DNA of 64,000 nt, from NCBI GenBank assembly GCA_017545245.1, contig JAFWPB010000026.1:1-64000 (forward strand), in the 5' to 3' direction. The stretch comes from Clostridiales bacterium (GTDB lineage Bacteria > Bacillota > Clostridia > Saccharofermentanales > Saccharofermentanaceae). A program made the translations under genes and the position numbers. Each line of letters starts with the position of its first letter. Positions within the stretch are counted from its first letter, which is position 1. Positions 1 through 64,000 of the stretch are shown piece after piece. The notes beneath the pieces were generated by a model. The model was given only the letters and a program-made list of their open reading frames with translations. It was not told where the DNA came from and searched no databases.

Positions 1-169
1 ACGTTTACGACTTATCGCCCCTATCCCACTGCTCGAAAAGCACTAGCGCGTAGCCGACTCCCAAAGGGCTTCAGGCATTTGCCCACTTCTCTAATATACG
101 GCCGAAATCCGGGCTTCAATGAAACAGAACATTTTGAGACAACCCCTTCGCTATATAAAACTCTAAAAC

Positions 170-850
170 TTACATCGCATTGACGTTCTGGATATACATC
201 TCTTTCGGGATCATCGGCACTTCCAGAGAAGCGATCGTCTCCGAAGAAAGGGTAAGTGCTTTTGCATACTCTTCGCCGGCGGCTTCGAAGCGGGCCAGGA
301 GCGGATCAGCAACAGGTGCGGCGGCTGGAATATTAAGCATCGGTGTTTCCGGTACGCATACGATATCGTGACCTGGGAAGCAATGCTTGCACATCTCTTT
401 TAATCCGTCGAAGTTTCCTTCCCAATCCGGGAAACCACAGCCGCAGATAACTAGTGTATGGAGTTTGGAAAAATCAGCCAGCGCTTCGTGACGGACAGTA
501 CCGTCTTTTTCTTCTACCATGTTCATCTTTACAAGCGGGATCGTACGGTCCAGTACGGCCTTCAGATGAGACGGCATCGCGTAGCAGTAAAGCGGGAAAC
601 TCCAGATCACCACGTCTGCTTTTACATAGAGATCCAGAATCGCATTCTGATCATCCGGGATCACACAGTGACCATCCAGTTTCTGCCAGCAGCCGAAGCA
701 GCCCTGACACGGGGCAATGTTCTTCTCGATGACATTGATCACATCGACTTCGTGATTCTGCTCTTTGTTTAATCCCTTAAGAAATGCTTCCGTCAGACGG
801 AAGGTATCGCTCTTCTTTTTCGGGCTTCCGTTCAATACCAAAATTCTCAT
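170..850 (-). CDS. NADPH-dependent FMN reductase / flavodoxin-fold oxidoreductase
   Basis: A 226-residue flavodoxin-like protein. The N-terminus has a beta strand followed by the phosphate-binding loop GSPKKKSDT (about residues 8-16), as in the FMN reductase/flavodoxin_2 families. A cysteine motif CQGCFGCW (about 48-55) is common in clostridial members and may hold a redox-active or metal site. It is expected to bind FMN and reduce an electron acceptor or xenobiotic in the cytoplasm; the substrate cannot be read from sequence. AAGGAGC lies just upstream of the ATG. It is transcribed divergently from the GNAT gene across about 200 bp and nothing suggests an operon. The family call is firm, the substrate unknown. 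Confidence 0.85.
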   Translation of the reverse strand: MRILVLNGSPKKKSDTFRLTEAFLKGLNKEQNHEVDVINVIEKNIAPCQGCFGCWQKLDGHCVIPDDQNAILDLYVKADVVIWSFPLYCYAMPSHLKAVLDRTIPLVKMNMVEEKDGTVRHEALADFSKLHTLVICGCGFPDWEGNFDGLKEMCKHCFPGHDIVCVPETPMLNIPAAAPVADPLLARFEAAGEEYAKALTLSSETIASLEVPMIPKEMYIQNVNAM

Positions 851-1058
851 AATTCCGTGCTCCTTGTTTCTGTTTTATCTCGCTGACACTTTTTGCAGCA
901 CCAGCTCCCTATAACCATTAAAATGCATAAATCGCGTTTTGATAACCCCCATTAAATTATCTTGTTTTTCTAGACGGAAACCCATCATGCTATAATGGTT
1001 TTCACAAGATGATCACGTCGCATGGATATATATGTGATGTGGTTGAAAGGATATATAA

Positions 1059-1619
1059 ATGCTAGACGAATTATTCACAAATTATCACGAACTGGAATCC
1101 AGCAGACTCCTTCTCCGTCGGATCACGATGCAGGATCTGGATGATGTGTTCGAGATCTACTCAAATAAAGAGGTCATGCTCTATTTTGCGGACCGTTTCC
1201 CTTTCGAGAAAAGCACTGAAGCGGAAACCATGATCCGCGAATATGAGGAAGCGCTCACTAACCATTGGAGCATGCGCTGGGGCATCGTCCTGAAAGAAAG
1301 CGGAAAACTTATCGGGACGTGCGGCTTTCACGCTATTTCCGAATACGATAAACGCATCGAGGTCGGCTACGATCTGAACCGTGACTACTGGCAGAAAGGG
1401 ATCATGACAGAAGCGCTTTCACTGATCATCGATCACGCATTCCATTGCTCGGATGTAAACCGCATCGAAGCAATGGTCGAACCGCCGAACACCGGTTCCC
1501 GAGCTCTTCTTGAAAAGCTTGGATTCCAGTATGAAGGCACCCTCCGGAAACACGAGATGTGCCGCGGCGATTTCGTAGATATACAGATGTTCAGTATATT
1601 ACGAGAAGACTTGAAATAA
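1059..1619 (+). CDS. GNAT family N-acetyltransferase, RimJ/RimL type
   Basis: A 186-residue acetyltransferase. It starts with the family hallmark ESSRLLLRRI (about 13-22) and contains the acetyl-CoA binding segment YWQKGIMTEAL (about 114-124). It ends with the motif NTGSRALLEKLGF, in which a side chain orients CoA. Such enzymes acetylate the N-termini of ribosomal proteins or small amines; the target is unknown. A TATAAT hexamer lies at 991-996, but I see no good -35 partner. The stop codon lies inside the AAGGAGG that serves the tfoX-like remnant starting at 1630, so the two were probably co-transcribed before that gene decayed. Confidence 0.85.
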   Translation: MLDELFTNYHELESSRLLLRRITMQDLDDVFEIYSNKEVMLYFADRFPFEKSTEAETMIREYEEALTNHWSMRWGIVLKESGKLIGTCGFHAISEYDKRIEVGYDLNRDYWQKGIMTEALSLIIDHAFHCSDVNRIEAMVEPPNTGSRALLEKLGFQYEGTLRKHEMCRGDFVDIQMFSILREDLK

Positions 1620-1629
1620 GGAGGCACAC

Positions 1630-1708
1630 ATGGCATCAAGTAAAGAATACCTGGATTTTATTTGAAGCCATGTATCCGGAGCTTCCCTTGCCTAAGAAAA
1701 AGAAATGA
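1630..1708 (+). pseudogene. TfoX/Sxy-like gene collapsed by an internal deletion
   Basis: A strong AAGGAGG and an ATG at 1630 open a frame reading MASSKEYLDFI before a TGA at 1663-1665. In the frame one base earlier, the sequence from about 1658 reads LFEAMYPELPLPKKKK and ends at TGA 1706-1708. From family knowledge, these two pieces match the N-terminus and C-terminus of TfoX N-terminal domain proteins of about 100-110 residues. The sequence therefore looks like a gene whose middle was removed, joining head to tail out of frame. What can be translated is only 11 residues. The identity of the pieces is recalled, not searched. Confidence 0.7.
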
Positions 1709-1717
1709 GCGGCTATA

Positions 1718-2398
1718 TCACCCGAAGATCAGTTTCTTTACGATCTCAATCGTCTTCTTTCGCATATAGGTCTGGTCCAGATCCGGATCGATGGGATGCA
1801 TATAGGTATGGCAGAAGCACTCTATATAGTTGACCGCCATGCGGACGTTTTCGGCGCTTTTTTCCGGATTGGCGCCCTTTAGCAGGAACACTTGCTCCAT
1901 CTTCTCATACATATTCTGCCAGAAACCATCGGAGACTTCCGCGATATCCGCATCCGTGTGATACAACGCCTCCAGCTCCTCATGCACTGCCCAGTTTCTC
2001 CTGTGATATTCCAGTAAGTAGTCTAATGTTTTTTCGGCAAAAGCATCGAACTCGAGGCCTTTGTCACCTTTTTCGGCTTCGTGGTAGAAACGGGTGACAT
2101 CTCCCATCAGCTGATCCGCTGCCATTTGCAGTGCCTGGATCAGGATATCTTTCTTATCGCGGAAATAGTGGTAAACGATACCGGTAGATAGGCCTGCCGC
2201 TTTTGCAATATCGTCCGCCGTGATATTGTGATATCCCTTCTGCAGGATCAGGTCACCCCCGACGCTTAAGATCTTAAGACGCGTCTCGATTGAGCGTTTC
2301 TGCTTCGGAACCGCCATTGGCTTGTTCTTGGGGTCTGAAGATGTCTTGCGTTCAATCTTCCCTTTTTCACTGTTTTTTCCCGGTTTCTTAGTGGCCAT
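1718..2398 (-). CDS. TetR/AcrR family transcriptional regulator
   Basis: A repressor of about 226 residues. A lysine-rich N-terminal tail of about 30 residues is followed by the TetR helix-turn-helix: the recognition region TADDIAKAAGLSTGIVYHYF lies around 58-77. The C-terminal ligand-binding domain has the usual all-helical composition. I place the start at ATG 2398 because GAGGTG lies 9 bases upstream; an upstream GTG in frame is less convincing. It is divergent from an ABC exporter, and the intergenic region holds two TTGAGA-N4-TCTCAA palindromes. It most likely represses the exporter and itself until a ligand binds. Confidence 0.87.
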   Translation of the reverse strand: MATKKPGKNSEKGKIERKTSSDPKNKPMAVPKQKRSIETRLKILSVGGDLILQKGYHNITADDIAKAAGLSTGIVYHYFRDKKDILIQALQMAADQLMGDVTRFYHEAEKGDKGLEFDAFAEKTLDYLLEYHRRNWAVHEELEALYHTDADIAEVSDGFWQNMYEKMEQVFLLKGANPEKSAENVRMAVNYIECFCHTYMHPIDPDLDQTYMRKKTIEIVKKLIFG

Positions 2399-2468
2399 CA
2401 GGCAAGTCACCTCATCGAATTCTTACTATCCAACTCTATTAAACCACAGATTCGTTTTCTTGCACAGC

Positions 2469-2492
2469 AAAATTGAGACATTTCTCAATTTT
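2469..2492. promoter_or_regulatory. TetR operator candidate 1 (10-4-10 inverted repeat)
   Basis: AAAATTGAGA-CATT-TCTCAATTTT is a perfect inverted repeat with 10-bp arms, in the gap between the divergent TetR gene and the ABC exporter. Its size and position fit a TetR dimer site. Assignment to the neighbouring TetR is inference. Confidence 0.75.
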
Positions 2493-2530
2493 CACAAAAA
2501 AACGGCACCTTGTTTTATACACAATGTACA

Positions 2531-2552
2531 AAGTTGAGAGATTTCTCAATTT
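2531..2552. promoter_or_regulatory. TetR operator candidate 2
   Basis: A second copy of the motif, TTGAGA-GATT-TCTCAA, with 9-bp arms containing one mismatch. It lies directly upstream of the exporter -35 box, so a bound repressor would block RNA polymerase. Confidence 0.75.
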
Positions 2553-2557
2553 TTGTA

Positions 2558-2586
2558 TTGACCTGATTTCAGGGCGGACGTAGAAT
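2558..2586 (+). promoter_or_regulatory. Promoter of the ABC exporter operon
   Basis: TTGACC (2558-2563), a 17-bp spacer and TAGAAT (2581-2586) form a good sigma-A promoter about 60 bp before the exporter start codon. Confidence 0.7.
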
Positions 2587-2647
2587 GAACATAGTTAGCA
2601 CATGCTTACTATATAACTTATCTAAATATCCGAAGGAGACGAACAAA

Positions 2648-3355
2648 ATGGGAAACACAATCGTCGAGTTTAAGAATGTCACGAAGCAATATGGTCAGGG
2701 CGAAGCGATCCAGTTGGCCAACAACGATGTCAACTTTACGATCGAAGAGGGCGAATTCGTCGTTATACTCGGTCAGTCCGGAGCCGGCAAATCCACAGTA
2801 TTAAACATGCTGGGCGGGATGGATACACCTACATCCGGAACGATCACCGTCGCCGGCCAGGAAGTCTCGAAGATGAACGATAAAGAGTTATCGGAATATC
2901 GCGCCGGCACGATCGGGTTTATCTTCCAGTTCTATAACCTCCTCCCTTCCCTGACTGCCATCGAGAATGTGTCTTTGGTGAAAAACATCGTCAAAAGCGG
3001 CCCGGAACCGATGGAGATGTTACGCGCCGTCGGACTTGGGGATCACGCCAAAAAGTTTCCGTCGCAAATGTCCGGTGGCGAACAACAACGCGTCTCCATC
3101 GCAAGAGCTTTGGCCAAGGACCCGAAGATCATACTCGGCGATGAACCGACGGGAGCACTCGATTCCGAGACCGGCGTGATCGTTCTGGAACTTCTTTCCA
3201 ATCTTTCCCGAAAACAAGGAAAGACCGTGATCCTGGTCACGCATAACGCAGATATTGCCAAATGTGCGGATAAAGTCATCCGCATGAAGAACGGTAAGAT
3301 CCGCGAGATCCGCATCAACGAATCTCCGGTTCCGGTCCGGGAGGTGGAATGGTAA
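2648..3355 (+). CDS. ABC transporter ATP-binding protein (MacB/LolD-like)
   Basis: An ATPase of 235 residues from ATG 2648, which has GGAGA upstream; an in-frame start at 2585 lies on the promoter and is rejected. Walker A GQSGAGKS is at about 42-49, the signature MSGGEQQR follows in the middle, then Walker B ILGDEPTGALD and the switch histidine in VTHN. The sequence is of the small-exporter type that pairs with FtsX-like permeases. The stop codon overlaps the start of the permease gene (TAATG), so the two are translationally coupled. The substrate may be an antimicrobial peptide, drug or lipoprotein; the TetR control suggests a toxic ligand. Confidence 0.9.
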   Translation: MGNTIVEFKNVTKQYGQGEAIQLANNDVNFTIEEGEFVVILGQSGAGKSTVLNMLGGMDTPTSGTITVAGQEVSKMNDKELSEYRAGTIGFIFQFYNLLPSLTAIENVSLVKNIVKSGPEPMEMLRAVGLGDHAKKFPSQMSGGEQQRVSIARALAKDPKIILGDEPTGALDSETGVIVLELLSNLSRKQGKTVILVTHNADIAKCADKVIRMKNGKIREIRINESPVPVREVEW

Positions 3356-5667
3356 TGCTTGTACGTAAGATGACGCGAGAGATCCGGAAGAACCTCGGCC
3401 AGTTCCTCTCTCTCTTTGTACTCTCCTTTCTGGCCGTATCTCTTTTCGCCTGCATGAAGGCAAGCAATATCAGTGCCTACAATAAGCTGGGCGACTTGCG
3501 GAAAGAAACCAATTGCGCCGACGGCTGGATCTTCAGCGAGAACTTTTCTTCGGAAGATCTTTCCTCTGTAAAAGCACTTTCCTACATTACTTCTGCACAG
3601 AGACGTCTTCACTTCAAAGCTACAGCAGAAGGCTACGATCAGGCGCAGCTGGAAGTCTATGGTCTCGAAGAGGATCAGGTTTCTATGCCGTATTATGTGA
3701 CCGGAAACAAGCTGGATCTGACATCGAAAGACGGCATCTGGATCTCGGAGTCCTTTGCGAAAGAATGGGACCTGAAGGTTGGCGATCCTTTCGCCTTCTC
3801 TGCATACGGGCAGATCCTGAACAAACGCATCGAAGGCACGATCGTTTCTCCGGAATATCAGTATCTCAAAGCGGATAAGGATCTGGATATCATAGCGAAA
3901 AATATCGCCGTCATCTATATGCCGGTCGATGGACTAAGCGAATATTTCCAGGGGCTTCCCGGCGGACTCCCTTTCAACGAACTGATCTTCACGACCAACC
4001 GTAGCGATGTGAAATCTTTGGAGTCCTCGCTGGACGAAGCACTTCACGGAAACTATGCAGTGCTTTGCGATCGGGACGACATGCCCGGGATCCGCATCAT
4101 GAAAGATGAACTGGCACAACATGATCAGTTTGCCATCACCTTTCCGGTCGTTTTTCTGGCTATTGCTATATTGGTCATCATGACGACCATGAACCGAATG
4201 ATCGCCAACCAGCGTACCCAGATTGGAACGCTGCGCGCCTTGGGCATGAAGAAAAGGAAGATCATCTTCCACTATCTGAGCTACAGTTTTATTGTCTCGC
4301 TTCTGGGCTCCCTCGTAGGCGTTTTCGTCGGCACCTATCTCTTCGGCGAAGGGATCGCCGCGATCTTCCGTGCCTGGTATTTGATCCCGGGCTGGACGGT
4401 CGAGATGGATGCTTCATTCGCACTTATCGTGATCCTGATCGTACTCGCCTGTACGCTCGCGACTTATTTCAGTTGCCGTAAAGTCATGAATGTACATCCT
4501 GCCGCAAGCCTTCGTCCGGCCGCTCCGAAATCCGGCAAAAGCACTCTTTTCGAGAAGCTTCCTTTCTGGTCCAGACTCGGCTTTTCTTCCCAGTACAACC
4601 TGCGTGATATTGCACGCGGAAAGCTGCGTTCTTTCATGGGCGTTTTCGGAACTGCCGCCGGCATGATGATCATGGTCGCGGCCATGGCTTCGATCACCAC
4701 GATCCAGGATGCCTCTTCCTGGTCTTTCGACAAGATCCAAAACTTTAAAAACGAGATCGATTTCTCGGACGATATCACGTTGGCCCTGGCAGAGAGTTAT
4801 AAAGCAAAATACGGCGGCGAACTGATCCAGACATCGGCAATCGAGATCGCCAAAGAACCGCATGCTGATTCTTCAAAGAAAAAGACCACTTCGCTTATGG
4901 TGACAGAAGGAGCAGGATACTATCGTCTCACAAATGTGGACCGGGATATTACCGGACTCACGCCCGGTACGTGTGCAGTCACCATGAAGCTGGCCCGTTC
5001 TCTGGATCTTCGTGAAGGCGACACTTTCTACTGGCACCTTTATGAGAAGAACACATGGTATGCGGCCAAAGTCGGACTCATTAACCGTCATCCGAATTTC
5101 TCGGGTGTGACGATGCTGCGTGACGACTATGAAGCAACCGATGCCGGATATCTACCTAGTCTTCTCTATTCATCTTCTGACTCGGTGGATGCTCTGGACC
5201 AGCCGGGCATCTTAGCGGTCCATGATGACAAAGATCTGAAGGAAAGCTTCGATATCATGATGGAAATGATCTATGCTATGCTGTTCGTCTTTGTGGTATT
5301 TGCAGCGATCCTGCCGATCGTGGTTCTCTATAACTGTGGAAATCTCTCTTTTCACGAGAGAGTAAAGGAATTCGCCACACTAAAAGTGCTCGGGTTCACC
5401 ACGAAAAAGATCAGAAAGCTCCTCTCTCTTCAGAACCTGTGGCTGTCCATCATCGGAGTGTTTCTAGGCGCCCCGTTCGGCAAAGTCATGCTCCAGTATA
5501 TGTTTGACAGTAACGGCGACAGCATGGACTACCCTGTCTCAGCAGGATTCCTCGTCTATCTCGTCTCAGGACTCTTCGTCATGGTAGTTTCTGTACTGGT
5601 CAGCTATATGTTCAACAAACGTATCAAAAAACTGGATATGGTCGAGATCCTCAAGGGGATCGAATGA
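3355..5667 (+). CDS. FtsX-like ABC transporter permease (two FtsX modules)
   Basis: A permease of about 770 residues. It has an N-terminal membrane anchor (about 15-35), an extracytoplasmic domain, three membrane helices around 260-385, a second extracytoplasmic domain and three more helices near the C-terminus. This is the duplicated FtsX/MacB layout with a motif like NQRTQIGTLRALG after each first helix. I prefer ATG 3355, which overlaps the ATPase stop and is 9-10 bases from GGAGG; ATG 3349 is only 4 bases from it. It forms an exporter with the preceding ATPase under TetR control. Confidence 0.88.
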   Translation: MLVRKMTREIRKNLGQFLSLFVLSFLAVSLFACMKASNISAYNKLGDLRKETNCADGWIFSENFSSEDLSSVKALSYITSAQRRLHFKATAEGYDQAQLEVYGLEEDQVSMPYYVTGNKLDLTSKDGIWISESFAKEWDLKVGDPFAFSAYGQILNKRIEGTIVSPEYQYLKADKDLDIIAKNIAVIYMPVDGLSEYFQGLPGGLPFNELIFTTNRSDVKSLESSLDEALHGNYAVLCDRDDMPGIRIMKDELAQHDQFAITFPVVFLAIAILVIMTTMNRMIANQRTQIGTLRALGMKKRKIIFHYLSYSFIVSLLGSLVGVFVGTYLFGEGIAAIFRAWYLIPGWTVEMDASFALIVILIVLACTLATYFSCRKVMNVHPAASLRPAAPKSGKSTLFEKLPFWSRLGFSSQYNLRDIARGKLRSFMGVFGTAAGMMIMVAAMASITTIQDASSWSFDKIQNFKNEIDFSDDITLALAESYKAKYGGELIQTSAIEIAKEPHADSSKKKTTSLMVTEGAGYYRLTNVDRDITGLTPGTCAVTMKLARSLDLREGDTFYWHLYEKNTWYAAKVGLINRHPNFSGVTMLRDDYEATDAGYLPSLLYSSSDSVDALDQPGILAVHDDKDLKESFDIMMEMIYAMLFVFVVFAAILPIVVLYNCGNLSFHERVKEFATLKVLGFTTKKIRKLLSLQNLWLSIIGVFLGAPFGKVMLQYMFDSNGDSMDYPVSAGFLVYLVSGLFVMVVSVLVSYMFNKRIKKLDMVEILKGIE

Positions 5668-5706
5668 CCTGCCGGAACGAATAAACTCCATAGGCAATAG
5701 CAATCA

Positions 5707-5743
5707 AGGCAGTCTCAAAAAGCATGAGGCTGCCTAAATTTTT
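5707..5743 (+). terminator. Terminator after the exporter operon
   Basis: AGGCAGTCTCA and TGAGGCTGCCT (one mismatch) form a stem with a 7-base loop, followed by a short T run. Confidence 0.7.
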
Positions 5744-5764
5744 GACTATTACGTAGAAAGAAGA

Positions 5765-5800
5765 AAAGAGCCATCTCATCACATTATGAGATAGCTCTTT
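5765..5800. repeat. Hairpin with GAGCCATCTCAT arms
   Basis: AAAGAGCCATCTCAT pairs with ATGAGATAGCTCTTT (one mismatch) around a 6-base loop, with T or A runs on both sides. It could act as a bidirectional terminator. The same arm sequence recurs at 14334-14365. Confidence 0.65.
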
Positions 5801-5973
5801 CCTAAAGGATTATACCTAAGGAGAATCATCCTCTGTCTGTCGAAAAGAATAAACAGGCAAAGGGTTCCATCCGGGTTACTTGCAGCGACTTCAAAAGGGG
5901 AGTTGGTCATCTCTGTAAGAAAATATCAGGATCACCCGGACAAATATAGGTATGACATCAAAGAACACAAACT

Positions 5974-5991
5974 AGTTAGTATTGACTAACT
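5974..5991. promoter_or_regulatory. Metalloregulator-like box 1 (AGTTAG-N6-CTAACT)
   Basis: A perfect 6-6-6 inverted repeat, the first of three identical-type boxes before the DUF3793 operon. It lies about 80 bp upstream of the -35 box. No gene lies between this box and the exporter terminator, so its target must be the downstream operon. Confidence 0.65.
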
Positions 5992-6046
5992 GCATTGAAT
6001 AATACCATTTCGTTTTCGCTTTGTCAACACATATTTCACGTTTTTT

Positions 6047-6064
6047 AGTTAGTTAAATCTAACT
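6047..6064. promoter_or_regulatory. Metalloregulator-like box 2 (AGTTAG-N6-CTAACT)
   Basis: A perfect 6-6-6 inverted repeat ending 8 bp before the TTGACA of the downstream promoter. Confidence 0.7.
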
Positions 6065-6072
6065 TTTTCATA

Positions 6073-6101
6073 TTGACACTGATACACTATATTGGTATAT
6101 T
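6073..6101 (+). promoter_or_regulatory. Promoter of the DUF3793-flavodoxin operon
   Basis: TTGACA (6073-6078), a 17-bp spacer and TATATT (6096-6101) form a near-consensus promoter. It is flanked by box 2 upstream and box 3 at the predicted start of transcription. Confidence 0.8.
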
Positions 6102-6109
6102 ATTAACGT

Positions 6110-6131
6110 TTAGTTAGCCGTAGCTAACTAA
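6110..6131. promoter_or_regulatory. Metalloregulator-like box 3 (8-6-8 inverted repeat)
   Basis: TTAGTTAG-CCGTAG-CTAACTAA is the longest of the three boxes and covers the predicted transcription start, a position that implies repression. The half-sites resemble those of DtxR/IdeR boxes, but the spacing is wider than the 19-bp DtxR consensus. Confidence 0.75.
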
Positions 6132-6174
6132 TAGCTATTTTTCAAACTTATTTATAGAAGAAAGGATCAGATTC

Positions 6175-6738
6175 ATGCTGGAACGGTACTTAGTTGACCA
6201 ATGTGCACCTACGCTTGCGGGGATAAAGACCGGAAGTCTCTTCTCGATCCGTGGCGAAGATCCACAGAGCATCCGCCTCGAAATACGAAAGATAAACCAG
6301 AGTCTTTCAGCAAAAGGACTGCTGCTTCTTCCTCTTCATTCAACGTGTACTTTCTGTCTTTTGTACCTCTATCGGCCGAAACAGCTTGCCAAAGATCTGA
6401 ATCGTCCTGATTCCACTATGCTTCTTCAAAGATGCGGCTATTCAAGTAATAAGACCACAATTTGTCTGGTCCGTCTTATTCAAAGACTTCGTGAAGGATC
6501 CGGATTTCCTCATGAGATCGGACTTTTCCTTGGCTATCCCCCAAAAGACGTGCAAGGTTTCATGGAAAATCCGCACTGCCCCAGCAAGTGCCGTGCCTGC
6601 ACAGGCGGATGCTGGAAAGTATATCACGAACCGAAAAAGGCACAAGTGCTTTTTGATATGTATGCTTCTTGTACCAGGAACTATCAGAACAGGCTACGCG
6701 GTGGTGCATCGCTCGAACAGCTCGCGGTAGCCGGATAA
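6175..6738 (+). CDS. DUF3793 family protein
   Basis: A 187-residue protein that I recognise as DUF3793 by the segment FPHEIGLFLGYPPKDVQGF (about 104-122) and the following cysteine cluster CPSKCRACTGGCWKVY. It has no membrane segment. Its function is unknown; in Clostridia it commonly sits next to flavodoxins and iron-type regulators, which is also the case here. The cysteines could bind metal. AAAGGA precedes the ATG. It is the first gene of an operon with the flavodoxin, behind three palindromic boxes, so a role in metal limitation or haem/iron handling is a reasonable inference but not shown. Confidence 0.8.
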   Translation: MLERYLVDQCAPTLAGIKTGSLFSIRGEDPQSIRLEIRKINQSLSAKGLLLLPLHSTCTFCLLYLYRPKQLAKDLNRPDSTMLLQRCGYSSNKTTICLVRLIQRLREGSGFPHEIGLFLGYPPKDVQGFMENPHCPSKCRACTGGCWKVYHEPKKAQVLFDMYASCTRNYQNRLRGGASLEQLAVAG

Positions 6739-6809
6739 TCATTCAGGCAGTCCCCTGCATGTAGGCAGGTCTGTGAATATATAATTTGCTATTAGGAAAG
6801 GAAATATGT

Positions 6810-7241
6810 ATGAGTAAAGTTGCAATTGTTTTTTGGAGTGGAACCGGAAATACCGAGGCTATGGCGGATGCAGTCGAGTCCGGAGCGAAAGACGCAGGTG
6901 CAGAAGTAGTTCGCTTCTCCCCTTCTGATTTTAGTGATGCAAAAGTTTCCGGATTTGATGCTATTGCATTCGGTTGCCCGGCCATGGGTGCGGAAGTCCT
7001 TGAAGAATCGGAGTTTGATCCAATGTTCACCGGACTTGAACAAGCCAGCGTCCTCGTCGGCAAAAAGATTGGTCTTTTCGGATCATACGGTTGGGGCGAT
7101 GGTGAATGGATGAGAAACTGGGAGGAAAGAAGCAGGCAAGCAGGCGCGGTACTGATTTCTGAAGGAGTGATCTGTAACGAGTCTCCAGACAATGACGCTG
7201 TCGCCGCATGCAAGAAACTTGGTGCTGAACTCGCCAAATAA
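6810..7241 (+). CDS. Flavodoxin
   Basis: A short-chain flavodoxin of 143 residues. The FMN phosphate loop WSGTGNTEAMA lies at about 9-19, the first isoalloxazine loop CPAMGAE near 56 and the second GSYGWGDGEW near 90. It is a soluble one-electron carrier that replaces ferredoxin when iron is short. I use ATG 6810 (MSKVAIVFWSG), preceded by AGGAAAGGAA; an in-frame start at 6786 would read through this site. It lies 70 bp after DUF3793 in the same orientation, with a terminator behind, so it is the second gene of the operon controlled by the TTAGTTAG boxes. Confidence 0.92.
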   Translation: MSKVAIVFWSGTGNTEAMADAVESGAKDAGAEVVRFSPSDFSDAKVSGFDAIAFGCPAMGAEVLEESEFDPMFTGLEQASVLVGKKIGLFGSYGWGDGEWMRNWEERSRQAGAVLISEGVICNESPDNDAVAACKKLGAELAK

Positions 7242-7284
7242 AACCTTTTGTCTTAAGGGATTGTTTTCTATTCGTTTACAGATA

Positions 7285-7324
7285 AGTGCCTGACTGAGTT
7301 TTTTAAGCTCGTCAGGCACTTTCA
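7285..7324 (+). terminator. Terminator after flavodoxin
   Basis: AGTGCCTGAC (7285-7294) pairs perfectly with GTCAGGCACT (7311-7320) and is followed by TTC. Confidence 0.75.
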
Positions 7325-7417
7325 TATGTAAAATGACAGAACAATTTGAAGATCTTCGGGTAAATAAAGTATAATATAATCATCTGGACTAAAAGGCCTA
7401 ATTTAAGGAGGATGCTT

Positions 7418-7798
7418 ATGAACGGATTATACGAATCTGGAGAAGACTATCTGGAGACTATTCTGATTTTAAAGAAGCGAAGCGGCAATGTTCGTTCCAT
7501 AGACATTGTCCACGAGATGAATCTGAGCAAGCCAAGTGTCAGCCGTGCAGTTGGCATCCTGAAGAACAAAGGATTTATCACTATCAACGAAGATGGCAGC
7601 ATTTTCCTCACGGATGATGGTAGCAAACTGGCCAAGCGTATCTATGAGCGTCATCGTATCCTTACGGAAGCGCTGATGTCTTTAGGCGTCGATGAAAAAA
7701 CCGCTTCTGAGGATGCATGCCGGATCGAGCATGACATCAGCGAGAAATCGTTCAACAAGATCAAGAAGCATGTCCGCGATGCCAGAAAAAGTGACTGA
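7418..7798 (+). CDS. DtxR/MntR family metal-dependent regulator
   Basis: A 126-residue regulator. An N-terminal winged helix (YLETILILKKRSG, then SKPSVSRAVGILKNKGFI around 40-57) is followed by the metal-binding and dimerisation helices with RHRILTEALMSLGV and CRIEHDISEKS. It lacks the SH3-like third domain, as MntR does. The start is ATG 7418, 6 bases from AAGGAGG; ATG 7412 abuts the ribosome site. It represses genes when Fe(II) or Mn(II) is bound. Its position behind the DUF3793-flavodoxin operon makes it the obvious candidate to bind the three boxes at 5974-6131. Confidence 0.88.
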   Translation: MNGLYESGEDYLETILILKKRSGNVRSIDIVHEMNLSKPSVSRAVGILKNKGFITINEDGSIFLTDDGSKLAKRIYERHRILTEALMSLGVDEKTASEDACRIEHDISEKSFNKIKKHVRDARKSD

Positions 7799-7824
7799 CT
7801 CAGGAATATAGATTTTCTTTACTT

Positions 7825-7890
7825 TTCTATTGCGATCCACAAGCTTCCTGGCAGAAAGGCCGCATCGAGAAAAACCATGTACTGATCCGT
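7825..7890 (+). pseudogene. IS30-family transposase scrap
   Basis: This stretch reads FYCDPQASWQKGRIEKNH followed by VLIR. From family knowledge it matches the conserved C-terminal part of IS30 transposases (YCDPYASWQKG.IEKNHEYIR), which includes the catalytic glutamate. The frame continues without similarity, nothing upstream resembles the rest of the gene, and no terminal repeats were found. It is a decayed remnant 30 bp after the DtxR gene. Confidence 0.65.
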
Positions 7891-7959
7891 CAGATTACGA
7901 TCGATTACAAGTCGAGCATAATCCAACACTCATTTAGTTTTTCATTTAAGTCAAATAAA

Positions 7960-8991
7960 TCAGAAGCACTTCTTGCTGTGATCCTGGTTGCAGTTTGCTA
8001 TGGCGGGGCATTTGTAGCAGACCTCATTGGTACAGTACTCGTCTTTGAAGAAGTCTTCTATATTCTGTAGTGTTGTATCTGCGATATTGGACAGGGCTTC
8101 TTCGGTTAGAAAGGCCTGGTGGGAGGTGACGATGACATTCGGCATGGAGATCAGACGTGCCAGGACGTCGTCATCTACGATATGGCCGGAGTAGTCGTGA
8201 AAGAATACATTGGATTCTTCTTCGTATACATCCAGACAAGCGGCACCTACCTGGCGTTGCTTGATGCCATCTACCAAAGCTTCTGCATCGATCAGGGCAC
8301 CTCTAGATGTGTTGATCAATACGACACCCTTCTTCATCTGCCGGATGGTATCGGCATTGACCATATGTCTGTTCTCATCAGTTAACGGGCAATGGAAGGA
8401 AATGATGTCGCTTCTTTTCCAGAGGTCTTCCAAGGAAACATACTCTATACCACTGTCTTTGGCCGGGAACTTATCGTAAGCGATGACATGCATTCCAAAT
8501 CCTCTACAGATATCGATAAAGATCCGGCCGATCTTACCGGTTCCTACTACACCAACAGTCTTGCCATGAAGATCAAAGCCGGTCAGTCCACTGAGACTGA
8601 AATTAAAGTCTTTGGTACGGATATACGCTTTATGGATCCTTCGGATGGATGTCAGAAGCAGTGCCATGGCATGCTCGGCTACCGCATAGGGAGAATAAGC
8701 CGGAACACGGACGATATGGATCTTACCATATGCATATTCAATGTCCACATTATTGTAACCGGCACAGCGAAGTGCGATAAGCCGGACGTTCATCTTAACT
8801 AACTCATCGATCACTTCCCGGTTCACATCGTCGTTTACAAAGACACAGACAGCATCACACCCCTCTGCCAGTCGACAGGTATCTTTCGTCAACCGTGTTT
8901 CATAGAAAACGATCTGATATTTTCCTTCAGCATTTGCTCTTACAAAGGAATTCTTGTCGTAATCTTTGGCATCATAAAAAGCGATCTTCAT
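7960..8991 (-). CDS. ldhA: D-lactate dehydrogenase (2-hydroxyacid dehydrogenase family)
   Basis: A 343-residue NAD-dependent dehydrogenase that reduces pyruvate to D-lactate in fermentation. The Rossmann loop GVVGTGKIGR is at about 147-156, FHCPLTDENRHM near 204, the NTSRGALIDAEAL block with the catalytic Arg near 230, and SHQAFLTEEAL with the catalytic His near 291. The start has GGAGGAG upstream. Unusually, the chain ends with a short cysteine-rich tail containing CYKCPAIANC and KKCF (six Cys counting the one in EYCTNE), beyond the usual family end near residue 330. It is a single gene downstream of the trpB2 terminator. Another 2-hydroxyacid such as 2-hydroxyisocaproate cannot be excluded as substrate. 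Confidence 0.88.
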   Translation of the reverse strand: MKIAFYDAKDYDKNSFVRANAEGKYQIVFYETRLTKDTCRLAEGCDAVCVFVNDDVNREVIDELVKMNVRLIALRCAGYNNVDIEYAYGKIHIVRVPAYSPYAVAEHAMALLLTSIRRIHKAYIRTKDFNFSLSGLTGFDLHGKTVGVVGTGKIGRIFIDICRGFGMHVIAYDKFPAKDSGIEYVSLEDLWKRSDIISFHCPLTDENRHMVNADTIRQMKKGVVLINTSRGALIDAEALVDGIKQRQVGAACLDVYEEESNVFFHDYSGHIVDDDVLARLISMPNVIVTSHQAFLTEEALSNIADTTLQNIEDFFKDEYCTNEVCYKCPAIANCNQDHSKKCF

Positions 8992-9078
8992 ATCTATGTC
9001 TCCTCCGGATCAGTACTCATAAAGATGGTACACCTGCGCGTGCCGGAAAACAACATGTTAACCGGAGCCGGGGTATAC

Positions 9079-9166
9079 AAAAAGGACCATCTCGGAGTCT
9101 TGAAGTGACCCCTGTAGTTGGACAACAACTTTGAGGATTCACTTCATTTCGAGACAGTCCTTTTTT
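9079..9166 (-). terminator. Long hairpin; terminator of trpB2 with an IS-end-like loop
   Basis: Outer arms AAAAAGGAC and GTCCTTTTT, then CTCG/CGAG, then GAAGTGA/TCACTTC form an 88-base imperfect hairpin. On the minus strand it ends in GGTCCTTTTT and lies behind trpB2. The inner part contains GTCCAACTACAGGGGTCACT on the minus strand, which resembles the end of an IS3-type element. Confidence 0.65.
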
Positions 9167-9244
9167 CAAACACTTTTAGCAGAACTCACGCTTTCTTGAA
9201 TCAGAAAGGAAACGAAAAGCGGAAGGGCTACGGATTAAATCCGA

Positions 9245-10615
9245 TCAGTCGATCTTCGGAAGATTTGCTCTGAACTTGGCCAGTTCCTCATCAGTCGGGA
9301 TGTAGTCATCCATCTCACCGTTATGGAACTTCTCGTATGCAACGAGGTCGAAGTAACCTGTACCGGTAAGACCGAATACGATCGTCTTCTCTTCGCCTGT
9401 TTCTTTGCACTTGAGTGCTTCGTCGATCGCAGCGCGGATCGCGTGGGAGCTTTCCGGTGCCGGGAGGATACCCTCAACACGTGCGAACAGTTCTGCAGCC
9501 TCGAATACATCTGTCTGCTTCACGGATCTTGCTTCCATCAGGCCGTCATCGTAAAGCTGGGACAGAATGGAGCTCATGCCGTGATAACGCAGACCGCCGG
9601 CGTGGTTTGGAGCCGGGATAAAGTCGGAACCGAGAGTGTACATCTTTGCGAGCGGGCAAACCATACCGGTATCGCAGAAGTCATAAGCATAGACACCACG
9701 TGTTAAGCTCGGGCAGGATGCCGGCTCAACAGCGATGATTCTGTAGTCTGCTTCACCGCGGAGCTTTTCACCCATAAACGGAGCAATAAGACCACCAAGA
9801 TTGGATCCGCCGCCTGCGCAGCCGATGATGATGTCAGCCTTTTCGCCGAGCTTATCAAGAGCAGCTTTGGTCTCCAGACCAATCACGGACTGATGCAGGA
9901 GTACCTGGTTCAGAACAGAACCGAGAACATAACGATATCCTTCTGTTCCTACTGCGACTTCAACAGCTTCGGAGATTGCGCAACCGAGAGAACCAGTTGT
10001 ACCCGGGTGCTTTTCAAGGATCGCGCGGCCGACATTGGTCGTATCAGACGGAGAAGGTGTAACAGAAGCGCCGTATGTACGCATTACTTCACGACGGAAA
10101 GGCTTCTGCTCATAGGAAACCTTAACCATGAATACCTTACAGTCGAGATCAAAGTAAGAGCAAGCCATGGAAAGCGCTGTACCCCACTGACCTGCACCGG
10201 TCTCTGTGGTTACACCCTTGAGGCCCTGCTTCTTTGCGTAGTAAGCCTGAGCGATCGCGGAGTTCAGCTTATGGGATCCGCTGGTGTTGTTACCTTCGAA
10301 CTTGTAGTAGATCTTGGCCGGTGTGCCGAGCTTCTTCTCGAGGAAGTAAGCACGTACGAGCGGGGACGGACGATACATCTTATAGAACTTCAGGATCTCG
10401 TCCGGGATCGGGAAATAGGCTGTATCGTTATCGAGTTCTTGCTTAATGAGTTCTTCGCAGAATACCGGAGCCAGTTCTTCTGCCTTCATCGGCTCATGTG
10501 TGCCCGGATTCAGGAGCGGAGCCGGCTTGTTCTTCATGTCCGCGCGGACATTGTACCATGCGGTTGGGATCTCCTTTTCATCAAGATACGTTTTGTAAGG
10601 AATTTTCTCAGACAT
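9245..10615 (-). CDS. trpB2: Tryptophan synthase beta chain 2 (TrpB2 type)
   Basis: A 456-residue PLP enzyme of the TrpB2 branch, about 60 residues longer than the TrpB of the trp operon at 20.1 kb. The PLP lysine is in NTSGSHKLNSA (about 110-120), the catalytic acid in TETGAGQWGTA (about 137-147), and the phosphate-binding glycine loop in GCAGGGSNLGG (about 264-274). It converts indole and serine to tryptophan and is thought to act without TrpA, salvaging indole. It is alone behind a T-box leader with a UGG specifier, so it should be expressed when charged tRNA-Trp is low. GAAAGGAG precedes the ATG. Confidence 0.92.
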   Translation of the reverse strand: MSEKIPYKTYLDEKEIPTAWYNVRADMKNKPAPLLNPGTHEPMKAEELAPVFCEELIKQELDNDTAYFPIPDEILKFYKMYRPSPLVRAYFLEKKLGTPAKIYYKFEGNNTSGSHKLNSAIAQAYYAKKQGLKGVTTETGAGQWGTALSMACSYFDLDCKVFMVKVSYEQKPFRREVMRTYGASVTPSPSDTTNVGRAILEKHPGTTGSLGCAISEAVEVAVGTEGYRYVLGSVLNQVLLHQSVIGLETKAALDKLGEKADIIIGCAGGGSNLGGLIAPFMGEKLRGEADYRIIAVEPASCPSLTRGVYAYDFCDTGMVCPLAKMYTLGSDFIPAPNHAGGLRYHGMSSILSQLYDDGLMEARSVKQTDVFEAAELFARVEGILPAPESSHAIRAAIDEALKCKETGEEKTIVFGLTGTGYFDLVAYEKFHNGEMDDYIPTDEELAKFRANLPKID

Positions 10616-10729
10616 GTATTTGTCTCCTTTCGTTTCGGGTCTTTACCCGTATTTCTTTAATGAACCTCCTTTTGCTTTTCCTATGCAATCAGAAGTTCTT
10701 GGGACCAAATTTCATTTTCTGCCGGAAAA

Positions 10730-11012
10730 ACAAAAATCCCGCCCCAGCTTCTACTCTTCTGCTGGGACAGGAACGATATTCTTTCCTGCGGTGCCACCCG
10801 GCTTGATGGATCCTCTCCATCCACTCACGCATACCGACATATGCTGGTTATTGTTGACGGGGTACCTTTCCCCGGCGCAGATACTCATTCAAAAGAACTT
10901 TCCCCTTGCCCTCGGAAGCCCATTCACCTCTGCTCTTTCCTGCTGCACTCTCACCAACGGCAACTCTCTGGATGGATCGAATCAAAGACTACTCACTCTT
11001 CCTCGACGGTTT
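10730..11012 (-). ncRNA. T-box riboswitch, tryptophan-specific (trpB2 leader)
   Basis: On the minus strand the T-box sequence GGGTGGCACCGCA lies at 10787-10799. A terminator stem (CCCAGC pairing with GCTGGG) with a T-rich tail lies at 10730-10770. The stem I 3' side reads GTGAA-TGG-GCTTCC, giving a TGG (Trp) specifier at 10920-10922. The leader begins close to the promoter at 11019-11048 and ends about 110 bases before trpB2. Confidence 0.9.
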
Positions 11013-11018
11013 TTCTGC

Positions 11019-11048
11019 ATAATACCACTTGATTCGAAGTGAAGTCAA
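11019..11048 (-). promoter_or_regulatory. Promoter of the trpB2 T-box transcript
   Basis: TTGACT (11043-11048), an 18-bp spacer and TATTAT (11019-11024) on the minus strand. The remaining bases to 11172 hold only a weak hairpin (11073-11105) that may end the aroF transcript. Confidence 0.65.
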
Positions 11049-11172
11049 GTAGTAACTCCTAAATCCGAAAGCAACTTGAAAGATACAGTGCTTTCAGAGT
11101 TGTCTATCACTATTCGTCTCTGCCCATCTCATTTGATCCATGTCGTTTTTAAGAAGGCAGTGGCACTCACAC

Positions 11173-12204
11173 TTACCCAAGGATCTCGGCGATATCGTAA
11201 ATCAGGCGGACAGTCTTGTTCCACCCAAGGCAAGGATCGGTAATAGATTTTCCATATACCGTTCCTCCAACGGCCTGACATCCGTCTTCAATATAACTCT
11301 CGACCATAAAGCCCTTCACAAGATTCTTTACTTCCGGACTGAGTTTCATGGAATTCAGCACTTCTTTGATGATACGTGGCTGGGCAAAAGGATTCTTGTT
11401 AGAGTTTGCATGGTTCGTATCAATGATCACGGCCGGATTCATAAGATTTCTCTCTTCGTACTGCTCGCTCAGGCGGATCAGATCTTCGAAGTGATAATTC
11501 GGCTGTGCCTCACCATGCTTGTTCGTATATCCTCTCAGGATCGCATGTGCATGCGGATTTCCCTTGGAATGGATCTCCCAACCGCGATAAATGAAAGTAT
11601 GAGGATGCGAAGCCGCTAGGATTGCATTGAGCATTACGGCATAGTCACCACTGGTCGGATTCTTCATACCGACCGGAGAAGCGATTGCACTGGCTGTCAG
11701 GCGGTGCTGCTGGTCTTCCACGCTTCTTGCACCCACAGCAACATAGGCCAGAAGATCATCAAGATAGGCGTAGTTTTCCGGATAAAGCATCTCATCCGCA
11801 CAGGCAAATCCTGTCTCAGCGATGGCGCGCATATGCAGGTGACGTGTCGCAATGATTCCCTTGAAAAGATCCGACTTCTCATTCGGGTTCGGCTGATGCA
11901 GCATGCCCTTGTAGCCTTCTCCTGTCGTTCTTGGCTTATTTGTGTAGATACGAGGAACAATGATAATGCTGTCCCGAACTTCCTCCTGAACCGGAGAAAG
12001 TCTCGAAATATAGTCCACAACACTGTCTTCATTATCAGCAGAACAAGGTCCGATAATCAGAACGAGTTTACGGCTGGCTCCTTCAAGCACCTGTTCGATC
12101 TCATGCTTGGTCGCCGATACTGCACGCTCCATCTCAGGGGTCAACGGACACATCTCCTTCACTTCCTCTGGAAGGGCCAGTTCTTTTATAAATTCAGCAT
12201 TCAT
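11173..12204 (-). CDS. aroF: 3-deoxy-7-phosphoheptulonate synthase (DAHP synthase, type I)
   Basis: A 343-residue class I DAHP synthase of the AroF/G/H branch, the first step of the shikimate pathway (PEP plus erythrose 4-phosphate). Seen motifs are IGPCSADNE (about 51-59), RIYTNKPRTTGEGYKG (about 85-100), VGARSVEDQQHRLTASA near 157 and SPVGMKNPTSGDY near 177; a conserved HAILRGYTN follows. AAGGAG precedes the ATG. The start overlaps the pheA stop (ATGA, 4 bp), so it is the second gene of a pheA-aroF operon and probably supplies phenylalanine. Which amino acid inhibits the enzyme cannot be read safely. Confidence 0.92.
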   Translation of the reverse strand: MNAEFIKELALPEEVKEMCPLTPEMERAVSATKHEIEQVLEGASRKLVLIIGPCSADNEDSVVDYISRLSPVQEEVRDSIIIVPRIYTNKPRTTGEGYKGMLHQPNPNEKSDLFKGIIATRHLHMRAIAETGFACADEMLYPENYAYLDDLLAYVAVGARSVEDQQHRLTASAIASPVGMKNPTSGDYAVMLNAILAASHPHTFIYRGWEIHSKGNPHAHAILRGYTNKHGEAQPNYHFEDLIRLSEQYEERNLMNPAVIIDTNHANSNKNPFAQPRIIKEVLNSMKLSPEVKNLVKGFMVESYIEDGCQAVGGTVYGKSITDPCLGWNKTVRLIYDIAEILG

Positions 12205-13058
12205 ACATTGCTCTCCTTCTTCTCCTCTTTGCCTTCACCGATCCGGACATCCGGCTTGTATGTTCCGACCACCTTGATTTTTTCACAGGCTGTTTTCAAC
12301 TGTTCGAGCATCCTCCAGCCCTCTTCCGTATCCAGGTGTCCTTCAATTTCGGTATAGAAATAGTATTGCCAGTTCACATCCTTTACTGGACGGCTTCGGA
12401 TAACACGCATATTGTAGTTGTGCTTTCCGATGATGGAGATTGCGCGCGCAAGAGCTCCTGCAAAGTCACGGATCGTAAAGATCAGGATCGTGTTTTTCAT
12501 CGGCTGCATCGTCTCAACGACTTCCGGTGCGGTAAACACGGCAAATCTCGTGACGTTCTGCGAGCTCTCGTTAATATCTTCCTCAATAATTGAAAGGCCA
12601 TAAAGTCCGGCAGCGCTCCGGCTACCGATCGCGCCGAGCGTAATATCGCCGCGGTTTGCCACTTCCTGTGCCGCACGCGCCGTATTTTCGTAAGGAATAA
12701 CCTCATATCCGTATTTTGCAATGTGATCTCCACACTGCTCGAGTGCCTGCGGATGGCTCATCACTTTTCGGATTGACTCCTTCGAACTTCCGGCTACACC
12801 CAGAAGGCACTGGGAAACACGAAGTTCAAACACACCTGTTACTTTCAGTTTTCCGGAAAACATCAGATCAGAAACCTGTCCGACTTCACCGGCATAACTG
12901 TTCTCGATTGGAAGCACACAAGCATCACAGGCACCCTGTTCTACTTTCTCGTAAGCCTCGCGGAAAGTACGGCAGGACACTCTCTCGGAAGACGGAAATA
13001 TCTCTTCTGTTGCCATCGCGGCAAAAGAACCTTCGATTCCACTGTAAGAGATTTTCAT
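12201..13058 (-). CDS. pheA: Prephenate dehydratase with C-terminal ACT domain
   Basis: About 285 residues: a catalytic domain beginning MKISYSGIEGSFA, with the SHPQALEQC loop, the substrate-binding ESSQNVTRFAVF segment and GAIGSRSAAGLYG, followed by an ACT domain (IFTIRDFAGALARAISIIG) for phenylalanine feedback. It converts prephenate to phenylpyruvate. I place the start at ATG 13058 because AGGAGGAG lies just upstream. An open frame extends 32 codons further (to 13154), but that part resembles no known domain. No chorismate mutase is fused. The gene is coupled to aroF and preceded by a leader with a hairpin and a MerR-type promoter. Confidence 0.92.
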   Translation of the reverse strand: MKISYSGIEGSFAAMATEEIFPSSERVSCRTFREAYEKVEQGACDACVLPIENSYAGEVGQVSDLMFSGKLKVTGVFELRVSQCLLGVAGSSKESIRKVMSHPQALEQCGDHIAKYGYEVIPYENTARAAQEVANRGDITLGAIGSRSAAGLYGLSIIEEDINESSQNVTRFAVFTAPEVVETMQPMKNTILIFTIRDFAGALARAISIIGKHNYNMRVIRSRPVKDVNWQYYFYTEIEGHLDTEEGWRMLEQLKTACEKIKVVGTYKPDVRIGEGKEEKKESNV

Positions 13059-13215
13059 CTTTTCTTCTCCTCCTGCTGCTTTTGCGGATCGTGCAACATC
13101 CTTGTTGGTTCGGCTAATCAGGTCAATTACAGTCATTTCAATGATTGCTGACACATTCTCTCATATCAGCAAACCCAATAAAAGTACTTCTCACTAAAAA
13201 GGCGTATTTCGTTTA

Positions 13216-13253
13216 GAAAAATGAAGAGGCATTAACCTCTCGGAAAACGCCTC
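13216..13253 (-). terminator. Attenuator-like hairpin in the pheA leader
   Basis: On the minus strand GAGGCGTT pairs with AATGCCTC around a GC-closed loop and is followed by TTCATTTTTC. It lies about 160 bases upstream of the pheA start and downstream of the pheA promoter, so it must be read through or regulated. No T-box sequence is present. Confidence 0.65.
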
Positions 13254-13336
13254 TCCAACGTACGCAAACATCAGCATAACTCACAGACCTCAATTGGGGG
13301 AGCAAGATCCATGATAACACTCGAAAAGGAGGCCTT

Positions 13337-13384
13337 TTAACAAGTGTCTATGCTGAACCATCCGGTAAAAAGAATACTTTTCAT
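13337..13384 (-). CDS. Possible 15-residue leader peptide of the pheA operon
   Basis: An ATG at 13384, 12-13 bases after the predicted transcription start, opens the frame MKSILFTGWFSIDTC and stop. It contains two Phe codons and one Trp codon. AAGGG lies 5 bases upstream, a weak ribosome site. Its position between the pheA promoter and the hairpin at 13216-13253 is that of an attenuation leader, but three aromatic codons are few for classical control. It may be chance; the call is tentative. Confidence 0.35.
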   Translation of the reverse strand: MKSILFTGWFSIDTC

Positions 13385-13403
13385 TTTTCCCTTACCGATA
13401 TAT

Positions 13404-13434
13404 ACTTTAACATGTCCACCTATGGACATGTCAA
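13404..13434 (-). promoter_or_regulatory. pheA promoter with 19-bp spacer and MerR-type palindrome
   Basis: TTGACA (13429-13434), a 19-bp spacer and TAAAGT (13404-13409) on the minus strand. The spacer is filled by the 9-4-9 palindrome ACATGTCCA-CCTA-TGGACATGT (13410-13431). A 19-bp spacer holding a dyad is the architecture of promoters activated by MerR proteins, and a MerR gene starts 56 bp away in the other direction. Confidence 0.75.
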
Positions 13435-13489
13435 TTATCTGCATAGCCAAACGACTGTAGAAAAGGGGAAAAAGCAAGGAGTTTTCAGC

Positions 13490-14329
13490 ATGGATTCAAA
13501 TAGCTCTGACAATGTATACTACTCGATCAACCAGATCGCACGTTCCTTCGGAATCAGCCGCGCAACGCTGCTGCGTCTGGAAGAATGCGGTCTTCTCATT
13601 CCCGCAAAAAAGAACGAAGATACCGGATACCGCTTCTATGATCAATCCAACATCGCTCTTCTTTCCGCGATTTTGAAACTGCAGGATATCGGCCTGAGCA
13701 AGAAAGAGATCCGCTTTATCCTCGACAATCCTTTTCAAGCAGGCAAAAGCATCGAGGAGCACTTGATCCGAAGCCAGACACTCCTTCGAAAACTCGAAGA
13801 ACTCCTCTGTGGTGTAAATCGTTATGAAAACCTCAGCACGCGTCCGATATATGCCAAATCCCTATCGTATTTTGTTTATCACGGTGTCATGGATTACGAA
13901 CCGCAGAACCTGCGATATTTTTTGAAGGATACCATGCTCGAGTTCATGAACAGCGGTCTTCCTGGTAACGTCAATCTCACATTGAATGTGATCCTGGATG
14001 ACGCCGATCTGACAAAATCGATCGGCCAGTTTGACGGCAAACGCCACAAAGTTCACGCAAGTATCCCTCTTATCGGAAATCCTAAAGGAAAAGACATCAT
14101 ATTTGTAAAGGAAGCCGAAGCACTTACTTTCATGTGTCACTGCGACTACAGAAAATCCGAGCACTATTTTCAAAAACTGTGGAACGAAGCGATCAGCATG
14201 GGACACAAACCGATCAGTCCGGTTTTTATTGCCACCATGCCGGACATGTATCTTGTTGAAGATAAAGACATGTCAAACACCCCTTTGCGCTTGATGCTGC
14301 TGACCAAAGGAACTATTTGCTCTCACTAA
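13490..14329 (+). CDS. MerR family transcriptional regulator with effector-binding domain
   Basis: A 279-residue regulator. The N-terminal MerR winged helix reads YSINQIARSFGISRATLLRL (about 11-30), then YRFYDQSNIALLSAILKLQD; a coiled linker helix around 75-110 precedes a C-terminal domain of about 165 residues of the GyrI-like/BmrR-like kind. I chose ATG 13490 because AAGGAG lies 8 bases upstream; the longer frame from 13412 runs through the palindrome. It is divergent from pheA-aroF, whose promoter has MerR geometry, so activation of aromatic synthesis by an unknown small molecule is a testable inference. Drug-binding regulators of this type more often control efflux. Confidence 0.82.
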   Translation: MDSNSSDNVYYSINQIARSFGISRATLLRLEECGLLIPAKKNEDTGYRFYDQSNIALLSAILKLQDIGLSKKEIRFILDNPFQAGKSIEEHLIRSQTLLRKLEELLCGVNRYENLSTRPIYAKSLSYFVYHGVMDYEPQNLRYFLKDTMLEFMNSGLPGNVNLTLNVILDDADLTKSIGQFDGKRHKVHASIPLIGNPKGKDIIFVKEAEALTFMCHCDYRKSEHYFQKLWNEAISMGHKPISPVFIATMPDMYLVEDKDMSNTPLRLMLLTKGTICSH

Positions 14330-14333
14330 AGCA

Positions 14334-14365
14334 AAGGAGCCATCTCATCTCTGAGACAGCTCCTT
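14334..14365. terminator. Bidirectional terminator between merR and cysK
   Basis: AAGGAGCCATCTCA pairs with TGAGACAGCTCCTT (two mismatches) between two convergent genes. The arms match the hairpin at 5765-5800. Confidence 0.7.
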
Positions 14366-14392
14366 GTCAGTAAGCTATGATATGAAATCGGA

Positions 14393-15322
14393 TCATTCTT
14401 CGTAAAGTGCTGTAGAGAGATACCGGTCACCGGAATCCGGGAGGAGTACCACGATATTCTTTCCTGCGTTTTCCGGACGCTTTGCCAGTTCGAATGCGGC
14501 AAAAGCAGCTGCGCCGGAAGATATTCCTACCAGTACGCCTTCCTGCTTACCGATCTTTCTTCCGATGTCAAAAGCATCTTCGTTGCTTACCGGGAAAACT
14601 TCGTCATAGATCTTGGTATCGAGCACTTCCGGTACGAAGCCTGCACCGATTCCCTGGATCTTATGTGCACCGGAACGTCCTTCGGACAGTACCGGAGAAT
14701 CCTTCGGCTCTACAGCAACTATTTTAACGCTCGGGTTCTTTTCCTTCAGAAAAGCACCGGTACCCGTGATTGTTCCACCTGTGCCGACACCGGCAACAAA
14801 GATGTCTACCTTTCCGTCAAGATCTTCCCAGATCTCAGGCCCTGTGGTAGCCTGATGGATCGCCGGATTCGCAGGGTTGGTAAATTGGGAGGGAATAAAA
14901 CTGTCTGCGATCTCCGCGTGAAGTTCTTCGGCTTTGGCGATGGCACCCTTCATGCCCTTGCTGCCTTCACTGAGAACAAGCTCAGCGCCATATGCTTTCA
15001 TGAGTTTTCTTCTTTCTACTGACATGGTTTCCGGCATAACGATGATGCATCTGTAACCACGGGCTGTAGCAACTGCAGCCAGTCCGATTCCGGTGTTACC
15101 GGATGTCGGTTCAATGATCGTCGTTGTCGACTTCACAAGTCCTTTTGCCTCCGCATCATCGAGCATCGCCTTAGCAATACGATCCTTTACGGATCCGCCC
15201 GGATTGAAATACTCGAGTTTGGCAAAAACTTTCGCCTGAGCACCGGTAGACTTCTCAAGATGAGATAGTTCAAGAATCGGTGTTTTTCCAATCAACTGAT
15301 CTGCAGATGTGTAAACAGCCAT
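14393..15322 (-). CDS. cysK: Cysteine synthase (O-acetylserine sulfhydrylase)
   Basis: A 309-residue PLP enzyme making cysteine from O-acetylserine and sulfide. The PLP lysine is in [13 protein letters not shown] (about 41-53), the substrate loop in [11 protein letters not shown] (about 72-82), the phosphate loop in [12 protein letters not shown] (about 179-190) and SSGAAA near 268. Length and motif order are standard. GAAGG precedes the ATG. It lies about 100 bp downstream of metY in the same orientation with no terminator between, so both are probably transcribed from the promoter at 16974-17002. This pairs the cysteine and homocysteine sulfhydrylation routes under one control. Confidence 0.94.
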
Positions 15323-15425
15323 AATACAATCCTTCTTTCGTTATTTTTCTGTCCGCAGCCGGAGATCCGGTCACGTGAATTCGGTCTTAGAATTACATTT
15401 CACGATATGTCTTAATATACGACTC

Positions 15426-16715
15426 TTATCTTACTTTCGCAAAGCCTGCTTCAAGATCGGCGAGAATATCATCGATATGTTCTGTACCGATGGAGAGACG
15501 TACTGTGTTCGGCTTGATGCCCGCTTCGAGAAGCTCTTCTTCGGAAAGCTGGGAGTGTGTAGTGGATGCCGGATGGATAACAAGCGATTTCACATCCGCT
15601 ACATTCGCCAGCAAGGAGAACAGTTCGAGGCTCTCGGTAAATCTTCTGGCTACGTCTGCTCCGCCTTTGATCTCAAAAGTAAAGATCGAACCCGCACCGT
15701 TCTCGAAATAACGGGAGTACAGTTCTTTTTGCTTAGGATCTGCGGAAACGGCAGCCGGGTGATTGACACGCTCAACCTGAGGATGAGACTCCAGGAAACG
15801 AACGACTTTCAGTGCATTTTCCACGTGACGCTCAACACGGAGAGACAAAGTCTCGAGGCCCTGCAGAAGCAGGAAGGAGTTGAATGGTGAAATGGCAGCG
15901 CCCTGGTCACGAAGCAGCGTCGTACGAAGCTTGATGATATAAGCAAGATTGCCTACGGCCTGTGTAAATACAACGCCGTGATAGGACGGGTTCGGCTGGG
16001 AAAGACCCGGGAACTTATCGTTGGCAGCCCAGTCAAACTTGCCGCCATCAACGATGACGCCGCCCATTACTGTACCGTGGCCGCCGATAAACTTGGTCGC
16101 GGAGTGTACAACGATATCTGCACCATGCTCGATTGGACGGAGGAAGTAAGGTGTTGCAAATGTATTATCAACGATTAGCGGGATACCATGTGCATGAGCG
16201 ATCTTTGCGACTGCTTCGATATCAAGGATATCGGAATTCGGGTTACCGATCGTCTCAGCATAGAGGAGTTTTGTATTCTCCTGGATAGCTTTCTCGAAGT
16301 TCTGCGGATCAGAAGGATCTACAAACGAAGCGGAAATGCCCTGGTCTGCCAGTGTATGTTCAAAAAGGTTGAAAGAACCGCCATACAGGTTTTTGGATGA
16401 AACGATGTGATCGCCTGCTCTTGCGATGTTCTGGACTGCGTATGTGATTGCTGCTGCGCCAGAAGCTACTGCCAAAGCACCTACTCCGCCTTCAAGTGCT
16501 GCGATGCGCTGCTCAAAAACATCTGAAGTCGGGTTCATGAGACGTGTATAGATGTTTCCGCCTTCTGTGAGGCCAAAGCGGTTTGCTGCCTGTGCAGCAT
16601 CTTTAAAAACATAGGAAGTGGTGGCGTAAATCGGAACCGCACGTGCGTCGGTTGTCGGGTCTGCGTGTTCCTGGCCTACATGGATCTGCTTGGTTTCAAA
16701 TTTATAGTTACTCAT
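15426..16715 (-). CDS. metY: O-acetylhomoserine aminocarboxypropyltransferase (sulfhydrylase)
   Basis: A 429-residue Cys/Met-metabolism PLP enzyme. Length and the opening FETKQIHVGQEHADPTTDAR are typical of O-acetylhomoserine sulfhydrylase rather than cystathionine synthase. The PLP lysine is in VHSATKFIGGHGT (about 206-218); the cofactor contacts ASGAAAITYA (about 82-91) and DNTFATPYFLRP are present. It makes homocysteine from O-acetylhomoserine and sulfide. AAAAGGAG precedes the ATG. It is the first gene before cysK and has a 250-base leader with a possible Cys-codon upstream frame and a nested palindrome at its promoter. Confidence 0.92.
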   Translation of the reverse strand: MSNYKFETKQIHVGQEHADPTTDARAVPIYATTSYVFKDAAQAANRFGLTEGGNIYTRLMNPTSDVFEQRIAALEGGVGALAVASGAAAITYAVQNIARAGDHIVSSKNLYGGSFNLFEHTLADQGISASFVDPSDPQNFEKAIQENTKLLYAETIGNPNSDILDIEAVAKIAHAHGIPLIVDNTFATPYFLRPIEHGADIVVHSATKFIGGHGTVMGGVIVDGGKFDWAANDKFPGLSQPNPSYHGVVFTQAVGNLAYIIKLRTTLLRDQGAAISPFNSFLLLQGLETLSLRVERHVENALKVVRFLESHPQVERVNHPAAVSADPKQKELYSRYFENGAGSIFTFEIKGGADVARRFTESLELFSLLANVADVKSLVIHPASTTHSQLSEEELLEAGIKPNTVRLSIGTEHIDDILADLEAGFAKVR

Positions 16716-16810
16716 AATAAAAACTCCTTTTCAAATTGAATTTTAAGAATTACTGATCAACATGCCCTTGCCCATTCTTCATGGCAGGAGCACTTGCAAA
16801 CATTTCAGCA

Positions 16811-16891
16811 TCAATATGCCTTAGTTGTACAAAGACACATTCGTCCGTTACGGTAATTCTTGCGATTCAACTCGATAAGAAGTTGTGTCAT
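16811..16891 (-). CDS. Possible 26-residue leader peptide with a Cys-Leu-Cys segment upstream of metY
   Basis: In the metY-cysK leader, an ATG at 16891 opens a 26-codon frame ending at TGA 16811, containing MCLCTTKAY at its end. AAAGGA lies about 12 bases upstream. Two cysteine codons in a short frame ahead of sulfur genes could couple translation to cysteine supply, but the leader shows no clear alternative hairpins to my eye and the frame may be chance. Confidence 0.3.
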   Translation of the reverse strand: MTQLLIELNRKNYRNGRMCLCTTKAY

Positions 16892-16945
16892 ATGAATTCG
16901 ATTCCTTTCATCAGATGCGTTTCCGATAGTTTAATGTTTGCACAT

Positions 16946-17009
16946 TTACCTATCGGGCGACTAGGTTGATTGAATGATACAGTATTCAACCTAGTCTGTC
17001 AATAGGTAA
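16946..17009. promoter_or_regulatory. metY promoter within a nested two-part palindrome
   Basis: Promoter on the minus strand: TTGACA (16997-17002), 17-bp spacer, TATCAT (16974-16979). Two perfect nested inverted repeats surround it: TTACCTAT (16946-16953) with ATAGGTAA (17002-17009), and GACTAGGTTGA (16959-16969) with TCAACCTAGTC (16986-16996). The inner arm fills the spacer. It looks like an extended operator for a dimer-of-dimers repressor. The rest of the 16716-17098 gap is the metY leader plus about 90 bp without recognised features. Confidence 0.7.
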
Positions 17010-17098
17010 TTGCGAAAAGTTTTTTAATTTCCTGCTCTTCTCACAGAAACTGCGGTCAAATGCAGCGGGGGCAACGGCTTCGGCTTTTCGATCACGCT

Positions 17099-18127
17099 TT
17101 ATGAGACAGCTGTAAACTTCATGAGTAAAGCATCGTGATCGGACAGTTCCCTTTGCTTTATTGAAGGCTCCAGTAATGAAGTTCTTACCATTTCCGACTG
17201 ACTTGCAAACCGGTTTACAAACGCATAATCCAGAATATTCACAAGGCCCGTCGGTCGTGACATATCTTCCAGAATTTTCGTATCGCGCAGCATGATATTC
17301 AGTCTCAGGATCTTTTCTTCCATAGCTCCGCCAACGAAAGCATTCAAGTCACCGGCCAAACAGAATTTCATCATCCTGTCAGAATAATACTGAGCCAGAT
17401 CCAACAGTTCTTTCCACATCTTATCAGCCAGTTCAAAGCGATCCTGCTGCATGTTTATCACTTGTGGCGCCCATGCATTCAAATACACGTAATCATCTGT
17501 CTGAATCAGGTTATATCTCAGTTTGAATCCCGCTGTTTCGTGTTTCAAATGTATAGTTCGCATATTCGCCATATGCTTTCCCATAAGCGTGATACAAATG
17601 CAGCTGTTGTAGTCTTCTTTGTGATTATACGAGGCAGGAAGAACAACGTGATAGTACTTCCCTAGCTCCCTCATCAAGACGTTCAGGAATCTGTTTTCCT
17701 CACCGGTCCTGAATTCCTGCAGCATCAGTATGTCAGGCATGACTGTCTTAATCTGCTTTGCGATTTCTGCAATCCTTCTGGCAAAGTCTTTACTCACTGC
17801 CTTGTAGCCCTTTACGTTCAGGCTCACGGCCTCGCGTTCCTGCGGTTTGTTATACAGTTTCATCAATGCACAGATCAGCATCGAATACGAGACAAAAATG
17901 CCGAATACTGCTTTGATCTGCCGTTTGAGCGCTTGTAGGTATTCCAGGTTTTGCAGATCAAGCTTGACACCAACCTTTTTCCCGAAGTTGATGCTTTTGT
18001 CTTTAACCAGGCGTGGCCAAAAGCAGCCGGCACCGGTATTCTCTTTACGCACTGCGGTCAAGAGCCGGTTTACGGTAAGCGGAACGCACTGCATTTTGGC
18101 TGATAGTTTGATGCTGACAGTAACCAT
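17099..18127 (-). CDS. Endonuclease/exonuclease/phosphatase family protein
   Basis: About 342 residues from ATG 18127, which has AAGGAG 9 bases upstream. The open frame extends to 18334, but that part runs through short DNA repeats and is rejected. The C-terminal two-thirds shows the EEP fold: DILMLQEFRTG with the metal-binding Glu, CLAGDLNAFVGG with the catalytic Asp-Asn pair, and SDHDALLMKF at the end with the catalytic His. About 110 N-terminal residues include a hydrophobic stretch (AVFGIFVSYSMLICALM) and match nothing I know. The substrate could be DNA, RNA or a phosphoester. It stands alone on the minus strand. Confidence 0.7.
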   Translation of the reverse strand: MVTVSIKLSAKMQCVPLTVNRLLTAVRKENTGAGCFWPRLVKDKSINFGKKVGVKLDLQNLEYLQALKRQIKAVFGIFVSYSMLICALMKLYNKPQEREAVSLNVKGYKAVSKDFARRIAEIAKQIKTVMPDILMLQEFRTGEENRFLNVLMRELGKYYHVVLPASYNHKEDYNSCICITLMGKHMANMRTIHLKHETAGFKLRYNLIQTDDYVYLNAWAPQVINMQQDRFELADKMWKELLDLAQYYSDRMMKFCLAGDLNAFVGGAMEEKILRLNIMLRDTKILEDMSRPTGLVNILDYAFVNRFASQSEMVRTSLLEPSIKQRELSDHDALLMKFTAVS

Positions 18128-18273
18128 TCGAGTTTTCTCCTTCAGCACCATTGTAGCAACTTTTATGTTCGGCGAATTCGACAAAAAACGACAAAAGTGA
18201 CGCGCTTGCAAGATTTCACGTTCAAGTGCTTTTCGCGCAGGAGTTTGCGGGTTTTGAAATTTCTTCTGGGATT

Positions 18274-18521
18274 TCCAACCTAAGGCTATGTTTATATTTT
18301 TCCTCCCGATTTTTTCCAACCTAAGGTCACACATTCAAATCTCCACAAAAGAAAATCCAACCTAGGGTTGAATAAATAGGAGAAAGCACGATCATTTCCT
18401 TCACGTTCTGTCTGAAATCTTCCGTTTGGGGAGAATGCTTTCAAGTGTGGCAGAGAAAAATCCAACCTTGGGTTGGAAACGCAAAAGCGTTACTCTAGCG
18501 AAACAACGTTAGGTTGGAAAA
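18274..18521. repeat. Five copies of a TCCAACCT(A/T)(A/G)GG motif
   Basis: TCCAACCTAAGG occurs near 18274 and 18315, TCCAACCTAGGG near 18356, TCCAACCTTGGG near 18461, and an inverted copy (CGTTAGGTTGGA) near 18507-18518. Copies 3 and 4 extend into palindromes (CAACCTAGGGTTG; TCCAACCTTGGGTTGGA). Spacing is irregular. They fill the 485-bp gap between the EEP gene and the lipoprotein. The core resembles the inner arm of the metY palindrome. Confidence 0.65.
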
Positions 18522-18552
18522 ACGCAAGAACCACAAAGGAAGCAAGAAAAAA

Positions 18553-18577
18553 GCGCCAAGCAAAAAGCACTTGGCGC
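18553..18577 (-). terminator. Terminator of the DUF6273 lipoprotein gene
   Basis: GCGCCAAG pairs perfectly with CTTGGCGC around a 9-base loop. On the minus strand a run of six T follows. Confidence 0.85.
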
Positions 18578-18612
18578 ATCATTTGTCTTAAGTTTTACAC
18601 TGAAACAGTTTT

Positions 18613-19284
18613 TCAGCTGAGTTTTACCCACATGGCCGGGCGTACGCCGTAGCCTTCGTAGTAGACGTTATAGCCGGAATTAAGGATATACCCGATATCG
18701 CGGACGCAAACGGCCGAATGCACATCACGGCCCGGAGAACGGAGCCACCACGGCGCACAGCCTTCAGATGATCCTTTCATGGAGACCATGATTCCCTTGT
18801 CGAGCGCATAGCTGGTCGGCTTGGCACGTCGCTCTTTACTGCCGGCAAACAGAGAATCGGCCTCATCGTAGCTCAGCAGGAATACCTTGTCAGACGTATC
18901 GTTGCCACCTGGAATGCCATATGCGATATTATCTGGGTTCTTGAGTTTTGTCGTGAGGATCTTGTTCTGCTCTTCTTTGTTGAACGAGGTGGAGTAAAAC
19001 TCATTATTCAGCCACTCCCGCAACCAGCACTCCTCCCAGGTTACAGCGCTGGCATCCTGGTTATAAGGAAGCATATCCAGAATATACTTGCTGATGACCA
19101 GAGCATCTCCATCATCATTCATATCTAGAACGATCCACTCGATGGGATTATTACCGTATTTTCCCATCGTCATCTCATCGCCGATATTCACATTCACTTT
19201 CGGGGGTCTGGGTGGACAGCCACACAAAGACACACCTAGTGCCGCGATCAGTATTACTGACAAAACACGTTTCCACATAGTCAC
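18613..19284 (-). CDS. DUF6273 domain lipoprotein
   Basis: A secreted lipoprotein of about 223 residues. The signal peptide ends in the lipobox LCGC (about 20-24). The mature part carries the DUF6273 pattern: EWIVLDMN, ITSK-like strand, TWEECWLREWLNNEFY, DKVFLLSYDEAD, WWLRSPG and the final VRPAMWV. These domains are distantly related to formylglycine-generating-enzyme/C-type-lectin-like folds and their function is unknown. GGAGG lies 9 bases before GTG 19284 and 15 before ATG 19278, so the GTG may be the start. It is a single gene; a second family member is at 53849-54739. Confidence 0.78.
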   Translation of the reverse strand: MTMWKRVLSVILIAALGVSLCGCPPRPPKVNVNIGDEMTMGKYGNNPIEWIVLDMNDDGDALVISKYILDMLPYNQDASAVTWEECWLREWLNNEFYSTSFNKEEQNKILTTKLKNPDNIAYGIPGGNDTSDKVFLLSYDEADSLFAGSKERRAKPTSYALDKGIMVSMKGSSEGCAPWWLRSPGRDVHSAVCVRDIGYILNSGYNVYYEGYGVRPAMWVKLS

Positions 19285-19364
19285 TTGATCATTCCTCCGA
19301 AAAAGAATCGCTACGCGTTACATTCTATCCTTTCGAAAGTATAACACATTTTGACAGTTTCGGA

Positions 19365-20135
19365 TTAATCCAAAGCTTCTTTCATGCTGCGTACGAATTC
19401 TCCAACATGAGAAGGCGCTTCTTTCCCGTACTCTCCAATGATACGGACAATGGCCGAGCCAACGATGACACCATCTGCCACCTTTGACATCTCAGAAGCC
19501 TGTTCGGGATTTGAGATTCCAAAACCGATTGCGCATGGAACATCCGTTACTTCACGGATCTTCTCCACGACTTTGGAAAGATCGGAGGAAAAAGACGAGC
19601 GCACACCGGTCACACCCATACTGGATACGATATAGATAAAGCCCTTGGCTTCTTTGGCGATCATGGTAACACGGTCTTCCGAAGTAGGCGCAACCATGGA
19701 GATCAGGTCGACATCGTACTTCTCACAGAAAGGTTCGAACTCTTCCTTTTCTTCATAAGGGATATCCGGAAGGATCAAGCCGTCGATACCGATTTCTTTG
19801 CATGTACTGATGAATCTTTCCGCCCCGTAAGAAAAGACTACATTGGCATACGTCATGAATACCATCGGAATCGTAACTTCCTGACGGATTTTTTTTACCA
19901 GGTCGAAAACTTTGTCCGTCGTGATGCCGCCGGAAAGTGCACGGATATTAGCACCTTGGATCACCGGACCTTCTGCTGTCGGGTCCGAAAAAGGAATACC
20001 CAGCTCGATCAGGTCCGCTCCATTCTTGGCCGCTTCAAGAACGACTTTATATGTGGTCTCCGTATCCGGATCACCACAGGTTATGAAAGGAATAAATGCT
20101 TTTCCGTTTTGAAAAGCTTCTCTTATCTTACTCAT
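19365..20135 (-). CDS. trpA: Tryptophan synthase alpha chain
   Basis: A TIM-barrel subunit of 256 residues cleaving indole-3-glycerol phosphate to indole. The family block [12 protein letters not shown] (about 17-28) is present, with the catalytic Glu in [19 protein letters not shown] and the catalytic Asp in [14 protein letters not shown]; the phosphate loop GFGISNPEQ and VGSAIV follow. ATG 20135 overlaps the trpB stop by 8 bases; the open frame to 20207 lies inside trpB and is rejected. It is the last gene of the trp operon. No clear terminator is seen behind it. Confidence 0.94.
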
Positions 20136-21318
20136 AGATGTTTTCTCCTCTATATCTGGCAATGGCCGCACAGTCTTTGTCGCCTCTTCCGGAAACCGTA
20201 ACAACAATGATTTTATCTTTGTCCATGGTCGGTGCGATCTTCATGGCATGCGCAATTGCATGCGAAGACTCGATGGCCGGAATGATTCCCTCTGTTCTGG
20301 AAAGGTACTCAAACGCTTCCACCGCTTCGTCATCCGTGACCGGTACATACGATGCTCTGCCGATATCGTGCAGATATGCGTGTTCCGGACCTACACCTGG
20401 ATAATCCAGACCCGCCGAGATTGAATAGACTGGCGCGATCTGTCCGTACTCGTCCTGACAGAAATAAGACTTCATTCCGTGGAAAATACCCAGTTTTCCG
20501 GTATTCACAGTTGCCGCGGTTTCAAAGGTGTCGATACCTCTTCCCGCCGCTTCGCAGCCGATCAGCTGTACATCCTTATCCTCGATGAAGTGGTAGAAAG
20601 AACCGATCGCATTACTGCCGCCGCCGACACATGCCATTACGACATCCGGCAGGCGTCCTTCTTTCTCCAGCATCTGCTCCTTGATTTCCTTGGAGATCAC
20701 CGCCTGGAAATCACGCACGATCGTCGGGAACGGATGCGGACCCATGACCGAACCCAGACAGTAGTGCGTATCCGCGACTCGTGTCGTCCACTCACGCATG
20801 GCCTCAGATACAGCATCTTTCAACGTCGCCGTTCCGGTTTTGACCGGCACGACCGAAGCCCCGAGAAGTTTCATACGATACACATTCAGTGCCTGTCTCT
20901 TCGTATCTTCCTCGCCCATGAACACGACACATTCCATGCCCATCAACGCAGCCGCCGTAGCCGTAGCCACACCATGCTGGCCGGCACCGGTCTCAGCGAT
21001 CAGGCGGGTCTTCCCCATCTTCTTCGCCAAAAGCGCTTGCCCAAGTACGTTATTCACCTTATGTGCACCGGTATGGTTCAAATCTTCTCTCTTCAGATAA
21101 ATCTTCGCGCCACCCAGATCCTCGGTCATCTTCTTCGCAAAATATAAAAGAGACGGACGATTGGCATATTCATTAAAGAGCGTCGCCAGCTCCGCCTGAA
21201 ACTCCGGATCATTCTTATAATGGTTGTACGCCGTCTCGAGTTCATTTATTGCATTCATCAGTGTCTCCGGGACATACTGCCCGCCGTGCACACCGAATCT
21301 TCCTGCTTGATTTGTCAT
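20128..21318 (-). CDS. trpB: Tryptophan synthase beta chain (TrpB1)
   Basis: A 396-residue PLP enzyme joining indole and serine. It opens with [16 protein letters not shown]; the PLP lysine is in [16 protein letters not shown] (about 81-96), the catalytic Glu in [13 protein letters not shown] (about 108-120) and the glycine loop in [10 protein letters not shown] (about 230-239). Standard length. AAGGAGG precedes the ATG. It forms the alpha2-beta2 complex with TrpA, encoded next and overlapping by 8 bases. This is the operon paralogue; a TrpB2-type gene lies at 9.2 kb. Confidence 0.95.
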
Positions 21319-21338
21319 CTTTCGTCCTCCTTGCCGAT

Positions 21339-21995
21339 TTACTCAGCTAGATTACTATTTAACCACACATTCCGTATAAAAAGCACTATCTTTTCGGCTT
21401 TTTTCTTTCCTTTTTCTCCGTCCTTCTCCTCGACCCCGGAGCTCGTATCCACGCACCACGGGTTGATCCGGGCCACACTTTCGCCCACATTCACCGGGTC
21501 GAGCCCGCCTGCCAGAATAAACGGCCGCGTCATATTCTGTAGAAGTGACCAGTCAAAAGTCTTCCCTGTCCCACCAATTCCGGAATCCAGAAGCACCATA
21601 TCCGCCGGACTTCTCCGCGCTTTTTCTATCTCTTCCGCGCCACGAACCAGAAACACTTTCCAGATGCCCGCATCTTCCGGAATCTTCTCCCGAAGCGATG
21701 CGATATACTCCTCCGTTTCGTCACCATGAAGCTGTGCGATATCAATGATTCCCTTATTAAAAAGGTCCGCGATATATTCGATACTGTCATCAACAAAAAC
21801 CCCGACAAACTTCGGTTTCTTCGCCTCACCGGCAAGTCCTGCCAGAACCTTCCCACGGATCGCCAGAACGTCCTCCGGACGCACCGATCTTCCGAAACCC
21901 GCGCTCAGGATAAAGCCGAGAAAGTCAGCACCTTCCCACGCCGCCGTCATCGCATCCTCGAAGTATTTTAACCCACAGATCTTGATTCGCGTCAT
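21339..21995 (-). CDS. trpF: Phosphoribosylanthranilate isomerase
   Basis: A 218-residue TIM-barrel isomerase. The catalytic Cys is in [11 protein letters not shown] (about 5-15), [17 protein letters not shown] follows with the RSV signature, [13 protein letters not shown] is in the middle, the catalytic Asp is in [17 protein letters not shown] (about 133-149), and [12 protein letters not shown] ends the substrate site. GAGGTGG precedes the ATG. It sits between trpC and trpB, 20-24 bp from each. Slightly longer than average, with a Lys-rich C-terminal extension. Confidence 0.93.
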
Positions 21996-22018
21996 CTTCC
22001 ACCTCGGTATAAAGATTC

Positions 22019-22825
22019 CTACTGTCCCAGCAGCTGTGCAACAAAAGCCGACTTGTCTGGGCTCTTCATGATCGCTTCACCGATCAGGATCGCATTGACG
22101 TTTTCTTTCTCCAAAGCCTCAACATCTTCCCGACTGTGCACGCCACTTTCGGCAACGAAAACCACATCGGCCGGAATCTTCTCACGAAGCCGCAGGCAGT
22201 TCTGCGGGTCCACGTGGAAGTTTTTGAGATCACGGTTATTCACACCGATGATATGCGCACCAGCCAAAAGAGCCATCTCCACTTCCGCCTCATCGTGTGC
22301 TTCGACCAGCGCCGAAAGATGTAGCGTATCGCAGAGCGCGTGATACTTTTTCAAAGTCGGAAGATCCAGGATCGAGCAGATCAGCAACACCGCTGAGGCA
22401 CCCGCCAGCTTGGCTTCGTAGATCATGTACTCATCCACCGTAAAGTCTTTACGAAGACATGGAATGGAGACATTCGCCGCGATTTCCTTCAGATAAGAAA
22501 GATCGCCCAGAAACCACTGTGGCTCCGTCAGAACCGAGATCGCCGAAGCACCGGCTTTCTCATAATCTTTCGCAATCTGAAGATACGGAAAATCTTCTGC
22601 GATAATGCCCTTGGACGGCGATGCTTTCTTGCATTCACAGATCAGGGACATGCCCGGCTTACGAAGTGCCGCCTCAAAAGGCAGGATTTTCTCCACGCCC
22701 GTAGCCGTTTCATTCTCGGCCATTTCCATCGCAAGTGCCCGCACGGTCTCCAGCGGCATCTTTTCTTTCGCCATACGTACACGTTCACGTGTTGCTTCTG
22801 CAATTGTATCCAGGATTGTACTCAT
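22019..22825 (-). CDS. trpC: Indole-3-glycerol phosphate synthase
   Basis: A 268-residue TIM-barrel enzyme. Signature motifs are LICECKKASPSKGII (catalytic Lys), YEKAGASAISVLTEPQWFLG, LRKDFTVDEYMIYEAK, ALVEAHDEAEVEMAL, IIGVNNRDLKNF and VAESGVHSREDV. I place the start at ATG 22825 (MSTILDTIAEA), with AGAGAGAAG upstream; seven additional in-frame codons to 22846 are possible. It follows trpD by about 75 bp and precedes trpF by 24 bp. Confidence 0.94.
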   Translation of the reverse strand: MSTILDTIAEATRERVRMAKEKMPLETVRALAMEMAENETATGVEKILPFEAALRKPGMSLICECKKASPSKGIIAEDFPYLQIAKDYEKAGASAISVLTEPQWFLGDLSYLKEIAANVSIPCLRKDFTVDEYMIYEAKLAGASAVLLICSILDLPTLKKYHALCDTLHLSALVEAHDEAEVEMALLAGAHIIGVNNRDLKNFHVDPQNCLRLREKIPADVVFVAESGVHSREDVEALEKENVNAILIGEAIMKSPDKSAFVAQLLGQ

Positions 22826-22900
22826 CTTTTCTTCTCTCTTTATCATACTGTCAGGGCTCGTCTAACCCATGGGGACTCGTCTAACTTATTCACGTCCGGC

Positions 22901-23923
22901 TTACTTATTGGACTCTTCAATGAAGGACTCCATTGCCTTCAGGGCCGAACCATTATCGATCAGCTCCGCTGCCAGCTTCACACCTTCTGCAATGGAAGAA
23001 GCCTTACCACCGATATAGATTGCTGCGCCGGCATTCATGAGGACCGCATTTCTCTTCGGTCCCAGGATCTTGCCGGCAAGGATGTCACGTGTGATCTGTG
23101 CATTCTCCTCCGGTGTACCACCTACGAGCTCCTCTTTCTTACAACGCTCAAAACCGAAATCTTCCGGACGGATCGCGTAGCTGGCGAACTGTCCGTTATC
23201 CAGTTCGCAGACCAGTGTCTCCGAAGACATAGAGATCTCATCGAGCTTATCCATACCGTACACAACGAGGGCACGTCTGACACCCAGATTCTTCAGAACA
23301 CGGGCCACCGTTTCAACAAGATATCCGTCGTACACGCCCAGAAGGAAATACTCCGGAGATGCCGGGTTCGTAAGAGGCCCAAGGATGTTAAACACAGTAC
23401 GGAAACCAAGTTCTTTGCGGATCGGTCCGACATACTTCATCGCACTGTGATACTTCTGTGCAAACAAGAAAGCAAAACCACTCTTCTCGAGGAGGCCGGC
23501 AACATTCTCCGGTTCGATGGAAATATTCGCACCGAGCGCCTCGAGGCAGTCTGCTGTACCGGACTTAGAGGAAGCGGCACGGTTACCATGCTTTGCAACC
23601 TTGATGCCGGAAGCCGCAATAACGAAAGCCGAAGTGGTAGAGATGTTGAAGCTCTGTGCTCCGTCTCCGCCTGTACCAACGATTTCGAGCACTTCCATAC
23701 CCGGATGCGGAGCGACTGTCGCCTTGCTTCTCATCGCCGCTGCACAGCCCGAGATCTCATCGATGGTCTCCGCACGTGCGCTCTTTGTAGAAAGTGCAGC
23801 CAGGAATGCCGCATTCTGTGTCGCTGTCGTCTTTCCGCTCATGATTTCATCCATGACGGTGTACGCTTCCTGATACGTTAAATCTTCTTTGTTTACGATC
23901 TTGATAATACCTTCTTTAATCAT
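22901..23923 (-). CDS. trpD: Anthranilate phosphoribosyltransferase
   Basis: A 340-residue enzyme transferring phosphoribose from PRPP to anthranilate. The PRPP loop [14 protein letters not shown] (about 85-98), [21 protein letters not shown] (about 109 on) and the metal site region of MDKLDEIS are present. ATG 23923 overlaps the trpG stop as ATGA, giving translational coupling of the amidotransferase and transferase. It is the third gene of the operon; standard length. Confidence 0.95.
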
Positions 23924-24498
23924 TGCTTTTTACCTCTCTCAATAAAGTTTTTCAATATCTGCATTCCGTCCGGTGTCATGATCGATTCCGGATGGAACTG
24001 AACGCCGTATACACTGTATGTTTCATGCTCGACAGCCATGATCTCGCCGTCATCTGTTTTCGCCGTGATTTTCAGGCAGGATGGCATCGTCTCTTCGATG
24101 GCCGCCAGCGAGTGGTATCTTGCCACATCGATCTCTTCCTCCATCTGCTGGAAAAGAACTGTCGCCGTGTCTATCTTCACCCGGGATTGTTTGCCGTGCA
24201 TCAGTTCTTTTGCATAAGAAACGGTTGCGCCGTATGCTTCGCAGATCGACTGATGACCCAGGCACACGCCGAGGATCGGATACTTGCTGCCAAGCTTTTT
24301 CACCACCTCGATGCAGACACCCGCATCGGAAGGCTTTCCCGGCCCTGGGGAAAGGATGATGCCTTGCGGATCAAGAGCATCGATCTCTTCCACGGTCAGT
24401 TCGTTATTGCGGATCACCTTGATATCCGGCTCGATCGTACCGACCAGTTGGAAAAGGTTGTAAGAAAAGCTGTCGTAATTATCGATAAGAAGAATCAT
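23920..24498 (-). CDS. trpG: Anthranilate synthase component II (glutamine amidotransferase)
   Basis: 192 residues from ATG 24498 ([14 protein letters not shown]), 4 bases overlapping the trpE stop, with GAGGAGGTGG upstream; a longer frame to 24558 lies inside trpE. The class I amidotransferase triad is visible: Cys in [10 protein letters not shown] (about 80), His and Glu in VQFHPESIM (about 170). It supplies ammonia from glutamine to TrpE. In Bacillota such a subunit can also serve p-aminobenzoate synthesis, but its position in the trp operon settles its main role. Confidence 0.95.
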
Positions 24499-25973
24499 TT
24501 GTCCACCTCCTCTGCCAGTTCGATGGCCTTCACGACGGCGGCCGCTTTGTTGATACACTCCTGATATTCTTTCTCAGGAACCGAATCGTACACGATGCCG
24601 GCACCCGAGCGGACAAATACTTTGTTTCCTTTTTTGAATGCAATACGGATCGCAATGCAGGTATCGAGGTTTCCGGTAAAATCGACATACCCGATTGCAC
24701 CACCATAGATACCACGCTTGTTGTTCTCAAGTTCATTGATCAACTCACACGCACGGATCTTCGGCGCACCGGAAAGCGTGCCTGCCGGAAGGATCGCGTC
24801 GATCGCATCGATTGCATCCATATCGTCACGGATCTCGCCTTTTACGGTCGAACCGATATGCATGACATGGGAGAAACGCTCGATCTCGTGATACTTGTCC
24901 ACCTTGACCGAACCGAACTTCGCGATCTTGCCGATATCGTTTCTACCAAGATCGACCAGCATGTTGTGCTCCGCCAGTTCTTTTGGATCCGCAAGAAGCT
25001 CTCTCTCAAGTTCCTGATCCTCTTCCTCGGTCGCACCGCGCTTTCTCGTACCAGCCAGCGGGAAAGTATAGGCCGTGCCATTTTCCAGCTTCACGAGGGT
25101 CTCCGGAGAAGCACCGGCGACTTCCACATCCGTGCCGGAAAAATAGAACATATACGGAGAAGGATTCACGGTACGAAGCACACGGTAGACATTCAGGAGG
25201 CTGCCCTCGAATTCGCCCTCCAGGCGGTTCGAAAGCACGATCTGGAAAATATCGCCTTCCTTGATGTGATGCTTCGCTTTTTCGACCATCGCGCAATACT
25301 CGTCCTTCTCGAAAAGCGCTGTCATCTCACCTTTCAGTTTTCCCGGTGTTTCTTCGGCCGGCTTGCCGTTCAGGATCAGGTCACGGAGTTCCTGAAGATC
25401 GCGCTCGCCACGACGGTATTCTTTCTCGATATTCTCTTCCGAATCGTTGATCTTGATATTCACGATCAGGACAATCTTCTGCATCAGGTTATCGAAAGCG
25501 ATGACCTTGTCAAAAAGCATCAGGTCCACATCCTTGAAGCTTTCTGTATCCTTGGCATCGAGTTTGAGGCTCGGCTCGGCATACTTGATATAGTCGTAGG
25601 AGAAATATCCGACCAGGCCACCTGTAAATGTCGGAAGATAAGAAAGCCTCGGGCTCTTATATTCGTTCAGGATCTGACGGAGGTAAGTACCCGGATGGGT
25701 CACGTCGAAACTCAGATCGCCGACCTTCATCTTGCCGTCCATGCAGGTGATCTCCATCTTTGGTTCGAAACCGAGGAATGTATACCGTCCCCATTTCTCG
25801 TTGTTCTCCACCGACTCCAGAAGATAACAGTGACGGGACACGTTCTTCAGGATGCGGAGCACCTCGATCGGGGTCTTGATGTCAGAAAGGATGGAAGTGG
25901 AAAGCGGTACTGCATTGTACTTTCCGGACTTGGCAAGTTCCCGTACATCTTCCAGCTTAGGCAGAATATTCAT
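24495..25973 (-). CDS. trpE: Anthranilate synthase component I
   Basis: A 492-residue chorismate-using enzyme. The N-terminal domain carries the feedback motif CYLLESVENNEKWGRYTFLG (about 49-68), in which the Ser is a known tryptophan-binding residue, so it should be Trp-sensitive. The catalytic domain shows FPLAGTRKRGATEEED, ELLADPKELAEHNMLVDLGR and PAGTLSGAPKIRA. ATG 25973 is preceded by AAGGAGG. It is the first gene of trpEGDCFBA behind a T-box leader. Confidence 0.95.
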   Translation of the reverse strand: MNILPKLEDVRELAKSGKYNAVPLSTSILSDIKTPIEVLRILKNVSRHCYLLESVENNEKWGRYTFLGFEPKMEITCMDGKMKVGDLSFDVTHPGTYLRQILNEYKSPRLSYLPTFTGGLVGYFSYDYIKYAEPSLKLDAKDTESFKDVDLMLFDKVIAFDNLMQKIVLIVNIKINDSEENIEKEYRRGERDLQELRDLILNGKPAEETPGKLKGEMTALFEKDEYCAMVEKAKHHIKEGDIFQIVLSNRLEGEFEGSLLNVYRVLRTVNPSPYMFYFSGTDVEVAGASPETLVKLENGTAYTFPLAGTRKRGATEEEDQELERELLADPKELAEHNMLVDLGRNDIGKIAKFGSVKVDKYHEIERFSHVMHIGSTVKGEIRDDMDAIDAIDAILPAGTLSGAPKIRACELINELENNKRGIYGGAIGYVDFTGNLDTCIAIRIAFKKGNKVFVRSGAGIVYDSVPEKEYQECINKAAAVVKAIELAEEVDK

Positions 25974-25999
25974 CGTTGTCCTCCTTTTCGTCAAGGGCA

Positions 26000-26291
26000 A
26001 CAAAAAAGCCCTCGACAGTTATTCTCTGTCAAGGGCGAATGTACGATCTGTACTTATCCGCGGTGCCACCTTGATTCACAGCATGACCTGTGCACTTAGC
26101 AGGATACCAACATATCCCCGGCAAATGACGTCTGCCTTCACGTCGCAGAATACTCGGAAAAGCTTCCTTTGACTGCGCCCTCAGCGGTCCATTTGATGAC
26201 TTGTTTTCAACCGGATTCTCAGCATCGCCGGCTCTCTGTATGAGCATCATCACCGTTATCTCCGCGTCAACGGTTTATTCTCTATTCAGTT
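26000..26291 (-). ncRNA. T-box riboswitch, tryptophan-specific (trp operon leader)
   Basis: On the minus strand the T-box GGTGGCACCGCGG lies at 26058-26070. A terminator stem (CGCCCTTGACAG pairing with CTGTCGAGGGC, then T6) lies at 26002-26036. The stem I 3' side reads CATCAAA-TGG-ACCGC, placing a TGG (Trp) specifier at 26189-26191. It ends about 28 bases before trpE. Confidence 0.93.
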
Positions 26292-26297
26292 GACAAA

Positions 26298-26326
26298 AGA
26301 TTAAATCTAATCTCGACCGTTGTCAA
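26298..26326 (-). promoter_or_regulatory. Promoter of the trp operon
   Basis: TTGACA (26321-26326), a 17-bp spacer and TAATCT (26298-26303) on the minus strand, directly before the T-box leader. Confidence 0.8.
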
Positions 26327-26386
26327 CACTTTTTTTCATCCTGTGCCAAAAGAACTGGCGCCGCAGCCTTTTTCTCTCTCCCGAAA

Positions 26387-27703
26387 TCACAGGATATCGA
26401 TATACTCTCCGTTCAAAGCTTTATTCATGCTTCTGACTGCGCAGAACTTACCACACATCGAGCAGCTTTCTTCGATCTCCGGCGCTCTGTCTTCACGGAT
26501 CCTTCTTGCGGTTTCCGGATCGATCGCGCAATCCCACTGCGCTTCCCAGTCGAAGTTTCTTCTTGCATCAGCCATCTTGTCGTCGATGTCTCTTGCGTGC
26601 GGGATCTTCTTCGCAATATCGGCAGCGTGGGCCGCGATCCTTGATGCGATGATACCCTGCTTGACGTCTTCAACATTCGGAAGTGCGAGATGCTCCGCCG
26701 GTGTGACATAGCACAGGAACGCTGCGCCGGCCGAAGCGGCTATGGCACCGCCGATCGCAGACGTGATGTGATCGTATCCCGGAGCAATATCGGTAACCAA
26801 TGGTCCAAGAACATAGAACGGTGCGCCCAGGCAGACTGTCTGCTGGATCTTCATGTTCGCCGCAATCTGATCGAGCGGCATATGACCCGGGCCCTCGACC
26901 ATGACCTGCACGTCTTTGGCCCAAGCTCTTTTTACGAGGGACCCGAGGCGGACGAGTTCATCGATCTGGCAAACGTCACTGGCATCCGCAAGACATCCCG
27001 GACGGCAGGCATCCCCGAGCGAAATCGTGACATCGTATTCACGGCAGATGTCGAGGATTTCATCGTAATACTCGTAGAAAGGATTCTCCTCGCCTGTCAT
27101 GCACATCCATGCGAATACCAGAGAACCGCCGCGCGATACGATATTCATCTTACGGCCATGATGCTTGATCTGATCGATCGTATTTCTCGTAATACCACAG
27201 TGAAGAGTTACAAAATCCACACCGTCTTCCGCATGCAGACGCACCACATCGATAAAGTCCTTTGCCGTCAGTGTGGCCAGATCTCTCTGGTAATGAATGA
27301 CACTGTCATATACCGGCACGGTACCGATCATGGCCGGGCATTCTGATGTGAGCTTTCTCCTGAACGGCTGGGTATTTCCATGGGACGAGAGATCCATGAT
27401 TGCTTCGGCTCCCATATTGACCGCCGCCATGACTTTTTCCATCTCAATATCATAATCCTTGCAGTCCTTCGACACGCCAAGATTGACATTGATCTTCGTT
27501 TTCAGCATCGAACCGACACCATTCGGATCGATACACGTGTGCAGTTTATTCGCACAGATCGCAACTTTTCCTTCTGCGACCCAGTTCCGTATCTCTTCTT
27601 CCGTACGGAATTCCTTTTGTGCCACTTTCTTCATTTCCGGCGTCACGATTCCCTTCCGCGCCGCCTCCATCTGTGTTGTATATTCCCTTTTCTGATTACT
27701 CAT
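26387..27703 (-). CDS. thiC: Phosphomethylpyrimidine synthase
   Basis: A 438-residue radical SAM enzyme of the short clostridial ThiC type, converting aminoimidazole ribotide to HMP phosphate. Seen are [14 protein letters not shown], the conserved [24 protein letters not shown] and, near the C-terminus, the non-canonical cluster motif [13 protein letters not shown] (CX2CX4C, about 417-429) that binds the 4Fe-4S cluster. GGAG precedes the ATG; the gap to thiD is 3 bp. It is the last gene of the TPP-controlled thi operon. No convincing terminator follows. Confidence 0.95.
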
Positions 27704-27706
27704 TTA

Positions 27707-28507
27707 TCATTCTCCTTTTGTGTTTCTTTCCTTCACGATCTGATAATTATGCATCAGCGGTCCGCTCCCCTGACCCAGATCCAAGCCTGCCTCGAGTGCA
27801 CCCGAGATATACTCTTTTGCTTTTTCCACCGCTTCCGAAAGCCCGTATCCTTTCGCCAAGTTCGAAGCTATGGCAGAGGACAATGTGCACCCTGTGCCGT
27901 GAGTATTGGGGTTGTCGATCTTTCGTCCGTTAAACCATATTGCTTCCCCGTTTTGAAACAGCAGGTCATCCGCATCGCAGATCTGATGGCCTCCCTTTAT
28001 GAGCACTGCAGGTTTCGCATTGATCCGCTTTGCCGCTTCGACCATATCTTCTTTGCTTCTGATCGTCATGCCGGACAAGATCTCCGCTTCCGGAATATTC
28101 GGCGTCACCACTTCCGCCAGCGGCAGAAGCTCCCTGACCAGTATGTCCTGTGCTTCTTCCCGAAGAAGTCTTGCCCCGCTCGTCGCTACCATGACCGGGT
28201 CCAGAACGATGTGTTTTGCGCCGTAGAAAGACAGTCTTTCCGCAATCACGCGGATCAGTTCCGGCGAAGAAACCATCCCGATCTTCACTGCATCCGGGTA
28301 AATATCGGTAAACACGGCATCGATCTGCTGTAACAGAAAATCCGGCGAAACTTCCGAGATCCCAAAGACACCTGTCGTATTCTGGGCCGTCAGCGCGGTG
28401 ATGGCACTCATGGCAAACACACCGTTCATCGTCATCGTCTTAATGTCCGCCTGGATCCCTGCACCACCGGAGCAGTCGCTCCCTGCTATCGTCAATGCCG
28501 TCTTCAT
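27707..28507 (-). CDS. thiD: Hydroxymethylpyrimidine/phosphomethylpyrimidine kinase
   Basis: A 266-residue ribokinase-fold kinase. It opens with ALTIAGSDCSGGAGIQADIKT (substrate site). HIVLDPVMVATSGARLL is in the middle, VLIKGGHQ follows, and the anion-hole signature NPNTHGTGCTLSSAIASNLA (about 208-227) holds the catalytic Asp-type region. It phosphorylates HMP and HMP-P. Its start overlaps the thiE stop by 4 bases (ATGA...), and thiC follows 3 bp later. Confidence 0.94.
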   Translation of the reverse strand: MKTALTIAGSDCSGGAGIQADIKTMTMNGVFAMSAITALTAQNTTGVFGISEVSPDFLLQQIDAVFTDIYPDAVKIGMVSSPELIRVIAERLSFYGAKHIVLDPVMVATSGARLLREEAQDILVRELLPLAEVVTPNIPEAEILSGMTIRSKEDMVEAAKRINAKPAVLIKGGHQICDADDLLFQNGEAIWFNGRKIDNPNTHGTGCTLSSAIASNLAKGYGLSEAVEKAKEYISGALEAGLDLGQGSGPLMHNYQIVKERNTKGE

Positions 28508-29175
28508 GTTCCACTCACCATCCTCTTTGTCTTCTCAAAAAGGTCCCGTGTCGCCATAAAAATATCTTTCGCGCCAAAGATCGCGCTGATCACGGCAACA
28601 CCACAGATCCCTGTTCCGGACAGTTTCTCCACGTTATCCTGGCTGATTCCGCCGATGGCGATAACCGGAATCGATACCGCTTCACAGATCGCCCGAAGTG
28701 TCTCACGACTGACCTCACACGCATCATCCTTCGAACCCGTCGGGAATACCGCACCGACGCCAAGATAATCCGCCCCGCGCTGTTCCGCCAGGACCGCCTG
28801 TTCCACAGTCTGCGCCGACACGCCCAGGATCGCATCCGGCCCGAGAAGCGCCCGCACGTCGCCCGCTTCCATATCGCTCTGTCCGACATGCACGCCGTCT
28901 GCACCCATTCTTTTCGCTATTTCGACATTATCATTGACGACAAACGGGATATGCATCTTCTTGCATAATGCCGCGATCTCGACCGCTTCTTCTTCAAAAG
29001 CACTTTCTTCTAAGTCTTTTTCGCGGAGCTGTACAAACGTCGCCCCTCCGCAGATGGCACTTTCCACCTGCTGCAGCAGAGTTTTCTCTCCTGTCCAGCG
29101 GCGGTCTGTCACCGCATAAAGAAGAAGACTGTCACGAAGATTTTTACGCATTTCTCTTAATTCAGCGGATCTCAT
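28504..29175 (-). CDS. thiE: Thiamine-phosphate synthase
   Basis: A TIM-barrel enzyme of about 223 residues coupling HMP-PP with thiazole phosphate. Motifs seen are LLYAVTDRRW, CGGATFVQLREKDL, FVVNDNVEIAKRMGADGVHVGQSD, LGVSAQTVEQAVLAE, DYLGVGAVFPTGSK and IPVIAIGGISQDNV. I prefer ATG 29175, which has GGAGG about 12 bases upstream and overlaps the thiM end by 14 bases; GTG 29184 and ATG 29151 are alternatives. Third from the end of the thi operon. Confidence 0.93.
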   Translation of the reverse strand: MRSAELREMRKNLRDSLLLYAVTDRRWTGEKTLLQQVESAICGGATFVQLREKDLEESAFEEEAVEIAALCKKMHIPFVVNDNVEIAKRMGADGVHVGQSDMEAGDVRALLGPDAILGVSAQTVEQAVLAEQRGADYLGVGAVFPTGSKDDACEVSRETLRAICEAVSIPVIAIGGISQDNVEKLSGTGICGVAVISAIFGAKDIFMATRDLFEKTKRMVSGT

Positions 29176-30019
29176 ATTTCGCACCTGCCTCCAGCTGTTC
29201 TGCTGTCATATTGTAGATCGCATCGATGATACGGTTTCTGTATGTCGAATTTCCATCGCCCTCTTTCATGTTTGCAAAACCAATCTCTCCAGCCAGGCCC
29301 ATCAGGCAGACGGCAGAGGCAGCAGCAACCAGTTTGTTGTCCGGATTTGCGACACAATATGCTGTTGCAAGACCGGAAAGCTGGCAGCCGGTACCGGTGA
29401 TCCGGCTCATTTCCGGACGGCCGTTCCGGATCACGAAACAATGTCCCGCATCGGCAACCAGATCGATAGCACCGGTGATCGCAATTACGCAGGAAAAACG
29501 CGACGCCAGTTCTTTTGCCAGAGAAACCATGGCATCGAGATTCTCATCTGTTACTGTATCTGCAGCATCTGCATCCACTCCTTGCGTGGTACCACAGCCG
29601 TTGGCAAGAGTCTTGATCTCGGAAATATTGCCCCGGATCACATCCGGATGAAGTTCTTCCACTATGCGGATCGCCGTCTCTGTGCGAAGCTTGCTCGCGC
29701 CCGCCCCAACAGGATCAAGAAGGGTCACATGACCCAGCTCACGGGCACGTTTTCCGGCAACAAACATGGCTTCGATCGAACGCTTGTTAAGTGTTCCGAT
29801 ATTGATGTTCAAGCCTCCGCAGATCGATGTGATATCCGAAACATCCTCCGGCTCATCACTCATGATCGGGCTTCCGCCACAAGCAAGGAGCACATTCGCT
29901 ACATCGTTGACGGTCACATAGTTCGTGATGTTATGTACAAGCGGGCACTTCGCCTTCACGTTTAGGAGGCATGCCGCCAGCATTCCTTCTTTTTCTTTCT
30001 CACTTGGATGATTACTCAT
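29162..30019 (-). CDS. thiM: Hydroxyethylthiazole kinase
   Basis: A 285-residue kinase that salvages the thiazole alcohol. Motifs seen are CPLVHNITNYVTVNDVANVL, LACGGSPIMSDEPEDV, TLLDPVGAGASKLR, VIRGNISEI and, near the C-terminus, RITGTGCQLSGLATAY with the anion hole and catalytic Cys. It is the first gene after the TPP riboswitch, so the operon combines thiazole salvage with HMP synthesis; no thiazole synthesis genes (thiS/F/G/H) are in this window, which suggests either dependence on salvage or genes elsewhere. Confidence 0.94.
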   Translation of the reverse strand: MSNHPSEKEKEGMLAACLLNVKAKCPLVHNITNYVTVNDVANVLLACGGSPIMSDEPEDVSDITSICGGLNINIGTLNKRSIEAMFVAGKRARELGHVTLLDPVGAGASKLRTETAIRIVEELHPDVIRGNISEIKTLANGCGTTQGVDADAADTVTDENLDAMVSLAKELASRFSCVIAITGAIDLVADAGHCFVIRNGRPEMSRITGTGCQLSGLATAYCVANPDNKLVAAASAVCLMGLAGEIGFANMKEGDGNSTYRNRIIDAIYNMTAEQLEAGAKYEIR

Positions 30020-30082
30020 AGATCCCTCTTTCCGCCTTTTCCGGCTGCTTTATTTTCCAGAGAGAGATCCTATATAGACAGG

Positions 30083-30120
30083 CAAAAAAGAAGCTGCCTG
30101 TCTGATTTGGCAACTTCTTC
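30083..30120 (-). terminator. Terminator of the TPP riboswitch expression platform
   Basis: On the minus strand GAAGAAGTTGCC pairs with GGCAGCTTCTT and is followed by a T run, immediately after the aptamer. This implies control by premature termination. Confidence 0.85.
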
Positions 30121-30132
30121 AAAACACCTCTA

Positions 30133-30225
30133 TATCGTCAGGCATCCCTACGTTGGCATTATCCAAATCAGGTTATGGGTCGAAGGTATGACCTTCCTCT
30201 CAGCCTGTCTCACAAGCTCCCCTCT
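30133..30225 (-). ncRNA. TPP riboswitch (THI element)
   Basis: On the minus strand the aptamer reads AGGGGAGC, then GCTGAGAGG (CTGAGA at 30198-30203), GACCC, ACCTGAT (30167-30173) and GGATAATGCCA (30154-30164), ending in AGGGAT. All conserved THI-box blocks are present in order. It lies 110 bases upstream of thiM, with a terminator between. The remaining 30226-30358 holds the promoter area of both directions; I cannot assign hexamers with confidence. Confidence 0.95.
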
Positions 30226-30358
30226 GTTCAATTCTTGGGGTATTTTATCATTGCAAAAGAAAGTATGCAAGAGTTACTTATACTATGGTCGTTTCAATTA
30301 TGGTAAAATCAGAAGGAAAGTCTTGATACAATTTCTAGAAAGATCAATGGAGGTCAGC

Positions 30359-31249
30359 ATGGTCAGAGTATCTGAGAAGGCATTAGCCCAAGCAGAAGAA
30401 GCCGCAAAGTTTTTTATACAGAACTGTCAAGAGTTCGATACACCACGTCTTGAGTCAGAAACGTATCCGGAAGAAGCGGAAGTCCTGGCAGATCAGCCAT
30501 ATATCGATGACGGAAACACCGATCACATGCTTGATCTTTATGTCCCTGAAAATCCTAAAGCCGGCGAGATCTTCCTTCTCATCCACGGCGGTGCTTTTGT
30601 ATATGGATCCAAAGAACTGGACAAGTGTTTCGGCATGCACCTTGCGATCCGTTCTGGAGTCACGGTAGCAAACATAAACTATCAGCTCATGCCGAAAGTC
30701 GCCCTGAGAGATCAGTTGGAAGATATCTTTTCCGCCATCACTTATCTTAACAAGAAGGGATACTCCGTATTCCATACGACCGGCGATTCTGCAGGCGGCT
30801 ACCTCTGCGTTCTCACCGCTATCCTCATCAATTCCGAGGAAGCCCGTAAAGAATGCGGCATAACAGATTTCCACTTAAACGTCACCTGTAAGAGTACCAG
30901 TCCGATCTGCGGCGCACCTTACGCCAGTCCGAAGCGCTTTGCCGGAATCTTCTTTGACAGGGAAGGTTCTATGCCGTCATACATCTATAACCTGACTGAC
31001 GCTGTCACCCGGCACGGTTGTCCGCCGATCGTTATCACCACCGGAGATAAGGACATGATGCGCCGTTTCGATCTACATTTTTTCAAGAAAATCAGAAAGA
31101 CAAACATTCCCGTGAAATATTATTGCGCTGACTCGGCTGACGACCGCGTCATGCATCATGTATATGCCATCGCCCATCCGACCTGGCCGGAAGGGATCAA
31201 GACCATCGACATGACGATCGAAAATGCGAAAGGAAACAGCCATGATTAA
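30359..31249 (+). CDS. Alpha/beta hydrolase, HSL-like carboxylesterase
   Basis: 296 residues from ATG 30359, 5 bases after GGAGG; the longer open frame runs antisense through the riboswitch and is rejected. The oxyanion motif HGGAFVYGS lies near 78-86, the nucleophile elbow GDSAGGYL near 142-149, the acid in TTGDKDMM and the His in RVMHHVY near the C-terminus. This is the HSL/esterase D-type layout for short-chain esters. There is no signal peptide. The end overlaps the next gene by 8 bases, so the two form a small operon; how a membrane-anchored partner relates to esterase action is unknown. Confidence 0.82.
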   Translation: MVRVSEKALAQAEEAAKFFIQNCQEFDTPRLESETYPEEAEVLADQPYIDDGNTDHMLDLYVPENPKAGEIFLLIHGGAFVYGSKELDKCFGMHLAIRSGVTVANINYQLMPKVALRDQLEDIFSAITYLNKKGYSVFHTTGDSAGGYLCVLTAILINSEEARKECGITDFHLNVTCKSTSPICGAPYASPKRFAGIFFDREGSMPSYIYNLTDAVTRHGCPPIVITTGDKDMMRRFDLHFFKKIRKTNIPVKYYCADSADDRVMHHVYAIAHPTWPEGIKTIDMTIENAKGNSHD

Positions 31250-31943
31250 AGAGACCGATTTTTCCCGTCGCACATGGACTTTCGTCTTTGTTTGCGAATC
31301 CATTCTTGTAGTAGGACTATTGATCCTGATCGTACTCTTCTCTGTTCCGATCGAGCGCAAACTGATGGATACCGTACGTGAACTTTATCACGCCAAAGAA
31401 GTCAAGTTCAACGATTATGAATCCCAGCAGAATGTCTTCACTCTCATGAACCTGGACGAAAGACGTAAGGGAAACAAGAAGATGCAGGATGAACTCATGA
31501 ACGCCAATGAGATGCGTTTCCTCTACCATAACGGAGGCGCCGACTGGGACATTTCCCTCTATTCCCTGCATTTCGATTCGCACAATCAGGCCAGAGAATG
31601 GTTCCAGCGCTATGAGACCGCAATGACAAAGGATATTCCGGAAGGCTGGGTCCTTTCGGACTGGTATGAGCATGCCGATTCCCGTGTAAAAGAACTTGCC
31701 TTTCACGCCTTGATCGCTGATGATGCAAAATCGCAGCCTGAGCTGAATCTTTTTAAGCAGTATAACTGCTACATCATGTATCTGGAATCAAAATCCGTCG
31801 TGATCATCCAGTTCCATGCCGATAACGATCCGTCTACCGAGCAGAGGGAAACGCTGGAAAATCTTTGCTACAAGCTTTCTCTCCCGAATCCTTTTGAATT
31901 GGAAAACACTTACGACGAGCACTTCCCTTCTCAAGAAAGCTGA
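31242..31943 (+). CDS. Membrane-anchored protein of unknown function
   Basis: About 233 residues. The start at ATG 31242 has AAAGGAA upstream and overlaps the esterase stop. A single membrane helix (WTFVFVCESILVVGLLILIVLFS broken by charged flanks, about 12-34) is followed by an exterior domain of about 190 residues with many acidic and aromatic residues. It has no lipobox and no motif that I recognise. The stop codon TGA is immediately followed by the stop codon of the convergent permease gene, with no bases between and no terminator. Confidence 0.7.
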   Translation: MIKETDFSRRTWTFVFVCESILVVGLLILIVLFSVPIERKLMDTVRELYHAKEVKFNDYESQQNVFTLMNLDERRKGNKKMQDELMNANEMRFLYHNGGADWDISLYSLHFDSHNQAREWFQRYETAMTKDIPEGWVLSDWYEHADSRVKELAFHALIADDAKSQPELNLFKQYNCYIMYLESKSVVIIQFHADNDPSTEQRETLENLCYKLSLPNPFELENTYDEHFPSQES

Positions 31944-33041
31944 TCAGTATTCCGTCACTTCGCACTTTTTCACTTTATGCCAGTTCAGGAGGATGACCGG
32001 CACGATGACCAGTACTTCTGTGACCAGGCACGCGATCACGGCAAGTGGTGAAATACGGTAGAAACGCTGTCCCTTCTCCCAAAGAAGCTCATTGGCAGCC
32101 AGGATGACGCCGGCATTTACAAGCACACCGAGAATGAACCCTGCCGCATCCATCAGGAGTGCTTCGCAAGCTACCTTACGGAAGATCTGCCCGCTTGTAA
32201 ACCCCATCGCCTTATAGATGGAAAACTCATATTTTCTCTTGTCAAAAGCAGCTGTGAATGCAGCATTGATCGTGACGAGAAGGACGATCGCTACGAGCAC
32301 GACCACCGCACCCATGACGATATACATGAAACTGAACTCATCGGAAACCTCTTCCAGGTTCGTCGAGTTCGTCCAGATCGAGACGAGCGGATACTTGGCA
32401 GATAAATCTCTACAGAGACGCTCAATTTCATCGTGCAGGTTCTGGTCCACTACGCCATCTTTACTCATCACGAGAAAAGCACCGGTATTCAGATCAGTAT
32501 CCACCACATAAAGTTTCATTCCCTTATCTTCCACAAAAGAACTGAGCGTCAGTTTTTCTCCTTTTCCGAGTTTGTCGCCGATCTTAAGGCCACGGTTATT
32601 CGCAAGAAGTTCTGTCATTACTACCTCTTTGTCATGAATGACCAGATCTTTTGGGAGATATCCTGTCCGGTCGCGGAAAAGAATAAAGTCCTCTTCGCTC
32701 TGAAACCATATATTCTGCGTTGTGCAGTTAAACCCGATAAGACTGTCAAAAGAAGTATTCTCGATGGAAACATAGATCACTTCGGAAAGATTCTCAGGAA
32801 GGATCGAAGAGAGCGAATCACGAAGTGACCTGTACTGCTCGATCGCTTCGTTGCTGGATCCCCGTGGACGGGCGATCATGAAAGTATTCGGCTGCTCCAG
32901 TTCGATACGGAAGACTTCGCTCGGATTATCGATGTACATGCCGCCAAGGAAAACGACCGTGACAAAAGACATCATGAGTATCAGTACGAAACAGCGAAGC
33001 TTGTTTTTCGTTATATACGTGAGTGCAGAAAACGGCTTCAT
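31944..33041 (-). CDS. FtsX-like ABC transporter permease
   Basis: A 365-residue permease with one FtsX module: an N-terminal membrane helix (LRCFVLILMMSFVTVVFLGG, about 13-32), an outer domain of about 190 residues, and three helices around 240-360, with KYEFSIYKAMGFTSGQIFRK at the cytoplasmic loop after the first. Its start overlaps the ATPase stop by 4 bases (ATGA). It pairs with the other permease (33731-34870) around the shared ATPase. Substrate unknown; the adjacent LiaSR-like pair suggests a cell-envelope stress or antimicrobial-peptide function. Confidence 0.87.
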   Translation of the reverse strand: MKPFSALTYITKNKLRCFVLILMMSFVTVVFLGGMYIDNPSEVFRIELEQPNTFMIARPRGSSNEAIEQYRSLRDSLSSILPENLSEVIYVSIENTSFDSLIGFNCTTQNIWFQSEEDFILFRDRTGYLPKDLVIHDKEVVMTELLANNRGLKIGDKLGKGEKLTLSSFVEDKGMKLYVVDTDLNTGAFLVMSKDGVVDQNLHDEIERLCRDLSAKYPLVSIWTNSTNLEEVSDEFSFMYIVMGAVVVLVAIVLLVTINAAFTAAFDKRKYEFSIYKAMGFTSGQIFRKVACEALLMDAAGFILGVLVNAGVILAANELLWEKGQRFYRISPLAVIACLVTEVLVIVPVILLNWHKVKKCEVTEY

Positions 33042-33718
33042 ACCCTTTCTCCCTTCTTCTCCACTTCCGAGATACTGCCATCCCAGATCTTCACGATCAT
33101 GTCCGCATCCTGTACGATCGTCGTATCATGTGTAATGACAAACACCAATCTGTCTTTTGCATATTCTTTCAGTTTTCCCATAACCAGGAATGCGTTTTCG
33201 TGATCTAGCGATGCCGTCGGCTCATCTGCAAAAAGCACTTTCGGGTCGTTCATCATGGCTCTGGCGATTGCGACACGCTGGCGCTGGCCACCGGAAAGTT
33301 TTCCCGGTTTATGTGTCAGCTCACTTTTCTTCAGACCGATTTCCTGAAGAAGGTTCTCTGCCTTGGCACGAGCAGCTTTCGGCGGAATCGTAGCTGCCAC
33401 CGTCGCATTCTCGATCGCGGTCATATAATTAATGAGGTAGTGTCTTTGAAAGACGAAACCGAATTCTGTTCTTCTCAATCTCTGTTTCTCTGATTCCGAA
33501 ATCCCGGAAAGAGATTTCCCGTTATACACGACCTGACCGCTGGTCAGCTTTTTCAGCGTGGACAACACATACATCAGTGTGGATTTTCCGGAACCGGATG
33601 GGCCGATGATTCCAACAAGGCCGGTATCCGGAAAAGTGATGTTCATGCTTTTCATCGCATACACTTTCTCTTCTTTATCCATGTCATAGATCATGGTCGC
33701 ATCTTTTAATGTAAACAT
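33038..33718 (-). CDS. ABC transporter ATP-binding protein (MacB/LolD-like)
   Basis: A 226-residue ATPase. Walker A GPSGSGKST (about 39-47), the signature LSGGQRQRVAIARAM (about 139-153), Walker B VLFADEPTASLDHE, and the switch His in VITHDTT are all intact. AAGGAGACG precedes the ATG. It lies between two FtsX-like permease genes and overlaps the second, so the operon encodes a heterodimeric exporter of the BceAB/MacB kind. Compared with the ATPase at 2.6 kb it is a separate paralogue. Confidence 0.92.
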   Translation of the reverse strand: MFTLKDATMIYDMDKEEKVYAMKSMNITFPDTGLVGIIGPSGSGKSTLMYVLSTLKKLTSGQVVYNGKSLSGISESEKQRLRRTEFGFVFQRHYLINYMTAIENATVAATIPPKAARAKAENLLQEIGLKKSELTHKPGKLSGGQRQRVAIARAMMNDPKVLFADEPTASLDHENAFLVMGKLKEYAKDRLVFVITHDTTIVQDADMIVKIWDGSISEVEKKGERV

Positions 33719-33730
33719 ATACTCGTCTCC

Positions 33731-34870
33731 TTACTCGATCGCATCGATCGTCTGAATCTTTTTCATACCATGGAACAGCGGAATCTGTATGATCGCCAGC
33801 ATGCATCCGATAACTACCATGATCAAGGGGACCGCTTTCGGTCTCCAATACCGGACCGAGATACCGATTGGATTATTTACCGCTTTTTCCATGAACAATA
33901 CACCCAGCCAGGAAACCACGCTACCAAGAAGCACCGCTGCGCCAATGCTGATCAGCAGTTCTTTTAGCGCCATAATATAGATCTCACCTGTACCAAACCC
34001 AATCGAGTGTTCCAGGCACCATTCATTATGTCTGTCCATGATGTGGAGCGACATGACCACCACAACACAAATCAGAAGAAGACTTCCGGCTACACCGACA
34101 AAAATTGTTCTGACTGTATTCATCGAACCCATCGAATCGTTATAGTTTTTTTCTGCCTTCGCCAAATCATAATAATATGTACATTCGTATCCAAGTTTTT
34201 CAATATCCGGCTTGAAATCATGCGCCGCATCTTTTGAAGTTAAAAGAAGCATACACACATTGTTCTCTCCGGGATAAGCAATACCAAACACCGGATAACA
34301 GCTGGAAGAAACCGTTCCGACGATTTTATATTTTGCTCCCATGCCTTTCATCAAAGCACTGTCATCGGGCTGATTTGCACGGACTTTTTCATCTACAACG
34401 ATCTCACCCGGCTCTTCCGGCATACGGCCGGTCACGAGCTTTGCATTCAGATCTTCCAGATAATACTCACACTCTTCTTTCTTGCCGAAAAGGTACGCGG
34501 AGACCGAAGATTCACCGACCAGAGAATGGATTGTCACATACTGGTATCCGTACACCAGGACTTTCTTGACACCATCGATCGTTTCGAGCTTTCCGGTTGC
34601 CTCATACATAGTGTTCCATGCTGCATCGAGGAATTCCTCATCACTATCAAAATCTTCGGACGTGAATCCTAATCCGATAGATAAATCCCGCTGATGCTGA
34701 AACGGAACCTCCCACATCTGACGGAATGGTTCATCCATACAGCCGATCAAATAATCCAGCATATACATCATCACCATGAACATCGTAATACTGATGATCA
34801 ATGCCGATGTACGTCCTTTATTATTCCGGATATACGGCAGTGGAGATAATTTCATTTTCTTCGCACGCAT
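33731..34870 (-). CDS. FtsX-like ABC transporter permease (first gene of operon)
   Basis: A 379-residue permease with one FtsX module: an N-terminal helix (about 20-42) containing ALIISITMFMVMMYMLDYLI, an outer domain of about 200 residues, and three C-terminal helices ending in a short cytoplasmic tail. GLEHSIGFGTG-type loop (HSIGFGTGEIYIMALKELL) follows the second helix. It is 12 bp before the ATPase gene. Upstream, between it and the response regulator terminator, lie three GATATGAC repeats at a 24-bp period that are likely regulator sites. Confidence 0.87.
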   Translation of the reverse strand: MRAKKMKLSPLPYIRNNKGRTSALIISITMFMVMMYMLDYLIGCMDEPFRQMWEVPFQHQRDLSIGLGFTSEDFDSDEEFLDAAWNTMYEATGKLETIDGVKKVLVYGYQYVTIHSLVGESSVSAYLFGKKEECEYYLEDLNAKLVTGRMPEEPGEIVVDEKVRANQPDDSALMKGMGAKYKIVGTVSSSCYPVFGIAYPGENNVCMLLLTSKDAAHDFKPDIEKLGYECTYYYDLAKAEKNYNDSMGSMNTVRTIFVGVAGSLLLICVVVVMSLHIMDRHNEWCLEHSIGFGTGEIYIMALKELLISIGAAVLLGSVVSWLGVLFMEKAVNNPIGISVRYWRPKAVPLIMVVIGCMLAIIQIPLFHGMKKIQTIDAIE

Positions 34871-34917
34871 CCAAATACACGCTCCTTCGTTTCACTTGCC
34901 ATAACTTTACTAAACTT

Positions 34918-34973
34918 GTCATATCGGCAAAAGTTACTCAGGTCATATCTTTCACTATGACCGGCGTCATATC
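34918..34973. promoter_or_regulatory. Three GATATGAC direct repeats at exact 24-bp period
   Basis: On the minus strand GATATGAC occurs at 34966-34973, 34942-34949 and 34918-34925, each 24 bp apart and so on nearly the same face of the helix. The first is also part of the palindrome ATGAC-CGGC-GTCAT (34957-34970). They lie 50-100 bp upstream of the exporter operon and after the terminator of the two-component operon. Confidence 0.75.
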
Positions 34974-34989
34974 GTGATCCAAAAGCGCA

Positions 34990-35031
34990 AAAAGAGGCGT
35001 TCCCCATGTGACCGTAGTCACGGGAACGCCT
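34990..35031 (-). terminator. Terminator of the two-component operon
   Basis: AGGCGTTCCC pairs perfectly with GGGAACGCCT; on the minus strand CTCTTTTTGC follows. Confidence 0.85.
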
Positions 35032-35057
35032 ACCAAACGTTCGTTGATTCGTTTTCT

Positions 35058-35783
35058 TCAGAACTTGAATTCCTGCAATTTCAACACAAGACGCGTGCGG
35101 TCATGCTCGTCCATTTTATCGTAGATATTCGAAACATAGTTCTTCACAGTCCCTTCGCTGATAAAGAGGATCGACGCGATCTGCGCATTCGTACAGCCTT
35201 CGCAGATCAGCCGGCAAATCTCGATCTCACGTTCGGTGATACCGGCATCTTTCAATTCCTGCACATTTTTCTTTGCGGCTTCTGAAGAAGCGTTCTTCTC
35301 TTTTGCAGCAGAAGCGCTTACCCCTTCGGCACTTCCCGAAGCTGTTCCACTTTCCGGACTGACCCCGGAAGCGAGCATGGCATTTAACTTCTGCATAACT
35401 TTCTGATCCAGCACGCTCTGCCCCTTGACCGCCTGTGCAACCGCGTTCAGGATCGCATCTTTTCCCGAATCTTTCAGAAGATATCCGGTCGCACCGCCGG
35501 CAATGGCATTGGCAATATTCTTTTCATCATAAAAAGTGGTAAGCACGATGATCTTTACCTGAGGAAAATCTGCATGTACTTTCGGAATCAGCTCGATTCC
35601 GCCCATACCTGGCATATTCAGATCGACCAGCATCAGGTCCGGCACCTCTTTTTGAAGGCTCTCCAATGCTTCCATGCCATTTCCGGCTTTTCCGCAGACC
35701 TCATAATCTCCCGACATCGTCAGAATGATCTCCAGACTCTCCAGAAGTAAAGGTTCATCATCAACTAACAGTATCTTTGCCAT
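35058..35783 (-). CDS. NarL/LuxR family response regulator
   Basis: A 241-residue regulator starting at ATG 35783 (MAKILLVDDEP), 7 bases after GGAGG. The receiver domain has the acidic pair DDE, the phosphoacceptor Asp in LMLVDLNMPGMGG (about 52) and the conserved Thr/Lys in VLTTFYDEKN. The C-terminal HTH reads ITEREIEICRLICEGCTNAQ and then SEGTVKNYVSNIYDKM. A low-complexity Ser/Ala/Gly linker of about 40 residues (around 122-162) separates the domains, much longer than usual. Partner of the adjacent histidine kinase; the exporter operon next door is its likely target. Confidence 0.9.
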   Translation of the reverse strand: MAKILLVDDEPLLLESLEIILTMSGDYEVCGKAGNGMEALESLQKEVPDLMLVDLNMPGMGGIELIPKVHADFPQVKIIVLTTFYDEKNIANAIAGGATGYLLKDSGKDAILNAVAQAVKGQSVLDQKVMQKLNAMLASGVSPESGTASGSAEGVSASAAKEKNASSEAAKKNVQELKDAGITEREIEICRLICEGCTNAQIASILFISEGTVKNYVSNIYDKMDEHDRTRLVLKLQEFKF

Positions 35784-35785
35784 AT

Positions 35786-36982
35786 TCACCCCTCCAGTGG
35801 TAAGGAAAGACTAACCACAAAACCATCTTCACTCTCGATCACACAGGAACCGCCGCACGTTTCCGCATAGTCACGCATCTTCCGCAGGCCATACCCCTGG
35901 TTCATCTTACTTTTCTTCTCTTCCAGTGAGATCTTACCCCAGCCGTTTCCATTATCCTGTACTTTTAACCGCACATTCTTCTCATCATACACAAAAGTGA
36001 CCACGAAGATTTTTGCCTCTCCGTGCTTCACTCCGTTTGTCAAAAGTTCTGAAAGCGAGCTGCTCAGAAATGAGGCCACATCGATCGGGATCCGGTCCTC
36101 GCTGTCGATCTGCGCGAAATTGTGATAGACCTTCACATCCGTATCCATCATGAATTCTTTTGTCATTGTATCAAGCGATTTCATATAGTCCGAAAGCATG
36201 ATCTTGTCATCCTCCGCATCCAGCGTACGGACTACGCTTCGGACAGACGTAATCGCCTCATGCACCCTGCTGTTGGCCACTTCGATCTTCTCAATCGCCC
36301 GTTCCTGATCGTTCGGCACCAGCATGGACGCAGCATCCAGCGTGACTGTCGCCGCAGAAAGAGTATGTCCCACATAGTTATGGATATCCCGGGAGATCCG
36401 TTCTCTCTCTTCCAGTCTGGCATTCCGCTCGTTGAGCTTCTGTGATTTAGCGATTTCTTCACGAAGGCTTCTCTGCTCCATCGCTTCCACAGCTGCAGAA
36501 GTCAGTGCCCGTTCCAGCTTCTGATCCGTCGTTTTCATTCTTCGCATAAGCAAAAGCAAGACTTCCAAAATAAGATAGACCGATATCAATAGGATCCCTG
36601 AAAGAATCGTCACCGAAAGACTTGGTTTCTTCATCAGAACATAGAAGATCATGGCAAATACACACATTCCCAAGCTTGCCGCCCGGCATAAATTCTTCTG
36701 TTCGAAAAGCACTCCCGCTATGGGCAAAAGGCCAATGGCGCCGATATACCAGTACGGAAGAAGAATCACGGCCGCAAAAGAAAACATGATTAAAACTACC
36801 TTAGAAACCAGTAAAACTTTGTCTTCCATAAAAAAGGAAAGGTTCAAAAACAGCATCGCCAATGCAAAATATACACCACCGAGGAAAAAGCCGCTATGAA
36901 TGAACAGGAGGACGCTCTGGGCAAGTATCCCCAACATCGCCCCATGCCACAATATCTGTTTTTCGACGGAATCTATACTCAA
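35786..36982 (-). CDS. Sensor histidine kinase, HisKA_3 (LiaS/DesK-like)
   Basis: About 398 residues. The N-terminal third has around five membrane helices with very short loops, so it probably senses within or near the membrane. The dimerisation domain shows RISRDIHNYVGHTLSAA (about 194-210) with the phosphoacceptor His, and the ATPase domain has ELLTNGVKHGEAKI (N box) and VQDNGNGWGKI. The start appears to be TTG 36982, 9 bases after AAGGGAG; ATG 36937 is the alternative. It ends 2 bp before the response regulator start, sharing GGAGGGG as its ribosome site. Confidence 0.88.
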   Translation of the reverse strand: MSIDSVEKQILWHGAMLGILAQSVLLFIHSGFFLGGVYFALAMLFLNLSFFMEDKVLLVSKVVLIMFSFAAVILLPYWYIGAIGLLPIAGVLFEQKNLCRAASLGMCVFAMIFYVLMKKPSLSVTILSGILLISVYLILEVLLLLMRRMKTTDQKLERALTSAAVEAMEQRSLREEIAKSQKLNERNARLEERERISRDIHNYVGHTLSAATVTLDAASMLVPNDQERAIEKIEVANSRVHEAITSVRSVVRTLDAEDDKIMLSDYMKSLDTMTKEFMMDTDVKVYHNFAQIDSEDRIPIDVASFLSSSLSELLTNGVKHGEAKIFVVTFVYDEKNVRLKVQDNGNGWGKISLEEKKSKMNQGYGLRKMRDYAETCGGSCVIESEDGFVVSLSLPLEG

Positions 36983-37065
36983 CGATAAAAACTCCCTTCC
37001 CCTCGCATATCTCTATTATACACGAAGGAAAGGGATTCGATGAAACTCATCTTATATGTACCGGA

Positions 37066-38181
37066 TCAGATATAGATATGCACATATTCCTTCTTGCCGG
37101 TGGCGACGGTGTCGTCGTCAACTTCATGTTCGATCAGGATCTGTTCCTGTGTCAGCATAAAGAAACGGATCCATTCAGAAGAACCTACTTCTCCAAGCTC
37201 GTCTGCCCAGGTAATATCTACGTGATATGTGCCTTCCGGAACTTTTACGAGATTCCAGGCATGTCCGATCCCTCTATATATTCCACTCACTGTCTTGCAA
37301 TAAAGGTTGGCCCTCTGACAAAGGTATTGCATCGCAGCAGCATAGCCTGCACAAACCGATTTTCCGCCCATTATGCCTGCCCAGGGTGCCGCCTGAACAG
37401 ATGCATATCCGTCATAGTCATAGTCCTCATTATTTGAAATCTGTTCTGCCAGATAATAATACTTCTCATAGGCGGTCATATCATCCGTCAGGCCGGACAA
37501 GATCTCATCCACTTTCTTATAGAAGGCATCCATACCAGCTTTCACATCATCAATATCGTGGCTTGGATCCTGATCTTCCCATTTGCAGAAGTATTCCAAC
37601 CGGATACCACTCAAATCTCCGTTATCATCAGAAACTTCAACAAGATTATAGTAATTCATGTAGTCAAGATGCATCCTGTCAATGACACCCGCACAAAATA
37701 GAATGTCATCCATATAGTCATAGCCAAGTTCTTTTCGGTCATAATAATGCGGTTCAAACTTAGCGATCTTGTCACCTAGATCATCGTAGATCTTTCTCTG
37801 TTGCTCGGTCATCTCCGGTAATTCCAGTTCCTCGTAAGGATAACAGGTCAGATCCCGATTCGGGTCAATGGTTTCGGTCGTCGGCTCCGGTTCCGGTTCA
37901 GTAGTCGGTTCTTCTGTTGTCGTGGTTACTTCAGTAGTAGTTGCTTCTGTTGTGGTTGTCGCTTCCGTCGTGGTTGTCGCTTCCGTCGTGGTTGTCGCTT
38001 CCGTCGTTGTCTCTGTAGTTTCTTCCGCTGTAGCGGGTGTAGTAGCAGCGGCCGACGTCGTTTCACTTACTTTAGCCGTCTCTTCTTTCTTCGCGCAGGA
38101 GGCCATTACTGAAACCATCATGGCTACTGACAAAACCAGACTTACTGTTTTCGTTCCGAGGTTATTCTTCTTTCTCAACAT
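37066..38181 (-). CDS. Transglutaminase-like lipoprotein with Thr-rich linker
   Basis: A 371-residue exported lipoprotein. The signal peptide ends VMASCAKK (Cys about 29). A linker of about 80 residues consists of Thr, Glu and Ala repeats, then a globular domain. The transglutaminase-like triad is visible: Cys in GGKSVCAGYAAAMQYLC (about 282), His in GIYRGIGHAWNLVKV (about 313) and Asp in YHVDITWADE (about 328). Bacterial members are usually peptidases or cell-wall enzymes rather than cross-linkers. The linker DNA holds three exact copies of an 18-bp repeat. It lies just downstream of the peptidase E-like gene. Confidence 0.82.
   Translation of the reverse strand: MLRKKNNLGTKTVSLVLSVAMMVSVMASCAKKEETAKVSETTSAAATTPATAEETTETTTEATTTTEATTTTEATTTTEATTTEVTTTTEEPTTEPEPEPTTETIDPNRDLTCYPYEELELPEMTEQQRKIYDDLGDKIAKFEPHYYDRKELGYDYMDDILFCAGVIDRMHLDYMNYYNLVEVSDDNGDLSGIRLEYFCKWEDQDPSHDIDDVKAGMDAFYKKVDEILSGLTDDMTAYEKYYYLAEQISNNEDYDYDGYASVQAAPWAGIMGGKSVCAGYAAAMQYLCQRANLYCKTVSGIYRGIGHAWNLVKVPEGTYHVDITWADELGEVGSSEWIRFFMLTQEQILIEHEVDDDTVATGKKEYVHIYI
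37952..38005. repeat. 18-bp tandem repeat x3 within the lipoprotein linker
   Basis: GTGGTTGTCGCTTCCGTC is repeated exactly three times (37952, 37970, 37988), with degenerate copies on both sides. It encodes the Thr-Thr-Thr-Glu-Ala-Thr unit of the linker in frame, so slippage would change linker length without a frameshift. Confidence 0.9.
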
Positions 38182-38229
38182 AGATCCTTTTACTTCTCTT
38201 TCCTTTCCGATTCAAAAAAACTGTTCCTG

Positions 38230-38973
38230 TTATAATCTGATCGAATCGCCATCCTGGCAGATCTTCTCGATTGTTCTGTCCTTGATGCGATAGGCTTCAC
38301 CATAAAGTATCTCACCAGATCCGTCATTTACAATATAACTTCCGTCATTTAAGGCGATAAATTCGTGTCCCACACTGTCATCAAACGTTATATCGTCGAT
38401 CAGACGTTTTCCGTCAAGATATTCATTCCGAAGCGACTGGAAATGCGGATAGATCTGGACTTTCGTTAATCCGAGGCCGGATATCCATCGCTGAAAGTCC
38501 GGATCGATTGATTCGCCCGGCAATTCCGGTCCGGCATAAACAGTCTCGGCACAATTCATCGAACCCGCACTCCACGCGAGAACTAATCCTTCAAAATCAG
38601 AGAGTTTCTCACGAAGTCTGATCTTTTTGAAAAAAACATTCTGCGTAGGCACATGTCCGCCGGTCAGGATGATTACGTCAGTTTCATCGATCCGCTCCGC
38701 TTCCTGCTCGTTACGGTCATCGCACATCACGACACGGGAACAAGTCAGACCACTCATTGGAAGAGCCCGTCGGAAACAAGAAAAGACATCGTCATTCTTT
38801 TCGTGATCATCCGGTGATGCGCAGAGCATCAGGACTCTGGACTCCGGCTTCCAATACTCGCGTATCCGGTTCAAAAGACCATTTGCTTCTGCCAGAACAG
38901 AAGGATGCCGTTTCCCCTCCACCTTGATGCAGCCACCAAGCCAGCTCGTTAAAAATACTGTTTTCTCCGCCAT
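38230..38973 (-). CDS. Peptidase E-like protein (S51 / class I amidotransferase-like)
   Basis: A 247-residue protein of the peptidase S51 fold. The nucleophile elbow AWSAGSMNC (about 134-142) carries the Ser; IILTGGHVPTQN (about 100-111) and DSGDGSYIV-like end segments match the family. Peptidase E cleaves Asp-X dipeptides; this protein is more divergent than the enterobacterial enzyme, so the substrate is uncertain. GGGAGAAG precedes the ATG. The lipoprotein gene follows 48 bp later on the same strand. Confidence 0.72.
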   Translation of the reverse strand: MAEKTVFLTSWLGGCIKVEGKRHPSVLAEANGLLNRIREYWKPESRVLMLCASPDDHEKNDDVFSCFRRALPMSGLTCSRVVMCDDRNEQEAERIDETDVIILTGGHVPTQNVFFKKIRLREKLSDFEGLVLAWSAGSMNCAETVYAGPELPGESIDPDFQRWISGLGLTKVQIYPHFQSLRNEYLDGKRLIDDITFDDSVGHEFIALNDGSYIVNDGSGEILYGEAYRIKDRTIEKICQDGDSIRL

Positions 38974-39020
38974 AGATTTCTTCTCCCGCTCTTCTTTTCC
39001 TCAAATGCCAACTTTCAAAA

Positions 39021-40517
39021 TCAATTTGATCCCCGAACCACTCTTGAATAATCGTAACCTTGATCCGTGGTCATCTCACAGGATTTCAATGTGAAGTATT
39101 CCACACCGAAACCACGGATACTGAAGTCCAGTTTCACATCTCCGTCAGTTGCCGTCATGATCTTCGAAGTGATCAGTGGAGAATCTGCCCGTTTCAGAAG
39201 TTCAAGCTGGGCTTGAGATGGTGCAGCAGGCTCTCCAATATCGTGCCAAAGCTTCAAAGGATTGGTGGTAACCGGATCTACCGTTTGACGGATACAGGTC
39301 TGCTTTTTCTCTTTTACAGGCAATGTAAAACTCTTCTTCAGCGTTTTCTTTTCCCTGTTCCAGACAATACCACGGATTTCTTTCTTATCCTCACTCTCGA
39401 CGATCACGCAGTCTTCGTCCTTATAAATGCAGCGTCCCGACAATTCCTGCAATCTTTTAAAGAATGCAAATGTCCAGAAAGTCGGCTTTCTTACGCCACC
39501 GGCTGCAACAAGGCCGAATCCACCATGGAACTGGGTATGTGGAATACCTGCTTCTTCAAATACATCTCCAAAAGTCCAGTAGGAATAGGATTCATTGACA
39601 TCACCAAGATGCGATAACTGGTGAGCAATATACGCCGCATTCTCGTTCGTATCGTGGATCGGGTTGGTAGGTGTATAAGAAGTATTAAACTCCGTAATAT
39701 GGATCGGCAGCCCTTTGAACTCTTTATAAGAATCAATTGCTACACGTGACGTTTTCAGGTTGTCAAAACCCAGGAAAGGATCAGACAGTTTCTGATATGT
39801 AAAATGACCTTTGAACTGAGGCAATTCCGTCGTGTAATGGTGTCTGGTGATAAAGTCCGGAGAAAGCTTCTCCTTGCGGCAGAAATCCAGGAAACTTCTG
39901 ATCCAGAACTCATCTTTCACGCCGCATACGGCAGGTCCGCCGACCTGAAAACGGGAATCGACCTTTTTCACCGCTTCAAAGGTGATCTTAAACAATTTGA
40001 AGTATTCTTCCATATCGGCATCTTTCCAGAAACCAGGAAGGTTCGGTTCGTTCCAGACCTCGACCGGCCAGTTTACGACACGGTCACGGCCATATCGGTC
40101 ACAGAGATGGGTAAGCGTCGTCATGACCAGTTCAGCCCACTTCTCATAGCTTTTCGGAGGGGTGACATTTCCCTTCCAGTAGAAAATCGTTTGTGTACCA
40201 GATGCCAGTGCACCAGGCATAAAACCGAGTTCGAGAAAAGGCTCGATCCCCTGCTCGATATAGCTGTCCATTACACGGTCAAGATAGGTGAAATTGTAGC
40301 AGAAAGATCTCTTCTTTCCCCATCTTTTTTCTTCGTAAATACCCATATCCTCGCAAAAGAGTCCATGTCCGCGGATATGCTTAAATCCGATTTCTTCCTG
40401 GACGATCCGCAATTCGTCCTGGTATTCCTTGGTAAGTGCCAGGCCCATACGTCCTGTTCCTACGCAGAAGTCTACATTGTTATGAAACGTATATTTCTTC
40501 TTTCTGTCAATTCTCAT
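39021..40517 (-). CDS. Glycoside hydrolase family 39 (beta-xylosidase-like)
   Basis: A 498-residue TIM-barrel glycosidase starting at ATG 40517 with GGGAGG upstream. The opening NNVDFCVGTGRMGLALTK and YLDRVMDSYIEQGIEPFLEL are typical of GH39. The acid/base Glu is in PVEVWNEPNLPGFW (about 170) and the nucleophile Glu in LPIHITEFNTSYTP (about 280). A beta-sandwich follows to the C-terminus. There is no signal peptide, so it acts on imported xylo-oligosaccharides or other small glycosides. No sugar transporter or regulator adjoins it. Confidence 0.9.
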   Translation of the reverse strand: MRIDRKKKYTFHNNVDFCVGTGRMGLALTKEYQDELRIVQEEIGFKHIRGHGLFCEDMGIYEEKRWGKKRSFCYNFTYLDRVMDSYIEQGIEPFLELGFMPGALASGTQTIFYWKGNVTPPKSYEKWAELVMTTLTHLCDRYGRDRVVNWPVEVWNEPNLPGFWKDADMEEYFKLFKITFEAVKKVDSRFQVGGPAVCGVKDEFWIRSFLDFCRKEKLSPDFITRHHYTTELPQFKGHFTYQKLSDPFLGFDNLKTSRVAIDSYKEFKGLPIHITEFNTSYTPTNPIHDTNENAAYIAHQLSHLGDVNESYSYWTFGDVFEEAGIPHTQFHGGFGLVAAGGVRKPTFWTFAFFKRLQELSGRCIYKDEDCVIVESEDKKEIRGIVWNREKKTLKKSFTLPVKEKKQTCIRQTVDPVTTNPLKLWHDIGEPAAPSQAQLELLKRADSPLITSKIMTATDGDVKLDFSIRGFGVEYFTLKSCEMTTDQGYDYSRVVRGSN

Positions 40518-40629
40518 AAGTGTTCCTCCCACTAGCAATACAGTTTATACTGAGACTTCTAAAACATTTTACACTAAAATCAATGACTGAGCAGTAAAAC
40601 TTTCCATCCGATCTTTTCAGATACTTCTT

Positions 40630-41400
40630 TTACAGTTTTCTCGCCTTTATGCAAAACGAAATCGGCAGCATCTTTGCTTTTCTCGTCTTGGGATCCAGAT
40701 CTCCTTCTGCATTAATAGATGCCTGATCGCTTTCTTCAACGAGTTGTTCGATGACAAATCCGGCTTTGGCCAAAGCATTGATGTATGTCGATATTTTTCG
40801 ATTGCACAGAATAATCTCGCTGTCATCGACCGGCATCGCAAAGTACGACTCATCAAAATAGCTTTTCGTCATCACGAGTTTGTCTTCATCAAAGACGTCT
40901 TTTCTCTCTTTGCATGACCAGGCAATGCAGTAATTCAGCGTGTGATGCCAGCTGAAAATGAAGATGCCGTCTTTCTTCAGATAAGAAGCGATCTTATCAA
41001 AAGTACCCTGCAAATCTGTAGTCCAGCCGATTCCATAGATGGAATACACATAGTCAAAATACTCTTTCGGAACATCCAGTTCATCTTCCATTTTTGCGCA
41101 AATCAACTTGGCCGAACAGCCGTTGTCCGCAAGAAGTCCGGAAGCGTTGTCGAGCTGCTTCTGGGAAAGATCGATTCCCCACAGTTCTTTTGCACCTTTA
41201 TTCGCGTTATAAAGTAATGAATGACCGCTTCCGCAGCATATCTCCAGCATGCTTTTCCCACTTACATCACCAAACAGATGCAAGTCGTCTTCTGTCGGGA
41301 AACGCACACCATACTCCGGCAGTGCTGTGGTTCCAAACCACAGATCCGCGTGCTCATCCCAGTAGTTCTTATTCACTTCGATTATTTCTTCATCACGCAT
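40630..41400 (-). CDS. Class I SAM-dependent methyltransferase
   Basis: About 256 residues from ATG 41400 (MRDEEIIEVNKNYWDEHAD), with GTGGAG 9 bases upstream inside the preceding gene. SAM-binding motif I is MLEICCGSGHSLLY (about 54-67), followed by GIDLSQKQLDNA (motif II) and YVYSIYGIGWTTDL (motif IV). It is a small-molecule methyltransferase of the Methyltransf_11 type, acceptor unknown. It starts 17 bp after the metallophosphoesterase stop and probably shares its transcript. Confidence 0.85.
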   Translation of the reverse strand: MRDEEIIEVNKNYWDEHADLWFGTTALPEYGVRFPTEDDLHLFGDVSGKSMLEICCGSGHSLLYNANKGAKELWGIDLSQKQLDNASGLLADNGCSAKLICAKMEDELDVPKEYFDYVYSIYGIGWTTDLQGTFDKIASYLKKDGIFIFSWHHTLNYCIAWSCKERKDVFDEDKLVMTKSYFDESYFAMPVDDSEIILCNRKISTYINALAKAGFVIEQLVEESDQASINAEGDLDPKTRKAKMLPISFCIKARKL

Positions 41401-41416
41401 TGCAGTAAACTCCACT

Positions 41417-42238
41417 TTAGATTTCAAACACGACGATTTCCGGATTATTAAAGAAACGGGGCAAAGGCGTGCTTTCTCTTGCCAGACCGCGGCTGACGAT
41501 GAGATACTCTCCCGGTTTCAACTCGTAAAGCCCGCTGACATACTTCGCGAAGAAACCCTGATCCGGAGCATATACTCCTCTGTTCAGAAACGGGACCCGG
41601 ATTTGTCCGGCATGGGCATGTCCGGAAAGGATCAGATCAAAATCATACTGCGTGTACACATCTACTTTTTCGGGACGATGCGTAAGCAGGATCTTATAGG
41701 CATCCTCTGTTGTTTCCAACCAGGCCTGATCCATTTGTTTCTTCCAGTCTTCCAAAAATAAATATGTAGGGTCATCGACACCACATACATTGATCTTTTT
41801 CCCATTGATCGTAATCGAGGAACAAGCACCTCGAAGAACTGTTATGCCAAGACTTTCGGTATATGCGCACATTTCATCAACACGGCCGCTCCAGTATTCA
41901 TGGTTGCCTGTCACATAAAAACAAGGGCAGATATTCACAATTGTTTTCAGAAAGACCTTTGTGTTTTCATCGTCGAGTTTATCGTCAAAGATATCTCCAC
42001 CGAGAAAGATAATGTCCGGCTCCTGCTTCTTGATCAAAGACACAAGTGTTTTCTGGTCTTTTCCATAACTGCATGAATGCAGGTCAGTGACCAGGACACA
42101 TTTGACCGAAGGATCAGTCGTGTTCGGTATTTGAATCTTCTCGGTCACCGGGATCTCAAAAAGCAGAGAGATTCCGACGAACGCAAGTATGATTCCAAGT
42201 AGTATGAGTAGTCTTCTTTTTCGTGTTTTCTTATCCAT
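41417..42238 (-). CDS. Metallophosphoesterase with N-terminal membrane anchor (YkuE-like)
   Basis: A 273-residue phosphoesterase. An N-terminal Lys/Arg-rich start is followed by one membrane helix (LLILLGIILAFVGISLLFEI, about 9-28). Dimetal ligands are seen in CVLVTDLHSCSYG (DxH), FLGGDIFDD (GD), VTGNHEYWSG (GNHE), ILLTHRPEK (H) and LILSGHAHAGQI (GHxH). This is the calcineurin-like UDP-2,3-diacylglucosamine/YkuE group, which acts at the membrane surface. It lies between fic and the methyltransferase gene on the same strand. Its ribosome site is weak. Confidence 0.88.
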   Translation of the reverse strand: MDKKTRKRRLLILLGIILAFVGISLLFEIPVTEKIQIPNTTDPSVKCVLVTDLHSCSYGKDQKTLVSLIKKQEPDIIFLGGDIFDDKLDDENTKVFLKTIVNICPCFYVTGNHEYWSGRVDEMCAYTESLGITVLRGACSSITINGKKINVCGVDDPTYLFLEDWKKQMDQAWLETTEDAYKILLTHRPEKVDVYTQYDFDLILSGHAHAGQIRVPFLNRGVYAPDQGFFAKYVSGLYELKPGEYLIVSRGLARESTPLPRFFNNPEIVVFEI

Positions 42239-42264
42239 GGTTATACATATTCAATGCATATCGG

Positions 42265-43260
42265 TCATGTCCTTAATCGATATGTCCAGTAACTTCCTTT
42301 CCTCTCTTTTACTATCTTGCTTTCAGATGTCCACTTCCGGAGCAAACGACTCGCCGTTGCAGTAGAGATCCCAAGCAGATTCTGAAGATCCGCATTTCGC
42401 ATTCTTGTGTGCTTTTTCAGCCACTTCTCGACAATTGTCCAGCGGTCTTCTGATCCTGTTTTTATTTGGATCTTGCGTGCCTTTTCAGAAGCAGCAATCG
42501 TTTCAAGGATTGCGGTTTTGATTGCGCTGAGCATAAATGTTATGAACGGAGTGGAATCCGCTTGCTGATTCGAATCATTTATGGCTTCATAGTACTTCGC
42601 CTGCCGGTCATGAATGATCGACTCGACCGGAAGCCAGGCAAACACGCTCTGCCACCTGGAAAGTAAAAGCGTGTGCCAGAGCCGTCCGACTCGACCATTA
42701 CCATCTGCAAACGGATGGATCACTTCAAATTCGTAGTGAAACACACAGCTCTTGATCAGCATAGGAAGATCACTGTTCTTCACCCAGCTCAAGAGCTTTT
42801 CAACCATATCCGGAATATATTGTGGAAGCGTACCGAAATGAATGATTTGTCCTTTTGAATCCACTACTCCGACATTCCCACTTTGAAATTGTGCGGCTTC
42901 ATCAACAAGACCGCGTACCATGATTCCATGTGATTTTATAAGATCGTCAGCATCAAAAGGATCCAATTCCTCAAGATGCTCGTAAATCTCATAGGCATTC
43001 TTTACTTCAGCGATATCTTTTGGCGGAGCAAGAACTCTCTTCCCGTCAAGAACGTCCGTTACCTGAGCAAGGCTAAGCGTATTCTGTTCAATGGCAAGTG
43101 AAGAATAAATCGATCGGATCCGGTTCGTTCTTCTCAATACCGGACTTGTCGAGAGCGTGGACAAGGAATTGATCCGTCCGATCAATTCCCCTATTTCGAA
43201 CGTGAGCGAAAGAATCTCCGACGTTATTGTAAAAGGCGGCTGATAGGGCGTCATAGCCAT
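42265..43260 (-). CDS. Fic family protein with C-terminal winged helix
   Basis: About 331 residues starting at ATG 43260, 5 bases after CAGGAGAG; an ATG 18 bp upstream is an alternative. A Fic_N-like region precedes the Fic core motif HPFADGNGRVGRLWH (about 193-207), which transfers AMP from ATP to a protein. A typical inhibitory helix (S/T)xxxE(G/N) near the N-terminus may be SLAIEQN (about 56-62), placing it in class II. The C-terminus has a DNA-binding winged helix (NADLQNLLGISTATASRLLR). A perfect 12-11-12 palindrome lies 26 bp upstream, so self-regulation is likely. Confidence 0.88.
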   Translation of the reverse strand: MAMTPYQPPFTITSEILSLTFEIGELIGRINSLSTLSTSPVLRRTNRIRSIYSSLAIEQNTLSLAQVTDVLDGKRVLAPPKDIAEVKNAYEIYEHLEELDPFDADDLIKSHGIMVRGLVDEAAQFQSGNVGVVDSKGQIIHFGTLPQYIPDMVEKLLSWVKNSDLPMLIKSCVFHYEFEVIHPFADGNGRVGRLWHTLLLSRWQSVFAWLPVESIIHDRQAKYYEAINDSNQQADSTPFITFMLSAIKTAILETIAASEKARKIQIKTGSEDRWTIVEKWLKKHTRMRNADLQNLLGISTATASRLLRKWTSESKIVKERKGSYWTYRLRT

Positions 43261-43285
43261 TTTTCTCTCCTGATTCATACTATCA

Positions 43286-43320
43286 TCATGCTATCATCAT
43301 TCTGTCACATGATAGCATGA
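43286..43320. promoter_or_regulatory. Operator candidate upstream of fic (12-11-12 inverted repeat)
   Basis: TCATGCTATCAT (43286-43297) and ATGATAGCATGA (43309-43320) are perfect reverse complements; an extra direct copy of CTATCATCAT overlaps the left arm. It fits a dimeric winged-helix protein, possibly Fic itself. Confidence 0.75.
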
Positions 43321-43328
43321 ATTGCAAG

Positions 43329-43805
43329 TCAGGATTCATTCACAAGCTTCCCTGTAATATGCTCCGGTGTCAGTTCTAAACACAGTGCTCTCGGCAGTGC
43401 GTTCTTAATTTCTCGCTCAATATATGACTCATCGTCAGTGAATTTGCGGCAGAGATTCGTTCCGATTTCGATTCGTTTGTTCTCATCCTCGACGATCTTC
43501 ATGCGGCCGAAAACGATCACGCTGCGGATATTCAGTGCCCATTCGTTTTCCTTACGATAGCCTTTATCCATTACACAGTAACTAACTTTATCGCATGCCC
43601 GAATCGCATCAAGTTTATGTCCCTCTTTGGCACAGTGAAAATAGAGTTTTCCATCTTTTTCAGAATACCAATGATCCATCGGCACGCCATACGGATAACC
43701 ATCATCTCCGATGACAGACAGCACACCTCGAGGCTCCGAGCGCAATACCTCTTTACACTCCTCATCCGTGATCTGCTGTTTGAATCGTCTCATCTCTCTA
43801 AACAT
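43329..43805 (-). CDS. Pyridoxamine 5'-phosphate oxidase-like flavoprotein (Nim-type)
   Basis: A 158-residue split-barrel protein. It has RGVLSVIGDDGYPYGVPMDHW (about 26-46) and LYFHCAKEGHKLDAIRA (about 53-69), the FMN/substrate-site pattern of NimA-like proteins, where the HK pair is conserved. These bind FMN or haem and may reduce nitro compounds; the physiological substrate is unknown. GAGGAAAAG precedes the ATG. It lies 27 bp after a methyltransferase gene on the same strand and may be its operon partner. Confidence 0.83.
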   Translation of the reverse strand: MFREMRRFKQQITDEECKEVLRSEPRGVLSVIGDDGYPYGVPMDHWYSEKDGKLYFHCAKEGHKLDAIRACDKVSYCVMDKGYRKENEWALNIRSVIVFGRMKIVEDENKRIEIGTNLCRKFTDDESYIEREIKNALPRALCLELTPEHITGKLVNES

Positions 43806-43832
43806 TTCTTTTCCTCGCTTATCGCTTTGAAT

Positions 43833-44633
43833 TCATCCGTTCTTTCTGGAAATCACGGTTACCCATGCTGGAAGCGCCGCCATAGGGTTCTTTTTCCAAT
43901 CGTTTATTCCCTCAAGCTCTTCAGGGTTCTTCTCCGAAAGTTCGGCATAAGAAAACCAGAAAGAAGCATCTACTGCAGGCAGTTCCGCTAATTCACAGAT
44001 ACTCAATCCAGCTTTGATCTGAGCATTAAGAATGTCCTGCATTCTCCAGTGCAGATCCGGGAGAACGTCGTGATACGACTTCACAATGCTCGGTTCTTTC
44101 CATGCTTCTCCGGAAAAAGGTCTGTTGAATGGATGCATATCGTACATGATAGAGTATCCGCCGGGTTTCAAAACACGTTGCACATTACTATACATTCCTT
44201 CGATATCACTGATCCAGGAAAGGGTTCCATTGGATGTAAACACCATATCGTAAGCCTGATCAGCGATATGGGACAGTTTCATCGTATCGTCGCAAACAAA
44301 CTCGATATCCAATCCAAGCTGTTTTGCAATCTCCGATGCGCTTTCAAGCTGACGTTCGCTGATATCCGCTGAAGTTACTTTTGCACCCATCATAGCAAGT
44401 GCAAATGCCGCGTGATTATCCCCACTCGAAGGAAGAAGAATACGCTTTCCTTGCATATCCGGAAGATATTTACGGATCAATTCATATACCGCGGGATGAA
44501 AAGCTGACTCGGGCTTCTCTTTCAAACGGTTAATTCTCTCATCCGTTCTCAGAGACTTGTACCAATCCGAATCGGATGTCTCATTCCAGAAGTTTTTTAC
44601 TTGATCTATCATTTCGTTATTGTTCAATTTCAT
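43833..44633 (-). CDS. Class I SAM-dependent methyltransferase
   Basis: About 266 residues. The SAM site reads RILLPSSGDNHAAFALAMMG (about 64-83), an SGDNH variant of motif I, followed by VTSADISERQLESA. DMVFTSNGTLSWI is motif IV. Proteins with NNNEMIDQVKNFWNETSDS-type openings and the SSGDNH motif form a clostridial subgroup with unknown acceptor. The ATG at 44633 follows a GTG, and the ribosome site is weak. Its upstream region ends 50 bp before the left end of the island at 44691. Confidence 0.8.
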   Translation of the reverse strand: MKLNNNEMIDQVKNFWNETSDSDWYKSLRTDERINRLKEKPESAFHPAVYELIRKYLPDMQGKRILLPSSGDNHAAFALAMMGAKVTSADISERQLESASEIAKQLGLDIEFVCDDTMKLSHIADQAYDMVFTSNGTLSWISDIEGMYSNVQRVLKPGGYSIMYDMHPFNRPFSGEAWKEPSIVKSYHDVLPDLHWRMQDILNAQIKAGLSICELAELPAVDASFWFSYAELSEKNPEELEGINDWKKNPMAALPAWVTVISRKNG

Positions 44634-44690
44634 CACCCTGACATATAGCGAAACTCATTCAAATGTTTCGCATTCGAATGATGTTATCTT

Positions 44691-44738
44691 ATCACTTTAT
44701 ACCGAAGTCGGATATAGGAGTCAACCAACGGTATACAC
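44691..44738. repeat. Left copy of a 48-bp perfect direct repeat (attL candidate)
   Basis: These 48 bases are identical to 47886-47933; the bases on either side differ. The right copy is the last 48 coding bases but a few of the reductase gene at 47882-48565. On the minus strand this left copy would continue that reading frame one codon further (Lys-Val-Ile-Arg-stop), as expected for the original chromosomal 3' end displaced by an insertion. Confidence 0.85.
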
Positions 44739-44941
44739 CTACCTACAAAAGGATTGAACAAATCGCTTTTCTATTTTTGCGAGAATAGCAGTCTGAGAGT
44801 TGTTGTCTGTCTGGCTTGCAGGTAATTCTCAAGACAATTCACTTTCATTCTAATATGAACACCCCAATACGGCGCATCTTATAATTTCGTTTATATAAGC
44901 ATTATAATACCACCAAACACACTAATTTTTTACGGATGGTA

Positions 44942-44970
44942 TTGACATAGACACTTAACGTTTTTATAAT
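44942..44970 (+). promoter_or_regulatory. Consensus promoter of the island operon
   Basis: TTGACA (44942-44947), exactly 17 bp, TATAAT (44965-44970): a perfect sigma-A consensus, 33 bp before the xre start. Confidence 0.9.
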
Positions 44971-45002
44971 TTCATTAAGATCATCATTTAGGAGGAATGA
45001 AA

Positions 45003-45338
45003 ATGTCTATATTTGCTGAGAGGATAGCTTTACTAATGGAGAAACATAATCTAAATCAAAGCCAGCTAGCAAAAAAAGCTAACATAACAGAAGCGGCAAT
45101 GTCAAATTATGTAAAAGGTGTTAGAACTCCTAACTCTGATGTTTTACTGCGCATCGCCAAAATCCTGGATACTTCTACAGACTATCTTCTAGGTAAAGCA
45201 AACGCTGATCCAAGTAACGAGGATCTTTACTACATTCAAAGGAACCTCGACAAGCTTGATCCTGAGCAACTAAAAAAAGCTGAGAACATCCTAAAAAGCG
45301 TCTTTGATGATATCTGGGACGATGACGAGGAGGATTAA
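45003..45338 (+). CDS. Xre-family helix-turn-helix repressor
   Basis: A 111-residue regulator starting at ATG 45003, 7 bases after GGAGG. The HTH_3 domain fills the first 65 residues: FAERIALLMEKHNLNQSQLA, then KKANITEAAMSNYVKGVRTP and DVLLRIAKILDTSTDYLLG. The C-terminal tail is helical and acidic. As in phages and ICEBs1-like elements it precedes an ImmA-type protease that would inactivate it on DNA damage. It probably represses the consensus promoter just upstream. The stop lies 2 bp before the GTG of the next gene. Confidence 0.9.
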   Translation: MSIFAERIALLMEKHNLNQSQLAKKANITEAAMSNYVKGVRTPNSDVLLRIAKILDTSTDYLLGKANADPSNEDLYYIQRNLDKLDPEQLKKAENILKSVFDDIWDDDEED

Positions 45339-45339
45339 A

Positions 45340-45999
45340 GTGAAACCGGATTTTAAGTTGGCTTACACTAAAGCAAATATATTACTTGTTACAACCGAAG
45401 CCATTAATTCTTTTCCTTTCTCTTCCAAAGAACTTATAAAGGAAAGAACAGACATACGTTGTAGATCGTATAGAAAGGCCAAAGAGTATTGTGTTGACAT
45501 GCGAGATTTTGGAAGCGAATCAGCTGCTCTAATGGGATACCATGGCAAAATGATTATTTTCTATGATGATGCTAAACCAGTCACACACATTAACTTTTCC
45601 ATTCTACACGAACTAGGACATAGTGATATGGAACATAAGAAATGTGATGAACACAATGAGCTTTATGACAAGCAAGAGGTTGAAGCCAATGCATATGCGG
45701 CTCAAATACTTATGCCGGAGCAGTTATTACGATATCTGCAACATCGAGGCATTAGGATATCTGTACCGTTTCTTGTAGAAAACTTTGGCGTTTCGGAACC
45801 CGCTGCTCAGAAAAGAATAAAAACGATTTCAAACACTGTCGAGGAATGGCGTTCCAGAGCCGAAAAGGAATATGATGACATAATATTAGAAAAGTATCTT
45901 CCCTTAATAAATCATCTTTGTCCTTGTAATCAGTTTGATTATGAGGAAGAGTTCAATATGCAACGCGAACGCGACCGTTGGAACTCACGCCGCTGGTGA
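45340..45999 (+). CDS. ImmA/IrrE family metalloendopeptidase
   Basis: About 219 residues beginning at GTG 45340, 6 bases after GAGGAGG; the longer frame would overlap xre. The zinc motif ILHELGHSDM (HELGH, about 88-92) and the downstream EVEANAYAAQILMPE with the third ligand Glu match ImmA/IrrE proteases. Such proteases cleave the neighbouring Xre repressor to induce the element. A Cys pair (HLCPCNQ) and a charged Arg-rich tail end the chain. Here the induced genes would be the DUF4417-toxin-like operon downstream. Confidence 0.9.
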   Translation: MKPDFKLAYTKANILLVTTEAINSFPFSSKELIKERTDIRCRSYRKAKEYCVDMRDFGSESAALMGYHGKMIIFYDDAKPVTHINFSILHELGHSDMEHKKCDEHNELYDKQEVEANAYAAQILMPEQLLRYLQHRGIRISVPFLVENFGVSEPAAQKRIKTISNTVEEWRSRAEKEYDDIILEKYLPLINHLCPCNQFDYEEEFNMQRERDRWNSRRW

Positions 46000-46214
46000 A
46001 GAAAGGAGTGGTGCGTATGTCTGTAATAAGAATACAAAAGAAAAAACACCCATAAACCAGAACAGCTTATTAGGTGTATTTCCTTGGGATGCAAGCATCC
46101 TAAATGTGCAAAGTTATTATGCCACACCCCAAGGGAAAAATCAATTACGAGAAGGAATCAGCATGATTTCTATTACTTTAAAACGCTATTTTTCCAACAA
46201 GGAGGGCATAATTT

Positions 46215-46886
46215 ATGTCGAAAGAAAATGGTATCCGTAAAGGATGCAAAGACGTCTTTAATGCATTTTTAGTATCTTTGGCAAATTTTGCCGGATTTTT
46301 TGAATTCCCTGTAATTTACCCTTGTTACGATATACCAAACAGGCTAATACCGTTTTCAAAGTGCATATCAGCAAATAATTACGACTACTGGGTACATTTC
46401 TACGAGGATGATTACTTGTTTGAGCGTTTGTGGAGAAATCCCAAGAGATATCTTTTGATTCTCCAACGCTACAACGGGGTCATACTTCCCGATTGGAGTC
46501 TATACAGAGACATGCCGTTGATAATGCAACTATGGAATATTTACCGAAGTAGAGCAATTGGTGCGTGGCTCCACGCGAATGGTGTTAAGGTTATTCCAAA
46601 TCTTCGTTACGGGGATAAAAGGACATTCCGGTTCTGTACAGATGGTCTCTCCAAACGCTCGACCATAGCAGTTGGCACACATGGTACTCTTAAGAATCTT
46701 CAGGATCGAGACATCTTTGTCAAAGGTTTGGAGGTAGTCATCAAGAGACTTCAGCCTATTGCAATCATAGTCTACGGATCTTGTCCTGATTCGATATTTC
46801 AAAAATACAGAGATATGGGAATCAAGATTATTCACTTCGAAAGTGAGTTCAAAAAAGCAAGAAACTCCTCTAAGGAGGTGATATAA
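46215..46886 (+). CDS. DUF4417 domain protein
   Basis: A 223-residue protein that I recognise as DUF4417 by YDYWVHFYEDDYLFERLW (about 56-73), DWSLYRDMPLIMQLWNIYRS and VIPNLRYGDKRTFRFC followed by GTHGTLKN. The family is common on phages, plasmids and ICEs; its function is unknown, though RNA- or replication-related roles have been guessed. AAGGAGG precedes the ATG. Its stop overlaps the next start as TAATG. About 215 bp separate it from the protease gene; that gap holds a palindrome GGATGC-AA-GCATCC inside CCTTGGG/CCCAAGG arms but no convincing gene. Confidence 0.83.
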   Translation: MSKENGIRKGCKDVFNAFLVSLANFAGFFEFPVIYPCYDIPNRLIPFSKCISANNYDYWVHFYEDDYLFERLWRNPKRYLLILQRYNGVILPDWSLYRDMPLIMQLWNIYRSRAIGAWLHANGVKVIPNLRYGDKRTFRFCTDGLSKRSTIAVGTHGTLKNLQDRDIFVKGLEVVIKRLQPIAIIVYGSCPDSIFQKYRDMGIKIIHFESEFKKARNSSKEVI

Positions 46887-47380
46887 TGGGAGCTGGATAT
46901 CATGGTGGGTTCGGAAACACTTACGGGAAAAAACTAAGCGAAAACAAAGAATCTACTACAAACAATTCTGACAGGGTAAATTACCTTTCAAGAAATGAAT
47001 TATTGCGCAAACTTAAAGGGATTACTACTGAATCAACTATTGTCGCTGATAAAATTGGCAGTAAAATGATTAGCCTTAACATACTTGGCGATGATTTGTT
47101 TGATTTTTATGTAACTCCGGATCGTAAGGTCGTTGGAAGGCACGAGAATGGCAAGATTTATATTCGTAGAAGCTCAGCAGATTTAGTAAGCTCTGTTCTT
47201 CATGAAGGTATTCACGCCATGGACTATTTCAATGGGATTAAGTATGATCCAATCAAGAGTGAATTAAAATCTTACAGAGCCGAGCATTTTTTCCAAAAGT
47301 CGAGCGGAAGAAAAGCTGAGTTTAAATCGGATGAAGAGATAATTGTTCATGTATACAAAAATTACGGGAGGAAAAAATAA
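46886..47380 (+). CDS. Small MGAGYHGGFG protein with HExxH motif; toxin candidate
   Basis: A 164-residue soluble protein with a perfect AAGGAGGTGAT ribosome site. The N-terminal MGAGYHGGFGNTYG motif is, as I recall, a shared leader of small clostridial proteins with differing C-termini next to DUF4417 genes. The C-terminal half has SSVLHEGIHAMDYFNG (about 108-123), an HExxH zinc-metallopeptidase signature preceded by a predicted strand (KIYIRRSS). Leader plus variable catalytic C-terminus is the layout of polymorphic toxins. It has no signal peptide. Alternatives: a phage protease or a harmless structural protein. The toxin idea is inference. Confidence 0.6.
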   Translation: MGAGYHGGFGNTYGKKLSENKESTTNNSDRVNYLSRNELLRKLKGITTESTIVADKIGSKMISLNILGDDLFDFYVTPDRKVVGRHENGKIYIRRSSADLVSSVLHEGIHAMDYFNGIKYDPIKSELKSYRAEHFFQKSSGRKAEFKSDEEIIVHVYKNYGRKK

Positions 47381-47769
47381 TGAAAGATCTTGTAGAGATG
47401 TATAACGATTATAGAACAGAAAATAATAAAGCGATTGAGGAAGCGTTTAGTCTCATCAATAAATATAATATTGAAGAATTCAACGCATCAGTGATAGCTT
47501 TATTAGATTGGGTACGGTTGGAGAACAAACGCGATGCGTGGATTGCTTCCGGAAGAAGTGTTAAGCATAAAAATCTGATAATTCATAACTATAACTGGTG
47601 CCAGACACTTCGAAAAATTGTAACTGAAGAGCCTGCTTTTACACGATATTTCAAAATAATCGGAGATGAAGTATCATTCTCTAATTCACTAACAGAATCA
47701 GAACGATTAGCATTCTGCCGCAAAGTAGCTGAAGAATTAGTTGTTGTCAGACAAGACCTATTCAAGTAA
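47380..47769 (+). CDS. Small protein paired with the HExxH protein; immunity candidate
   Basis: A 129-residue soluble, mostly helical protein. Its ATG shares a base with the stop of the HEGIH gene (TAATG), with GGGAGG upstream, so equal or coupled synthesis is expected. I recognise no domain; there are motifs like DWVRLENKRDAWIASGRS and HNYNWCQTLRKIV. Position directly behind a toxin-like gene, small size and lack of known catalytic motifs suit an immunity protein, but this is inference. A good terminator follows. Confidence 0.6.
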   Translation: MKDLVEMYNDYRTENNKAIEEAFSLINKYNIEEFNASVIALLDWVRLENKRDAWIASGRSVKHKNLIIHNYNWCQTLRKIVTEEPAFTRYFKIIGDEVSFSNSLTESERLAFCRKVAEELVVVRQDLFK

Positions 47770-47822
47770 ACACGAATTTCTCTAACTATAATTCAAAAAG
47801 ATCTACTGTTCTGTTAAACTTC

Positions 47823-47857
47823 AAAAAGGTCTGCAGGAAACTGAAGGCCTTTTTTCG
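47823..47857 (+). terminator. Terminator of the island operon
   Basis: AAAAAGGTCTGCAG pairs (with wobbles) with CTGAAGGCCTTTTTT around GAAA and ends in a T run, close to the right end of the island. Confidence 0.8.
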
Positions 47858-47881
47858 TTTTAACCGTTCTTCTTTCCAACA

Positions 47882-48565
47882 TCAAATCACTTTATACCGA
47901 AGTCGGATATAGGAGTCAACCAACGGTATACACTCGATCAATTGAAGTGCGCCGAGCTGATCCAGGCCGCATCCGTTCCGAAGCGATTCTCCATCGATCA
48001 AAGTAGCTGTATCCTTTCCTCCAACAAGCACTGGGGCAACGACGATGTCAACATAATCGAAGAGTTTTTCACGAAGGAACATTCCGTTCAGCGTGCCACC
48101 AGACTGGATCGTGATACGCTCACAACCGAAGTCCTTTCTCAGCATCGTAAGCATCTCAGAAAGCGATAATTCTTTCTGCATGATGATATGTAGATTATCC
48201 GCCTCCACTCCGAATGCAGGATGTTCGGGATTCGTCGTCACGAGCACGAATTCTTTTGATAACGCACAGAAATACTGCACGCCTTGTTTAGTAAGATGAT
48301 GATTATCCAGGATCACAAATGACACCGGGCTCTTCTTCGGAGACGGCTTTTCATTTACGCCCATCTTCGCCTGGACACGTCCTGTATTAAACGACCACAG
48401 ATCCGTCGTCTGCTCGATCTCATAGTACTGGTGCAGGCCTTCCCTGACGCCCTTGATCTTGGAAAGATCCTTATCCACATCCATGTCATCCGTAACACCG
48501 GTACTGATCTTACCGTCTACAGACATCAGCATATATAGTGTAGTGACTGGTCTATTATTATTCAT
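47882..48565 (-). CDS. Dihydrofolate reductase / RibD C-terminal family reductase
   Basis: A 227-residue NADPH reductase of the RibD C-terminal fold. It opens with PVTTLYMLMSVDGKIST, has VSFVILDNHHL (strand), LRKDFGCERITIQSGGTLNG (nucleotide site, about 143-162) and VAPVLVGGKDTATLIDG. Its real substrate is unknown; such proteins reduce pterins or pyrimidines. AGGAGGTGG precedes the ATG. The last 48 coding bases before the final codons coincide with the right island repeat, so the stop codon now in use is supplied by the inserted DNA; the protein stays essentially intact. Confidence 0.83.
   Translation of the reverse strand: MNNNRPVTTLYMLMSVDGKISTGVTDDMDVDKDLSKIKGVREGLHQYYEIEQTTDLWSFNTGRVQAKMGVNEKPSPKKSPVSFVILDNHHLTKQGVQYFCALSKEFVLVTTNPEHPAFGVEADNLHIIMQKELSLSEMLTMLRKDFGCERITIQSGGTLNGMFLREKLFDYVDIVVAPVLVGGKDTATLIDGESLRNGCGLDQLGALQLIECIPLVDSYIRLRYKVI
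47886..47933. repeat. Right copy of the 48-bp direct repeat (attR candidate)
   Basis: Identical over 48 bp to 44691-44738. It lies within the 3' end of the reductase gene. Confidence 0.85.
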
Positions 48566-48669
48566 ACACTTCCACCTCCTATATGCAGTCTATCAAACCG
48601 AAATATGCAAAACATTTCATTTCTTGCGGGATTATGTCAGTTGCATTTTTCTCTATGTGACTCCTTCTT

Positions 48670-49992
48670 CTACTCCTCAAGATACTTGTACAGATTCCAC
48701 TCAAGATACAGAGGAATACTGTAAGCGACTGTTGATTCGCAATTGTTTTTGGCTATGTTTTTTGCCGAAAGTTTCAGTCCCTTTTTCGGCTCATATAACT
48801 TACAAAACTGTTTGAAGCTCTTCGCCTGTGTATTATCAGCAGATTTCACCTCAACCGGAACCATTTTCTCTTTATGCTCGATAAGAAAGTCCACTTCTGC
48901 TGAGTTTCCCGAACGCCAAAAATACGCTTCATATCCGATAGATATGAGTTCATTCAAAGCATAGTTTTCGACAAATGCGCCTTTATATCGATCGTAGAGA
49001 ATATTTTCTTCCATAATCGACTTAGGAGAAAGCCTCGATTTTGCACGCAGAAGCCCAACGTCAGACATATACACCTTAAAGTATGTCTTGTCAGCGAATC
49101 CGGACAAGGGAGTTTCTGGTTTTTCAACCAGTTCTGTCTTAATTACCAATCCCGCATCACACAACCATTGCAGAGCATCTTCCAGGTCAGCAGAGCGTTT
49201 TCCTTGTTTCACATGAGAGAATACGAATTTGTTGTTATCTTTAGCCAGCTGTACCGGCACCGAATCCCATACCAATCGGATTTTCGGCACTTCACTCACC
49301 GGCGCATGTTTTGAAAAATCATCTGCGTAGTCACTCAGTATTTCGTTTTGAACCTCTTCCACCTCATCAAAATCATGTGTATCGATCCAGGTCTTGACTG
49401 CCTCCGGCATTCCGCCGACAGCATAGTACTCCTTCAATAGTTTTTTCATCGGAACAGAATACAATTCAGGAATCGGCCTATCGAATGGCCAATCTTGTAG
49501 AGCTTCAATCAGATCAGTTCTGCCACTGGCAATAACGAATTCTTTGAAACTCATGGGATACAGTTTCAATCTGTTGACCTTTCCTACGGGGAAAGATATT
49601 TGCTGTTTTTTCAGTGCAACTCCAAGTAATGATCCAGCACAAATAATATGCAAGTCTCTCATGTTCTCACAGAAGTATTTCAACGCTGTAATCGCTCGTG
49701 GGCATTCCTGTATCTCATCAAAAAAAACAAGTGTCTTTCCAGGATTGATTTGAATATTTAAATGTCTTTCCAATTCAGTGATAATTCTTTTTACATCGAA
49801 ATCATAGTCGAAAATGGCGGAGAGTTTCTCTTCCGACTCAAAATTCACTTTAACATACCCTTCAAAATACAGTTCTGCGAACTTATCAACAATGTAAGTT
49901 TTCCCGCATTGTCTAACACCTGTGATGAGCAAAGGCTTCCTTCGAGACTTGTTTTTCCACTGTTCCAAATCATTCAAGATATCCCGATACAT
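48670..49992 (-). CDS. AAA_14 / DUF4143 ATP-binding protein
   Basis: About 440 residues from ATG 49992 with GGAGGG upstream. The AAA_14 domain shows Walker A LLITGVRQCGKTYIVDKF (about 24-41), Walker B TLVFFDEIQECPRAI (about 90-104), and IICAGSLLGVALKK (sensor). The C-terminal DUF4143 domain has VDFLIEHKEKMVPVEVKSAD, which resembles a PD-(D/E)XK nuclease core (D-x-E-x-K). These are common, poorly understood accessory ATPases in anaerobes. A pair of 17-bp repeats surrounds its promoter. Single gene. Confidence 0.88.
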   Translation of the reverse strand: MYRDILNDLEQWKNKSRRKPLLITGVRQCGKTYIVDKFAELYFEGYVKVNFESEEKLSAIFDYDFDVKRIITELERHLNIQINPGKTLVFFDEIQECPRAITALKYFCENMRDLHIICAGSLLGVALKKQQISFPVGKVNRLKLYPMSFKEFVIASGRTDLIEALQDWPFDRPIPELYSVPMKKLLKEYYAVGGMPEAVKTWIDTHDFDEVEEVQNEILSDYADDFSKHAPVSEVPKIRLVWDSVPVQLAKDNNKFVFSHVKQGKRSADLEDALQWLCDAGLVIKTELVEKPETPLSGFADKTYFKVYMSDVGLLRAKSRLSPKSIMEENILYDRYKGAFVENYALNELISIGYEAYFWRSGNSAEVDFLIEHKEKMVPVEVKSADNTQAKSFKQFCKLYEPKKGLKLSAKNIAKNNCESTVAYSIPLYLEWNLYKYLEE

Positions 49993-50011
49993 GTTCTCCC
50001 TCCTGCAAAAC

Positions 50012-50060
50012 TCGTGCCACTTTTGCAACAATTATACTAAAAGTCGTGCCACTTTTGCAA
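50012..50060 (-). promoter_or_regulatory. Promoter of the AAA_14 gene flanked by 17-bp direct repeats
   Basis: Minus strand: TTGCAA (50055-50060), 18-bp spacer, TATAAT (50031-50036). TCGTGCCACTTTTGCAA is repeated exactly at 50012-50028 and 50044-50060, 32 bp apart. One copy covers the -35 box and spacer and the other the start of transcription. Confidence 0.75.
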
Positions 50061-50097
50061 TCTCTCGAGAATCGAATATAGGAAAAATGCCTGTCTT

Positions 50098-51051
50098 TTA
50101 CGACAGAACCAGTTCTCCAAGTTCTTTGAACTTATCTTTTCCTCGGCTTCTCGTGCATTCATAAATCGTGTATTCTTTGCCGCTTTCCAGAGAAAAATCT
50201 TTCGGGGCCAGGACGCCGCGTGTGACCCGGCAATGGGTAACCCCTTCCTGCTCGGTATCTGCAGAATCGAATTTGATGTTCAGATTACACTTCCTGCCAT
50301 CTTCCAAAAGAAGTGCGATCGAGGCTTTTAAACGTGGCTCACGGATCGGCCACTTAATGCCGCTTTCCTTTTTGGGAAGCCAGCAAACTTTTCCCGGATA
50401 AGAATAGCGGAGCCACTCGACATTGAATTCGTAATCATCGGATTCTCTCGGATTTCTACATTCTTTGAAATCATCCGTTTTCACGAAAGAGAACCGGAAA
50501 CCACTGGTGAGTTCTCCTGCTTTTCTCGGTTCTTTTCCGGCATCCTTTCTTGCGTAACCGTGAATGGAAACAAGATACTTTCCTGCTGGAAGATCGTACC
50601 AGATGTCCGAATTACTTAGGCTGCCGACCATATCTTTCTGCCAACGCAGGGTGGAGGAGTTGTATTGTACGGTACCATACGCTCCTTTTATCTCGCGGCC
50701 TTCACCTTCATAATCCGCAGGATCAAAGTCCAGAAATGACCCGGTGTCGGATACCCATATTCCGTTTGCGACTTCTAGGTTGAAACCATCATAGGAAAAG
50801 AGTTCTTCCCACGAATCATCAAACGGCTCATCGAAACCATCCACACTGAGCGCATAGTGACCGGAATCAATTTCCGGTATCGGAACCCAGGCGCCTGTCT
50901 TTATGCTGTTTAAGAAGATATTTTTGCTCTTTTGAAGGAGAACCAGTGGTTTTCTGGAAATCAACCCCTCTTCTTTCAAAAAGGCTTTCATCTTGTCCAT
51001 TGAAAACAGACATAGACCATAATTATGTGTGCTGATTTCTTTCTGTTCCAT
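50098..51051 (-). CDS. Hypothetical protein, 317 residues
   Basis: A soluble protein of 317 residues without signal peptide or membrane segment; GGGAGGTGA precedes the ATG. It is rich in aromatic and acidic residues and in Gly/Ser turns (for example SGHYALSVDGFDEPFDDSW and IWYDLPAGKYLVSIHGYARK), which suggests beta-sandwich domains. I recognise no family or catalytic motif. It has neither a clear operon partner nor a regulator site: the AAA_14 gene downstream has its own promoter. Function unknown. Confidence 0.7.
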   Translation of the reverse strand: MEQKEISTHNYGLCLFSMDKMKAFLKEEGLISRKPLVLLQKSKNIFLNSIKTGAWVPIPEIDSGHYALSVDGFDEPFDDSWEELFSYDGFNLEVANGIWVSDTGSFLDFDPADYEGEGREIKGAYGTVQYNSSTLRWQKDMVGSLSNSDIWYDLPAGKYLVSIHGYARKDAGKEPRKAGELTSGFRFSFVKTDDFKECRNPRESDDYEFNVEWLRYSYPGKVCWLPKKESGIKWPIREPRLKASIALLLEDGRKCNLNIKFDSADTEQEGVTHCRVTRGVLAPKDFSLESGKEYTIYECTRSRGKDKFKELGELVLS

Positions 51052-51139
51052 CCGCTCACCTCCCAGGATAAAAAGACATCATAAGACAATTATAAAGCAT
51101 CCCGTTTTGAGCAAACAAGATGCTTTTTTATATGTAAAA

Positions 51140-51167
51140 GACTCTCCATAAATCATCATGGAGAGTC
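51140..51167 (-). terminator. Terminator of the DUF134-NifX/GNAT unit
   Basis: GACTCTCCAT and ATGGAGAGTC form a perfect 10-bp stem with an 8-base loop; on the minus strand TTTTAC follows. Confidence 0.85.
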
Positions 51168-51180
51168 ATCCAAAATCAGT

Positions 51181-51756
51181 TTAAATGCGTTTTTCAAAAC
51201 GGAACATGCCGTCCGAGAATTGATCGTCAGGTTCACCGGGCTTTGCATCCGGGTCATTCGGATCCGGGTGATGGCTGTTAAAGAACTCGACAATATGAAA
51301 GCCACAACGATTCACATAGAAGTGAATGTTTCTCTTTTCAAAATACGGAGTGACTGTCTCCCATATTGTAACTTCCGGATGAAGTTTCTCGATTTCACAC
51401 CAGGTGGCATAGCCGATACCTTTGCTGTGAACTCGTGGAGAAACAAACAGAATATCGAGGTCGCCTTTATTTCCTTCAACTCTGATTATGACACCGCCAA
51501 CGGGGTGGCCGTCACAGATAATACGGTATGCTTCTCCACCATCGATCGAGCGCTCGATCGTCTCGCGTGAAATGATCTGTCCATCTTCTTCGAAATGGTC
51601 ATCACGCATGCCGAATTCTTCCATCGCGCCATAGTTAAAAGCTTCCTGATTGTCCTTGATAAACTGTTCCCAGTCTGTTTCGGCTAAAGGTGTAAGTATT
51701 ACTTTGCACTTCTTCGCCCCACTTGAATTGTATTCGCCCAAAGCACTTTTACTCAT
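51181..51756 (-). CDS. GNAT family N-acetyltransferase
   Basis: A 191-residue acetyltransferase. The acetyl-CoA motif VSPRVHSKGIGYATWCEIEK (about 104-123) and the following KRNIHFYVNRCGFHIVEF (motif B) are clear. It resembles the YhdN/AAC-type subgroup with PVGGVIIRVEG as the central strand. Target unknown. It lies 24 bp behind the DUF134-NifX gene on the same strand and shares its terminator, but its ribosome site is weak, so expression may depend on the upstream gene. Confidence 0.83.
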   Translation of the reverse strand: MSKSALGEYNSSGAKKCKVILTPLAETDWEQFIKDNQEAFNYGAMEEFGMRDDHFEEDGQIISRETIERSIDGGEAYRIICDGHPVGGVIIRVEGNKGDLDILFVSPRVHSKGIGYATWCEIEKLHPEVTIWETVTPYFEKRNIHFYVNRCGFHIVEFFNSHHPDPNDPDAKPGEPDDQFSDGMFRFEKRI

Positions 51757-51780
51757 TTTTCTATTCTCAAATAGTACGGA

Positions 51781-52506
51781 TCAACTGTGGCAGCTTCCAT
51801 GTCCGCAACCGTGTCCGCCATGGCCGCAATCGTGCTCTTCCCCGTGATCGTGATGATCACATCTCGCGTCCGGATCAAACTCAAGCCGGCCCTCGGCAAG
51901 CGCTGCAGCTGCTGCATCAGCGTCACCTTGCACGCCACCATAAAGCTTGATTCCTGCTTCAGCGAGTGCCATCTGCGCACCCATACCGATTCCACCGCAG
52001 ATCAAGGCATCTACATCTGCCATCTTCAGGAAACCGGCTAAGGCACCGTGTCCGCTTCCTGTGGAATCGATCACCTGACTTTTAACGATCTTGCCATCCT
52101 CTACATCGTAGAGTTTAAACTGCTCCGTATGTCCGAAGTGTTGGAAAACATTACCATCTTCAAAAGTTACTGCGATTCTCATTACATTACTTCCTTTCTT
52201 GCTGACCTGCTCCGGCTCCGCTCCGCGAAGCTGATACGAGCCTCCGCTGATCTGAAGTTTCTTACCATCAACAAGCACCATTGCGATCTTTCGTCTCGCA
52301 CTGTCATAGATACCCGTAATTGTCGTTCTGGCAACACCCATACTGGCCGCACACTCTTCCTGTGTCAGTCCTTCTTTATCGATCAGCCTGATCGTCTCGA
52401 ACTCATCGAGCGTCATCAAGACCGTCTCCGCAGAAGGATCCTCAGGTCCGAATGTCCAGTAGTCCGGGAAAGCACCTATACACCTGCATCTTGGTTTTCT
52501 CGGCAT
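51781..52506 (-). CDS. DUF134 - NifX/NafY-like fusion with His/Cys-rich tail
   Basis: A 241-residue fusion. Residues 1-100 are DUF134: MPRKPRCRCIGAFPDYWTFG, then an HTH (LTQEECAASMGVARTTITGI) that should bind DNA. Residues 118-220 are a dinitrogenase iron-molybdenum cofactor (NifX-like) domain with VFQHFGHTEQFKLYDVEDGK. The last 25 residues are almost only His, Cys, Gly and Asp, a metal-binding tail. The likely job is sensing or carrying an iron-sulfur or metal species while repressing genes. Two TGACATATGTCA palindromes in its own promoter suggest autoregulation. GAGGTGG precedes the ATG. Confidence 0.88.
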   Translation of the reverse strand: MPRKPRCRCIGAFPDYWTFGPEDPSAETVLMTLDEFETIRLIDKEGLTQEECAASMGVARTTITGIYDSARRKIAMVLVDGKKLQISGGSYQLRGAEPEQVSKKGSNVMRIAVTFEDGNVFQHFGHTEQFKLYDVEDGKIVKSQVIDSTGSGHGALAGFLKMADVDALICGGIGMGAQMALAEAGIKLYGGVQGDADAAAAALAEGRLEFDPDARCDHHDHGEEHDCGHGGHGCGHGSCHS

Positions 52507-52522
52507 CAGACCACCTCATTTC

Positions 52523-52568
52523 TGACATATGTCATTTATGGTATAGCACCATTTCTGACATATGTCAA
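52523..52568 (-). promoter_or_regulatory. DUF134-NifX promoter with two TGACATATGTCA palindromes
   Basis: Minus strand: TTGACA (52563-52568), 17-bp spacer, TATACC (52540-52545). The 12-bp palindrome TGACATATGTCA occurs at 52556-52567, covering the -35 box, and at 52523-52534, just after the transcription start; both are part of a longer repeat (TTTCTGACATATGTCA) and lie 33 bp apart, about three helical turns. Confidence 0.85.
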
Positions 52569-52638
52569 CAAAGCAAAAAATATGGTTAAGTTCTTTTCGT
52601 TCGGAATATGGCATAGACTCTTCGTCTTCAATCCGCTA

Positions 52639-53238
52639 TTACAGGTTCTTCATCGGTTCGCCCCAGGCGCCCAGATCACGTCCATCGTTGCTGACATAAC
52701 GCTCTTCGCCACCGGCCAACACCTGCTTGACTGATTTGAAACGCTCGATGAAAGGAACGTCCTTATTTGTCAGATCCTCTCTCATGGTTTCGCCCACGAT
52801 CTTACACAGGAACACATCGCTTCCACTGGCAAGATTGATTTCCTGCATAACCTTCAGTTCCATGCTGACCGGGCTTTCCGCGATCGTAGGAACATTGAGG
52901 ACTACACCTTTTTCAACTGTAGGAGCAAACTTCATCTTGTCATCGTGCGCTCTTCCTTCGGTACCTCCGTAATAGTCGGCAAGCGGAAGCAGTTCTTCCG
53001 TAACCAGATTTGCAGAGAATACGCCGTTCTTACGGATGAGGTCCTTGGTCAGTTTCTCACCGCCAATACAGGCCATTACGCCCAGACCGTCTCCGCCGTA
53101 CTCATCTTCCGTTGTCCAGATATAACTGAACCAGCAGAAAAGTCCGAAATTCGGCGTTCCGTCTTCTTTATATGTGCCGTACAAAAAGAGCTGCTGCGGG
53201 CAAAAATCGTTCCAATTTTTTACTTGTACCTTTGTCAT
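52639..53238 (-). CDS. Flavin reductase family protein
   Basis: 199 residues starting at ATG 53238 (MTKVQVKNWNDF) with GGAAAGGAAG upstream; the longer frame runs into marR. The flavin reductase split barrel is indicated by LFLYGTYKEDGTPNFGLFCW (about 15-34), MACIGGEKLTKDLIRKNGVF (about 53-72) and NLVTEELLPLADYYGG. It binds FMN and may reduce flavin or transfer electrons to a partner. Its start is 2 bp from the marR stop, so it is co-transcribed with marR and probably repressed by it. Confidence 0.87.
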   Translation of the reverse strand: MTKVQVKNWNDFCPQQLFLYGTYKEDGTPNFGLFCWFSYIWTTEDEYGGDGLGVMACIGGEKLTKDLIRKNGVFSANLVTEELLPLADYYGGTEGRAHDDKMKFAPTVEKGVVLNVPTIAESPVSMELKVMQEINLASGSDVFLCKIVGETMREDLTNKDVPFIERFKSVKQVLAGGEERYVSNDGRDLGAWGEPMKNL

Positions 53239-53239
53239 G

Positions 53240-53698
53240 TTATTCTTCCTTTCCATTTCGAGGAGCGCGTTCTGATTGTTCGAGATTAAGAAGGATCCGG
53301 TCAAGGAACTGATCGATGATCACCACATCTTTCTGAGAGAAATCTTTGTAAAAGATCTCGTTCATCTTCTGTGATACTTCATCGTACTTTCCCTGAAGAT
53401 TTCTGGCCTTTTTCGTCAGAACGATCAGTGACTGCCGCTTATCAGATGCGGCCGCTTTTCTCTCGATCAGGCCGGCTTCTTCCATACGCCCGAGCATTGC
53501 CGTAAGTGTATTCTTGGCAAGGCCCGTTTTTTGGGATAATTCAACGATCGGCACCTCATCCTTCTGCCAAAGCACATAAAGGATGCGTCCCTGCGGTCCA
53601 TTGAATTCCTCTACGCCGCTTTCTTGAAGCAGACGTTGAAAGATGCGTGACTGAACCTGCTTGATCTGTGAGATTAAAAAACCTGTTCTTGATTCCAT
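53240..53698 (-). CDS. MarR family transcriptional regulator
   Basis: A 152-residue winged-helix repressor. Helix 1 is QVQSRIFQRLLQESGVEEFN; the recognition region VPIVELSQKTGLAKNTLTAM (about 52-71) and the wing LIERKAAASDKRQSLIVLTK (about 78-97) are standard. GGAGG precedes the ATG. Two GGTTC/AGTAC-TATATG-GAACC/GAACT palindromes flank and overlap its promoter, so it almost certainly represses its own operon with the flavin reductase; the ligand may be a quinone, phenolic or drug. Confidence 0.9.
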   Translation of the reverse strand: MESRTGFLISQIKQVQSRIFQRLLQESGVEEFNGPQGRILYVLWQKDEVPIVELSQKTGLAKNTLTAMLGRMEEAGLIERKAAASDKRQSLIVLTKKARNLQGKYDEVSQKMNEIFYKDFSQKDVVIIDQFLDRILLNLEQSERAPRNGKEE

Positions 53699-53731
53699 AT
53701 AGCCTCCGGAGCATATAAGGTCTACGAATAA

Positions 53732-53777
53732 ATAGTACTATATGGAACTATCATTCGTCAAGGTTCTATATGGAACC
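53732..53777 (-). promoter_or_regulatory. marR promoter with two TATATG-centred operators
   Basis: Minus strand: TTGACG (53756-53761), 18-bp spacer, TACTAT (53732-53737). Operators GGTTC-TATATG-GAACC (53762-53777) and AGTAC-TATATG-GAACT (53734-53749) lie just upstream of the -35 and over the -10, with centres 28 bp apart. Confidence 0.82.
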
Positions 53778-53811
53778 ATTTTTAAATGTTTCAACTTCCC
53801 GGTTTCACAAA

Positions 53812-53842
53812 AAAGACTCCTCACAAACCGTAAAGAGTCTTT
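53812..53842 (-). terminator. Terminator of the DUF6273 lipoprotein gene
   Basis: AAAGACTC and GAGTCTTT form a perfect 8-bp stem directly behind the gene, with T runs on both strands. Confidence 0.75.
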
Positions 53843-53848
53843 CTTGCT

Positions 53849-54739
53849 TTATACCGATATTTCCCATTGTTCCGGATCATATCCGTTATTCGGATAAGTC
53901 GAGATATTTAAGGATTCAATATCGATCCACATCGCCGGGCGAATAGTACAATTGTAATAGTCCGCTACGCGACTTCGATCAACATAAAGGCCATAGGTGT
54001 TAGTAATACCGCCATATTCGATATATGCAGCATGCTTTGCTGTATATCCTGGCGAACGAAGCCATATAGACCAGACGCCGTCTGGACTTACACTTTTTTT
54101 CAGGCAATAATCTGTTCTGGCACAGTGATGTTCTTCCTCCCAGGCAAAGTACTTCTCATACTCATCTATACTGAGAACAAAGACCTTGTCCGATGTACTG
54201 TTACCCGGAGCGGTACCATATTCCGGATTCTCCCTGTCTGAAATTGTCGAGCTGAGAATATGACTCTTCTCATCTTCCGTAAACGCGGTATCATAGAACG
54301 ATCCATTCAGCCATTGGCGAAGCGTACAGTTCTCCCATGTAACATCTGTTCTGGTTTCATTATAGGGCTTTTGGTCCAGTGCCCATTTACTGGTTACCAG
54401 GATCTTGTTGTCTTCTTTCGCAAGAATGATCCACTCAATATCTTCCATACCATTGGATGTATTATCATCCTGCTCATATTTACCCAATGTAAATACCAGG
54501 CCTACCTTAATATGGTCATCCTGCGTCTCCTGCGCGGTTGTTGTTTCCTCTGTCACAGAAGTCTTCTCAGTTGTTGTTTCCTTCGGTGTGGTCGTTGCTT
54601 CCGTTTGGGAAGCGGTCTTAGTCGACTCCACATCTGATGGTGTAGTTTCAGTCTTTTTGTTATTGCATCCGACCGTACAGGTTAAAAGCACACCACACAT
54701 CAGCGAGGAAAGGACTCTTCTGGTGATTCGTTTATTCAT
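53849..54739 (-). CDS. DUF6273 domain lipoprotein with Thr-rich linker
   Basis: About 296 residues starting at ATG 54739, 6 bases after AAGGAG. A signal peptide ends in the lipobox LTCTVGCN (Cys about 26), then a Thr/Glu-rich linker of about 50 residues, then the DUF6273 domain: DIEWIILAKEDNKILVTSKW, VTWENCTLRQWLNGSFYDTA, DKVFVLSIDEYEKY, IWLRSPGYTAKH and IRPAMWIDI. It is a paralogue of the protein at 18613-19284 with an added linker. Function unknown; the surface location and the aromatic end motif suggest ligand binding. Confidence 0.8.
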   Translation of the reverse strand: MNKRITRRVLSSLMCGVLLTCTVGCNNKKTETTPSDVESTKTASQTEATTTPKETTTEKTSVTEETTTAQETQDDHIKVGLVFTLGKYEQDDNTSNGMEDIEWIILAKEDNKILVTSKWALDQKPYNETRTDVTWENCTLRQWLNGSFYDTAFTEDEKSHILSSTISDRENPEYGTAPGNSTSDKVFVLSIDEYEKYFAWEEEHHCARTDYCLKKSVSPDGVWSIWLRSPGYTAKHAAYIEYGGITNTYGLYVDRSRVADYYNCTIRPAMWIDIESLNISTYPNNGYDPEQWEISV

Positions 54740-54844
54740 ATTCAACTCCTTACTGATTCTTTCTCGATGAATACGATCATCCTCATATTAAGAATACCAA
54801 AAGTGCTGAAAATGAATGTGACTAATCACTTATCAATCAGTGGA

Positions 54845-55315
54845 TCATCCTCTGAACTTTTCCAGTCGGATAATATGTTCGGCATCAGGTTCGGTTATTC
54901 CATCCTTATAATCGTATCCGAACTTTCTATAGAAAGGCACGCCCGTAATGGATGCCGGGATCTCGATTCTTTTGGCGCGGAGAAAGAACTCGTCCGTTTC
55001 GAGTGTTTCGATTATGGACCGCCCGATGCCTTTTCCCTGATACTCCGGATCCACGAAGATCGTAAATAGAGAACTCTCGTCCTCTTTGCCCCAGAACGGA
55101 CCGATTGCACCGCAGCCGATGATCTGCTTCTCGTCTTCGACAACATAGAAATGCGTCCAGCCGGCTCTTTCAATAACATGTTCCGGTGTTTCTGTCTTAT
55201 CGAGAATGTCAATGATATCCGCAGGATAATCCTTCACGTTGGAAATCTTGATTGTCTTTCTTATAAGGTCGGACACAGTTTTCGCGTCCTCTGTATTAAA
55301 TCTTCTAATATTCAT
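54845..55315 (-). CDS. GNAT family N-acetyltransferase
   Basis: A 156-residue single-domain GNAT. The strand IIGCGAIGPFWGKEDES precedes IFVDPEYQGKGIGRSIIETL (about 90-109), which holds the acetyl-CoA loop QGKGIG. PASITGVPFYRKFGYDYK is motif B with the CoA-contacting Tyr. Target unknown. GGAGGCAG precedes the ATG, which overlaps the TetR stop by 4 bases, so it is the second gene of a tetR-GNAT operon and should be induced by the TetR ligand, perhaps a toxic amine or antibiotic that it acetylates. Confidence 0.85.
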   Translation of the reverse strand: MNIRRFNTEDAKTVSDLIRKTIKISNVKDYPADIIDILDKTETPEHVIERAGWTHFYVVEDEKQIIGCGAIGPFWGKEDESSLFTIFVDPEYQGKGIGRSIIETLETDEFFLRAKRIEIPASITGVPFYRKFGYDYKDGITEPDAEHIIRLEKFRG

Positions 55316-55887
55316 TTTCTGCCTCCAATTAACTGATATTCGATGTGGTTAGTGATCGATCTGATCGTTTGCGATTTAAGCGGAATAATCCTGCTCCACA
55401 TTCGAACGCCCTGGTACGAATAAGTCAGAATGCTGACGATCTCGTCGACATTGACTTTATTAAACTCGCCTCTTTCGATTCCGTAACGGATAAACGAAGC
55501 CCATTTCTTCTCGCCGTCCTTATTGATCTTGATCATCGAATCCGAATCGACCATTTCAGAATACTCATATACGGCGAGGCTTAACGAATCCTCAGGATGC
55601 TTCATCTCCTCTTCCATATTGCGCAGTGTCTTCTTCAGGATCGTCACTGCAGAAACACCTTTCTCCATCTCCGAATACAGGTTATCGGCAGCATTACCGG
55701 TCATCCTAAGGATAATGGCTTCGAAAATCTCCTTCGTGCTCGAAAAATGGCTGTACAGTCCTCCGCGGCTCATATCCGTTGCCTCACAGATATCCTTCAT
55801 GGTGACGGACTTAAATCCTTTCTGAGCAAAAAGCGCATACGATTTATCCAATATGAATTCTCTCGTTTTCTCACCTTTTGTAGCCAT
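55312..55887 (-). CDS. TetR/AcrR family transcriptional regulator
   Basis: 191 residues from ATG 55887 (MATKGEKTREFIL), 6 bases after GGAGGTG. The HTH (VTMKDICEATDMSRGGLYSH, about 32-51, then FSSTKEIFEAII) is clear; the C-terminal helical domain should bind a ligand. Palindromes GACACGCGTGTC and CGACAC-TC-GTGTCG sit in and behind its own promoter. It is co-transcribed with a GNAT gene. A single half-site (GACACGAG) at 55981-55988 points to possible influence on the divergent dus gene. Confidence 0.88.
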   Translation of the reverse strand: MATKGEKTREFILDKSYALFAQKGFKSVTMKDICEATDMSRGGLYSHFSSTKEIFEAIILRMTGNAADNLYSEMEKGVSAVTILKKTLRNMEEEMKHPEDSLSLAVYEYSEMVDSDSMIKINKDGEKKWASFIRYGIERGEFNKVNVDEIVSILTYSYQGVRMWSRIIPLKSQTIRSITNHIEYQLIGGRK

Positions 55888-55905
55888 GGGAAGCACCTCC
55901 ATTTC

Positions 55906-55954
55906 CGACACTCGTGTCGTTTTTAATAATAGACACGCGTGTCGGTTTTGTCAA
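55906..55954 (-). promoter_or_regulatory. tetR-GNAT promoter with two GACAC palindromes
   Basis: Minus strand: TTGACA (55949-55954), 17-bp spacer, TATTAT (55926-55931). GACACG-CGTGTC (55932-55943) sits wholly in the spacer; CGACAC-TC-GTGTCG (55906-55919) covers the transcription start. Confidence 0.85.
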
Positions 55955-56035
55955 CAGGGTATTTTGTGAAAACAGAGATGGACACGAGTGATAGAATATA
56001 TCCATGAGAAGTTTCAGGAAGGAAATCCGTATCGC

Positions 56036-56968
56036 ATGAAGATATACTGCGCCCCGCTTGAGGGTGTGACAACATACGTGTTCCGCAATGCTTATAACAC
56101 GATCTACGGTAACGTGGATAAGTTCTTCTCGCCGTTCCTTTCACCGGCGGAGAACTGTCCGATGACTCCCCGCGAGAAAAAAGATATCGCCCCTGAGAAC
56201 AACGAAGGAATAAATCTGGTCCCGCAGATCCTTACCTGCCGGTCCGACCATTTTATTGATGCGGCAAAAGCACTTCACTCCATGGGTTATAGTGAGATTA
56301 ATCTGAACCTTGGCTGCCCTTCCGGCACCGTCTGCACAAAAGGAAAAGGTGCGGCCTTCCTGCAAGAAACAGATGCGCTTCAAGTGTTTCTGGATGCCAT
56401 CTACTCCTATTCCGAATCAGAAGGAATAAAGATATCGATCAAAACAAGACTCGGGTACTCTGACCCGGAAGAGTTTCATGATCTGATAGGAATCTTCAAT
56501 TCCTTTCCTGTAAGCGAACTGATCGTACACCCCAGGATCCGCACTGACTTCTATAAAGGAGAACCACGAAAAGAATACTTTGCCTATGCTCTGAAACATG
56601 TAAAATGTCCGCTCGTATATAACGGGAATATCTATAGCGCCGAAGACTACGAAGAATTAGTCAGCACATTCAGCAGCAGCCTCGATCCCATCATGACAGG
56701 CAGAGGCCTGATCTCCGATCCTTCTCTTCTTGACAAGCTTAAGGGGACTATATCAGAAACGGACTTTACTAAATTTCGAAAACTGCACGACACGCTCTAT
56801 CACGAGTACCAGAAAGTCATGTCCCCGGACATCAATGTCCTCCACAAAATGAGAGAACTATGGACATACTGGCAAGTGCTTTTTGATGGGAAAGAACGCG
56901 ACATCAAGCGCCTGATGAAAGCAAAGAAAATCGCAGAATACGAAGCAAGCGTATCCGGCATACTTTAA
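56036..56968 (+). CDS. tRNA-dihydrouridine synthase family protein
   Basis: 310 residues from ATG 56036 (MKIYCAPLEGVTT), with GGAAGGAAA about 11 bases upstream; an in-frame start at 55988 is less likely. The FMN-binding barrel has the Dus blocks: INLNLGCPSGTVCTKGKGAA (catalytic Cys in NLGCPS..VCTKGKGAA, about 101-120), KISIKTRLGYSDPEEF, ELIVHPRIRTDFYKG (VHpR), PLVYNGNI (NGdI) and IMTGRGLISDPSL (MiGRG). It reduces uridines in tRNA D-loops. It is a single gene between divergent tetR and convergent small genes. Confidence 0.92.
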   Translation: MKIYCAPLEGVTTYVFRNAYNTIYGNVDKFFSPFLSPAENCPMTPREKKDIAPENNEGINLVPQILTCRSDHFIDAAKALHSMGYSEINLNLGCPSGTVCTKGKGAAFLQETDALQVFLDAIYSYSESEGIKISIKTRLGYSDPEEFHDLIGIFNSFPVSELIVHPRIRTDFYKGEPRKEYFAYALKHVKCPLVYNGNIYSAEDYEELVSTFSSSLDPIMTGRGLISDPSLLDKLKGTISETDFTKFRKLHDTLYHEYQKVMSPDINVLHKMRELWTYWQVLFDGKERDIKRLMKAKKIAEYEASVSGIL

Positions 56969-57082
56969 CCCTGTTATTTTGCTGTGGACAATTGGATTTG
57001 ATTCCATATAGCAAGGAATACTTGTCTCTGTAGTGGTATTTTCGTAAGTATTCAATATTCTCCATATCACCACTCCTTTTCT

Positions 57083-57430
57083 CTACTGAAGAAAAATGTA
57101 ATATGTTCCTTCATCATAGCAATCACTAAACAAGACCGAATATTCGCAATCAAGTCCTTCCAGATATTCCTTCATCTCCTCTTCTTCATTTACACCATAA
57201 CAGCTGCACAAAGACCGGGCAGCGGCTAACGCTAATAAGAACGCTTCTTCATCGATTTCTCCGTGATCGGATATAAAATCATCGAATTCATTTTCAGACG
57301 TTACAAAACACATGCACTCAATTGCATCCTGAAAAGAACTGTACAACTTTTTGTAGTTCTTTTCTGCGAGCATCTGCTTGATCGAGCGTACATCTATTCC
57401 GTTTTCAATTAATACAGTATCCAGGTTCAT
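57083..57430 (-). CDS. Hypothetical protein (second gene of a pair)
   Basis: About 115 residues from ATG 57430 (MNLDTVLIENGIDVR), one base after the stop of the preceding gene. An in-frame ATG at 57499 would add 23 residues and overlap that gene. An AAAGGAG lies 17 bases before 57430 and 90 bases is the most that coupling would require, so the start is uncertain. The protein is soluble, acidic and helical with several Cys (LCSCYGVNEEEEMKEY). I recognise no family. Probably co-transcribed with 57432-57932. Confidence 0.55.
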   Translation of the reverse strand: MNLDTVLIENGIDVRSIKQMLAEKNYKKLYSSFQDAIECMCFVTSENEFDDFISDHGEIDEEAFLLALAAARSLCSCYGVNEEEEMKEYLEGLDCEYSVLFSDCYDEGTYYIFLQ

Positions 57431-57431
57431 A

Positions 57432-57932
57432 CTAGTAAATGTAAAATGCTCCTTTGTCTTTCTTACCGGACCATCCACACGGAAGATGTCCCGATTCATA
57501 TATCTCCAGAAGTCTTTCAAAAAAGTCATCGACCGGAAAGATACTCCTATAAGCATCAGTCATAACTATGTCCAAAACACAGAAACGAACCATACTGATA
57601 ACCTCTTTGGTATTCAGGCCCAATTCTTCAAGCTTTGTGCACCAAACCTCGTCTAACTGCGGTAAATAGGTTTGCTTCCACTCCTTCACCAAACCATTCC
57701 AAAGCTTATTCTCATCACCTTCATGAGATATTTCTCGCTTACAAAGCTTAACGGTAAGATCACCCTGAAAATCCAGAACTGTATTTCCCCATTTAAGAGA
57801 AGAATTTCGTTTAATCACTTCTTCTTTTGATGAAACCTTTAATCCGAGATTCGAAACATCCTTCCCACAGTTTTGAAACCATGGGATGGCACAAAGCCGT
57901 TCTACCATTTTCTGATTTATCTCAAGACTCAT
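57432..57932 (-). CDS. Hypothetical protein, possibly immunity-like
   Basis: A 166-residue soluble protein; GGAG precedes the ATG. The C-terminal segment FFERLLEIYESGHLPCGWSG (about 137-156) resembles an ending often seen in small cytoplasmic proteins encoded beside contact-dependent or polymorphic toxins, as I recall it, but no toxin gene is adjacent. It starts 6 bp after the Nudix gene stop and may be transcribed with it. If it is an immunity protein, it is an orphan. Confidence in function is low. Confidence 0.6.
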   Translation of the reverse strand: MSLEINQKMVERLCAIPWFQNCGKDVSNLGLKVSSKEEVIKRNSSLKWGNTVLDFQGDLTVKLCKREISHEGDENKLWNGLVKEWKQTYLPQLDEVWCTKLEELGLNTKEVISMVRFCVLDIVMTDAYRSIFPVDDFFERLLEIYESGHLPCGWSGKKDKGAFYIY

Positions 57933-57938
57933 AATCTC

Positions 57939-58394
57939 TTAGCCATTCTCCGTTTCTTTCTGTTTTGCCAGATTATTTAAATACTGTTCTGCTTCCGTCA
58001 GTTCTCTCTTCGAGTTTTCAAACTGAAGACAATTCAGTGCTTCGCTAAACTCCATCAGCGCAATTTCTGATACCTCAGACTTTTGTGCGATGATCTCCTG
58101 ATCATGGAATTCCGCAAGAAAATACACATTCGTCTTCTTATCATTCGGACGGCCTTCTCTTGCTAACATGTGTTCATCCGTCATTCTGAAATCATCGTAC
58201 AGGACAACGTCCAGCCCCGTTTCTTCCTTCACTTCCCGGAGCGCCGTTTCCCGTTCGGTTTCTCCCGCTTCCATATGCCCCTTAGGAAAGCCACAGAAGC
58301 CTTGATACATTCCGACACCACGAATAATCACATATTTCCTAACATTGTTCTCATTTGTGAAAACAATTGCTCCACATGATTTCTCATCTGCCAT
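57939..58394 (-). CDS. NUDIX hydrolase
   Basis: 151 residues from ATG 58394 (MADEKSCGAIVFTNENN). The Nudix box GHMEAGETERETALREVKEE (about 42-61, continuing TG) fits G-x5-E-x7-REUxEExGU with all catalytic residues. GFPKGH before it is typical of the diadenosine tetraphosphate hydrolase/MutT-like subgroup, which removes toxic nucleotides. The C-terminus is a helical tail (ELTEAEQYLNNLAKQKE). The open frame 60 bases further upstream is not convincing. It precedes two hypothetical genes on the same strand. Confidence 0.88.
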   Translation of the reverse strand: MADEKSCGAIVFTNENNVRKYVIIRGVGMYQGFCGFPKGHMEAGETERETALREVKEETGLDVVLYDDFRMTDEHMLAREGRPNDKKTNVYFLAEFHDQEIIAQKSEVSEIALMEFSEALNCLQFENSKRELTEAEQYLNNLAKQKETENG

Positions 58395-58405
58395 ATCAAT
58401 GCTCC

Positions 58406-58621
58406 TCAACAAATAATGCCAAACATCTTTCCTTGTTCTTCTGTATATATACAATCATCAAACAAACAATCCTTAAAAGAACAATTCTCGAACACTGTAT
58501 TCTTGAAATCCATGTTTTTGAAGTAGCACTCCTGAAATTTAATATCAGCAAACTTCACGTTCTCAAACGTATCATCGATAAACTTACTAGTGCTGATCCA
58601 TCTTGTTCTCCTAACTTCCAC
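58406..58621 (-). pseudogene. Fragment of a pentapeptide-repeat protein
   Basis: A 71-codon frame whose core reads as pentapeptide repeats (A/S/C/V-D/N-F/L-x-x): FIDDTFENVKFADIKFQECY, then FKNMDFKNTVFENCSFKDCL. Whole members of the family have at least twice as many repeats and a dimer end. It has only a poor ribosome site and no upstream continuation in any frame that I can see. It looks like a 3' remnant, 12 bp before the Nudix gene, though a very short genuine protein is not excluded. Confidence 0.45.
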
Positions 58622-58791
58622 GGATACATATTAATCCTGACGCCAATTAATTCCGCATTCATAAAATATTATATAGATATAGCGAATGGCAAACAAGAAG
58701 CGGTTTTTTCGTCTTGAAAAATCATATGTAAGATTTCCCATCCAAAGTTGTTATTATGTGTAAAGACCGAAAAAAAAGAGAGGTAGCATAT

Positions 58792-59931
58792 ATGAAAAAA
58801 ACAGCAAAAATCTTGATCGTAACTCTTCTGACCCTATCCACTTTACTCTCCGTTTCCGGGTGCAAAAAAGCATCGGCAAAAGATAGCTATCAGACGCTAA
58901 ATACAAATTCATATCATCAGCTCATTCTTCCGACCGGAACGATCGTGCCTTCTGACGAACCGGAGCTTCCCGAAGCCGTCGTGTATTGGGATCCGAGCCG
59001 CAATCTGAAGGAAAAATATACAATTGAAGAAGCCTTAAAGAAATATGCCATCGTCGTGGGAAATTCTACTTTGATCTACACCGCATGTGATGATCTCCGG
59101 ATGAAGCACTCATTTCATTGCACAGACTATGGGGCCATGCGCTTCAAGATTAACAATAGTACCTGTTTTCTTGATCCTGACGGAAATGGGGTCGATGGTC
59201 TGGTCACTTACGCAGATTTTGAAGAATCGGGATGTCTTTCCCTCTCCGACTTCAAAGAAGACCTCGGCTGGCTCTATGTCGGAAACATGAGGGGCTATTG
59301 GCCGGAAGATCCGGATGCACCGAAGATCACGATCTTTGAAGAGACTGACGATCATGTTTTTGCTTCGGTGAAGCAAACGCCTCCCTATAGTGAAGAAGGT
59401 CTCTACTATGCAACAGTCATTGGCGGAAAAATCTATTACACCACGTACAAGAACGGCTCTAGCGATGATGAAATCTCCGATGAAGACAGGCAAAGGTTTG
59501 CACGCTACTCCAAGATCCTTTTTGATCACCTCAGCCCGGATGACAAAGTGGAACCGTATCTCTACGACAAGCTTGTAAACACTTCTATTCTCGGCGGACG
59601 GCATCTTACGGGATTTAATCACCTCGATTATATCTATGGCAAGACCATCGGTCTGGATCCAGAGGATGACTCCTCCATATACTATGGTTCCCTCACATAC
59701 GACGTATCGGACAAGTCCCTGGAAAAATACTACGGCGACACAGACTGGGTAGATGCTAACGGAATGCAAACGCGTGAAAACACTCTTTCCGGCAGTCAGG
59801 ATTTCGTCTTTTCGATCGATGGCACTCGTTATCTCTTATGCGTAAATGGTCGTGACAAGAAGATCGACGCAGATTCCCTTGATGCGCTTCTCAAACTTAT
59901 CGAGGAAGGCTGCTATATTACAGGCTCATAA
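58792..59931 (+). CDS. Lipoprotein of unknown function
   Basis: About 379 residues from ATG 58792, with AGAGAGG upstream. A signal peptide ends in the lipobox LSVSGCKK (Cys about 24). The mature protein is soluble, rich in Asp, Tyr and Gly, with DPDGNGVDGLVTYADFEESG (about 130-149), an Asp-rich loop that resembles a calcium-binding EF-hand-like or dockerin-like loop. No catalytic motif is recognised. Its 3' end overlaps the convergent membrane protein gene by 14 bp. Probably an envelope-attached protein; function unknown. Confidence 0.72.
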   Translation: MKKTAKILIVTLLTLSTLLSVSGCKKASAKDSYQTLNTNSYHQLILPTGTIVPSDEPELPEAVVYWDPSRNLKEKYTIEEALKKYAIVVGNSTLIYTACDDLRMKHSFHCTDYGAMRFKINNSTCFLDPDGNGVDGLVTYADFEESGCLSLSDFKEDLGWLYVGNMRGYWPEDPDAPKITIFEETDDHVFASVKQTPPYSEEGLYYATVIGGKIYYTTYKNGSSDDEISDEDRQRFARYSKILFDHLSPDDKVEPYLYDKLVNTSILGGRHLTGFNHLDYIYGKTIGLDPEDDSSIYYGSLTYDVSDKSLEKYYGDTDWVDANGMQTRENTLSGSQDFVFSIDGTRYLLCVNGRDKKIDADSLDALLKLIEEGCYITGS

Positions 59932-61507
59932 AGTGGAGCAGATTCTTGCGCTTGCCCCTATAGTTCTTAAAAACAAGCATGCCTTCGTCCTCTTCATCGT
60001 TCATGTATAGACGTATCTCCGTCTCTTTCAGCGGATAGTACTGCTCGCCTGCCTTGAAAGAAAAGGAGAAATCATTCTTTTTGTCTCCAACCTGAATGAT
60101 GAATTCTACTTGCGATGGTTCGTCATGCTTTGCAAAGACTTCATCAAAAAACCGCAGTATCTCCGCTTCGTTGAAATACACGAAGCAGGAGTATCTGTGA
60201 ATCTTATCCTCAAAACGCAGGAACACATCTTTCAGACGTGCCGGATCCATCTCTTCTTTCCATTCTCCGCTGGACAGAATCTTTTCTCCGTTGATAAAGT
60301 TGCAGATAATTTTGGTAATATTGTAACGGTTGTTTTCCGACTGAAATCGGATCGTATAGTGGAAACGCTTCATGTAATTGTCGAGGGTGTCAAGTGAGGG
60401 CATCTCAATTGTTTCATCGATCTTCTCACCTATCCTCTCATGCGTCTTGATATAGCTTTCTTTCTCCTTTAAAAACTCGGAAACAGCCTGCTCATACTCA
60501 TTTGTCACCTGCCCCTGCAATGGATGATCGAGCATGATATTGTGTATCTGATTGTGCCGGTTATGAAACATGACGACTTTGCCTTTGGGAAGGATGCGGA
60601 ATTCAATGTCATCCTCATCAAACCGCTCCGTATCATCAAAATAGTGATTCAGTTCACCTGGTAAGTCAGCCTCAAGTTTATATGTTTTTCCGTCAGAAAG
60701 ATCATACCATGCGAGTACCACATGGCTGGGAACAAACGAAGGTTTAGTATCGATCCCGGACAATTTTCTTGCGTATCCGAGACGTCCACTTATCAATCCG
60801 GTCCGGCTCATTTCGACCGTTCCTGTCTCAAATGCAAATCGTCCCTCCAAAGGAAAACAGCAAAGCTGTCTGAATGTCTGGATCATTATTTCGTTACTGT
60901 CAAACACGATCCAGTGCGTGAGCTCAACCGGAGCCGCATCCAGTTCTTTTCCCTCCCATGCGTCATTTTTCTCCAGCATCTTTGCCCGAAACAAAGATTT
61001 CCTATAGTCCTCCCTGCGTATATGCGCCCATCTTGCCTTTTCGTCAAATTCATCACCGTATAAATACGAATACCGATTCACCAGTATATTGCGAATTCCG
61101 ATGCATGCGGCTATCGCCAAAACAATATACAGCCCCCAAGGTCTTCCATCCGGCTTAAAGAACTTGATAAAAAGGTAGGAGATCACACCGAGGAATATCC
61201 CCGCGGCATTGTTAAATAGCGATCGAAAACCCATAGCCATGCCGTTTCCTGCCGCGTCACTGTTTGGATGAAAGGGAGCAAAATAGAACCAATAGATGTC
61301 GAAAAACGCGATTGCGATCACGGCAACAAATGGGGATTTCAAAGCAACAGAATAGATGGCGTTCAGTTGGATCAGCAAAGTCAGGAACAAAAAGACTGTC
61401 AGAAAGAAATTCTTTATACGCTGAGCAAGCTGGTACTGTTCTTTTGCAACTATACCGGCCAGGCTGAATAAGATTCCCACTATCCATAATCCGATGATCT
61501 TGATCAT
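59918..61507 (-). CDS. Multi-pass membrane protein with large soluble domain, unknown
   Basis: A 529-residue protein. The first 150 residues hold about five membrane helices (for example IIGLWIVGILFSLAGIVA, about 3-20, and WGLYIVLAIAACIGIRNIL). Some 380 soluble residues follow, with charged surfaces and strands such as VPSHVVLAWYDLSDGKTYKL and IEFRILPKGKVVMFHNRHNQ. I recognise no family. Its start shares a base with the stop of the upstream gene (TAATG), and a Fic gene lies before that, so it belongs to a three-gene unit. It could be a sensor or effector platform; this is speculation. Confidence 0.7.
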   Translation of the reverse strand: MIKIIGLWIVGILFSLAGIVAKEQYQLAQRIKNFFLTVFLFLTLLIQLNAIYSVALKSPFVAVIAIAFFDIYWFYFAPFHPNSDAAGNGMAMGFRSLFNNAAGIFLGVISYLFIKFFKPDGRPWGLYIVLAIAACIGIRNILVNRYSYLYGDEFDEKARWAHIRREDYRKSLFRAKMLEKNDAWEGKELDAAPVELTHWIVFDSNEIMIQTFRQLCCFPLEGRFAFETGTVEMSRTGLISGRLGYARKLSGIDTKPSFVPSHVVLAWYDLSDGKTYKLEADLPGELNHYFDDTERFDEDDIEFRILPKGKVVMFHNRHNQIHNIMLDHPLQGQVTNEYEQAVSEFLKEKESYIKTHERIGEKIDETIEMPSLDTLDNYMKRFHYTIRFQSENNRYNITKIICNFINGEKILSSGEWKEEMDPARLKDVFLRFEDKIHRYSCFVYFNEAEILRFFDEVFAKHDEPSQVEFIIQVGDKKNDFSFSFKAGEQYYPLKETEIRLYMNDEEDEGMLVFKNYRGKRKNLLHFMSL

Positions 61508-62862
61508 TATTTCTCCTCAGGTTTCCTCGGACATGAAGTTAAGTATTTTCCGAAAAACATTTCTAGTCTTTCCTCATCGATAGGATTATCTCCGCGCCAT
61601 CCCGAGAGAGGTAAACGTATCTCTGAACGAAGCGACCCCGGAACGCGTTTGTTTATGTTCCATGCTTCCGTAAATGGAGTAAAACCATCGTACAGCGGTT
61701 TGATATACGGATTGGGCATTACACCTAATTCCGCAAGCGTGATGAGCTGGCCGCGGAATCGGTACTTTTCATACCCAGGGACGATCTTACTCTGCTTGAT
61801 ACGCATTTCCAGTTTTCCCGGCGTTTCTTTCTCAGGCGCTTTTCGGATCATATCGATCACGTCATTAAAGATACGAATATCTTCTTCTGTCGGAGTACAT
61901 GGTTCAAGGTCGGCAAACTCCTGTAAGCCGGCTGCATAGTTATACCAGTACTCATTCCAGGAATAACCCCAGTACTCTCTGAATATCTGTTCGCCGAGTT
62001 TTATATTCCTTAACCTCCGTATGGAGCATATTGAACACTCATCGTGATCTCCGTAAGGGTCAGTTAATTCATGCACAGGAACTGCTTTTGCAAAAAGATA
62101 ACTTAAAATCGGCTGTCTTCCTCTCGGGAAACTGGAGAAGCCGCACACATATGCCGTGATCAGATTATCCAGTGTTACATTAGGATGCTCCAGAATCTCC
62201 TTATAGGCTTTTATGCATTCGTCGTGGGTATACTCGATAACTCCCTCGTAAGGATAACCGGAGGAAACAAGATGATCCTTCTCTTTTTCCGAAAGAAGAT
62301 CCAGAGATGGTTTCTTATTCTTTGTGTGATAGTACTTCTTCAGGATCTTGTAGAGCTTATCATCTACCTTCGGATAAGATCTTCTCTCCAGTCCACCAAG
62401 AAATTTCGGACAGTATTTTTTCAAATATAGCAGGTCATTTACTTTCTTTTCGTATTTTTCACCAGTAAGAATACCTTCTTTTTTCTGACGGTCACATTCA
62501 GCAATTCCAGCATCAATACAGTCAAGGGTATTCTTATACTCCTCCAGGTCTTCATAGGCATATGCGGCATAGTAATACCATAGATACATCGCGTCTTCAT
62601 AAAGAGGTTTGTATTTCTCGATCAATGCAAGTGCTTTTCGATACGCCTTAGTATTGTTATAGGAAGCGGCCAGGATATTCACCAGGCTCCGAGTCATTTT
62701 ATCTTCCGGGAATGCTGTGACCATATCAATTACATCTTGATATCTGCCTTCACTGAACACCGGGGAGACAGCGTCATAAAGCTCCTCCGGATCAACACCA
62801 CTCTTGATCAGTTCTTTTGCTATATCCCACTGTTTCGTTGAAATTGCTTCTAGAAAATCCAT
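61507..62862 (-). CDS. Hypothetical protein with TPR-like N-terminus
   Basis: A 451-residue soluble protein. The first 150 residues look like helical TPR or similar repeats (YQDVIDMVTAFPEDKMTRSL, AYRKALALIEKYKPLYEDAM, EEYKNTLDCIDAGIAECD). The middle has a CSICSIRRL cysteine pair, and the C-terminal third includes LYDGFTPFTEAWNINKRVPG and RLPLSGWRGDNPIDEERLE. I know no family for the latter. It overlaps the membrane protein gene by one base, and fic ends 34 bp upstream, so TPR-mediated interaction with one or the other is plausible but not shown. Confidence 0.7.
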   Translation of the reverse strand: MDFLEAISTKQWDIAKELIKSGVDPEELYDAVSPVFSEGRYQDVIDMVTAFPEDKMTRSLVNILAASYNNTKAYRKALALIEKYKPLYEDAMYLWYYYAAYAYEDLEEYKNTLDCIDAGIAECDRQKKEGILTGEKYEKKVNDLLYLKKYCPKFLGGLERRSYPKVDDKLYKILKKYYHTKNKKPSLDLLSEKEKDHLVSSGYPYEGVIEYTHDECIKAYKEILEHPNVTLDNLITAYVCGFSSFPRGRQPILSYLFAKAVPVHELTDPYGDHDECSICSIRRLRNIKLGEQIFREYWGYSWNEYWYNYAAGLQEFADLEPCTPTEEDIRIFNDVIDMIRKAPEKETPGKLEMRIKQSKIVPGYEKYRFRGQLITLAELGVMPNPYIKPLYDGFTPFTEAWNINKRVPGSLRSEIRLPLSGWRGDNPIDEERLEMFFGKYLTSCPRKPEEK

Positions 62863-62896
62863 ACAGTCACCAATTGTTATACTTTCTTCTAACTTT

Positions 62897-64000
62897 TTAA
62901 GTATCTTTTCTCAAGATATCCAAATATGCTTCATAAGAAAACACCCTGTTTCTTGACGCATTCGTGGTTTCCTTCAGCACTTCGATTTGAACAAGTTTAT
63001 TCACTGCCGTTGACGCGGTATTGAAACTGATATCAAGTGCCACTGCCGTTCGTTTTATATCAATGATCGGATACTTCTCCAGATAATCGAATACCCTTCT
63101 GATGTTGTCGGTCTTCCTTGTAGTTTTCGGAAGTTTTTCAAGATTACTCTCATGAAGGTCAGAGAGTTTCTCAATTGTCACAAGAGAGTCTTTTGCTGCT
63201 GCAGATACCGCCTCCAAAAAGAATCTGACCCATTGTTCGTAGTTTCCACTCTTTCTGACTTCAGACATTCTATCGTAGTATTCCGTCTGATTCTTTTTCA
63301 GAAAGTAGGATACATAAATTATCGGCTTGGAAAGATATCCTTGTTCCATGAGATACAACAGGATCATCAGTCGTCCGACACGTCCATTGCCATCAAGGAA
63401 TGGATGTATGGTTTCAAATTGGTAATGGATCAGCGCGATCCTGATCAGTGGATCAAGATCATCTCCCTCATTTGTATACTTTTCGAGATTGCTTAATGCA
63501 GTTGTCATATCCTCCACATTGGGCGGAATATAACGTGCTTCATTTAGTGAACAGTTTGATGCGCCGATCCAGTTCTGTGATCTTCGGAATTCTCCGGGGT
63601 TCTTTTCCTCACCTCTGACGCCGGCTAGCAATTCCTTATGTATCTCACGCAGCAACCTGTTACAAAGAGGAAGAGTTTCCAATCGCTTGATTGCGTATGA
63701 ACACGCTTTCACATAGTTGATAACGTCACTCACGTCAAGGTTCTTATTACTTTCCGCATCAGGATCCAGCACATCCTCCAACGTACACTGCGTTCCTTCG
63801 ATCTGCGACGAAATCAGTGCTTCTTTTCTGACATACATAGATATAAAAAGCTCAACATTCGGTATAAATTTCGACGCAGTATCAAGTCGCACCAGCGATT
63901 GGTTGGCCTCAACAAGTTTGTTGACCATATCACTATCCATACTCAGTTTCGGCTGAGGAGGCAACGGTGCCGGTCTGAAAGACTTATATGCTGCTTTGCC
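62897..64000 (-). CDS. Fic family protein (cut by the window edge)
   Basis: At least 367 residues; the frame stays open to the right edge and the sequence there (AYKSFRPAPLPPQPKLSMDS) is the usual N-terminal motif of Fic_N proteins, so only a few residues are missing and a TTG at 63964 is not the start. The Fic core motif HPFLDGNGRVGRLMI is intact and should be able to transfer AMP. An inhibitory helix of the S-x-x-E-G type is present (SSQIEGTQ, about 60-67). The C-terminus is a winged helix. It lies before two unrecognised genes on the same strand. Confidence 0.87.
   Translation of the reverse strand, partial: GKAAYKSFRPAPLPPQPKLSMDSDMVNKLVEANQSLVRLDTASKFIPNVELFISMYVRKEALISSQIEGTQCTLEDVLDPDAESNKNLDVSDVINYVKACSYAIKRLETLPLCNRLLREIHKELLAGVRGEEKNPGEFRRSQNWIGASNCSLNEARYIPPNVEDMTTALSNLEKYTNEGDDLDPLIRIALIHYQFETIHPFLDGNGRVGRLMILLYLMEQGYLSKPIIYVSYFLKKNQTEYYDRMSEVRKSGNYEQWVRFFLEAVSAAAKDSLVTIEKLSDLHESNLEKLPKTTRKTDNIRRVFDYLEKYPIIDIKRTAVALDISFNTASTAVNKLVQIEVLKETTNASRNRVFSYEAYLDILRKDT

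Follow-up and report, generated by a model that had tools for sequence, protein, structure and literature searches.

In Bacillus subtilis, a rho-independent terminator separates the genes of the two-component pair LnrJK from the promoter of the ABC exporter that the pair regulates, and the exporter operon, lnrLMN, is reported to be the sole LnrK target (PMC7472640). In corynebacteria, the intramembrane-sensing pair ChrSA activates the heme exporter HrtBA and also autoregulates (PMC9491836). For the B. subtilis response regulator LiaR, the sequence ATAcGACtcccgGTCtTAT and the operator ATAcGAC...GTCtTAT have been described (PMC7191749).

The locus analyzed here lies in a 64-kb stretch of DNA, all of which was analyzed and which we call the window, from a member of the Clostridiales. 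A literature search by combined terms returned no prior description of this module. LnrJK/LnrLMN and ChrSA/HrtBA are its closest working models. A sequence-only reading of the window had pointed to three short repeats at an exact 24-bp period between a “LiaSR-like” pair and an ABC exporter and had proposed a self-contained envelope-stress module.

Genes of the locus and their relation to described systems

The neighbors of the repeats are as that reading had described them: a HisKA_3 kinase and a NarL/LuxR-type regulator upstream and an FtsX/ATPase/FtsX set downstream, all on the minus strand. Read along that strand, the kinase and regulator genes come first, followed by a terminator-like hairpin, the repeats, and the genes for a permease, the ATPase, and a second permease. 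The features are as follows.

35786..36982, minus strand: sensor histidine kinase with HisKA_3 and HATPase_c domains (Pfam, hydropathy, orthologues)
35058..35789, minus strand: NarL/LuxR-type response regulator with Response_reg and GerE domains (Pfam, PDB sequence search, orthologues)
35006..35023, strand not assigned: extra operator-like palindrome, the highest-scoring site of the window, within the apex of the terminator-like hairpin listed next
34989..35031, minus strand: intrinsic-terminator-like hairpin and T-run after the regulator gene, with perfect 10-nt arms
34955..34972, minus strand: site A, the distal palindrome ATATGACGCCGGTCATAG, which includes most of the GATATGAC copy at 34966; third-highest-scoring site of the 64-kb window
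34931..34948, minus strand: site B, the proximal palindrome ATATGACCTGAGTAACTT, which includes most of the GATATGAC copy at 34942; second-highest-scoring site of the window
34918..34925, minus strand: third GATATGAC copy, an isolated, species-specific half-site in the spacer between the predicted -35 and -10 elements
34904..34909, minus strand: predicted -10 element TAAAGT, with TAnnnT at the same offset in related promoters
33731..34870, minus strand: exporter permease 1, FtsX/MacB-type (AlphaFold model, Foldseek; FtsX Pfam score just below cutoff)
33038..33718, minus strand: exporter ATPase (ABC_tran)
31944..33041, minus strand: exporter permease 2, FtsX (Pfam FtsX, 45.8 bits; cutoff, 25.5)

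Based on Pfam matches above cutoff to Response_reg (1.4e-26) and GerE (5e-17), the regulator is of the NarL/LuxR type, and its closest solved relatives in a PDB sequence search are VraR and LiaR, with ChrA also among the matches. The kinase has several hydrophobic stretches or membrane helices within residues 10 to 150, that is, roughly its first 150 residues, as judged by hydropathy. This differs from LiaS, which has two membrane helices and a HAMP domain; Pfam finds no HAMP domain in the kinase, and the Strep_LiaS model scores 49 against a cutoff of 450. LiaF (PF09922) had no match in the window's own genome, and the control for this search was positive in 5 of 14 genomes, B. subtilis among them. 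The likeness to LiaFSR and VraSR thus extends to the VraR/LiaR-type regulator but not to the kinase architecture or to LiaF, and the target here is an exporter. Because LiaF is absent and the kinase differs, the module is not a LiaFSR system.

Hydropathy and the AlphaFold model (mean pLDDT, 77.5) show the four-helix arrangement of MacB/FtsX-type permeases in permease 1: one membrane helix at the N terminus, three toward the C terminus, and a large external domain separating the first from the second. Foldseek searches with this model returned MacB, the S. pneumoniae 5xu1 transporter, LolCDE, and HrtBA at low identity and moderate TM-scores (E value of 3.1e-10 against 5gko). The exporter ATPase scores nearest to the LolD and MacB models, under their cutoffs; with 185.3 bits against the 307.75 required by the LolD equivalog model, it does not qualify as part of a LolCDE system. 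Both proteins place the exporter near the MacB/LolCDE/FtsX superfamily, and no score against the listed NCBIfam models reaches its cutoff; therefore, no named exporter subfamily fits.

The terminator at 34989 to 35031 and the site-bearing promoter, both lying between pair and exporter, recall the LnrJK/LnrLMN layout. LnrLMN is an ABC-2 type exporter, whereas permease 2 here is FtsX and the fold of permease 1 matches MacB, LolCDE, and HrtBA rather than ABC-2 permeases; the order is permease-ATPase-permease, and there is a probable second, unlinked target, a lipoprotein gene. ChrSA/HrtBA is approached through the Foldseek placement of permease 1 near HrtBA and through ChrA among the PDB matches of the regulator. 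In contrast to that system, this exporter has two distinct permeases plus an ATPase as a protein of its own, and general autoregulation was not seen.

Repeats, putative operators, and promoter geometry

Minus-strand copies of GATATGAC at 34918 to 34925, 34942 to 34949, and 34966 to 34973 have start-to-start distances of 24 and 24 bp, and the coordinates thus confirm the exact period over three copies. The claim that such spacing is unlikely by chance was borne out: when the window was shuffled 60 times by dinucleotides, no equally spaced triple of a nonsimple 8-mer (periods up to 60) appeared. Two further equally spaced 8-mer triples lie in the window, one at 37953 that is a coding repeat and one at 18274. 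Repeats recorded elsewhere in the window are TCCAACCT(A) in three copies at 41-bp spacing (18274 to 18364), an 18-bp tandem repeat of 3.6 copies that encodes the Thr/Glu-rich linker of a transglutaminase-like protein (37943 to 38007), and a degenerate 16-bp tandem repeat of 3.2 copies (52516 to 52567). The further claim, that the copies lie nearly on one helix face, was wrong: 24/10.5 is 2.29 turns, and adjacent copies about 2.3 turns apart do not face one side of the helix.

Read on the minus strand, two of the GATATGAC copies are the left arms of imperfect palindromes of the ATATGAC-N4-GTCATAT type, sites A and B. The half-site is the same as that of the LiaR box ATAnGAC...GTCnTAT but for one base, while the center spans 4 bp here and 5 bp in the B. 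subtilis sequence. To rank sites, the entire 64-kb window was scanned with a matrix derived from related promoters, the window's own two sites excluded; the palindrome at 35006 to 35023 has its center 51 bp upstream of site A. A weak operator-like site (11.4 bits) lies at 38333 to 38350, upstream of a transglutaminase-like gene (37066 to 38181). The third GATATGAC copy matches 7 of 7 arm bases, whereas the same position in 34 other exporter promoters (G044 and G088 left out) matches at most 5 of 7.

Downstream of site B, the promoter follows a strict rule. A script located TAnnnT beginning exactly 30 bp past the proximal center in 35 of 36 exporter promoters; for the 36th (G044), it returned an empty slice, and TATTAT is seen at that offset by eye in the alignment. 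Nearly all members of the window's genus have TAAAGT as the -10 hexamer, and in the other genus TATTAT, TATCAT, and TACTAT predominate. The -35 region of the exporter promoter is poor in sequence. With the hexamer taken as -12 to -7, site B would be centered at about -42 and site A at about -66. Class II activators bind a site that overlaps the -35 element at about -41.5, and the predicted position of site B would fit this arrangement. Among the exporter promoters, the distance from the proximal site to the -10 element is fixed while the distance between the paired sites varies.

Distribution of the site pair and its probable targets

Permease 1 orthologues (E value below 1e-29) occur in 37 of 115 family genomes; five further genomes with weak matches only (7e-5 or worse) were dropped. 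A profile search of the order returned the same 37 genomes among 188, in 2 of 30 genera, and named records of the window's genus are mostly assemblies of Clostridia from the rumen or other gut. Because all genomes compared come from one family and two genera, the counts that follow are not independent.

The palindrome pair precedes the exporter operon in 35 of the 37 genomes; one of the others (G086) has a single site, and in G088 the region is cut by a contig end. Center spacing is 24 bp in 26 pairs, 34 bp in 5, 25 bp in 2, and 26 and 23 bp in 1 each. In five genomes (G037, G044, G061, G065, and G066), some 1.5 kb separates the pair from the permease downstream, and in G066 this interval holds an S41 peptidase gene (L105:2575-4071), the first gene of the exporter operon. 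The sequence-only reading had proposed a search for the 24-bp periodic motif before orthologous exporters and held that variable spacing, or absence where the gene pair is conserved, would count against it. The site pair withstands that comparison, but the third copy and the exact period do not, the former being absent in relatives and the spacing being 23 to 26 or 34 bp. We therefore rejected three direct repeats as the functional unit, because only the palindromes are conserved; strict 24-bp periodicity was also rejected, as spacing varies among exporter promoters.

A strict 24-bp-pair pattern matched in 30 of the 115 genomes, at the exporter in 26 and only away from it in 4 (G014, G023, G027, and G059); in exporter genomes it found a few additional places, the G094 lipoprotein gene among them, and the reversed control gave 6 matches in 5 genomes. 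In the window's own genome, a looser single-site scan yielded 33+30 matches, compared with 20+22 when the pattern was reversed; this is near noise and was therefore not used as a regulon list.

The kinase and regulator have orthologues in 35 and 34 of the 115 genomes, respectively, all within the 37 that carry the exporter, and none was found in the other 78 at the thresholds used. Two genomes (G108, 81% complete, and G035, 70% complete) have the exporter with its sites and neither protein among those found. In 16 genomes, kinase and exporter are on different contigs or 17 kb or more apart, and 15 of these keep the site pair at the exporter; the sole exception is G088, in which the region upstream of the exporter is cut by a contig end and the kinase also borders a contig end. 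A break in the assembly may account for the separation in G044 and G088. The peptide FISEGTVKNY, which we take to be the recognition helix, is identical in the window's regulator and in two distant orthologues from genomes whose permeases are only ∼35 to 37% identical to those of the window. Judging from sequence, the regulator likely binds the palindromes, given its co-occurrence with them, its VraR/LiaR kinship, the LiaR-like half-site, and the invariant helix.

Scans upstream of 33 kinase genes (G069 and G086 not included) found strong sites at two loci (L103 and L109, in G045 and G048), both single operators, weaker sites at three (G061, G066, and G094), and none at 28. Autoregulation of the pair as a general rule was rejected because so few kinase genes have a strong site of their own; the operators in G045 and G048 suggest lineage-specific autoregulation. 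Separately, single ATATGACTWWAGTCACAT-like palindromes occur at L133, L128, L129, and L130 (G093, G107, G109, and G111), before or beside an ABC-2-like exporter operon or adjoining two-component genes, and are possibly a third target or sites of another regulator.

Single-site matches within the genus led to the second target, a gene for a small lipoprotein with a signal peptide and lipobox (both judged by eye) and ∼110 mature residues. It is present in 13 of the 115 genomes, all 13 among the exporter carriers, and a profile search added one weak partial match in a genome without the exporter (G090). A Pfam search with three of the 13 members gave nothing over cutoff. Two palindromes precede all 13 genes (score threshold of 6, versus 8 for exporters), 22 bp apart in 8, 23 bp in 4, and 24 bp in 1, and TAnnnT again lies 30 bp from the proximal center in 13/13. 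An unbiased search for pairs at 22/23 bp matched in 9 of 115 genomes, every place being a lipoprotein promoter, and the reversed pattern had no match in the 115. In the window's genome, the gene is on a different contig from the exporter (G000:C51:20306-20707). With an unlinked gene under the same promoter, “self-contained” is too narrow a description of the module.

Regulatory model, RNA folding, and alternatives

We consider it highly probable that the repeats are parts of two tandem operators through which the adjacent NarL/LuxR-type regulator activates an exporter and lipoprotein regulon. The sites, their pairing, their fixed distance from the predicted -10 element, and their co-occurrence with the kinase and regulator are established by comparing the genomes. 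The multi-helix membrane kinase would sense a signal, possibly envelope stress, and the phosphorylated regulator encoded just upstream would then bind the exporter promoter as two dimers, one near -66 and one near -42. The latter would overlap the poor -35 region and recruit RNA polymerase (class II activation), and the permease-ATPase-permease exporter would be made; the same regulator would drive one further unit in the window's genome, the lipoprotein gene. The earlier proposal of regulator sites between pair and exporter is thus most likely right, with a palindrome pair in place of three direct repeats as its unit.

That some other conserved DNA-binding protein occupies the palindromes is unlikely: the separation of kinase and exporter in 16 genomes and the two genomes with sites but no detected pair (G108 and G035) speak for it, but those two are just 81% and 70% complete, kinase and regulator accompany the exporter almost without exception in the 115 genomes, and a LiaR-box-like half-site accompanies a VraR/LiaR-like regulator. 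Repression of the exporter by the regulator, with the half-site between -35 and -10 blocking polymerase, would explain the location of the third copy in the promoter spacer. We regard it as very unlikely, since that half-site is absent from 34 related promoters while the conserved proximal site at about -42 accompanies a poor -35 region, the usual geometry of activators. Least credible is an origin of the 24-bp repeat by chance or mutational tandem duplication, an idea for which the species specificity of the third copy could be cited; against it, both genera keep the pair, at a varying spacing but an unchanging distance from the -10 element, and no shuffle reproduced the triple.

RNA folding complicates the picture. 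The hairpin after the regulator gene has a folded energy of -24.8 kcal/mol and is followed by TTTTT. Sites A and B can themselves fold into one hairpin (-26 to -28 kcal/mol) before a T-run at 13 of the 23 loci of the same genus and also in G069, and within the genus 57 of 64 cells of their central four bases show complementarity (shuffle mean, 46.8; 0/2,000), a significance inflated by relatedness among the 16 distinct promoters. These observations speak for a view in which the sole function of the palindromes is to end upstream transcription as an RNA hairpin. Against it, A and B pair poorly in the window, which has a separate strong terminator upstream; complementarity does not exceed that of shuffles in the other genus (27/48) or in lipoprotein promoters (29/52); GTAAC and TATTAC variants break the stem and keep the motif; and an exact 30-bp distance to the -10 element serves no purpose in termination. 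We therefore find a purely RNA role highly improbable. Like the window, G094 lacks the A-B complementarity and has a separate strong terminator upstream; G099 and G114, however, have the A-B hairpin plus a candidate hairpin upstream, so the either-or rule is not strict. Since the site pair forms a terminator-like hairpin in sister species, a dual DNA/RNA role is suggested there, and part of its conservation may serve RNA.

More tentatively, and with the balance leaning against it, the operator pair could be bifunctional, acting in DNA for activation and in sister-species RNA as an insulating terminator, in a regulon that forms an undescribed export/immunity module of rumen Clostridia. If so, the A-B terminator would shield the exporter from upstream read-through in sister species, and complementarity would be lost where a separate terminator is present, as in the window's species and G094.

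The operator-based activation that we favor is a known type of bacterial switch, seen here with unusually clear promoter rules and an unexpected second target. It gives an uncharacterized two-component system of uncultured, mostly rumen Clostridia a precisely predicted two-target regulon, with an operator, a spacing rule, and a predicted -10 element. The promoters may also form a natural series in which two regulator dimers would tolerate separations of 22 to 34 bp at a constant activator-to-polymerase distance. Finally, the shared promoter ties an uncharacterized family of lipoproteins to a MacB-type exporter, offering a lead on the substrate of the exporter.
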